DNA of 34,982 nt from Candidatus Falkowiibacteriota bacterium. GTDB taxonomy: Bacteria; Patescibacteriota; Patescibacteriia; Patescibacteriales; UBA12465. The notes beneath the pieces are model-generated. The model did not search any database, was not told the origin of the DNA, and saw only the letters and a list, made by a program, of their open reading frames with translations. The position numbers and the translations under genes were made by a program. Below are positions 1-34,982 of the stretch, piece after piece (position 1 is the stretch's first letter; each line of letters starts with the position of its first letter). The DNA lies in NCBI GenBank assembly GCA_003554785.1, contig PWHG01000056.1, positions 1 through 34,982 of the forward strand, written 5' to 3'.

Positions 1-439
1 AATTTTTCCAAGGTTTTAATATAATCATTTTCAGTATAATTTGTTTCTTCTTCAATAATTAAGTCAGCTTCAAACCAACGACCATAAGTGCCAAAACTTT
101 TACCAATTCCCATAGTAATAGTCTGGTTGCCATCTAGATTATGAAAACATAAATAATGTTCTGCATCTAATTTTAAATTTTCAGAAAAATGTTCTTGGCA
201 AATTATTTGACCATAGACTCCGCCAGTAAACTCAAAACTTCTAGTTACTAATTGATTGTCAACTAAGCCTTTTTCAGGGTCAATGCCACTTGAGGCTAAA
301 CCATGATCAACTATTATTTTGTAATCACTTCGATCATTGTTTAGACACTCTGCTTCTTGATACCTATAACCATTTCACTGCCACAGGCAGATAAAGAAAG
401 AGTAATTATTAAAATTAGAATTGAAGTAATTTTTTTCAT
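1..439 (-). pseudogene. Putative lipoprotein, frameshifted (or assembly error), 3' part beyond window edge
   Basis: Minus strand from 439 reads MKKITSILILIITLSLSACGSEM... (signal peptide + lipobox LSAC), then hits a stop. A shifted frame continues open to the window edge: GYRYQEAECLNNDRSDYKIIVDHGLASSGIDPEKGLVDNQLVTRSFEFTGGVYGQIICQEHF... One extra A at the A-run (373-375) would join the frames (ACGSENGYRYQEAECL). Confidence 0.6.
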
Positions 440-492
440 AAAAATATTTTAAAATCTCTTTTATTATACCATTATTATAAAAAATAATAAAA

Positions 493-521
493 TTGACAAA
501 AACAGGAATTTGTCATAATAT
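493..521 (+). promoter_or_regulatory. Sigma70-like promoter (TTGACA-17-TAATAT) with embedded inverted repeat TGACAAA-N8-TTTGTCA (494-515)
   Basis: Read directly from sequence; upstream of the helicase at 559. Confidence 0.55.
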
Positions 522-558
522 AAGCAAAAATGAACATTAACAACTAAATATATCAGTC

Positions 559-2076
559 ATGGATGAAAAACAGTATTTTTTAAGCAACCGATTCCCTTTT
601 CATGGTTTCAAAGACCATGAAGCAAAAATCCCTCAATGGCAAAAAGCCGCTAAGGATATTTTAGACAAAATAAACAGTCAAAATATTGGCTTTGTTGCTC
701 AAACGGGCTCTGGAAAAACCATTGTCGCTTTCTATTGTATTGACGCTCTTTTAAAAAGAACACTTTTTTTGGCACCAACAAGAATCTTATCTCGTCAGCA
801 TCATGATTTTTACCAACAAGTAACTGGAAAAAATGACTCAAAAGTAATTGTTGGTGATAATCCAATCAAAAAGAGAAATTGGAAAGACCCGGAAAAAAAT
901 CTGGTATTTGCTACTCCTCATGTATTTTTAGCAGATAGCAAAAAATCCTTAGTTGATTTTTCCGATTTTGATCTTGTAATTATTGATGAGTGTCATAAGG
1001 CTAGTAAAAATTATCCTTATGTAGAAATTGCTCAGAGATTTGCTTTCTTAAATAAGCGAATAATTACTATGAGCGCTTCTCCGGGAAAAAATCAAGAAGC
1101 AATTGCCAAAATATCAAAAAATTTGAATATAAAGGATTGGCAACAGGCAGAAATTAATACGCCGGAAAAAAGCAATGCTCCAATTTTTATTCCTTTAAAC
1201 AAAGACATAATGCAAATCAATGCTTTGATGTCTAAATTAAAACAGGATAATATTTTGGAGATAAAACATTTAGCTAATTATGAGAGTTTGCTAAAAAAAT
1301 CAGAGATTGAAAAAATTGATGATTTTATTCCTATGTCGTTATTTAACAAAATAAAAGAAAAAAGCGACAAAATTTCTAGCGCTAATTTTTATCAGGCTAA
1401 AATGATTTTGGCAAAATATTACAAAATTAGCCACCTAGAAAGCCTGGTTTTAACTGAGTCTTATTATAACTTTTTGATGTATATTGAGAAGTTAAAAAAA
1501 CAAAATACCAAATCTGGTAACTACCTTCTTGCATCTAAACAGATAAAAGAACTGATAAAAATCACTAAAGAAATTTTGTATAAGCATCCTAAAGTGATTG
1601 AACTCTTAGAGATACTAAAAAAAGAAAAGGCCAAAAACAATCAAGGTCTAATCTTTTTTAGCAACAAAGAAGTAGCTAGCTACATTGAAAAATTTTTAAG
1701 TCTAAATGGATTAAAATCAGCTTGTTTGTTTGGTGGGCAAGGTAAATCAACCAAAAAACAACAAGCGGTTATAAAAGCCGTCAAGGACAAAGAAATTGAC
1801 TTTGTATTAGCCACTTCAGTTGTTGAAGAAGGTTTAAGTGTCCCTAGCTTTGATTTTGTAATTAACTATTCCCTGCCTAGTACTCCAGTTTCACAAACGC
1901 AAAGAGCTGGACGTACCGGGAGATTTAGTCAAGGTTTAGTATATTACCTAATCATGGAAATAGAATCTGAAAAGATTAAGTTCTTTTCAAATTTTAGTTC
2001 TTTAAACAAAATGGATAGAATAATTTACAACAAAAAAAAGGATCATTACGATCCTGATCAACTATCCTTATTTTAA
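559..2076 (+). CDS. SF2 DEAH-like helicase, Hef/FANCM/Mph1-like, with C-terminal QLSLF clamp-binding motif
   Basis: Walker A QTGSGKT, LAPTRILSRQH, FATPHVF, DECHKA, SASPG, ATSVVEEGLSVPSFDFVINY, QRAGRTGR; helical insertion between the RecA domains; C-terminus DPDQLSLF*. Confidence 0.85.
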   Translation: MDEKQYFLSNRFPFHGFKDHEAKIPQWQKAAKDILDKINSQNIGFVAQTGSGKTIVAFYCIDALLKRTLFLAPTRILSRQHHDFYQQVTGKNDSKVIVGDNPIKKRNWKDPEKNLVFATPHVFLADSKKSLVDFSDFDLVIIDECHKASKNYPYVEIAQRFAFLNKRIITMSASPGKNQEAIAKISKNLNIKDWQQAEINTPEKSNAPIFIPLNKDIMQINALMSKLKQDNILEIKHLANYESLLKKSEIEKIDDFIPMSLFNKIKEKSDKISSANFYQAKMILAKYYKISHLESLVLTESYYNFLMYIEKLKKQNTKSGNYLLASKQIKELIKITKEILYKHPKVIELLEILKKEKAKNNQGLIFFSNKEVASYIEKFLSLNGLKSACLFGGQGKSTKKQQAVIKAVKDKEIDFVLATSVVEEGLSVPSFDFVINYSLPSTPVSQTQRAGRTGRFSQGLVYYLIMEIESEKIKFFSNFSSLNKMDRIIYNKKKDHYDPDQLSLF

Positions 2077-2081
2077 TAGTC

Positions 2082-2111
2082 AAAGCCGTCAAATTAATGA
2101 CGGCTTTTTTT
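2082..2111. terminator. Bidirectional Rho-independent terminator between convergent genes
   Basis: AAAGCCGTCA-aattaa-TGACGGCTTTTTT; the stop codon of the minus-strand gene lies in the loop. Confidence 0.8.
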
Positions 2112-2453
2112 AAATACCTTATTTAATATCATATCAAATACCGCTTGAATAAGAGATAGTACTAAACTAAAAAGTAGAGCACTTAAAAACCCTTCTACAA
2201 AAAAATCTTGAATAAAAGTAGCTGTAAACCAGATAATCAAGGCGTTTATAACAAAAGCAAATAGACCAAAAGTTAAGATATTAATCGGCAGTGTTAAAAG
2301 AATCAAAATTGGCCTAATAGTGATATTGAGCAATCCTAAAACTACTACTAAAATTAAAGCTATCCATAAGCCACCAACTGTAATACCAGGGATAAAGTAA
2401 GCTGCTAAAAGTATTGCTAAAGCTGAAATTAACCATTTAAATAATATTAACAT
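2094..2453 (-). CDS. Phage holin family IV / YvlD-like membrane protein (DUF360-type)
   Basis: ~119 aa, four TM segments; IPGITVGGLWIALILVVVLGLLNITIRPILILLTLPINILTFGLFAFVINAL is characteristic. Confidence 0.8.
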   Translation of the reverse strand: MLILFKWLISALAILLAAYFIPGITVGGLWIALILVVVLGLLNITIRPILILLTLPINILTFGLFAFVINALIIWFTATFIQDFFVEGFLSALLFSLVLSLIQAVFDMILNKVFKKSRH

Positions 2454-2457
2454 AGGT

Positions 2458-3627
2458 TTAATTGTTAAATTTACTAATATATGAAGACAATATTGGACCC
2501 AATATTGTAGTAATAATTGCTAATATAATTATAGAACTTACTAAAATTGAGTCAAGCAGTCCACCAGCTGAAGCCGTATAGGTCACTGCTAAGGTGGTAG
2601 TAAGTTGAGTAATTGAAATTGAACCAAAAAGAGCTGAATTTTTTTTAGATAATTTCACTAATCTACCAGCAATATAGCCGCTAAATATTTTAGATAAAAT
2701 AAGCCCCAATATAATCGATAACATCAACAAATTTTTTATATCAAAACTTTTAAAACTTGATAAATCAAGATCCATACCAACTACAAAAAAGAAGATTGGA
2801 ATAAATAAACCATATGAGATAGCATGAATTTTAGATTTTAAAATCTCAGACTTTTCATAAATAATTGCTCCTGATAAAGATAAACCGGCTAAGAATGATG
2901 CAATAATTGGATGGGTACCGAGAAAGGAAAAATAAGCTAAAACTGCTACTAAAACTATAATCACAAAACGCAATCTTCTTTCATAACCATAGTCATAAAA
3001 AAATCTTTTTTTAATTAAATTTTTAGAGATTATAGGAATATATTTTAATAGTAAAAATATAGAAAGAACTAGTACAATAAAGTAAAGTGGTAGAGGTAAA
3101 AAAGTAATTTTACTACTGGTTTGAAATATTAAACCAAGAGCGACTAAACTTAAAATATCTGCCACCATAACCGACGATAATATAAGACGAGAAACATCTT
3201 TAGAGATCGATTTATTTTCTTTAAGTGATGAAACAATAATTGCTACAGATGAAGAAATAAAAATGACACCAATTAAAATACTAGTTAACCAATCATAGCC
3301 AAATAGTCTTACAATTGAGACTCCAACTAAAAAAGGTATAACTGAATTTATAGCCGCCATTATAAAAATCTTTTTCTTTTCTTTATAAATTTGCGAGATA
3401 TCAGTTTCCAGTCCAGCCATAAACATCAAAAATGCCATACCTAAAAATCCAAAAAAGCTAATAGTTTCATCAGCTTGTACGTAATTTAGTCCATAAGGAC
3501 CAAATAAAGCACCAGCTAATATGATAACGCTTAAAAATGGGATCCTAGATCTTTTAAATAACTCAGGAATCACTAGTCCCAAAATTAAAACTAAAAGTAA
3601 TGTTAAGAGAGTTCCTTCATTTATCAT
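2458..3627 (-). CDS. Cation:proton antiporter (CPA2/KefB-like)
   Basis: 389 aa polytopic; LLLVLILGLVIPELFKRSRIPFLSVIILAGALFGP and HPIIASFLAGLSLSG, FVVGMDLDLSS. Confidence 0.85.
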   Translation of the reverse strand: MINEGTLLTLLLVLILGLVIPELFKRSRIPFLSVIILAGALFGPYGLNYVQADETISFFGFLGMAFLMFMAGLETDISQIYKEKKKIFIMAAINSVIPFLVGVSIVRLFGYDWLTSILIGVIFISSSVAIIVSSLKENKSISKDVSRLILSSVMVADILSLVALGLIFQTSSKITFLPLPLYFIVLVLSIFLLLKYIPIISKNLIKKRFFYDYGYERRLRFVIIVLVAVLAYFSFLGTHPIIASFLAGLSLSGAIIYEKSEILKSKIHAISYGLFIPIFFFVVGMDLDLSSFKSFDIKNLLMLSIILGLILSKIFSGYIAGRLVKLSKKNSALFGSISITQLTTTLAVTYTASAGGLLDSILVSSIIILAIITTILGPILSSYISKFNN

Positions 3628-3630
3628 AAA

Positions 3631-3732
3631 TTAAATATTTAATTCATTGAGAATCTTTTCTTTATCTTTTGGGTTAATTTCAGGACATAAAACTATTAAA
3701 TAATCTAAATTTTTTATATTTTTATGATTCAT
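3631..3732 (-). CDS. Small ORF (33 aa) immediately upstream of the antiporter; possible leader peptide/uORF
   Basis: MNHKNIKNLDYLIVLCPEINPKDKEKILNELNI*; stop is 3 nt before the antiporter ATG; TGTTATAAT-type promoter upstream on the minus strand. Confidence 0.35.
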   Translation of the reverse strand: MNHKNIKNLDYLIVLCPEINPKDKEKILNELNI

Positions 3733-3811
3733 ATTGAATTAATTATTGTATAATTTAATTATAACATAAGTCCTAATAACCCAACAAGAATTCTAGACAA
3801 ATCATACACAA

Positions 3812-3835
3812 AAACACCTGTAAATACAGATGTTT
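3812..3835 (-). terminator. Terminator downstream of tRNA-Gln
   Basis: Minus strand AAACATCTGT-ATTT-ACAGGTGTTTTT (one U.G wobble). Confidence 0.65.
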
Positions 3836-3845
3836 TTAAGGTTTG

Positions 3846-3916
3846 CTCGGGGACAGGGATTTGAACCCCGATCGCCTGGACCAGAACCAGGTGTCCTACC
3901 ATTAGACGATCCCCGA
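3846..3916 (-). tRNA. tRNA-Gln (anticodon CTG)
   Basis: Cloverleaf on minus strand: acceptor TCGGGGA/TCCCCGA, anticodon stem CCTGG-TTCTGGT-CCAGG, T-loop GTTCAAATC; CCA not encoded. Confidence 0.92.
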
Positions 3917-3935
3917 AGAAGATAAATAATAGGTA

Positions 3936-5411
3936 TTATTTATCATCTTTAGGTCTCATGAGAGGAAATATCTGACACTCACGACTAGTTTTATTCATTA
4001 AATAGCTAAAAAGACGTTCAGAGAAACCAAAGCCACAAGTTGGTGGCATGCCATACTCCAGAGCTTCAATAAAGTCTTTGTCGTGTCTCTGAGCCTCTTC
4101 ATCACCAGCTTCCCTTAGTTTTTCTTGCTCTTTGAAGCGAGTTTCTTGATCTATTGGGTTATTTAACTCACTATAGCCGTTGCCAAGCTCTGAGCCGGCA
4201 ATAATTGGTTGAAATCTTTGGGCTAGGAGTGGATTTTTATCATTTTTCTTAGCTAGTGGTGAAACTATTAGTGGCGTATTTACTAAAAATCCTGGTCCAG
4301 CAATTTTTTTGCGACAATATTTCCATAAATTATCAATGGCGCGGGTCAAATTAAAGCCCTCTTTGTCGTAGTTAACACCTAATTCATCTAATTTTTTTCT
4401 AATCTCTTTTTCAGTGGTGTCTAAAACATCAATACCAGTGTAGTCTAGTACGGTTTGTCGATAGTCATATTCTTGCCAATCATCATTTAAGTCTACTTTA
4501 AAGTCTTTAATATTAAATTCAGTTGTACCAAAGGTTTCCTTGGCAATATAGCGAAATAGTTCAACTACTAACTCCATTCCCTTTTTATAATCAGCATAGG
4601 CAAGATAAAATTCCATTTGACTGTAGTCTTGAAGGTGATCAGCGTCCATGCCTTCATTTCTAAATTGGCGACCAATTTCAAAAGTCTTTTCAAAACCAGC
4701 AATCATTAATTTTTTCTGCCAAAGCTCACCGGTTGAGATTCTAAGATATACTGGAATATCTAAGGCGTTGTGATGAGTTACAAAAGGTTTAGCGTCAGCT
4801 CCACCAGGACTTGTTTCTAAAATTGGGGATTCTACTTCAAGAAAACCTTTTTGGACTAAAAAATTACGAGTGGCTTGCCAAAATTTAGCTCTCTTTTTTA
4901 TCATGTCTTTTACTTCATTGTTGGCTAAAATATCTAAATAACGACGACGATAGCGTTCTTCTTCATCTTTAAAACCATACCAGGAGTCAGGCAGTGGTCT
5001 AATAGCCTTGGAAATAATTTTGTAGCTTTTAACTAGCAGGCTTCTTTCTCCTTTATTGGTTAAAAAAGCACTTCCCTTTACTTCTATAAAATCACCAATA
5101 TCAATTAGTTTGATAAACTGCTTATAAGTATCACCAAGTTCTTTTTTTGATAAAACTAATTGAATATTTTCTGAGTCATCTTTTAAATTTGCAAAACTTA
5201 AGTTTCCATGTGAGCGAATAGACTGCAAACGACCAACTAAAAAATATGTGTCTTGATTAACTGCTAGTTTTTCAAAACTACTTAAAAAATCTGCTATTTT
5301 CATGTCCCGCTGACTTTTAGCTGGATATGGATTGATGCCTAAATCTTGAAGTTTTTTTAATTTATTAATCCTTTCCTGTCTTTCACTTAAAGGATTATTT
5401 TCTTTAGTCAT
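3936..5411 (-). CDS. lysS: Lysyl-tRNA synthetase, class II
   Basis: 491 aa; RYLDILAN, FLEVESPILETSPGGADAKPFVTHHNALD, FEIGRQFRNEGMDADHLQDYSQMEFYLAY, CGFGFSERL. Confidence 0.95.
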   Translation of the reverse strand: MTKENNPLSERQERINKLKKLQDLGINPYPAKSQRDMKIADFLSSFEKLAVNQDTYFLVGRLQSIRSHGNLSFANLKDDSENIQLVLSKKELGDTYKQFIKLIDIGDFIEVKGSAFLTNKGERSLLVKSYKIISKAIRPLPDSWYGFKDEEERYRRRYLDILANNEVKDMIKKRAKFWQATRNFLVQKGFLEVESPILETSPGGADAKPFVTHHNALDIPVYLRISTGELWQKKLMIAGFEKTFEIGRQFRNEGMDADHLQDYSQMEFYLAYADYKKGMELVVELFRYIAKETFGTTEFNIKDFKVDLNDDWQEYDYRQTVLDYTGIDVLDTTEKEIRKKLDELGVNYDKEGFNLTRAIDNLWKYCRKKIAGPGFLVNTPLIVSPLAKKNDKNPLLAQRFQPIIAGSELGNGYSELNNPIDQETRFKEQEKLREAGDEEAQRHDKDFIEALEYGMPPTCGFGFSERLFSYLMNKTSRECQIFPLMRPKDDK

Positions 5412-5422
5412 AGATTTTTGAT

Positions 5423-5881
5423 TTATGATATTTTCAAAATTTTAAACTTTGTTTCCCCTTTTGGTGTTTGTACAGTTACCTCTTCTCCTTTTTTCTTACC
5501 CAAAAAGGCTAAACCAATTGGTGATTCATTGGAGATTAATCCGTTTATTGGATCGGCTTCATTGAAAGATACGATTTTATAAGTTCTTTCTTTGCCGTTG
5601 GCTTTAACTGTAATAGTTGAACCCATAGAAACTTCATTTTTACCATTTTTATTATCTACCACTGTTACATTCTTTAGAGTATTGGTTAACTCTAAGACCC
5701 TGCCTTCATTTAAGGCTTGCGCGTCCTTGGCTTCACTGTATTCGGCATTTTCACTTAAATCGCCTAATTCTTTAGCTTTTTCAATTCTTTCCGCGATTTC
5801 CTTGCGCTTGGTAGTAGATAAATACTCAAGCTCTTTTTTAAGTTTTTGATAGCCTTCTGGGCTAATTATTTGTTCAGACAT
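5423..5881 (-). CDS. greA: Transcription elongation factor GreA
   Basis: 152 aa; ELGDLSENAEYSEAKDAQALNEGRVLEL, SPIGLAFLGKKKGEEVTVQTPKG. Confidence 0.95.
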   Translation of the reverse strand: MSEQIISPEGYQKLKKELEYLSTTKRKEIAERIEKAKELGDLSENAEYSEAKDAQALNEGRVLELTNTLKNVTVVDNKNGKNEVSMGSTITVKANGKERTYKIVSFNEADPINGLISNESPIGLAFLGKKKGEEVTVQTPKGETKFKILKIS

Positions 5882-5914
5882 AATTATAGTGGTTAAAAAT
5901 TAATTATATTAAAA

Positions 5915-7363
5915 TTATAATAGCTTATCTTTAACAAGAAGGCAAGAGATAAGAAGGATAATCATAATTCCTAATGGGTGGTTTAAATAGGGAGTAAAAA
6001 AATGAACTATGACTAAAAATAATAAAGCTGGAGTTAAAAAATATTGAAAACGATATTTAAAGGAATAAAAGAGTAAAGAAAGCAGAAAACTAAGATAAGC
6101 AATTAAGCCAAGTAACCCCAGTTTATGCCATAAATCAAGGTAGCCCCATTCAAAAGCGTAGGTTTCATACCATCCATCTTCATGAAATTGCAAAACTCTT
6201 GGATCAGAGCTCTCATAAAGCACAGTAGCACCAAAACCATGCCCTAGTATAGGTTTTTTCATTATATCATCAATTAATACCGGTAAAAGTGACCAACGAG
6301 AAGCTACAGCGGCCTCGTCTTCCTGATAACTAGCTCTATCACGAATATTTCGCAAAGAAAACTGACTGGTGCTAGATAAGAATAAGATATTATTGGCTAA
6401 ATATATAAAAGAAAATGACAAAATAACAATTAAAAATATTTTTAAAAACCAGTGTTTTATTTTCTTTAATTTTTTAGTTTTAATCAAAGTAAAGGCTGAA
6501 AAAAGAATAAATACTATAATCATTGATAACCAAAAAGTTCGTGAAAAACTAATTATTACTGTTGATAGAAAAACAGCGGCAAATAACATTTCTTTTATAT
6601 TCCATCTACTGGCAAAATCACGTTTAAAAACTAGTATTAAAAAAGCAATAGAAGAAAAGATATGCGATTGCAGAAATATTCTTGGCCAAGTATCGGCCAT
6701 AGTGGTAACCTCAGCTACTCCAGTAACTCTTAACCAACGGTAAAGGTCAGGTAAAATCGCTATATCATATGAAAAAAAGACTACTAAAAATAAAGTTTTA
6801 AGACTTAGCCAAAGAGTAGCTAAAAAGAAAATACTTTTAAGTCTTTCAAGTCTTTGCTTATCCTTGACACAGTAAACATAGGAAATAGGTAAAATGAGTA
6901 GGAAAAATAGCCAAGTATTAAAATTAGCTAAAATATTTGATAAATCATTTCCAAGAAAAAAAGCATTAATAAGTGAAAAAGCAATAAAAAAGGCTAAAAG
7001 TATATAAAATTTTAAGTATGGAATTTTCTTAATTATAGCAATCAAAGATTGTCTTTGAATTATTAATTTTACAAAAAAGACTAACATAACTGCTAACCAA
7101 ATACTCATGCGAACTGATAAGGAAAAAGACAATATATCAATTGAAAACATGTGGCCATGAGAGCCAATAATTAATTCAATTAAAATAAGAAGTATGCCCC
7201 ACTCAAGTGACCGCCAAGCTATTATAGCAGTAGCTATAAATGTTAAAATAAGAAAAATATAGTTTAAATCAGTAAAAAAGAAAGCCAGAAAGGAAAGTAA
7301 TTCAAATATAACTATCGCTCCTAAAACTAAAGGCCAATTAATTTGTGAAAAAAATTTATTCAT
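5915..7363 (-). CDS. O-antigen ligase/polymerase-family (Wzy-like) membrane protein
   Basis: Polytopic; ILGHGFGATVLYESS...ETYAFEWGYLDLWHKLGLLGLIAYL. ORF is open from 7408, but MNKFFSQINW (7363), just after the upstream stop, is the likely start. Confidence 0.75.
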   Translation of the reverse strand: MNKFFSQINWPLVLGAIVIFELLSFLAFFFTDLNYIFLILTFIATAIIAWRSLEWGILLILIELIIGSHGHMFSIDILSFSLSVRMSIWLAVMLVFFVKLIIQRQSLIAIIKKIPYLKFYILLAFFIAFSLINAFFLGNDLSNILANFNTWLFFLLILPISYVYCVKDKQRLERLKSIFFLATLWLSLKTLFLVVFFSYDIAILPDLYRWLRVTGVAEVTTMADTWPRIFLQSHIFSSIAFLILVFKRDFASRWNIKEMLFAAVFLSTVIISFSRTFWLSMIIVFILFSAFTLIKTKKLKKIKHWFLKIFLIVILSFSFIYLANNILFLSSTSQFSLRNIRDRASYQEDEAAVASRWSLLPVLIDDIMKKPILGHGFGATVLYESSDPRVLQFHEDGWYETYAFEWGYLDLWHKLGLLGLIAYLSFLLSLLFYSFKYRFQYFLTPALLFLVIVHFFTPYLNHPLGIMIILLISCLLVKDKLL

Positions 7364-7365
7364 AC

Positions 7366-7842
7366 TTATTGACTCCAAGTAATTATATCTCCAGGGTTTA
7401 AACCACATTCTCTTGATTTACTAGCATTAATTTCTAATACTGCATCAGCCTTTCTGTCACTTGAGTACATTTCTTGATAATTCTTCCCTTCTGGTTTGGC
7501 ATTTATATGAATATCTACAATTTCTTTATTGGCAATAAATATTATATCAATAGGAAAATTCATGTTACGCATAACAAAATTTTGATGTTTTTTTTCAGAA
7601 AACAAAAAAAGCATACCGCAATCAGAGCATAGAGACTCGCGATTACTTAACCCTTGATAACGACTTACAATATTATCAGCAATTTCTACCTTAAACAAAC
7701 AATCATTAGCTCTTAGCATTACATTATTATTGTCATTATTATTTATAGAAGAAAATAAAAAAATTAATACTAATATCGCTAGTAAGATAAAAATTCTAAT
7801 TCTAACTTTTTTTTCAGGAAAATTTTTTTTAAACCAAGTCAT
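7366..7842 (-). CDS. DUF192 family protein with N-terminal TM anchor
   Basis: CLFKVEIADNIVSRYQGLSNRESLCSDCGMLFLF...FVMRNMNFPIDIIFIA...AVLEINASKSRECGLNPGDII. Confidence 0.88.
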   Translation of the reverse strand: MTWFKKNFPEKKVRIRIFILLAILVLIFLFSSINNNDNNNVMLRANDCLFKVEIADNIVSRYQGLSNRESLCSDCGMLFLFSEKKHQNFVMRNMNFPIDIIFIANKEIVDIHINAKPEGKNYQEMYSSDRKADAVLEINASKSRECGLNPGDIITWSQ

Positions 7843-8530
7843 GTTTTTCTAAAATTATTTCTTTAGCTTTATTATATTTTTTAACCAGTGGCAGCCAAGG
7901 CAAATATTTATAAGCAAATGATGGCAACCAAGCACTAATATGACCACCAGGAATTACTGTAAACAAAATTTCTTCAACATAAACACAAAATTTACCAGCT
8001 GAAGACATACTAAGCCACAGATCCCAATCTTGAAACTTTTTAAGTTTTTCATCAAAGCTAAAACCAGAAAAGTCACGACTGCGAATTAGTGACATAGTGT
8101 GAATATAGGGTTCTTTTTTTAAACGCGAAACAGAAAATTTACCGGTTTTAAAAGTTTTTCTTCCCCATTTAAAATCACAATAGGCAAAACTGGCATTAGT
8201 ATTAAACTCAAGAGTATCTTTTAGGGTTTGTAGAGCCTGGGGTTTTAAAATTGCGTCTGCGTCACAAAAAAATATAAACTCAGCACTGGATTTTTTAAAA
8301 CCAAAATTACGGGCAGCTGGGGCTCCTTTGTTTTCTTGCTTAAAATAAAGTAAATTACCTTTAGCCTTAGATCTTTTGCTAAAATTTGCAAATACCTTGT
8401 CAGGTTGATCGTTTGAACCGTCATTTACCAAAATTACTTCAAAGTTTTGGGTAGTTTGTTTTTCTAAACTTTCTAAAGTTTTTTCAAGTTTACTTGCTTG
8501 ATTATAAATTGGGATAATTACTGAAATCAT
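7829..8530 (-). CDS. Glycosyltransferase family 2
   Basis: ISVIIPIYNQASKLEKTLESLEKQTTQNFEVILVNDGSND...GAPAARNFGFKKSSAEFIFFCDADAIL. Confidence 0.92.
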   Translation of the reverse strand: MISVIIPIYNQASKLEKTLESLEKQTTQNFEVILVNDGSNDQPDKVFANFSKRSKAKGNLLYFKQENKGAPAARNFGFKKSSAEFIFFCDADAILKPQALQTLKDTLEFNTNASFAYCDFKWGRKTFKTGKFSVSRLKKEPYIHTMSLIRSRDFSGFSFDEKLKKFQDWDLWLSMSSAGKFCVYVEEILFTVIPGGHISAWLPSFAYKYLPWLPLVKKYNKAKEIILEKHDLV

Positions 8531-9618
8531 AAATTATTTTTTAAATTTTTAGCTAAATATTTCCAATTAAATTTTTCTTTTGCGCGTAAGTAGCCTTTTT
8601 CACCCAAATCATTGGCTAATTTATCGTTACTTAATATTTTCTCCAGCGCTTCTTTAATCTCAGAAATACTTTCTGGCTTAATCAGTAATCCATTTAAATT
8701 ATCAGAGACAGCATCAGAAACTCCACCAGAGTTCCCTGCTACTACTGGTTTTTTAAAAAGATTAGCTTCTAAATAAACAATTCCAAAACCTTCAAAATCA
8801 TGATCAATTTGTCTAGCTGGCATCAAAAAAACATCACATAAGCTATAAAAAGCAAACTTTTCCTGCCCTAATGGACTCAGATTGCCTAAAAAAATAGTAT
8901 TTTCCAAAACTTCATTTTCTTTGGCTAATTTTTTAATATTATCTTCATCCGGTCCGGTACCAGCTATTAGATAAATTGTGTTTTTATATAAGTCGTAATT
9001 TTGCTTCTTTAATTGACTAAGAGCTAAAATACTATAATCAAAACCTTTGCGCTGAACTAGTCTTCCCATGGAAAAAATAATCTTTTTACCTGCTAGTTTA
9101 TATTTATCAATTAATTGCTTTTTTACATTTTCATCCACTGCTAAAACTTCAGCGCCGGGATTGCTAATTACTAACTTGTCTTTAAATTGAGGAAAATCAT
9201 CTAATAGTTTCTTAGCTAGAAATGAATTAGCGCAAATAATTTTTTTAGCTCGTTTTAGTATAGCAAAAGATAATAATTTTTTATAGCACTTTTTTGTAGC
9301 TATTGAATAATCAAGGCCATGCAAACTCACTGAATAACTAAATTTTGAGAAAAAACTAGCTAAAAATGTTGCTGTTCCAAGTGGTAATATATGGCCAACT
9401 ATAATATGGTTTATATTATCTTCTTTCACTTTTTTATTTAATCTTTTTACAATTTTAGGCCAGGCTTTAAAGTTAGTTTTAGGGATTTCTTTGTCTTTTG
9501 AAATATCATAGACATCAATACTGTCTTTATCAGGCCAATGCTTAACTAAATTAGCATAATAATTACCAACACCACCAATAGTAGGAGGATATTCTAATGT
9601 AAATAGCAAATACTTCAT
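8527..9618 (-). CDS. Glycosyltransferase family 4
   Basis: GGVGNYYANL, SMGRLVQRKGFDYSILAL, FEGFGIVYLEANLFKKPVVAGNSGGVSDAV; ATGA overlap with next gene. Confidence 0.92.
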   Translation of the reverse strand: MKYLLFTLEYPPTIGGVGNYYANLVKHWPDKDSIDVYDISKDKEIPKTNFKAWPKIVKRLNKKVKEDNINHIIVGHILPLGTATFLASFFSKFSYSVSLHGLDYSIATKKCYKKLLSFAILKRAKKIICANSFLAKKLLDDFPQFKDKLVISNPGAEVLAVDENVKKQLIDKYKLAGKKIIFSMGRLVQRKGFDYSILALSQLKKQNYDLYKNTIYLIAGTGPDEDNIKKLAKENEVLENTIFLGNLSPLGQEKFAFYSLCDVFLMPARQIDHDFEGFGIVYLEANLFKKPVVAGNSGGVSDAVSDNLNGLLIKPESISEIKEALEKILSNDKLANDLGEKGYLRAKEKFNWKYLAKNLKNNL

Positions 9619-11054
9619 GATTTTTGTTTTTTAAATGATTGTAAGATTGAGTAAATATCTTGTTTTTGAAAGCCCCCGATAAGGAATAAAAAGAAAAAGT
9701 AAAAAATTCCGCCTAAAACAACTGATATATATAAATTAATATAATTTTCTGAACTATAAACTAGTATTGCCATCAATAAGGCAGTAAACAATGATTTAAA
9801 TAAAATTTTAGCTGAATCTCTAAAGCGATAATCTATTATTTTTCGACAAGCACGCAATCCTAATATTAACAAAAAAGCATTGGTTAGTAAAACCGTAATA
9901 CTAGCTCCGACTGCCTGAAAGATTGGAATTAAAATTAAATTTAAAATAACACTTGTGGCTGTTATTATCCCCATATTTAATGTATTTCTTTTTTGACGAT
10001 CACAAGCATTAAGCAGTGAGCCAACAGGAAAGTTTAGGAAAATAAAAAACAGTGACAACATTATTATCCTAAGTGGCCAAACAGCTTCCCGCTCTGCATT
10101 CATTAAGACTACTACATCAGGAGCAATTGCAATCACTCCAAAAATAATTGGCAGTGATATTATAATTAAATAATTAATGGCCCTTTTAAACGTAATTAAG
10201 AGTTGTTCTCTATTTTTTTTCCAATAAGCACTCATGGCTGGATAAAGCGAGGCAATAAAAGCCAGGGGTAAAAATTGCAGAGCAAACACTATTTTAAAGG
10301 CAATTTGATAAAGACCAACTTGAACATAGTTAGCTAAAAATCCAAGTAGCAAGGAGTCAAGATAAAAATAAATTCTTTGCAAAATATTGTATAGAGCAAA
10401 AGGCCAGCTAATTATTAATATTTTTCTAGATATAGGATAGTTAAATTGCGGTAGGATGTTTAATTTGAATTTAAATCGAGCTACTAAACTTGAAAAAATA
10501 AAATTAACCAAAGCAGCAAAAGCCATCACTGACATAATCCATAAAGCACTATATCCAGCTCGCATTAAACTCAGTCCAAATATAAATACAATAAGCTGAA
10601 AACCTATAGCTCCAATACTCTCAAATTTTAGATTATGAAAACCACGAATAACTGAAAAGAAAGTATTGGTAAATGAGTCAAAAATCATGGAAAAAAAGGA
10701 AATGGCGATTAAATTTAGGACTAATGTGTCATAACCAGCTAAGATTGCAAATAAATAGGCTATAATTGCCGCCACAAGGCTTAAAATTAATTTTAAGCCA
10801 ATAATTGGTCTAAGCCAGGTATTGGTTTTTTGCTGGTCTTTGGCTACTTCCCTGATTAAAATATTAGCAAAGCCTAAATCTATCACTAAAGCTAAAATTG
10901 TAGTAAAAGCCACAGCAGTATAGTATTGCCCTAAAATCTCCATTCCTAAATAACGAGCTAAAATAATAAAATAACTAAAAGAAATTAGCTTTTGAATAAC
11001 TAAAGCTAATGTTAAGTATGATGTATTTTTGGCAATATCTTTTACCTTATTCAT
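9615..11054 (-). CDS. Polysaccharide flippase (Wzx/MATE-like)
   Basis: 479 aa polytopic; KNTSYLTLALVIQKLISFSYFIILARYLGMEILGQYYTAVAF. Confidence 0.88.
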   Translation of the reverse strand: MNKVKDIAKNTSYLTLALVIQKLISFSYFIILARYLGMEILGQYYTAVAFTTILALVIDLGFANILIREVAKDQQKTNTWLRPIIGLKLILSLVAAIIAYLFAILAGYDTLVLNLIAISFFSMIFDSFTNTFFSVIRGFHNLKFESIGAIGFQLIVFIFGLSLMRAGYSALWIMSVMAFAALVNFIFSSLVARFKFKLNILPQFNYPISRKILIISWPFALYNILQRIYFYLDSLLLGFLANYVQVGLYQIAFKIVFALQFLPLAFIASLYPAMSAYWKKNREQLLITFKRAINYLIIISLPIIFGVIAIAPDVVVLMNAEREAVWPLRIIMLSLFFIFLNFPVGSLLNACDRQKRNTLNMGIITATSVILNLILIPIFQAVGASITVLLTNAFLLILGLRACRKIIDYRFRDSAKILFKSLFTALLMAILVYSSENYINLYISVVLGGIFYFFFLFLIGGFQKQDIYSILQSFKKQKS

Positions 11055-11131
11055 AAAAATAATTATACCAAGTATTGATTAATTTTTAAAGCTATGTTAG
11101 GATAAAATCGTTAAAATTAATAGAAAAATAT

Positions 11132-11467
11132 ATGAAAAAGGATATTCACCCTACTTATAATGAGAAGGCAAAAGTCATCTGCGCCTGTGGTTTTAGCTTT
11201 ACTACCGGCTCTACTGAAAAAGAAATTAAGGTTGAGCTTTGTTCTCAATGTCACCCTTTCTATACTGGTAAGCAAAAACTAGTTGATAGTGCTCGCCGGG
11301 TTGAGAAATATACTTCAAAATTATCTGCTAAGGATAAAACTTCTCAAGAAAGAAAAGGCAAAAAAGCTAAACGTGCCAAAAGAGACGAAAAAAAGGATAA
11401 AAAAGAAGTAGTGGTAAAAACTAAGGATATTAAAAAAATATCTCAAGTTAAGCTAAATAAAAAATAA
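11132..11467 (+). CDS. rpmE: 50S ribosomal protein L31 (Zn-binding CxC...CxxC type) with long lysine-rich C-terminal tail
   Basis: [60 protein letters not shown] followed by ~45 aa K-rich tail. Confidence 0.93.
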
Positions 11468-11480
11468 ATAACTTATTTTT

Positions 11481-11541
11481 AAGTAATCTAAATATTAATT
11501 TAGCATTTTGTGCTATAATTAAAAAGAGATTACTTTTTTTA
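11481..11541 (+). terminator. rpmE: Long hairpin terminator after rpmE
   Basis: AAGTAATCT...(TAATT TAGCA TTTTG TGCTA t AATTA)...AGATTACTTTTTTT. Confidence 0.6.
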
Positions 11542-11551
11542 TATAAAAAAA

Positions 11552-11619
11552 GGGTTGGGAAAATTAAAGTATAAAAAAACAGGAGTCTTAAAAATACTTT
11601 AATTATATTATCCCAACCC
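11552..11619. repeat. Long interrupted inverted repeat (hairpin) between rpmE and prfA
   Basis: GGGTTGGGA (11552-11560) pairs with TCCCAACCC (11611-11619); AATTAAAGTA (11562-11571) pairs with TACTTTAATT (11595-11604); apical loop contains CAGGAGTC. Confidence 0.8.
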
Positions 11620-11674
11620 AATAAGGTTAATAAGAACTAAAACGATTTTAGTATTAATTTATAAATTTGTCAAT

Positions 11675-12709
11675 ATGTACAAAGAGATTAAAGAAAAATT
11701 TAATAATTTAGAAAAAAAGTTGGTTGATCCCAAAATCACTAACAATCCTCAAGAAATCGCCAAGGTTGCTCAAGAGCATGCTAGTTTAAAGAAAACTATT
11801 GATTTAATTAACGAAATTGAAAAATTAGAAGAAAATTATAGCAATAATCTAAATATCATCAAACAAGAAAAGGAAGAAGAGATTAAAAAAATGGCTCAAG
11901 AAGATAATCAAAATATTGAAGAAACACTAGAGAAACTCAAAAATCAATTAAAAGAGGAAATTAACCCTAAAAACCCTAACGACAAAAGAAATGCTATTGT
12001 TGAAATTAGAGCTGGCGCCGGTGGGGATGAAGGAGCAATTTTTGCTGCTGATTTAGCTAAAATGTATCTAAAATTTTGTGAAAAATATAATTGGCAAACT
12101 GAAACAATTAATCAAAATTTTATCGGCGTTGGAGGTTATAAGGAAATAATTTTCATGGTAAAAGGTGATGGTGCATATGGTGATTTAAAATATGAAGCCG
12201 GTACTCACCGAGTACAAAGAATTCCGGAAACTGAAAAACAAGGTCGGGTTCATACTTCCACCGCTACTGTAATAGTTCTACCTGAAGCTAAAGAAATTGA
12301 TGTTTCTATTAACAACAATGACTTGAGAATTGATTCTTTCTGCTCTAGCGGTCCTGGTGGTCAAAGTGTAAATACTACTCAATCAGCAATTCGTATTACT
12401 CATTTACCAACTGGCACCACGGTATCCTGTCAAGATCAAAAATCCCAACATCAAAATAAAGATAAAGCTATGCAAATCCTGCGTTCACGACTTTTAGCTA
12501 AAGAAGAAGAAGAAAGAATTTCACAAGAATCAGAAACTAGAAAAAAACAAATTGGTGAAGGCGATCGTAGTGATAAAATCAGAACCTATAACTTCCCGCA
12601 AGATAGAATTACCGATCATCGCATCCAAAAATCATGGCACAGTATTGACTCAATCCTGGAGGGCAATCTTGAACCACTAATTAATAATTTAAAAGAGGAG
12701 TTAAGTTAA
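11675..12709 (+). CDS. prfA: Peptide chain release factor 1
   Basis: [82 protein letters not shown]. Confidence 0.95.
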
Positions 12710-12710
12710 T

Positions 12711-13544
12711 ATGAAAATTGCTAATTACCTAAAATCAAATAATGAAGAAAAAAAACAAATACTAACCGATATTTTACAAAAAAATAGCGCTTTTTTAATT
12801 GCCAACCAAGAGAAAAAATTAACTAAAAAACAAGTTAAAACAATAGAGCTTTTATATCAAAAGTATCAAAATGGATGGCCTCTTCCCTATTTACTAAATT
12901 ACCAAGATTTCTATAAACTTAAATTAAAAGTTAATTCCCAGGTATTAATCCCTCGCCCAGAAACTGAATTAATAATTGATTTAGTATTAAATCAATATCA
13001 AAATTTAAAAAATAAAAAAATTAATTTCCTGGATATCGGCACAGGATCAGGGGCGATAATATTAAATCTTGCTCATATTTTAAAAGATTATAAAAATTAT
13101 CAGTTTTTTGCCTCCGATATTTCCAAAACTAGCCTTGAGTTGGCCAAAGAAAATGCTATAAATTTTAAATTAAGTAAAAAAATTAAATTTATCCACTCCG
13201 ATTTACTGGAAAAAATAAATTTAAACTCCAATTATTTAATTATTACTGCTAATTTGCCATATTTAGATGATATACAAATTAAAAATCCAAATTTAAAAAA
13301 AGAGCCAAAAATAGCTCTTTATGGAGGAAAAGACGGACTAGATATTTATCGTCGCTTATTTACTGATTTAAAAAAGTTTAAAAAAATTAAATATATAAAA
13401 CTCTTTTTGGAAATTGATCCGGCTCAAAAAAATAAATTAGAAAAAATTATTAAATATAATTGGCCAAAATCAGAGATATTTAAGCATTATGATTTGCGAA
13501 AAAAGCTAAGATTTATAAGCATTAATCTCAATAATCAACTCTAG
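12711..13544 (+). CDS. prmC: PrmC-like release-factor glutamine methyltransferase (NLPY variant)
   Basis: Adjacent to prfA; LIPRPETELIID, LDIGTGSGAIILNLA, ANLPYLDD, EPKIALYGGKDGLDIYRRL. Confidence 0.9.
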   Translation: MKIANYLKSNNEEKKQILTDILQKNSAFLIANQEKKLTKKQVKTIELLYQKYQNGWPLPYLLNYQDFYKLKLKVNSQVLIPRPETELIIDLVLNQYQNLKNKKINFLDIGTGSGAIILNLAHILKDYKNYQFFASDISKTSLELAKENAINFKLSKKIKFIHSDLLEKINLNSNYLIITANLPYLDDIQIKNPNLKKEPKIALYGGKDGLDIYRRLFTDLKKFKKIKYIKLFLEIDPAQKNKLEKIIKYNWPKSEIFKHYDLRKKLRFISINLNNQL

Positions 13545-14550
13545 CACCAGCACTAATATAGGAAATCCAAGTTGGACCGTCTATAAAAGTTAATTCCTCA
13601 TCATCTATATAATAAGTCATTTTTTCCTCACGACTGCTTTTTTCCCAACTAGCTTCTTTACAATTTCCCAACTGACAAACAATTGCGTTTCCCTGGCCTA
13701 AAATATTTAACTCTAGACGTAAAAGTTCATCTAAAACACGACTAGAATTATAATGCATAATTAAATTACTAGCTTTAAAGTCTTGGTTAGGATTGTAATA
13801 ATATTTTTCTTCTTCATTATATTTCCAATTAGTTTGGTAATTTTTACTATAGTAAATTAATACTTCATCATGTCTGAGCTCATCATTTCCACTAAACTCA
13901 CTTGAGCTTACAAATTTCCAATTATTTTTTTCTTCAAATGCAAACTCTTTTTCTTTTACAAATTCTTGCCACAAATCACTACTTATCATAATATTATGCG
14001 GAGACAAATAATTACTATCACGCCAAAAGTATTTTGCATTATAAAATTCATTTAAAGTAGTCAGTCTCTGACTAGCAATTTGCGCTAAAGCTTGAGGACT
14101 GCCACCACAATGCACCAAAAGAGCTGAATTATCATTAGCTAGATCAACAAAATAAGGTCGAGCGCTTCTAACGGAGCCAACTTTATCTAAATTCGCTTCT
14201 AGAGGAAAAAGTCCCAGAAATCGAGATGTCCCCCCTTCAGTGGGAAGCTCATAAACAAGCGAAGCCTCAGAGAGGTTGTTTGTCGGTCGATATCTTGGTT
14301 CATTGCCTAAAATTACAGCAATTAATTGAGTATCTAAATAATTAGTACTTAAATCTTCTTTTTTTTCACTTTCAGTTTCATTTTCAATTTCTACAAATTC
14401 AATTTCACCTACCTCTTCTTCTATAATTGCTTTAGTAGAAAAGCTATTAAAATAAATTATTAAAAAAAGTAAAATTAGCAAAAAAAGAGAGAGCAAAATC
14501 AGTACTCTCTCTTTTATATTTAAGCTTTTTATTAACTTATTTTTCTTCAT
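13528..14550 (-). CDS. DUF3048 (YerB-like) putative membrane-anchored protein
   Basis: YRPTNNLSEASLVYELPTEGGTSRFLGLFPLEANLDKVGSVRSARPYFVDLANDNSALLVHCGGSPQA; ORF opens at 14616 but MKKNKLIKSLNIKERVL + TM (14550) is the likely start. Confidence 0.8.
   Translation of the reverse strand: MKKNKLIKSLNIKERVLILLSLFLLILLFLIIYFNSFSTKAIIEEEVGEIEFVEIENETESEKKEDLSTNYLDTQLIAVILGNEPRYRPTNNLSEASLVYELPTEGGTSRFLGLFPLEANLDKVGSVRSARPYFVDLANDNSALLVHCGGSPQALAQIASQRLTTLNEFYNAKYFWRDSNYLSPHNIMISSDLWQEFVKEKEFAFEEKNNWKFVSSSEFSGNDELRHDEVLIYYSKNYQTNWKYNEEEKYYYNPNQDFKASNLIMHYNSSRVLDELLRLELNILGQGNAIVCQLGNCKEASWEKSSREEKMTYYIDDEELTFIDGPTWISYISAGARVDY
14483..14515 (-). terminator. Intragenic Rho-independent terminator-like hairpin in 5' end of DUF3048 gene, downstream of L25
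   Basis: Perfect 11-bp IR AAAAGAGAGAG (14483-14493) / CTCTCTCTTTT (14505-14515); minus-strand transcript ends in a U-run (14481-14486). Confidence 0.6.
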
Positions 14551-15220
14551 CTTTTTTCTCTTCATTATCATCAGATTTTTCTTGTTCTTCATCTTTTTCG
14601 TCCTTTTTCTCATCAATTATTTCTTGAGCTTTTTCAGCTTCAATTTTTTCTTCTTCTTCTTCTTTAGCAATTTCATCATCTGTCTTTGGTGGAATTACAT
14701 TAACAACAATTTCTTCTGGATCTTCTAGAAGTTCCATAGACTTAGGTAAATTTAAATCTTTAATATGAATTGAATCTTCAAAAGTTTCTAAACTACTAAC
14801 ATCAACATCAATATGATCAATTAAATCACCTGGTAAACACTTAACTTCCACAGAATCAGTGTATTTCATTAATAAACCACCTAATTCTTTAACCGCTTTG
14901 GATTCACCCACAAACTCTAAAGGAATTTCGGTATTAATTTCTTTTTTCATATTTACTTGATAAAAATCTACATGAATAGGAATATGTTTAATTGGATGAT
15001 ATTGCACATCTTTAATTAAAACTTTAGTATCACTTTCATTAAATTTTAAATCAATCAAATTTGATTCACCAGCTTTATCCCAGACTTTATCAAAATCTGG
15101 CTTTTTAAGATATAAATTGGAATTTTCTACATTATTGCCATATAAAATAGCGGGAATGTAAAAATTAGGATCTAGTTTTTGCTGAGGATCTCTTTTTTCA
15201 GCTTTTAAAATAATACTCAT
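14537..15220 (-). CDS. rplY: 50S ribosomal protein L25 (CTC family) with acidic C-terminal tail
   Basis: IILKAEKRDPQQK...PAILYGNNVENSNLYLKKPDFDKVWDKAGESNLIDL; KCLPGDLIDHIDVDVSSLETFEDSIHIKDL; ~40 aa E/D/K-rich tail. Confidence 0.92.
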   Translation of the reverse strand: MSIILKAEKRDPQQKLDPNFYIPAILYGNNVENSNLYLKKPDFDKVWDKAGESNLIDLKFNESDTKVLIKDVQYHPIKHIPIHVDFYQVNMKKEINTEIPLEFVGESKAVKELGGLLMKYTDSVEVKCLPGDLIDHIDVDVSSLETFEDSIHIKDLNLPKSMELLEDPEEIVVNVIPPKTDDEIAKEEEEEKIEAEKAQEIIDEKKDEKDEEQEKSDDNEEKKDEEK

Positions 15221-15230
15221 AAAATTTTGC

Positions 15231-16337
15231 TTAATAGTTAATTTTAGATTTAATAATAATATTTTGCATTATGGCCATTAAGATAAAAAGTGAGACTAGT
15301 GAGCTACCTCCATAACTCATAAAAGGTAGAGCTAATCCGACTACTGGCATAATACCTATATTCATTCCAATGATAATAAACATTTGAATAAAAATCAAGG
15401 CCAAAGCACTAACTATAAAATAAGTTCCAAAATCATTATTAACTTTTTCCAGTGCAGAAAGACCGCGGTAAAAAAATAAGGCAAACAAAGATAAAACAAT
15501 TAAAATACCAAAAAATCCCCATTCCTCAGCGACTACTGAGATGATAAAGTCAGTATGAGATTCCGGTAAATATTTTAACTGAGTCTGGGAACCAAAACCA
15601 ACCCCTTGCCCAATTAAACCCCCGGAACCAAAAGCAATTACCGCTTGAGAAATATTATAAGTCGTTCCTTTGACATCTCTGGCCGGGTCAATAAAGCCTA
15701 AAATACGATTTTGTTGATAGTCAGCAAATACAAAATTCCAAACAAAAACAGACGACAAAAGAGCAATTGCTCCGATAATAAGAAAATATTTTCTTTTAAA
15801 TCCGGATACCAATACAACTACCAACCAAATTGACAAAATTATCATAGCGGAACCAAAATCTGGCTGAGCCATAATTAAGGCTACTAGAAGCAATGTTGCT
15901 AGTCCAGAAAAAACTAAATGCTTAGCTGTTTTAACTTTAGTAGCCAAATTAGAAAACCAAGAGGCTAAAAAAATAATTAAAATTACTTTTACAATTTCTA
16001 CTGGTTGAAAACCAAAGCCGTAAATACTAAACCAACGCGTACCACCACGAATAGTGTCACCAAAAAGCAAAACCGAAGATAAAAGAAAAATTGCTAGAAA
16101 ATAAAAATAATAATATAAACTTTTAAGCCAGCGCCAATCAACAAAAATAATAATAAAAAATAGTACTAAAGAAATAGCTAAAAACATTAACTGGCGATTA
16201 AAGTTAGTAAAATCATTATCTAATTGCCCAAGGGCAATACCATAGATTTGCAGTAATCCAAAGGCTGATAAAAGAATGACTGATGAGAACATCAGCCAGT
16301 CTAGATTTTTTAAATATAACTTAATTTTACTTAACAT
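15231..16337 (-). CDS. rodA: SEDS-family peptidoglycan polymerase, RodA-like
   Basis: RGGTRWFSIYGFGFQPVEIVKVILIIFLASWF, AQPDFGSAMIIL, LKYLPESHTDFIISVVAEEWGFFG, GLALPFMSYGGSSLVSLFI. Confidence 0.88.
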   Translation of the reverse strand: MLSKIKLYLKNLDWLMFSSVILLSAFGLLQIYGIALGQLDNDFTNFNRQLMFLAISLVLFFIIIFVDWRWLKSLYYYFYFLAIFLLSSVLLFGDTIRGGTRWFSIYGFGFQPVEIVKVILIIFLASWFSNLATKVKTAKHLVFSGLATLLLVALIMAQPDFGSAMIILSIWLVVVLVSGFKRKYFLIIGAIALLSSVFVWNFVFADYQQNRILGFIDPARDVKGTTYNISQAVIAFGSGGLIGQGVGFGSQTQLKYLPESHTDFIISVVAEEWGFFGILIVLSLFALFFYRGLSALEKVNNDFGTYFIVSALALIFIQMFIIIGMNIGIMPVVGLALPFMSYGGSSLVSLFILMAIMQNIIIKSKINY

Positions 16338-16348
16338 AAGTAAGTTAT

Positions 16349-17242
16349 TTAATAAGGCATATAATTATCCTCATCTAAAATATTAACATCGGGAATAATT
16401 AAGATTTGATTGGCTCTTTGTGTACCGGTTGGCCAAGTTATAGATAATCTGGTTTTTTCTTCACTTTTTAAATTTCTTACTGTATATTGATTGGCGCCAA
16501 TTTCACCTTGTGAACCTAATAAAATTATTTGCAGAGGGACTTCATAAAAATTAAAACTTGAATTATTAGCAACAGCAAATTCTAAATAATAATTATTATT
16601 AGCTATATTGAAATCAACATCACTTACTTGAAAACGAAATCTTTCTTTTTTATAACTTTCCCAATCGTCAATCATATGAGCATCAATTCTTCGCCATGAA
16701 ATATCTTTAATAACAAAATTAACAGCGCCCACCCCACCACTAATTTCTTCATTTAACTCCAAAACATATTTATCTTGGCCGGGTAAAATGAAACTTTCAC
16801 CGCAAGCTAGCTGTCTGTCAACTTCTTCAAAACAGTAAGTAAAGAAAGCTCGATATCTGGGATTAGGGTTTTTAATTTTAGTTAAAAAATCGTATCTACC
16901 ATCTACATAAAAAGCATCAGTAAAAGAAAAAAACAAATTATCTGGAGACATTACTTGCCTTATAAACTCAGAATCCACAGATGATTGAGACATTTCTTGC
17001 ATAATTTTTTGATCATGTTTTTGTCCATAGAGAAAATAATCAGTTAAGTGATAAGTAGAATAGGATAAGGTAGAAGCAGTAAAAACAATTAAAAAAATAA
17101 TTAATCCTTGCTTAATTTTTTTTCTGTTTTCTATAAACCATAAACCAATATTAAGCTGACGATCACTTATACCATCAACGCTTGTATATTTTCTTGTTTT
17201 TTCCTTAGTTTTTTTCTTTTCTTGTTTGTTGTTTTTAGTCAT
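16349..17242 (-). CDS. Hypothetical single-pass membrane protein
   Basis: 297 aa; basic N-terminus, one TM (GLIIFLIVFTASTLSYSTYHL), extracytoplasmic domain; no family recognised. Confidence 0.75.
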   Translation of the reverse strand: MTKNNKQEKKKTKEKTRKYTSVDGISDRQLNIGLWFIENRKKIKQGLIIFLIVFTASTLSYSTYHLTDYFLYGQKHDQKIMQEMSQSSVDSEFIRQVMSPDNLFFSFTDAFYVDGRYDFLTKIKNPNPRYRAFFTYCFEEVDRQLACGESFILPGQDKYVLELNEEISGGVGAVNFVIKDISWRRIDAHMIDDWESYKKERFRFQVSDVDFNIANNNYYLEFAVANNSSFNFYEVPLQIILLGSQGEIGANQYTVRNLKSEEKTRLSITWPTGTQRANQILIIPDVNILDEDNYMPY

Positions 17243-17306
17243 ATTTGTTATAATTATTTATACTAATAAAATAATAACATATTTTTTAAAAAATTAAAAT
17301 AAAAAT

Positions 17307-18215
17307 ATGAATAAATACATTCCTTTAAGTGTTAAAAAAGACAAACGGAAAGAATATCTAAAAAACTTAAAACTTTCAACTCTAAACACCGGTAAACTTT
17401 TTATTTTAGCTGGTGACCAAAAAATTGAACATCTAAATGATGATTTCTATGGAAAAAATATTTCCTCTGATGATGCCTACCCCGCTCATTTATTTAACAT
17501 TGCCTCAGAGGTAAAAGGAGCAGTTTTAGCCACTCAACTGGGATTAATTTCTCAATATGGTAGAGATTATTCAGAAGTTCCCTATATAGTAAAAATAAAT
17601 AGCAAAACCAATTTAGATAAAAATAAAAGTGATTCACTCTCAAGGGCTTTTTATGATATAGAACAAATTATAGAATTTAAAAAATCAAGCAAATTAAATA
17701 TAGTTGGTATTGGCTACACTATCTATTTAGGATCAAAAAATGAACACATCATGTTAAGAGAGGCTGCTCAACTAATCTACAAAGCTCATCAAGAGGGTTT
17801 AATTGCAGTAATTTGGGCCTATACTAGAAATTCTTCAATCAAAAATGAAAGTGATATACATTTAGTTGCCGGCGCTGCTGGAGTAGCTGCTTGTTTAGGA
17901 GCTGATTTTGTAAAATTAAACTACCCCTATAACGCAAAAAACCAAGAAAAAGCTGGTAAAAACTTTCAACAAGTAATTAAAGCAGCTGGAAAAACAAAAG
18001 TTTTATGTGTTGGCGGTAAACAAAAAGATCCATTAGACTATTTAAGTTTTGTAGATAAACAAATAAATATTTCCGGCACAAATGGAGTGGCTGTCGGTAG
18101 AAATATTCATCAGAGATCTCTAAAACAAGCAGTTTCTTTTTCTAAGGCGATCTCATATCTTTTGCATTTTAATTTTAGTTTAAAGAAGGCCGAGAAAATA
18201 TTGAAGAAAAAATAA
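17307..18215 (+). CDS. fbaB: Class I fructose-bisphosphate aldolase (DeoC/FbaB archaeal-type)
   Basis: LFILAGDQKIEHLNDDF, AVIWAYTRNSSIKNESDIHLVAGAAGVAACLGADFVKLNYP, VLCVGGKQKDPLDYL, GVAVGRNIHQRSL. Confidence 0.85.
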   Translation: MNKYIPLSVKKDKRKEYLKNLKLSTLNTGKLFILAGDQKIEHLNDDFYGKNISSDDAYPAHLFNIASEVKGAVLATQLGLISQYGRDYSEVPYIVKINSKTNLDKNKSDSLSRAFYDIEQIIEFKKSSKLNIVGIGYTIYLGSKNEHIMLREAAQLIYKAHQEGLIAVIWAYTRNSSIKNESDIHLVAGAAGVAACLGADFVKLNYPYNAKNQEKAGKNFQQVIKAAGKTKVLCVGGKQKDPLDYLSFVDKQINISGTNGVAVGRNIHQRSLKQAVSFSKAISYLLHFNFSLKKAEKILKKK

Positions 18216-18233
18216 AAATATATTATTTCAATC

Positions 18234-18262
18234 AAAAAAAGAGCTTAAAAAAGCTCTTTTTT
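18234..18262. terminator. Bidirectional terminator between convergent genes
   Basis: AAAAAAAGAGCTT-AAAA-AAGCTCTTTTTT. Confidence 0.8.
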
Positions 18263-18283
18263 GTTATTCTATTTAAAATTTAA

Positions 18284-19744
18284 TTAATCAGCAATTATAA
18301 TTTCAACACGATCAGAAAGGTGCGGTGACCTTTTTAAAAAGTTTGGAGTAAACTTCAATTGATAATCTTCAATTTCATTAAAAGTATTTAAATATTGCTT
18401 TATTTGCTCTTCACTTAAATTTGTTAATTGATTTTTATTAACAAAATTTTGCTTTTCCTTTACCCTAGCTGAACCCTTAAAACTAGCAGTAATTTCGGCA
18501 GTACCATCTTCTAAATTATAATCATCTAATGTATAGCTGATATTTTCTGAACCAAAAGATACAATTTCTTTTTCTTGCGGTAAACTAAAAGCTAGCTTGG
18601 CTTCAAGTAAATTTTGAGCTTTTTCTTTGGAAAAGCGAACAATAACTGCTTGATTTTCTGCCCTAACTCTAAACTCTTCTTTTTCATCACCAAGTTCAGC
18701 ATCAATAGTTAATAAACTTTTATCTTCATCAATGCTATAGACAATTTCATCACCGGGTCTAATTTGCCAGTCAATTTCTTGTTCAAGTTTATTTTTCAAA
18801 GCTTCTCGAATATCATTAATGGCTAAATCAAGATCACCTTGTCGAACATAATGATTAAGCTGACTTTTATATTGAAAAGGTTCAGGATTTTCTGCATAAA
18901 TTTGATCTTGAAGTCCTGCCCACAATCCCGGAATAGTCATGGTGGTTGGCTCAATTGCCATATCGGCGCTAACAGTATCAGCATAAGCTTCTACTCTAAT
19001 TGAACCACCCGCCGGCACTGTCACTCCTTCACTAATTCGAAAAAGTTTTTGATCAGGAGTAAGTAGCCTGGTAGTTTCCACTAGGGGTTGATTGCGACTA
19101 TAATCATTATAAATTACCACTTCACCAACCACTTCTTCCCCTATTTTTTCCTCACCACCACTTTGATATGTTTTATCGCTTTCAAGACTACTTTGCATAA
19201 CTTCACCAGGAACTATTCTTTCCGCAGATAAAGAAGTTTGAGCTTCTTGACTAGAAACTACAGCAAATTGAACGGAATCAGAAACTACTTCGGCTGCAGG
19301 AGTAATTGCAACAGTTAATTTTGTAGCAGTAAAATATGCAACTATTAAAACAAACACTAAAATTAAAACAAAAAAACGTAAAGCTAAACGTCGATACAGC
19401 TTAATAGATTTTTGTTTTTGATTGGAATTTTTTTGACCTAAATTTTTTTGTTTTTCTTTGATTTCAGAAACGAGCTCAGAATAATATTTCTTTTGCGAGT
19501 CAAAATTTTCAATATCTACTTCATCTACCTCATCTTTTTTTACCTCATGACTTTTATCATCGTAGTCATCTGAAATTACATCAACTGTTACAGCTTTAGC
19601 TGGCTTTTTTTTACTAGTAGTAGTTTTTTTAGCACTAGTCTTTTTCTTGGGACCGGGTTTTTTTCTGGTAGTTTTTTTAGTAGTAGTTATTTTGTTTTTA
19701 TCTTCGCTGGCTGTTTTAGCCTTCGGGGTTTTTTTAGGGGACAT
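18284..19744 (-). CDS. Membrane protein with lysine-rich histone-H1-like N-terminus and baseplate-J-like extracytoplasmic region
   Basis: MSPKKTPKAKTASEDKNKITTTKKTTRKKPGPKKKTSAKKTTTSKKKPAKAV; TM LALRFFVLILVFVLIVAYFTATK; EEVVGEVVIYNDYSRNQPLVETTRLLTPDQKLFRISEGVTVPAGGSIRVEAYAD. Confidence 0.6.
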   Translation of the reverse strand: MSPKKTPKAKTASEDKNKITTTKKTTRKKPGPKKKTSAKKTTTSKKKPAKAVTVDVISDDYDDKSHEVKKDEVDEVDIENFDSQKKYYSELVSEIKEKQKNLGQKNSNQKQKSIKLYRRLALRFFVLILVFVLIVAYFTATKLTVAITPAAEVVSDSVQFAVVSSQEAQTSLSAERIVPGEVMQSSLESDKTYQSGGEEKIGEEVVGEVVIYNDYSRNQPLVETTRLLTPDQKLFRISEGVTVPAGGSIRVEAYADTVSADMAIEPTTMTIPGLWAGLQDQIYAENPEPFQYKSQLNHYVRQGDLDLAINDIREALKNKLEQEIDWQIRPGDEIVYSIDEDKSLLTIDAELGDEKEEFRVRAENQAVIVRFSKEKAQNLLEAKLAFSLPQEKEIVSFGSENISYTLDDYNLEDGTAEITASFKGSARVKEKQNFVNKNQLTNLSEEQIKQYLNTFNEIEDYQLKFTPNFLKRSPHLSDRVEIIIAD

Positions 19745-19853
19745 AAATATAGATTTAGATTCTTTAAAACCTCTCCTCCTGAGAAAGAGGATAAAACAAA
19801 TAATTATTTTATATATAAATTATAGCAAATTTTTAATTTACTTCAAAATCTTT

Positions 19854-22800
19854 TTATTCATCAAACAGCACAATTAAATCTTGTGAAAACTTTTCCTGTA
19901 AATTTTTAATCAATTCATTGGAGTTTTTTGTTTTTAAATCTGTTTTAAGTACCTTAGCTTTTCCATTAATAGTTAATTTAAAATATACCGGATCATCTCC
20001 GCTGTAATTAGCTAAGGTATTTTTTAAATCCGCAAGCTGATCTTCATTTAATTGATTTTTAATTACAATCTTTAATGGTTTTGTATTTATATTTTCAGTT
20101 TTCATTTTTTTAACTTGATTATTTTTTGGTTTTTCTTGTTTTTCTTTTTTCTCTTTATGTTTATACCTCCTTATTCCATTAGGATTGTTTTGTCGCCAAT
20201 CGTAAAGTTTTTTCTTAAATTTTTCAATTGAGTCATTGGCAAAATCTGGCACAATCACTTCAGCAAAATTGCTTAAAAGTTTTAAATCATCGTCTTTTTG
20301 TGAAATTGACCCTGCTATCAATAAAATATTTCCTTCTTGAAAAATATCAGGGTTTTCTTTTAAAAGATTTGGGAATACTAAAATTTCTAAACTAGCTGTT
20401 GGATCTTCAATTTTGGCAAAGATCATTGATTCACTGGAGCGGGTAATAATTTTTTTTATTGTAGTAATAACCCCTGAGACAATAACCAAGTCTTTAGTAT
20501 TAACTGTTAGTGATTTTATAGGCGAAACAAAGGAATTTAAATTTTCTTTAAACATCTCCAATGGGTGGCTAGTAACAAAGAGGCCAAGTAATTCCCTTTC
20601 CCAATTAACCATATCCAGGTCCTTTACTTTTTCACCATCAAGCAGTTGTGGTTTGGAAAAACTACTTAAATCTGGTTTATCTGCAAATAGTGAAACTTGT
20701 TTGCTATCTATATTTTTAGATATTTGTTTATTAAATTCCAATAATTTTTCTAAATTATTTAAAAAATAACCCCTGTCGCCAAAATTATCAAAGGCGCCAC
20801 ATTTAATTAAACTCTCAAGAGATTTTTTGTTTAAATCTTTGTCAGTTACCCGGGTTAGAAAATCAAAAATATCTTGATAATATCCATTAGCTTTTCTTTC
20901 TTCAATAATTACCTCAACCACATGTTCACCGACATTTTTAATGGCATTTAAACCAAATCTAATAGTATCTAGTTTCACATTTTCTCCCACCGCTTTATTT
21001 TCTTTAGTTTTTTCAGTGATTACAGTAAAAGTATCAAATGACTCATTAATATCAGGGGGTAATATATTAAAGCCCATTTTTTTACACTCCTCAATTTCAA
21101 TCGCTACTCTATCACTATCTTGTTGATCAGCAGTTAAAAGAGCGGCCATAAATTCAACCGGCCAATGAGCTTTAAGGTAAGCTGTTTGATAGCCAATTAA
21201 GGCATAGCAAGCAGCGTGAGAGCGATTAAAGCCATAATCAGCAAAGGGTTCAATAAATGAGAAGATTTTCTCAGCCAAATCCTTATAAATTCCATTTTTT
21301 ACACAACCATCAATAAACTTTTGTTTTTGCTCGGCTAACAAATGAGCAATTTTTTTACCCATCGCTTTTCGCAAAATATCAGCTTGAGCCATAGAAAAGC
21401 CCGCTAAATCACGAGCGATTTGCATAACTTGTTCTTGATAAATGGCTACGCCATAGGTTTTTTCTAAAATATTTTCAAGTTTGGGATGTAGGTAGGAAAC
21501 TTTTTTTCTTTTGTGTTTGCCAGCAATATAGTCAGGAATCCATTCCATTGGACCTGGACGATAAAGAGCCACCATGGCAATAATATCCTCAAATTCAGAT
21601 GGTTTTAGTTCTCGCAAATACCTTTTCATACCTGAGCTTTCAAATTGAAAAACTCCAGTAGTGTTTCCCTTTTGAAATAATTGATAGGCTTTTTTATCAT
21701 TTAAAGGAATTTTTTCAATATCAATTAAAGTCCCCCGAGTTTTTTTAATAATCTTTATTGCTGCCTCAATAATACTTAAGTTCTTTAAACCTAAAAAATC
21801 CATTTTAAGTAAACCTAAGTCTTCAACTGGATGCAGTGAATATTGTGAAATAATACTTTTATCCGATGACGAAGCATATTGAATTGGGACATACTCAGTT
21901 AGTGGCTCTGGAGTAATCAAAACTCCGCAAGCATGGGTTGAGGCATGTCTAGAAACACCTTCTAATTTTTTAGCATAATCAATTATTTTTTTAGCTTGCT
22001 GTTCATTTTGATATATTTCTTTAACTTCTGGCACAGTTTCTAAAGCTTTAGTAAGAGTGGTAAACATTGGAATCATTTTTGATAATCTATCACAATACTC
22101 ATACGGAGCTCCCAGAACTCTGCCAACATCACGAACTGCTGCTCGAGCGGCCATAGTTCCAAAGGTGATAATCTGAGCTACATGATCTTTTCCATATATA
22201 TCCTCAACATATCTAATTACCTCATCGCGACGAATATCGGCAAAATCAAGATCAATATCAGGCATAGATACTCGATCTGGATTTAGAAATCTTTCAAACA
22301 ATAATTCATACTTTAGAGGGTCCAAATTAGTTATACCAGTTAAATAACAAACCAGTGATCCAGCCGCACTACCTCTACCGGGGCCAACTACAATTTTTTG
22401 ATCTCTTGCCCAAGAGACAAAATCTGCCACAATTAGAAAGTAAGCGGGCCAACCCATTTTAGAGATTACTGATAATTCATAATCTAATCTTTCAAAGATT
22501 TCTTCTTTTGTTATTCCATTTAATTTTTTTTCATCCTTTATACTCCACTGATCATTTATTTTTTTTAAACCATAGTGTTTTTCTAAGCCTTTTTCGCATA
22601 GAAATCGTAAATATGTATTTCCGTCATAGCCTTCAGGAACGGAGAAATGAGGTAATTTAGTTTTGCCCAATTCTAATTCTAAATTACATAGATCAGCAAT
22701 TTTTTGAGTATTGGCAATTGCTTCCGGGATATGGGAAAAAGCTTCTTTCATTTCACTACTTGGTCGAAGTGAGTAGTCACCTAAATCTTTCATTTTCATA

Positions 22801-23504
22801 CGATCAACATCTTCAAGCTTTTTTTTGTTCTGCAGACATAGCAAAATGTCTTGAGCTTCATCATCTTCTTTTCTTAGATAATGAACATCATTGGTAGCAA
22901 CTATATCTACATTTAAGCTCTTTGAAAATTCAATCATTTTTTGATTAACCTTCTGCTGACCATCAAGTTCTGGATGATCCATTATTTCTAAATAGAAATT
23001 ATCTTTTCCAAAAAGTTTTTGATAATCTAGTATTCTTTCTTTAGCTTTTTCATGTTTATCAGCTAAAATTAACTGCGAAATTTCTCCACCTAAACAGGCA
23101 GTTAATGCAATTAGTCCTTCGTGATATTTTTCAAGCAGCTGCCAGTCAATTCTTGGTTTATAGTAAAAGCCTTCAATGTGAGCCAGAGAAATTAATTTTA
23201 ATAAATTTTTATAGCCTTGATGATTTTTAACTAGTAATACTAAATGATAATTAGCCGCATCATATTTAGTATTTTTATCAAATCGTGACTCAGGCGCTAA
23301 ATAGGTCTCAACCCCAATAATTGGCTTTATATCAGCTTTTTTGCATTTTTGATAAAACTCAATGGCTCCATACAAAGATCCATGGTCTGTTAAAGCGGCT
23401 GCATTTACTTCTTCTTTTTTACTAAATTCAATTAATTCATCAAATTTAAGAAGTCCATCAAGAAGCGAATAGTGACTATGATTGTGTAGGTGAATAAAGC
23501 TCAT
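19854..23504 (-). CDS. dnaE: DNA polymerase III alpha subunit (PHP domain retained)
   Basis: HLHNHSHYSLLDGLLKFDELIEF, TDHGSLYGAIEFY, GPGRGSAAGSLVCYLTGITNLDPLKYELLFERFLNPDRVSMPDIDLDF, ASTHACGVLI; QVSLF clamp motif at 20685-20699. Confidence 0.97.
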   Translation of the reverse strand: MSFIHLHNHSHYSLLDGLLKFDELIEFSKKEEVNAAALTDHGSLYGAIEFYQKCKKADIKPIIGVETYLAPESRFDKNTKYDAANYHLVLLVKNHQGYKNLLKLISLAHIEGFYYKPRIDWQLLEKYHEGLIALTACLGGEISQLILADKHEKAKERILDYQKLFGKDNFYLEIMDHPELDGQQKVNQKMIEFSKSLNVDIVATNDVHYLRKEDDEAQDILLCLQNKKKLEDVDRMKMKDLGDYSLRPSSEMKEAFSHIPEAIANTQKIADLCNLELELGKTKLPHFSVPEGYDGNTYLRFLCEKGLEKHYGLKKINDQWSIKDEKKLNGITKEEIFERLDYELSVISKMGWPAYFLIVADFVSWARDQKIVVGPGRGSAAGSLVCYLTGITNLDPLKYELLFERFLNPDRVSMPDIDLDFADIRRDEVIRYVEDIYGKDHVAQIITFGTMAARAAVRDVGRVLGAPYEYCDRLSKMIPMFTTLTKALETVPEVKEIYQNEQQAKKIIDYAKKLEGVSRHASTHACGVLITPEPLTEYVPIQYASSSDKSIISQYSLHPVEDLGLLKMDFLGLKNLSIIEAAIKIIKKTRGTLIDIEKIPLNDKKAYQLFQKGNTTGVFQFESSGMKRYLRELKPSEFEDIIAMVALYRPGPMEWIPDYIAGKHKRKKVSYLHPKLENILEKTYGVAIYQEQVMQIARDLAGFSMAQADILRKAMGKKIAHLLAEQKQKFIDGCVKNGIYKDLAEKIFSFIEPFADYGFNRSHAACYALIGYQTAYLKAHWPVEFMAALLTADQQDSDRVAIEIEECKKMGFNILPPDINESFDTFTVITEKTKENKAVGENVKLDTIRFGLNAIKNVGEHVVEVIIEERKANGYYQDIFDFLTRVTDKDLNKKSLESLIKCGAFDNFGDRGYFLNNLEKLLEFNKQISKNIDSKQVSLFADKPDLSSFSKPQLLDGEKVKDLDMVNWERELLGLFVTSHPLEMFKENLNSFVSPIKSLTVNTKDLVIVSGVITTIKKIITRSSESMIFAKIEDPTASLEILVFPNLLKENPDIFQEGNILLIAGSISQKDDDLKLLSNFAEVIVPDFANDSIEKFKKKLYDWRQNNPNGIRRYKHKEKKEKQEKPKNNQVKKMKTENINTKPLKIVIKNQLNEDQLADLKNTLANYSGDDPVYFKLTINGKAKVLKTDLKTKNSNELIKNLQEKFSQDLIVLFDE

Positions 23505-23577
23505 TATAGTAATAATTAATTTAGAAATCCTTTATCATATTTTAATACATGCAAGCTAGCTTGGCAAACTGCAAATA

Positions 23578-23617
23578 AAAAAGCCTTACATTTTTAAATT
23601 TATGTAAGGCAATTTTT
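23578..23617 (-). terminator. Terminator downstream of the SurA_N-like gene
   Basis: GCCTTACAT...ATGTAAGGC flanked by A/T tracts. Confidence 0.7.
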
Positions 23618-23633
23618 TAATATTCTCTAAATT

Positions 23634-24449
23634 TTATTCTAATTCTTCTAAATCAATGTCTAAATCTTCAGGATCAATCATTTGCGTCTCAGGAGAGCTC
23701 ATTTCTGTCTCAACTTCCTCTAAATTTGTCTCAATTACTGCATCTTTTTGCAGTTCATCAAGTTGAGCCATTATAATTGGCGTTATCTTTTCTTGAGTTA
23801 ATCTTTCTCTTATTTCACCCTCTACTTCTTCAAAACTGGGTATATCTTCAGATGGAAGTTCTTCATCTTCTCCTAACTCTTCAGTTTGAGCTAAAAACTG
23901 ATCATAGGATTCTTGAACCTCTTCTTCACTAACATCAACATCTGAGCTAAGCTCTTCAAAATATTTTTCTAACTTTATATCAAACATTAATAATTCATCT
24001 ATTTCTTCTCGACTATCAATTCCATCGCTTTCTAATTGATTGAAAAACTCTTCTTCACTAACTCCTGACATAGTTATTGCTTGCTGCAGGTGACTATCTA
24101 GTTCTTGAGAGCTAACTTCAATATCTGCTTGCTCTAAATATTCCATCAATAGTGCTTGTTGAATTAAGTTTTGAGTAGCCATTTCCTTTAATTGTTCATC
24201 AGGTAAATCCATACCCTGCATCATATACTCCTGACTAACTTGATTTAAGGCTCGATCATAATCATCAAAACTAAACTCTTTTTCATTTACTTTTAAGGCA
24301 ATATCACCTTCAGTTTCAATAGTCTCTTCACCATTGAAAACAAAAAAGTATATTCCAAATATGAAAAGTAGTGCTATTACCACCCAAAAAAATGGATTTT
24401 GGAGGGTTTTTTTAATACCACTAGTCTTTGATTTTTTTTCTTCTGACAT
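23634..24449 (-). CDS. SurA N-terminal-domain-like (peptidyl-prolyl isomerase-associated) membrane-anchored chaperone, acidic
   Basis: TM + ALKVNEKEFSFDDYDRALNQVSQEYMMQGMDLPDEQLKEMATQNLIQQALLMEYLEQADIEVSSQELDSHLQQ; no recognisable PPIase domain. Confidence 0.65.
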   Translation of the reverse strand: MSEEKKSKTSGIKKTLQNPFFWVVIALLFIFGIYFFVFNGEETIETEGDIALKVNEKEFSFDDYDRALNQVSQEYMMQGMDLPDEQLKEMATQNLIQQALLMEYLEQADIEVSSQELDSHLQQAITMSGVSEEEFFNQLESDGIDSREEIDELLMFDIKLEKYFEELSSDVDVSEEEVQESYDQFLAQTEELGEDEELPSEDIPSFEEVEGEIRERLTQEKITPIIMAQLDELQKDAVIETNLEEVETEMSSPETQMIDPEDLDIDLEELE

Positions 24450-24514
24450 AATTTTTTTATTAATTATTTTTAATATACCTTAATACTAACATATTTTAAA
24501 TTTTTGTAAAATAA

Positions 24515-26143
24515 TTATTCATCACTTTCTTTTTCATCATACGGGCAAGTTGACCCCACATTAATTTCTTCATGGCTAGCATAAATAGGATCACCAGCTG
24601 AAATACTACCAACATCTTCACTTAAACAGTATCTAAGACAATATTTAGTGTTTATTCCTGATTCATCGCTATAGACACTGTAGACATAATCATTGTTTAT
24701 ACAATCAGCTGGGGCAGGAGAGGTTGGAACTGGATCCATAAAAACTGTACCATCAACTTCAGTCATAAAGGTTTCACCAGGTTTAAATTGACCTGGATTT
24801 TCTCCCGAATCCGGATACTGTTCTTTATCGTTGTAGTAAAGCTCTAATGACGTTTGTATTTGTCTTATATCAGATACACGTCTTGCATTTCTTGATTCTG
24901 GAGTTGTAAATTCAAAATTATCATTTTCAAACTCTTGCTCAGTACCACCCGATAATGATTCTTCAATAGATTCAAACACATCTTCAATTGGCTTGGTATC
25001 ACTGGGAGCATTCATTTCTACTTGATTAAAATTAGAAAATATTAACTCAATTTTTATATCAACCTTAGCATTTTCATCATCAGTATAGTCTGAATTTAAT
25101 GAAATTTTATATGGATAATAATCATCTTTTCCAATCCAAATTTCAAATTCTAAAGCCTCAATTTGCTCTTTTTGCTCATCAATATCATTTCTAATTTCTT
25201 CTATTTCTTCTTGAGTAATTTTATCTTCTAAAATATGTTCAAACTCTTTATATATCTCAAGACTTGTATTTACAGAAAACTCTTTCCATTCATCTGGATT
25301 AATCTTTAATTTGTAATAAAAGCTATCTTTTTCACTAAAAACAACATTTTTTTCTTCTAAGATATAGAAAATATCATAATCAGAAAAATTACTAATAATT
25401 ATTTCTTCAATAATTTCAAGATTTTCTTCTTTAGTTAGTTGATTAAATTTATTATCTTCAGGTAAAAATTCATCGGTTTTTTCTTTTATATCAAATTCAA
25501 ACCAAGTATCTAAAAACATATCTAAGGAAATAAACTGATTAACAATACTAGGTAAATTACTTACTTTTAAATAAAAATTATCATCTATTTTTTTAGTATC
25601 TAAATTTAAACTCATTTTCTCACCAAGGGCATCTGTTTCTATTTTTAAATCATTATATGTGTTAATATTTTTTTTATCAAAAAAGTCAATTCCACCATTG
25701 ATATTGAGCAAAAGAGAAGTTGAATCAGAGCTTTCATAAAGTGTTTCAACCAATTCTTCTTCCTGCTCAATTTTGGCAAAAACTTGATAATCAAAAGAAT
25801 TTACTTCTTTTACCGAACTTATCGATCTTGACATAACCATAGCAAAGCTAGGTTTAGTAAAAAAATTAAAGAAAACAAAAATAGCAGCAATCATTAAAAC
25901 AATAAATCCGACTATTAGAATTAGACTTTTTTTATTAATCTTGGTTTTTTTATGACTTTTTTCCTTCTTGTTTTCTTCCGACTTTTCTATAGTTTTGTCA
26001 CTTTTTTCTTTTAAGGAATCAAATCCTTCTTCAATTTCCATATCCTGCCAACCGGCCTGCTTTAGAGCCTCACTAATTTGCTCCTTATCAAAACCAGCAT
26101 TTTGAGAATCCTTAATATAATTTAATAATTGTTGATTGGCCAT
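24515..26143 (-). CDS. Membrane protein: N-terminal helical domain, TM, lipoprotein-like central domain, C-terminal type IV pilin/pseudopilin-like region
   Basis: QLLNYIKDSQNAGFDKEQISEALKQAGW; TM SLILIVGFIVLMIAAIFVFF; RNARRVSDIRQIQTSLELYYNDKEQYPDSGENPGQF near C-terminus. Confidence 0.6.
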   Translation of the reverse strand: MANQQLLNYIKDSQNAGFDKEQISEALKQAGWQDMEIEEGFDSLKEKSDKTIEKSEENKKEKSHKKTKINKKSLILIVGFIVLMIAAIFVFFNFFTKPSFAMVMSRSISSVKEVNSFDYQVFAKIEQEEELVETLYESSDSTSLLLNINGGIDFFDKKNINTYNDLKIETDALGEKMSLNLDTKKIDDNFYLKVSNLPSIVNQFISLDMFLDTWFEFDIKEKTDEFLPEDNKFNQLTKEENLEIIEEIIISNFSDYDIFYILEEKNVVFSEKDSFYYKLKINPDEWKEFSVNTSLEIYKEFEHILEDKITQEEIEEIRNDIDEQKEQIEALEFEIWIGKDDYYPYKISLNSDYTDDENAKVDIKIELIFSNFNQVEMNAPSDTKPIEDVFESIEESLSGGTEQEFENDNFEFTTPESRNARRVSDIRQIQTSLELYYNDKEQYPDSGENPGQFKPGETFMTEVDGTVFMDPVPTSPAPADCINNDYVYSVYSDESGINTKYCLRYCLSEDVGSISAGDPIYASHEEINVGSTCPYDEKESDE

Positions 26144-26153
26144 ATTTTTTTAT

Positions 26154-27020
26154 TTAATTTAATTTATCAATAATTCCCTTTAATTCTTCTTCAGAAAAAA
26201 AGTCAATTATAATTTTACCTCTCTTGCCACTTCGCTTTATCTCCACTTTGGTGCCAAAAAATTCTTGTAAACTTGATTTCTTGGCCTCATCAGCAGGACT
26301 TGGCTTTAGAGATTTAGTAGTTTTTTTACTTAACCTGCTTACCTCTGAGCTAGTTTGATTGACTGATAAATTATGTCGCAGTATTTTTTTAAAGACATTA
26401 ATTTGAACAGCTTCATCCTCAAGAGCTAAAAGTTGTTTGGCATGAGCTTCGCTGATTTGCTTATTAAGTAGAGCTTTTTGAATAATTTCCGGCAAACTTA
26501 AAAGACGCAAAGTGTTAGTCAAACTAGAGCGAGCCTTGCCAACTTTTTTAGCCACCTCATCTTGAGATAAATTAAATTCATCAATTAACTTTTTAAAAGC
26601 TAAAGCATTTTCAATGGGACTGAGATCTTCTCTTTGTAAATTTTCAAGCAAAGCTAGTTCTAATTTTTTTTGTTCATCAACTTTTCTAATAATTACTGGC
26701 ACAGTTGATAAATGTAACAAATTAGCTGCTTTTAATCTTCTCTCTCCGGCAATTAGTTGAAAATTGGCTCCTTGGCGAGTAACAATTAAAGGTTGAAATA
26801 TACCGTGCTGAGAAATTGATTCTTTTAATTCATTTAAAGCGGTATCAGAAAAATAGCTTCTTGGCTGATACGGGTTAGTTTTAATCAGACTTGGAGATAT
26901 GTTGATAATCTTGTCTTCATCGTTTAATAAAATATTTTCATCTGAAGTATTATCATCTTCTAATTTGTAGTTTTTTTTGGGGATAAGTGATCCCAATCCC
27001 TTACCCAATGCTTGTGCCAT
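26154..27020 (-). CDS. parB: Chromosome-partitioning protein ParB
   Basis: MAQALGKGLGSLIPKK; IKTNPYQPRSYF, LQLIAGERRLKAANLL-like (FQLIAGERRLKAANLL), LLENLQREDLSPIENALAFKKLIDEF. Confidence 0.95.
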   Translation of the reverse strand: MAQALGKGLGSLIPKKNYKLEDDNTSDENILLNDEDKIINISPSLIKTNPYQPRSYFSDTALNELKESISQHGIFQPLIVTRQGANFQLIAGERRLKAANLLHLSTVPVIIRKVDEQKKLELALLENLQREDLSPIENALAFKKLIDEFNLSQDEVAKKVGKARSSLTNTLRLLSLPEIIQKALLNKQISEAHAKQLLALEDEAVQINVFKKILRHNLSVNQTSSEVSRLSKKTTKSLKPSPADEAKKSSLQEFFGTKVEIKRSGKRGKIIIDFFSEEELKGIIDKLN

Positions 27021-27024
27021 ATAA

Positions 27025-27795
27025 TTAATTGTTATTTTCTAAATTAATAATTTCCTTAGCTAAATTTTCATAAGCTACTGCAGATTTTGACTTCGGTTTA
27101 TATTGTAAAATTGATCTGCCAAAACTTGGAGCTTCAGCTAGACGTACTGAACGAGGTATAATTGAGCGAAAAATTCTTTGCGGAAAATAACGATACAGCT
27201 CTTCCATAACTGCTCCAGATAATTTATTTCGTTTGTCATACATCGTAATCACTGCCCCAAGAATTTTTAAATTAGGCTTTAGATGATCTTTTACTAAATC
27301 TATGGTTTCAAGTAATTGACTCAATCCCTCCAGAGCATAATATTCACTTTGAATTGGTATTAAAACTTCATCAGCAGCAGTTAAGGCATTAACAGTTAAA
27401 AGTCCTAGTGATGGTGGTCCATCAATTAAAATATAGTCGTAGTCATTTTTTAATTCTTTTATAATATTTAATAATCTAAATTCACGGTTTTCTAAATTAA
27501 CTAACTCCACACCAGCTCCTGCTAAACTTGAAGTAGCTGGAATTATAGACAGTCCAGATTGTTTGGTTTTCTTCACTACTTTTAACACCTCTTGATTATT
27601 CATTAAAACCTCATATAGCCCTGAGGAAACCTTGCTTTGCTCAAAGCCAAGTCCGGAACTAGCATTTCCCTGCGGGTCAAGATCAACTAAAAGAACTTGT
27701 TTACCTAACTTAGCTAAGTAGGCACTTAAATTAATAGCGGTCGTAGTTTTGCCTACTCCGCCTTTTTGATTTATAATAGCAATTATTTTACCCAT
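27025..27795 (-). CDS. parA: ParA/Soj ATPase
   Basis: MGKIIAIINQKGGVGKTTTAINLSAYLAKLGKQVLLVDLDPQGNASSGLG. Confidence 0.96.
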   Translation of the reverse strand: MGKIIAIINQKGGVGKTTTAINLSAYLAKLGKQVLLVDLDPQGNASSGLGFEQSKVSSGLYEVLMNNQEVLKVVKKTKQSGLSIIPATSSLAGAGVELVNLENREFRLLNIIKELKNDYDYILIDGPPSLGLLTVNALTAADEVLIPIQSEYYALEGLSQLLETIDLVKDHLKPNLKILGAVITMYDKRNKLSGAVMEELYRYFPQRIFRSIIPRSVRLAEAPSFGRSILQYKPKSKSAVAYENLAKEIINLENNN

Positions 27796-27819
27796 AGTTT
27801 ATTTTAGTCTTATACTTAA

Positions 27820-27870
27820 ATTATACTGAAAATATCTGACTTTGACAACTACACCCTTATTTATTATACT
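27820..27870. promoter_or_regulatory. Divergent promoters with overlapping -35 boxes: + TTGACA(27842-27847)-17-TATACT(27865-27870) for tRNA-Leu; - TTGTCA(27843-27848)-17-TATAAT(27820-27825) for parAB
   Basis: Read directly from sequence on both strands. Confidence 0.65.
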
Positions 27871-27881
27871 TAATTTAAATT

Positions 27882-27965
27882 GCCGCGATGGCGGAACTGG
27901 TAGACGCGCACGACTCAAACTCGTGTGGGAGCAATCTCATGAGGGTTCGACCCCCTCTCGCGGCA
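27882..27965 (+). tRNA. tRNA-Leu (anticodon CAA)
   Basis: GCCGCGA...TCGCGGC acceptor; anticodon stem CACGA-CTCAAAC-TCGTG; long variable arm GGGAGCAATCTCATG; T-arm GAGGG-TTCGACC-CCCTC; CCA not encoded. Confidence 0.95.
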
Positions 27966-27969
27966 CATT
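27946..27969 (+). repeat. att-like direct repeat, tRNA-proximal copy
   Basis: TTCGACCCCCTCTCGCGGCACATT, identical to 29244-29267. Confidence 0.9.
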
Positions 27970-28022
27970 TTTAAATCTTTTAGAATATATTGATTTTTTG
28001 TTTAAATTACTATAATAAAAAA

Positions 28023-28050
28023 TTGACAAAAGAGTATGTTGAGATATAAT
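28023..28050 (+). promoter_or_regulatory. Consensus promoter TTGACA-16-TATAAT upstream of the TA-like operon, with TATGTTGA (28035-28042) / TCAACATA (28086-28093) inverted repeats
   Basis: Read directly from sequence. Confidence 0.6.
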
Positions 28051-28137
28051 AAAGCTATAATCATGTAGCTGAAAATATTTCTAAATCAACATATTTTTTA
28101 TATTTTTATTTAAGTAAATATTTGTTATAATATAATT

Positions 28138-28407
28138 ATGATACCAAGTTTTGTTAAGCCATATTTGTGGTTTAATGATTTAGAAAAAATTGATCCACAA
28201 AAAAATAAAAATCGAATAATTTTGAATGTTTTAAACTTAGGGAGCAAGCAAGCTACCGATTGGCTTTTTGATATATATTCTACTCAAACAATAAAAAAAG
28301 TTATAAAAAACTATGGAGCAAAGGGAGAATTAAGTGATAAATCCTTAAATTATTGGACACTAGTTTTAAATATCGATAAAACTAAACTTATTAAATCACG
28401 TTTTTAG
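28138..28407 (+). CDS. Small protein, putative antitoxin partner of the nucleotidyltransferase (resembles DUF6922-type proteins)
   Basis: MIPSFVKPYLWFNDLEKIDPQKNKNRIILNVLNLGSKQATDWLFDIYSTQTIKKVIKNYG...; 1 nt separates its stop from the next ATG. Confidence 0.65.
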   Translation: MIPSFVKPYLWFNDLEKIDPQKNKNRIILNVLNLGSKQATDWLFDIYSTQTIKKVIKNYGAKGELSDKSLNYWTLVLNIDKTKLIKSRF

Positions 28408-28408
28408 T

Positions 28409-29023
28409 ATGTTCTATAATATCCTAGACAACAAAAGAAAATTAATTCTACCTTTACTTAGGAATTTTAAGGATGATTTTTATCTAGCAGGAGGAACAGG
28501 CTTAGCTTTACAAATAGGGCATCGTGATAGTATTGATTTTGATTTTTTTTCTAAAAATGACATTAATACAGATAATTTATTTTTAAAAATAAGAGAAATA
28601 TTTAATGAGCACAAAATTTTAAAAGCTCATGAGGAATCAAACACCTTAACTGTTTATATAAATAAAGTGATTCAATTAAGCTTTTTTACATATAAATATC
28701 CACTAATTAGTGACTTAATTGATGAACCTTATTTAAAAATTGCTTCAATTACTGATATAGCTTGTATGAAATTATCAGCGATTGTTAGTCGTGCTACCAT
28801 AAAGGACTATGTTGATTTATACTATATTCTCCAAAAAATACCCTTAAAATTATTGTTAGAAAAATTAAATAAAAAAATGCCTGAGTTAGAAACTAACTTA
28901 GTCTTAAAGTCCTTGGTTTATTTCAAAGACATCAAGGAGGAACCAATTAAATTCAAAAATGATGAATTTATAAACTTAAAAGCTATTGAAAAGTTTCTTA
29001 CAGAAGAAATTAGAACCTTGTAA
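28409..29023 (+). CDS. AbiEii/AbiGii-type (DUF1814) nucleotidyltransferase, putative toxin
   Basis: DDFYLAGGTGLALQIGHRDSIDFDFFSK (GG-T..HR.S.D.D.F) and ASITDIACMKLSAIVSRATIKDYVDLYYIL (DIACMK...R..KDY.DL). Confidence 0.88.
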   Translation: MFYNILDNKRKLILPLLRNFKDDFYLAGGTGLALQIGHRDSIDFDFFSKNDINTDNLFLKIREIFNEHKILKAHEESNTLTVYINKVIQLSFFTYKYPLISDLIDEPYLKIASITDIACMKLSAIVSRATIKDYVDLYYILQKIPLKLLLEKLNKKMPELETNLVLKSLVYFKDIKEEPIKFKNDEFINLKAIEKFLTEEIRTL

Positions 29024-29049
29024 AATCTGGCAATAAAAGAAAATTTTTA

Positions 29050-29069
29050 TTAAAAATATATATTTTTAA
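29050..29069. repeat. Perfect 20-bp AT palindrome TTAAAAATATATATTTTTAA
   Basis: Read directly; 27 nt after the toxin-like stop codon. Confidence 0.85.
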
Positions 29070-29137
29070 CTATAATCTCCCCCCTATATTACCCTGACCT
29101 AAATTGTGGCCATTTTGTGTCCAAGAGGTGATTAAAG

Positions 29138-29198
29138 TTGATAACATTTGACTACATTTGATAACAATTGAAAAAGTATATTTTGACTAACATTTAAC
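29138..29198 (+). repeat. Iterated repeats TTGATAACATTTGAC / TTTGATAACAATTGA / TTTGACTAACATTTAAC
   Basis: TTGATAACA at 29138 and 29158 (20-bp period), a third degenerate copy at 29182. Confidence 0.65.
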
Positions 29199-29243
29199 TA
29201 AATTACCTTATTTTAGCTAAAATAATAAAAAATAAGCCGGTGT

Positions 29244-29267
29244 TTCGACCCCCTCTCGCGGCACATT
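29244..29267 (+). repeat. att-like direct repeat, distal copy
   Basis: TTCGACCCCCTCTCGCGGCACATT, identical to the tRNA-Leu 3' end. Confidence 0.9.
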
Positions 29268-29276
29268 ATTTAAAAC

Positions 29277-29303
29277 AAAAGGACGTATATCACGTCCTTT
29301 TTA
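29277..29303 (+). terminator. Hairpin terminator just beyond distal att-like site (likely the ancestral tRNA-Leu terminator)
   Basis: AAAAGGACGT-atatc-ACGTCCTTTT + T. Confidence 0.7.
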
Positions 29304-29357
29304 TTATTTTGTAATCTCTGAGCTAAAAAAGATTTGAATGAGAATTAATTCATTGAT

Positions 29358-29750
29358 TTATAAAATTGATTGTCGCCAATCAATTTTTTTGGGAAAGGTT
29401 TGAAGTCTAGTGGCTTCACGATTGTAGTTTTTCTCCAGAAGCAATAACCCGTTTTCCACGCTATTATCTTTGGGATTAAAGTAAGCAATTGTTGGTAAAT
29501 AATAATTATTTGCCAATTTGCAAAAGGCAACTACTTCATCTCTAGATTCAGATTGTAAATCTGCTTCCAAGGTGTGGAAATCAGCAATAAAGCCTGACAG
29601 ATGTTTTTCTCCACAGCTTTCTAGAATTGTTTTTGCTTTGGAGAAATCATGGGTGAGTAAAAATTTAATTCCCATAGTTTTAGCCACTTATAAGGCTTTA
29701 GCTTGATCAGATTTTTTTGATAATAAAAGTACCGCTTTTTTATTTCTCAT
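29358..29750 (-). pseudogene. Small hypothetical protein interrupted by an in-frame TAA (29688-29690)
   Basis: Minus strand: MRNKKAVLLLSKKSDQAKAL*VAKTMGIKFLLTHDFSKAKTILESCGEKHLSGFIADFHTLEADLQ...; reading frame is continuous across the stop. Confidence 0.5.
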
Positions 29751-29815
29751 TTACATACTATTTAAATGAACAATGGTTTAAATTTAACAACTAATATTTT
29801 TAAAGTTAATAAAAA

Positions 29816-29837
29816 AAGGAAGTCAGAAGACTTCCTT
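29816..29837 (-). terminator. Terminator of the downstream minus-strand gene
   Basis: AAGGAAGTC-agaa-GACTTCCTT flanked by A-run (U-tract on minus strand). Confidence 0.75.
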
Positions 29838-29842
29838 ATTGT

Positions 29843-30208
29843 TTATTTTTTTCTATCAATATACCAGTCTATAAAAGCGACCAGGGTGCCGAGAAATAAA
29901 TGAAAAGCTAGTGATAGACCCTTCATTTTCATATGGTCCAGGCCACTTTCAAGATTGTTATAAAAAATAACAATCACCAGAATAAAACCCAGACAAAAAA
30001 GAAAAACCTGTAAATATGGTTTTTTTGTCTTTTTATCTTTAGTTTGGATTGCCCAAGAGATAGCATAAAGTAAAGTTACCAAGGTTGCAAAAATGAGCAT
30101 TAATAAGGCAATTCCAATCCCTGTTTGAAAAATAAACAAAGAAAAAATTAGAGAAATCGCTACGAATATTAAAACATAATACTGCAAGAAAAAATTTTTC
30201 AATTTCAT
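29843..30208 (-). CDS. Hypothetical polytopic membrane protein
   Basis: 121 aa, ~4 hydrophobic segments; followed by a terminator. Confidence 0.65.
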   Translation of the reverse strand: MKLKNFFLQYYVLIFVAISLIFSLFIFQTGIGIALLMLIFATLVTLLYAISWAIQTKDKKTKKPYLQVFLFCLGFILVIVIFYNNLESGLDHMKMKGLSLAFHLFLGTLVAFIDWYIDRKK

Positions 30209-30267
30209 GATTTTCTTTTTTGGTTAATAATTTTATTTTAAATGAACTTATTATATTATCACAAAAT

Positions 30268-31332
30268 TTAACTTCTGTCAATAATACCACCACCTATTAA
30301 TCTTTTGTTTATATAAAAAACAGCACTTTGACCAGGAGTAATTGCTCTGGTCTTTTTCTTTAAAATTACTTTAAAGCTATTTTTTTTAGTATCGGCTTTA
30401 ACTACACAATTTATGGGCAAATGGCCATAGCGAATAACTACACTGCAAATAAACGGTAATTTAGGCTTTTGTTTTGTGGTCCAGTTAACATTTTTAACTC
30501 CAAATTCTTTTTTATACAAACTTTCATCATCCCAAACATTTACTACCCATAAAATATTGTTTCTGTAATCAAGCTTATAGACATAATAAGGGCCACTACC
30601 ACCAATATCAATTCCCCGTCTTTGACCAATAGTATAAAGCGGTAAACCACCGTGTCTACCAATTACTTTGTTTTCACCAACTAATTTAATATCACCAGGC
30701 CTTAAATCAAGATGTTTCTTTAAAAAATTATTATGTGGACCATTTAAAAAACAAATATCTTGGCTTTCAGATTTTGTTGCTACTGATAACTTATATTTTC
30801 TAGCTAATTGCCTAACTTCGCTTTTTTTAAAATTAGCTAAAGGAAAAATTAATTTTTCTAATTGACTATGAGAAAGTGTATAGAGAAAATATGATTGATC
30901 TTTGGTCTTGTCTTTAGCTCTGTAAACTTTAACTTCGTCTTTTGACTGAAGTTTTTTTAAATAATGCCCACTAGCTAAATAATCAAAACCTAAATTATTG
31001 GCTTCTTTAATTAAACCACCAAGCTTAATAGTTTTGTTACAAACCACACAAGGATTGGGGGTATCCCCTTTTTGGTAGCTTTTAAGAAAATAATCAACTA
31101 CCTGCTTTTTAAATTCATCTTGCCAATCAAAAACCAGCAGCTCTATACCAATTTGTTTAGCTACAGATTTAGCTTCCTTTAGGGCCTGTTTGCTTGAAGC
31201 TTTATTTTCTTGATTTTTATCTTGCCAAAAACGAAGAAAAACTCCAGTAATATCATAGCCCTTTTCTTTAAGCAAGCTTGCAGCTACTGAAGAATCAACT
31301 CCACCGGACATAGCAACTAAAACTTTTTTCAT
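30268..31332 (-). CDS. mnmA: tRNA-specific 2-thiouridylase MnmA
   Basis: VLVAMSGGVDSSVAASLLKEKGYDITGVFLRFW, TPNPCVVCNKTIKLG, SQDICFL, YTIGQRRGIDIGG. Confidence 0.96.
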   Translation of the reverse strand: MKKVLVAMSGGVDSSVAASLLKEKGYDITGVFLRFWQDKNQENKASSKQALKEAKSVAKQIGIELLVFDWQDEFKKQVVDYFLKSYQKGDTPNPCVVCNKTIKLGGLIKEANNLGFDYLASGHYLKKLQSKDEVKVYRAKDKTKDQSYFLYTLSHSQLEKLIFPLANFKKSEVRQLARKYKLSVATKSESQDICFLNGPHNNFLKKHLDLRPGDIKLVGENKVIGRHGGLPLYTIGQRRGIDIGGSGPYYVYKLDYRNNILWVVNVWDDESLYKKEFGVKNVNWTTKQKPKLPFICSVVIRYGHLPINCVVKADTKKNSFKVILKKKTRAITPGQSAVFYINKRLIGGGIIDRS

Positions 31333-32477
31333 GAATTTAAACTATTAAATATTTTTAAATACTCCTTGACAGTTTTTGACCATTTAAATTTGCTAGCTTG
31401 AAGTTGTCCCTTGACGATTAAATCTGATCTTAAGTTTTTATCATATATTAAAAGTTCCATTGCACTAGCTAAATCGTTTATATCGTAAGGATTAATGGTT
31501 AAAGCGGCCTTTTCCACTACCTCTGGTAAACTTGAAACATTGCTAGTTATAACTGGCAAGAGACGACACATGGCTTCAAGGGGCGGAAAACCAAAACCTT
31601 CATAAAAAGATGGGTAGGTTAAAAAACTGGCATGTTTATATAAAATTTCTCTTTCTTGACTACCTACGTAACCGATAAATTTAATATTATCTTTATAGGG
31701 AGAATTTTCGCGAGCTTGAAAAATTTCCCGATTCTTCCAACCCGGAGCTCCAGCTAAAACCAGTTGAGTATCAACTAGTCTAATATTTCTATCCCGTAGT
31801 ATATTATAGGCATAAATTAAACCGGAAATATTTTTTCTTGGTTCAATGTTTCCTAAATAAAGAATATAGTTTTTCTTAAGATTATGCTTTTTAAAAAAGT
31901 TTTTCTCTCTTTCTTTGTCAATTTCAACCTGCCTTCTATTTAATCCGGAATATACTAAATGAACTTTTTTCTCCGGGACCCCTAAAAGCTCAATTATATC
32001 GGCTTTAGTATTTTTTGAAACTGCGATTATTGAGTGACAATTTTTTACTTGAGCCTTTAAATTAATAGCCTGGTGCCAAAAGTTTTTTCGTCGACTAAAA
32101 TACTTAGGGGAGCGAAGAAAAGATAAATCATGAATAGTGAGCACATGTTTGGTATCATGGCTTAAATTAGTAAAATTAAAATGCGGTGACCAAAAAACAT
32201 CAACTCCGCCCATTAGTTTATCTATCTTAGGTCTTTTAAGAGCTTTTTGACCCAAATAATTAAATAATTTATTGGGATATTTAGTGGACACTAATTTTGA
32301 ACGCTCCCCTTGCCATTTTGACATTTTATCTTCTATATTTGTGAATGAATTATAAAAAAGACGATATTTGTGATCGTCAGGATTTTTGATTAATTCAGTT
32401 AATAAATTAGCAGAGTAATGAGCAATACCACTATAGTAGCGATCCATTAAAACTCTTATATCAACCCCAATTTTCAT
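31329..32477 (-). CDS. Glycosyltransferase family 4
   Basis: YLGNIEPRKNISGLIYAYNIL, FLTYPSFYEGFGFPPLEAMCRLLPVITSNVSSLPEVV; ATGA overlap with mnmA. Confidence 0.93.
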   Translation of the reverse strand: MKIGVDIRVLMDRYYSGIAHYSANLLTELIKNPDDHKYRLFYNSFTNIEDKMSKWQGERSKLVSTKYPNKLFNYLGQKALKRPKIDKLMGGVDVFWSPHFNFTNLSHDTKHVLTIHDLSFLRSPKYFSRRKNFWHQAINLKAQVKNCHSIIAVSKNTKADIIELLGVPEKKVHLVYSGLNRRQVEIDKEREKNFFKKHNLKKNYILYLGNIEPRKNISGLIYAYNILRDRNIRLVDTQLVLAGAPGWKNREIFQARENSPYKDNIKFIGYVGSQEREILYKHASFLTYPSFYEGFGFPPLEAMCRLLPVITSNVSSLPEVVEKAALTINPYDINDLASAMELLIYDKNLRSDLIVKGQLQASKFKWSKTVKEYLKIFNSLNS

Positions 32478-33616
32478 AGATTATAATTAGTTTTTTTAAT
32501 AATAAACTGTCTAATAGCTTCTTTAAAATTATCAGTTTTAAATTTTAAAGCTTCTTTTCGAATATTATTTGAGTCCCAAATTAGTTGTCCACTCTCAGTT
32601 TTTTGTTTGAATTCTTTTAACACTTCCTTTACAGCTTCTTTGTTTTGTTGATGGAAAAATAAACCGCTTTCTTTATTTTTAACAGTTTCTAAAGCTCCAC
32701 CTTTGCTATAAGCGATTACAGGGCGACCAGAAGCTAGCGACTCAATAACTGTAATACCAAAGTCTTCTTCTTGTGGGTTTAAATATGCTTGAGTCTGACT
32801 ATATAACTTAGCCAACTGCTGACTATTTACTCTTCCTAAAAATTCAATATTTTTTGCATTTTTTGCCAATTTTTTTAAACGTTTTAAATCAACACCATCA
32901 CCAAAAACTTTTAATTTATAATCTTCACCTAAATCTAGAAAAGCTTCAATTAATATGTCAATTCTTTTATATGGAGCCAACCTACAACCTGCTAAAAAAT
33001 ACTGATCTTCTTTTTTTTGATGACTTAAATCAGAACTATAGAACTTATCTACATTTACTGGCGGATATATCACCTCACTAGAGCGACGATAATATTTTTC
33101 AATTCTTTTTTTAACTGTCTCTGAGTTGGAAATAAAATGGTCAACTCGTGAAGCCGCCACGTAATCCCAAACTCGCAAGCGATTCAAAACTAATGAAATA
33201 ATTTTTTTAAAATATTTATTATATTTTAACTCATTAATATATTGATGAGTATCGCTCCATAAATATCTAGTCGGAGTGTGGCAATAGCAAATATGAGGAG
33301 TGTCGGGTAATGTTATTACTCCTTTAGCAAATGAACTAGTGTCAGAAATTACCAGATCAAATTCTCGCAAATCAAAAAACTCTACTGCCATTGGCATTAG
33401 ACTTAAATACCATTTATAACGCTTAACTCCCAAAGGAAGTTTTTGGATTATAGATGACTCAATTTGACGACCCTGAAAGCGCTTTTTTACCTTCTCTTTG
33501 TCATAGAGTAATGTATAAATTACCGCTTGCGGAAACATAGAAGATATAACTTCAAGAACTTTTTCAGCACCGCCATCTTGAGCTAGGTGATCGTGTATTA
33601 AAGCAACTTTTAACAT
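32474..33616 (-). CDS. Glycosyltransferase family 4 (mannosyltransferase-like)
   Basis: ALIHDHLAQDGGAEKVLEVISSMFP, ICYCHTPTRYLWSDTHQYI, EEDFGITVIESLASGRPVIAYSKGGALETV. Confidence 0.93.
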   Translation of the reverse strand: MLKVALIHDHLAQDGGAEKVLEVISSMFPQAVIYTLLYDKEKVKKRFQGRQIESSIIQKLPLGVKRYKWYLSLMPMAVEFFDLREFDLVISDTSSFAKGVITLPDTPHICYCHTPTRYLWSDTHQYINELKYNKYFKKIISLVLNRLRVWDYVAASRVDHFISNSETVKKRIEKYYRRSSEVIYPPVNVDKFYSSDLSHQKKEDQYFLAGCRLAPYKRIDILIEAFLDLGEDYKLKVFGDGVDLKRLKKLAKNAKNIEFLGRVNSQQLAKLYSQTQAYLNPQEEDFGITVIESLASGRPVIAYSKGGALETVKNKESGLFFHQQNKEAVKEVLKEFKQKTESGQLIWDSNNIRKEALKFKTDNFKEAIRQFIIKKTNYNL

Positions 33617-33618
33617 AT

Positions 33619-34980
33619 TTATTCAGCTTGGCGATTTTTAATAACCGCCAAAGGTGTTTTAAGTAATATAGAAAAATCTAAAAGCATTGACCAATTTTCA
33701 ATATAATATAAATCAAGCTTGACTTCTTCTTCAAACATTAAATCACTGCGACCAGAAATTTGCGCTAGTCCAGTAATTCCTGGCTTTATAGTCAATGTTT
33801 TTTTATGATGTTTTTCATATTTAGCCACTTCTTCTGGTAAGTGTGGTCTTGGACCTACTAAACTCATTTTACCAGTAAATACTAAAAATAACTCAGGAAG
33901 TTCATCAATTGAAAAACGACGAATAAAGCGACCAAAACTAGTAATTCTGGGATCATCTTTAATTTTAACCAGTGGTCCATCTTGTCGAATATTTTTCTCA
34001 GCTAATTCCCTGTAGCGCATACTATCAGCTCCTGGAATCATGGAGCGAAATTTAAAATAACGAAATGTTTTCCCACCCTCACCAACTCTAAGCAGTGGAC
34101 TACCATCATCTTTTCTAGAGAAAAAAATCGGACCTTTTGAATCTAATTTAATTATTATCACCGTTAAAAGAAGAATTGGTGATAAAATAATAATTAAAAG
34201 AGCTGAAGCTATAATATCAAACAATCGCTTAGAAATTCTTCCCCAACCATCAAGAGTGGTTTTTTTTACCTCCACAACAGGAATACCAATTATTTCTAAA
34301 ACTTCACTACGAAGAACTTTTATCTCCAATAAATCGGCGACATAGCGAAAGCCAATATGATTTTCTGAAGCAAAATCATATAATCTCAAAGTTTCTACTT
34401 TACTTAAATTTGGATCACTTTGAATAACTTCATCAACTGGATTTTCTTTTAAATACTCAGCTAATTCTTTTGAAGTTTCTAAGGAAAAATCAGACAAATG
34501 TTTTACCACCTTAAAACCTTGCTTTCTATTACTTCTAAACTCATCCTTTAACTTCTCACTACTTTGACTATCACCAACTAAAACAATTCTATGAATTCCT
34601 ACTCCATATTTAAATAAATATCGTTTTAACCAACGAATAAACATTCGTCCCAGAGATACATAAATAAAAGCTAAAACAAAACCAACTAAAACGATAAAAC
34701 GTGAATCAAATAGATCACGTTGAAAAAATATAATAATTGACAAAACTGCCAACCCACTAAAACAAGCCAGAAAAACTCTAGACAACTCTCTTGCAAATCT
34801 CCCCAAACCTCCAACTTGATAAAGTCCTGAGATAGCAAAAACTGCAATCCAGATTAAAGCTACCACTAATAAAATTTGAAAATACTCATTAAAAGGAAGG
34901 TCAAATATAACTGGTCTGATATCAGCATAATAATGGGAAAAGCGAAGGTAATACGCAGAAAGACCAGCTAAAATTAGCAT
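33619..34980 (-). CDS. Undecaprenyl-phosphate sugar phosphotransferase (initiating glycosyltransferase, WbaP/WcaJ-like), N-terminus probably beyond window
   Basis: KRLFDIIASALLIIILSPILLLTVIIIKLDSKGPIFFSRKDDG, FKFRSMIPGADS, RRFSIDELPELFLVFTGKMSLVGPRPHLPEEV, KPGITGLAQISGRSDL. Confidence 0.93.
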   Translation of the reverse strand: MLILAGLSAYYLRFSHYYADIRPVIFDLPFNEYFQILLVVALIWIAVFAISGLYQVGGLGRFARELSRVFLACFSGLAVLSIIIFFQRDLFDSRFIVLVGFVLAFIYVSLGRMFIRWLKRYLFKYGVGIHRIVLVGDSQSSEKLKDEFRSNRKQGFKVVKHLSDFSLETSKELAEYLKENPVDEVIQSDPNLSKVETLRLYDFASENHIGFRYVADLLEIKVLRSEVLEIIGIPVVEVKKTTLDGWGRISKRLFDIIASALLIIILSPILLLTVIIIKLDSKGPIFFSRKDDGSPLLRVGEGGKTFRYFKFRSMIPGADSMRYRELAEKNIRQDGPLVKIKDDPRITSFGRFIRRFSIDELPELFLVFTGKMSLVGPRPHLPEEVAKYEKHHKKTLTIKPGITGLAQISGRSDLMFEEEVKLDLYYIENWSMLLDFSILLKTPLAVIKNRQAE

Positions 34981-34982
34981 TA

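Follow-up and report, generated by a model that had tools for sequence, protein, structure and literature searches.

A 1.3-kb integrase-less island carrying a DUF6922-AbiEii pair at tRNA-Leu(CAA) and its probable place among the tRNA-targeting integrative islands of a lineage with reduced genomes

INTRODUCTION

Genomic islands at tRNA genes, as collected in Islander, are bounded by a regenerated tRNA gene and a displaced 3' fragment in the correct orientation; an integrase gene is required for their recognition, and their sizes peak at 13.6 and 39.9 kb (PMC4383910). Integrase-less islands with att sites are also already known. These include the cis-mobilizable elements (CIMEs), which retain attL and attR in the absence of integration and transfer genes (PMC5704250), the ssrA islands of Dehalococcoides (PMC3146451), and the microcin H47 island of Escherichia coli, which is reported to be mobile without a recombinase of its own and to draw its recombination functions from the host context (PMC3191183).

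Here we describe an island in a 34,982-nucleotide stretch of DNA (hereafter the window) from a Candidatus Falkowiibacteriota bacterium, which resembles each of these systems in part. It has the same tRNA and displaced-fragment ends as the Islander islands but is only 1.3 kb long and has no integrase. Like a CIME, it keeps attL and attR and lacks integration and transfer genes; however, no active element adjoins it in the window, it has a single arm site, and it carries just two genes. The microcin H47 island likewise has no recombinase of its own but spans 13 kb between imperfect repeats of 148 and 144 bp, with no arm-site family shown. A further likeness is to MITEs (e.g., PMC3718332), as short derivatives that keep the terminal recognition DNA of an autonomous family, although the system in the window is that of a tRNA-specific tyrosine integrase and carries intact genes. 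In the open-license literature searched, we found no account of recurring one- or two-gene tRNA islands of 1-2.4 kb that share arms with autonomous islands in a reduced-genome lineage.

RESULTS

The tRNA-Leu(CAA) gene and its displaced tail. The integration target is a tRNA-Leu(CAA) gene (27882-27966; the features given here are on the forward strand unless stated otherwise), which is recognized as intact by ARAGORN, is syntenic in relatives, and has its 3' part supplied by the island. A 24-bp repeat, TTCGACCCCCTCTCGCGGCACATT, starts at the first T-loop base of this gene and ends 3 nt past its ARAGORN end (proximal att core, 27946-27969), and is found again, without mismatch, as the displaced tRNA tail that forms the distal att core (29244-29267). 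This recurrence, at a start-to-start distance of 1298 bp, had been reported in a sequence-only reading of the window, and it is confirmed at these positions. The repeat had no match in 100 shuffles, even with 3 mismatches permitted; its 18-bp core occurs just twice in the 911-kb genome (82% complete); and tRNA-Leu(CAA) is the only one of the genome's 37 tRNAs with a tail copy outside another tRNA gene. The viral contigs searched with the tail yielded two matches, both to unrelated tRNAs. Between the copies, the sequence-only reading had seen only two coding genes and structured noncoding DNA. The former holds, as we find a DUF6922 and an AbiEii gene and neither a recombinase gene nor an integrase fragment, so that the description of the element as integrase-less with the pair as its only cargo was correct; the latter does not, as RNA folding of the island's two non-coding stretches is not significant (z = -1.05 and -1.68).

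Empty sites and the displaced terminator. The same reading had proposed looking for empty sites at the tRNA-Leu(CAA) locus of relatives. At the 27 orthologous ParA-tRNA-Leu loci with enough downstream sequence, all from same-family genomes and none from the same genus, the site is empty in 26, and the DUF6922-AbiEii pair is present at none. The order there is ParB, ParA, and tRNA-Leu(CAA), in many cases with MnmA within 1.5 kb. At the sole exception, in genome G026, a different insertion of 145 bp is accompanied by a 20-bp repeat of the tRNA tail. In 24 of the 27 relatives, an intrinsic terminator starts 0-10 bases past the tRNA. In the window, no canonical terminator was found within 170 bases of the proximal copy, and an intrinsic terminator (29277-29301) instead sits 12 bases beyond the distal one. 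This points to the native tRNA terminator having been pushed beyond the distal end of the island when the latter inserted. At about 28029-28099, an A/T-rich stem followed by T6 might act as a weak replacement, and transcription could therefore continue from the tRNA into the pair.

Thus, the locus combines an intact tRNA, a same-strand 3' fragment at the far end, and empty orthologous sites, as in tRNA-integrated islands, in an element of 1.3 kb that encodes no integrase. Together with the displaced terminator and a conserved right end with an arm site (see below), the empty sites strongly support the site-specific insertion into tRNA-Leu(CAA) proposed earlier. The sequence-only reading had itself named two outcomes that would speak against insertion, namely, relatives that all carry the pair with no empty site among them and a distal copy left over from a tandem tRNA-Leu duplication. 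Empty sites exist, and we see no sign of a tandem tRNA. The distal repeat does lie downstream of the tRNA in the same orientation, as a duplication would have it; however, it has an abrupt boundary at the first T-loop base, nothing tRNA-derived precedes it, the DNA on its upstream side is the conserved island end, and a native-type terminator follows it. We consider such a duplication extremely improbable.

Two further observations concern the surroundings of tRNA tails. Short G+C-rich inserts lie between tRNA-tail copies in G026 (the 145-bp insert; L105, 4187-4331) and in G024 (217 bp; L192, about 2542-2759), and these are partly hairpin-like and do not resemble the islands described here. 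Downstream of the island in the window, a minus-strand open reading frame (29358-29750) seems to run on upstream through an in-frame TAA and is a probable pseudogene or has a late GTG start.

The cargo genes. The first gene (28138-28407) encodes an 89-aa DUF6922 protein (PF21956, E=7e-11), a putative antitoxin by position, and the second (28409-29023) encodes a 204-aa AbiEii/DUF1814 nucleotidyltransferase (PF08843, E=1.7e-14), a putative toxin with intact catalytic motifs. In alignments the latter retains the G-[GS]...DxD, K...R, and KD motifs, which are needed for toxicity in the characterized AbiEii (PMC3985639). The pair resembles the AbiE and MenAT toxin-antitoxin systems (PMC3985639, PMC11375011) in family, in motifs I-IV, and in the presence of an upstream partner gene but departs from the type IV AbiE arrangement in that the antitoxin position is occupied by DUF6922 rather than by AbiEi (COG5340). 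A sequence search of solved structures gave no match for either protein, and no papers on DUF6922 were found in the literature searched. An extended -10 element, TGTTATAAT (28123-28131), lies immediately ahead of the DUF6922 start, and a similar TGnTATAAT precedes most homologous pairs.

In most of 79 loci, spread over numerous candidate phyla and some bacteria of other groups, the two genes are conserved together as a unit, and the closest homologues are 55-67% identical. AbiEii relatives are patchy even inside the order (18 of 60 relatives), and this patchiness, along with the conservation of the pair across many phyla, fits horizontal spread. No AbiEii was confirmed in viral contigs, and phages and plasmids gave only weak matches of under 40% identity. 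None of the 79 pair loci scanned in genome contigs is framed by a tRNA tail, and the arm pattern described below had one match near pair homologues at 3 mismatches, which equals the control rate. By its gene content and order, DUF6922-AbiEii is a candidate toxin-antitoxin module, and it may act in toxin-antitoxin or abortive-infection roles that also favor retention of the island.

Related genes were seen in two other settings. The genome of the window has a second AbiEii-like gene (contig C40; L104, 1616-2474) encoding a 203-aa protein about 35% identical to the first, with a different small upstream gene (84 aa). In G036 (L037), a homologous AbiEii pair adjoins three near-copies of one sequence (900-1060, 2740-2860, and 3180-3310), which differ mainly at A-rich codons (AAC/AAT versus TAC, GAC, etc.) and, by their looks, would be the template repeat and variable repeats of a diversity-generating retroelement.

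The two ends of the island. The left end (27970-28137; 14% G+C) has no arm-type site, integrase remnant, or canonical terminator. It contains a sigma-70 promoter-like site that matches the consensus at 12/12 positions (TTGACA-16-TATAAT; 28023-28050) upstream of the pair's own extended -10; promoter-like sites in total are no more numerous than in shuffles. The right end (29079-29206) is conserved. This 128-bp block aligns to the right end of a tRNA-Glu island in G035 with a score of 110 (shuffle maximum, 33) and to an island right end in G003 with a score of 88 (shuffle maximum, 29). It includes an arm-type site, TTGTGGCCATTTTGTGTCC (29104-29122), recovered by both a pattern and a position weight matrix (PWM), and tandem 10-bp repeats of the form TTGAYWACAW (29138-29171). 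Repeats of this kind also come after the arm in related right ends, and both alignments take them in. The tandem repeat itself was found neither in viral contigs nor in 380 other genomes of the class. A DNA search of 381 genomes with the right end gave mostly short A/T matches, among which only that in G157 looked real. Homologues of the pair elsewhere lack the right-end block, which therefore belongs to the vehicle and not to the cargo.

Pairs of arm-type sites, TTGTGACCnnATTGTGWCC or near variants, occur at both ends of integrase islands of this lineage. In the islands of G019, G024, and G013, the left arm lies about 103-106 bases after the tRNA, within the 3' end of the integrase gene. The right arm of islands of this type lies about 119-133 bases ahead of the distal core. 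The right arm of the window is 121 bases from its distal core, a spacing equal to that in G019 and G024. The strict arm pattern, tuned in part so as to cover the window variant, matches in only 4 of 381 class genomes (reversed control, 0); with a relaxed pattern, 15 of 39 family genomes contain 31 sites between them (control, 0). The PWM was not so tuned. Trained on 15 other arms with the window excluded, it scores the window site at 27.7 bits and the next best site in the window at 12.7 bits; the best score in the left end is -1.8 bits, versus 22-31 bits for known arms. Position and conservation suggest that these sites serve as integrase arms. The TTGTGACC pair, found repeatedly at the two ends of integrase islands, was preferred over the 10-bp tandem repeats, which had first been considered as the main arm sites. 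In sum, the window has the family's right-end block with its arm about 121 bp from the core and lacks the left arm about 47-106 bp after the tRNA. It also lacks the integrase and HTH_17 genes by the tRNA that distinguish autonomous members, as do other members.

Integrase-bearing relatives. Islands with integrases in the same family lie at tRNA-Val (8.9 kb; G019), tRNA-Gly (7.1 kb; G024), and, in G013, tRNA-Asp (6.9 kb) and tRNA-Val (10.9 kb), and a 14.5-kb tRNA-Gly island is present in G157, from another family of the class. These autonomous members, of 7-14.5 kb, have a tyrosine integrase and an HTH_17 (Xis-like) gene adjoining the tRNA and often carry defense cargo. Among the cargo genes are those for a DpnII restriction-modification pair, an AriA/OLD-like ATPase, a PD-Lambda-3-like protein, and a DUF3800 protein that fits a PADLOC candidate model. 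A REP_ORF2-G2P replication protein is encoded in one island. The four integrases compared are 40-45% identical to one another, and the islands' integrases are directed to several tRNAs but share one core geometry. In the G019, G024, and G013 tRNA-Asp islands, the tail repeat begins at the T-loop base used in the window or right beside it. In G023 (L198), two 96%-identical, 160-nt island right ends (5085-5244 and 7359-7518), 2274 bp apart, enclose a truncated DpnII-like gene and a PD-Lambda-3-like gene, which suggests tandem island accretion.

Other integrase-less islands. At least five more integrase-less islands, of 1.0-6.5 kb, are present in the family. The sequence-only reading had expected such an island to be unusual in a reduced genome, a view that the recurrence of these elements does not support. 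Three keep both arms around one main gene: a 1.0-kb island between tRNA-Asn tail fragments in G013 (192-aa gene), a 1.7-kb island with an exact 21-base tail at tRNA-Glu(CTC) in G001 (354-aa gene), and a 2.4-kb island with a degenerate distal core at tRNA-Ser(TGA) in G035 (674-aa gene). In the other two, at tRNA-Ser(GGA) in G003 (3.6 kb) and tRNA-Glu(TTC) in G035 (6.5 kb), the right arm was found. No integrase or Xis homologue was found in any of these five. G001, G035, and like family genomes have one tyrosine recombinase each, probably Xer. The five integrase-bearing islands exceed the integrase-less members, with the window island counted among the latter, in size (Mann-Whitney p = 0.004), a descriptive contrast between few cases chosen by the arm pattern. 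In G001, the 1.7-kb mini-island is followed by another sequence resembling a left end (L250, in the oriented flank after +1682), which suggests a tandem element or remnant.

DISCUSSION

We consider it very likely that the window harbors an integrase-less member of its lineage's family of tRNA-targeting integrative islands. Under this model, a tyrosine integrase binding core and arm-type sites would have recombined the island's copy of the tRNA tail with the T-loop/3' end of tRNA-Leu(CAA), rebuilding the tRNA and pushing its own terminator to the island's far side. The integrase would have been that of a larger relative, encoded either by the island itself and since lost or by another element acting in trans. 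The present element has kept both cores and the right arm, lacks integrase, Xis, Rep, and left arm, and has DUF6922-AbiEii as its only cargo. The insertion, the restored tRNA, the right end's membership of the family, and the element's lack of an integrase gene are shown here; the origin of the integrase is the more conjectural part of the model. That the pair instead arrived alone by illegitimate recombination, with the tRNA repeat unrelated or produced by RecA-independent slippage, is very improbable: its homologues do occur in many contexts without att repeats (79 loci), but the arm site, its spacing, and the right-end homology mark an island regardless of what it carries.

More evenly balanced is the question of whether this family member can still move. 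Lambda-type integrases use arms on both sides. By analogy with these, the window copy, with only its right arm left, is more probably a CIME-like remnant frozen in place than a cassette that is still active, and it is probably immobile unless the integrase of a relative tolerates a single arm. A full island may well have integrated here, with one deletion then taking the left arm, integrase, Xis, and Rep and sparing the cargo nearest the right end, a scenario to which we assign about an even chance. The missing parts (terminator, left arm, integrase, and Xis) indeed cluster at the left end of intact islands, and G035 (6.5 kb) and G003 (3.6 kb) likewise have integrase-less islands with one arm. 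On the other hand, the left end bears no integrase scar, though an old deletion may leave none, and the small size and intact pair recall the compact two-armed mini-islands. The alternative is a still-active, non-autonomous mini-island that a larger island, either co-resident or infecting, excises and inserts in trans with its integrase and Xis, as transposases move MITEs; we regard this as possible but clearly short of probable. It would accord with the three two-armed islands of 1.0-2.4 kb, with the ability of island integrases to target several tRNAs, and with the identity of the window cores over 24 bp. Yet the mobility of the two-armed mini-islands is itself putative, the window copy has no left arm, no second copy of its right arm was found elsewhere in its own genome, and no helper integrase was found there: the only tyrosine recombinase detected in this metagenome-assembled genome, which at 82% completeness could hide an integrase elsewhere, is a Xer-type protein beside an FtsQ-like gene. 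Mobilization in trans, as put forward in the sequence-only reading, is thus plausible for the class, given the three two-armed integrase-less islands, and doubtful for this copy.

A broader, tentative proposal, to which we give a little less than an even chance, is that the lineage has a standing population of one- or two-gene integrase-less tRNA cassettes, which have arm sites and core geometry in common with autonomous, defense-carrying islands and rely on the integrases of those islands for movement in trans. The arm signature provides a sequence handle for helper islands, mini-islands, and remnants alike and makes trans mobilization by a defined integrase directly testable. Island finders based on integrases skip such elements, and gene gain in reduced genomes may thus be undercounted. 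The islands described here place defense-type cargo on small tRNA islands in tiny genomes, and, if the proposal is true, streamlined genomes would have a cassette or satellite system whose cargoes include a toxin-antitoxin pair.
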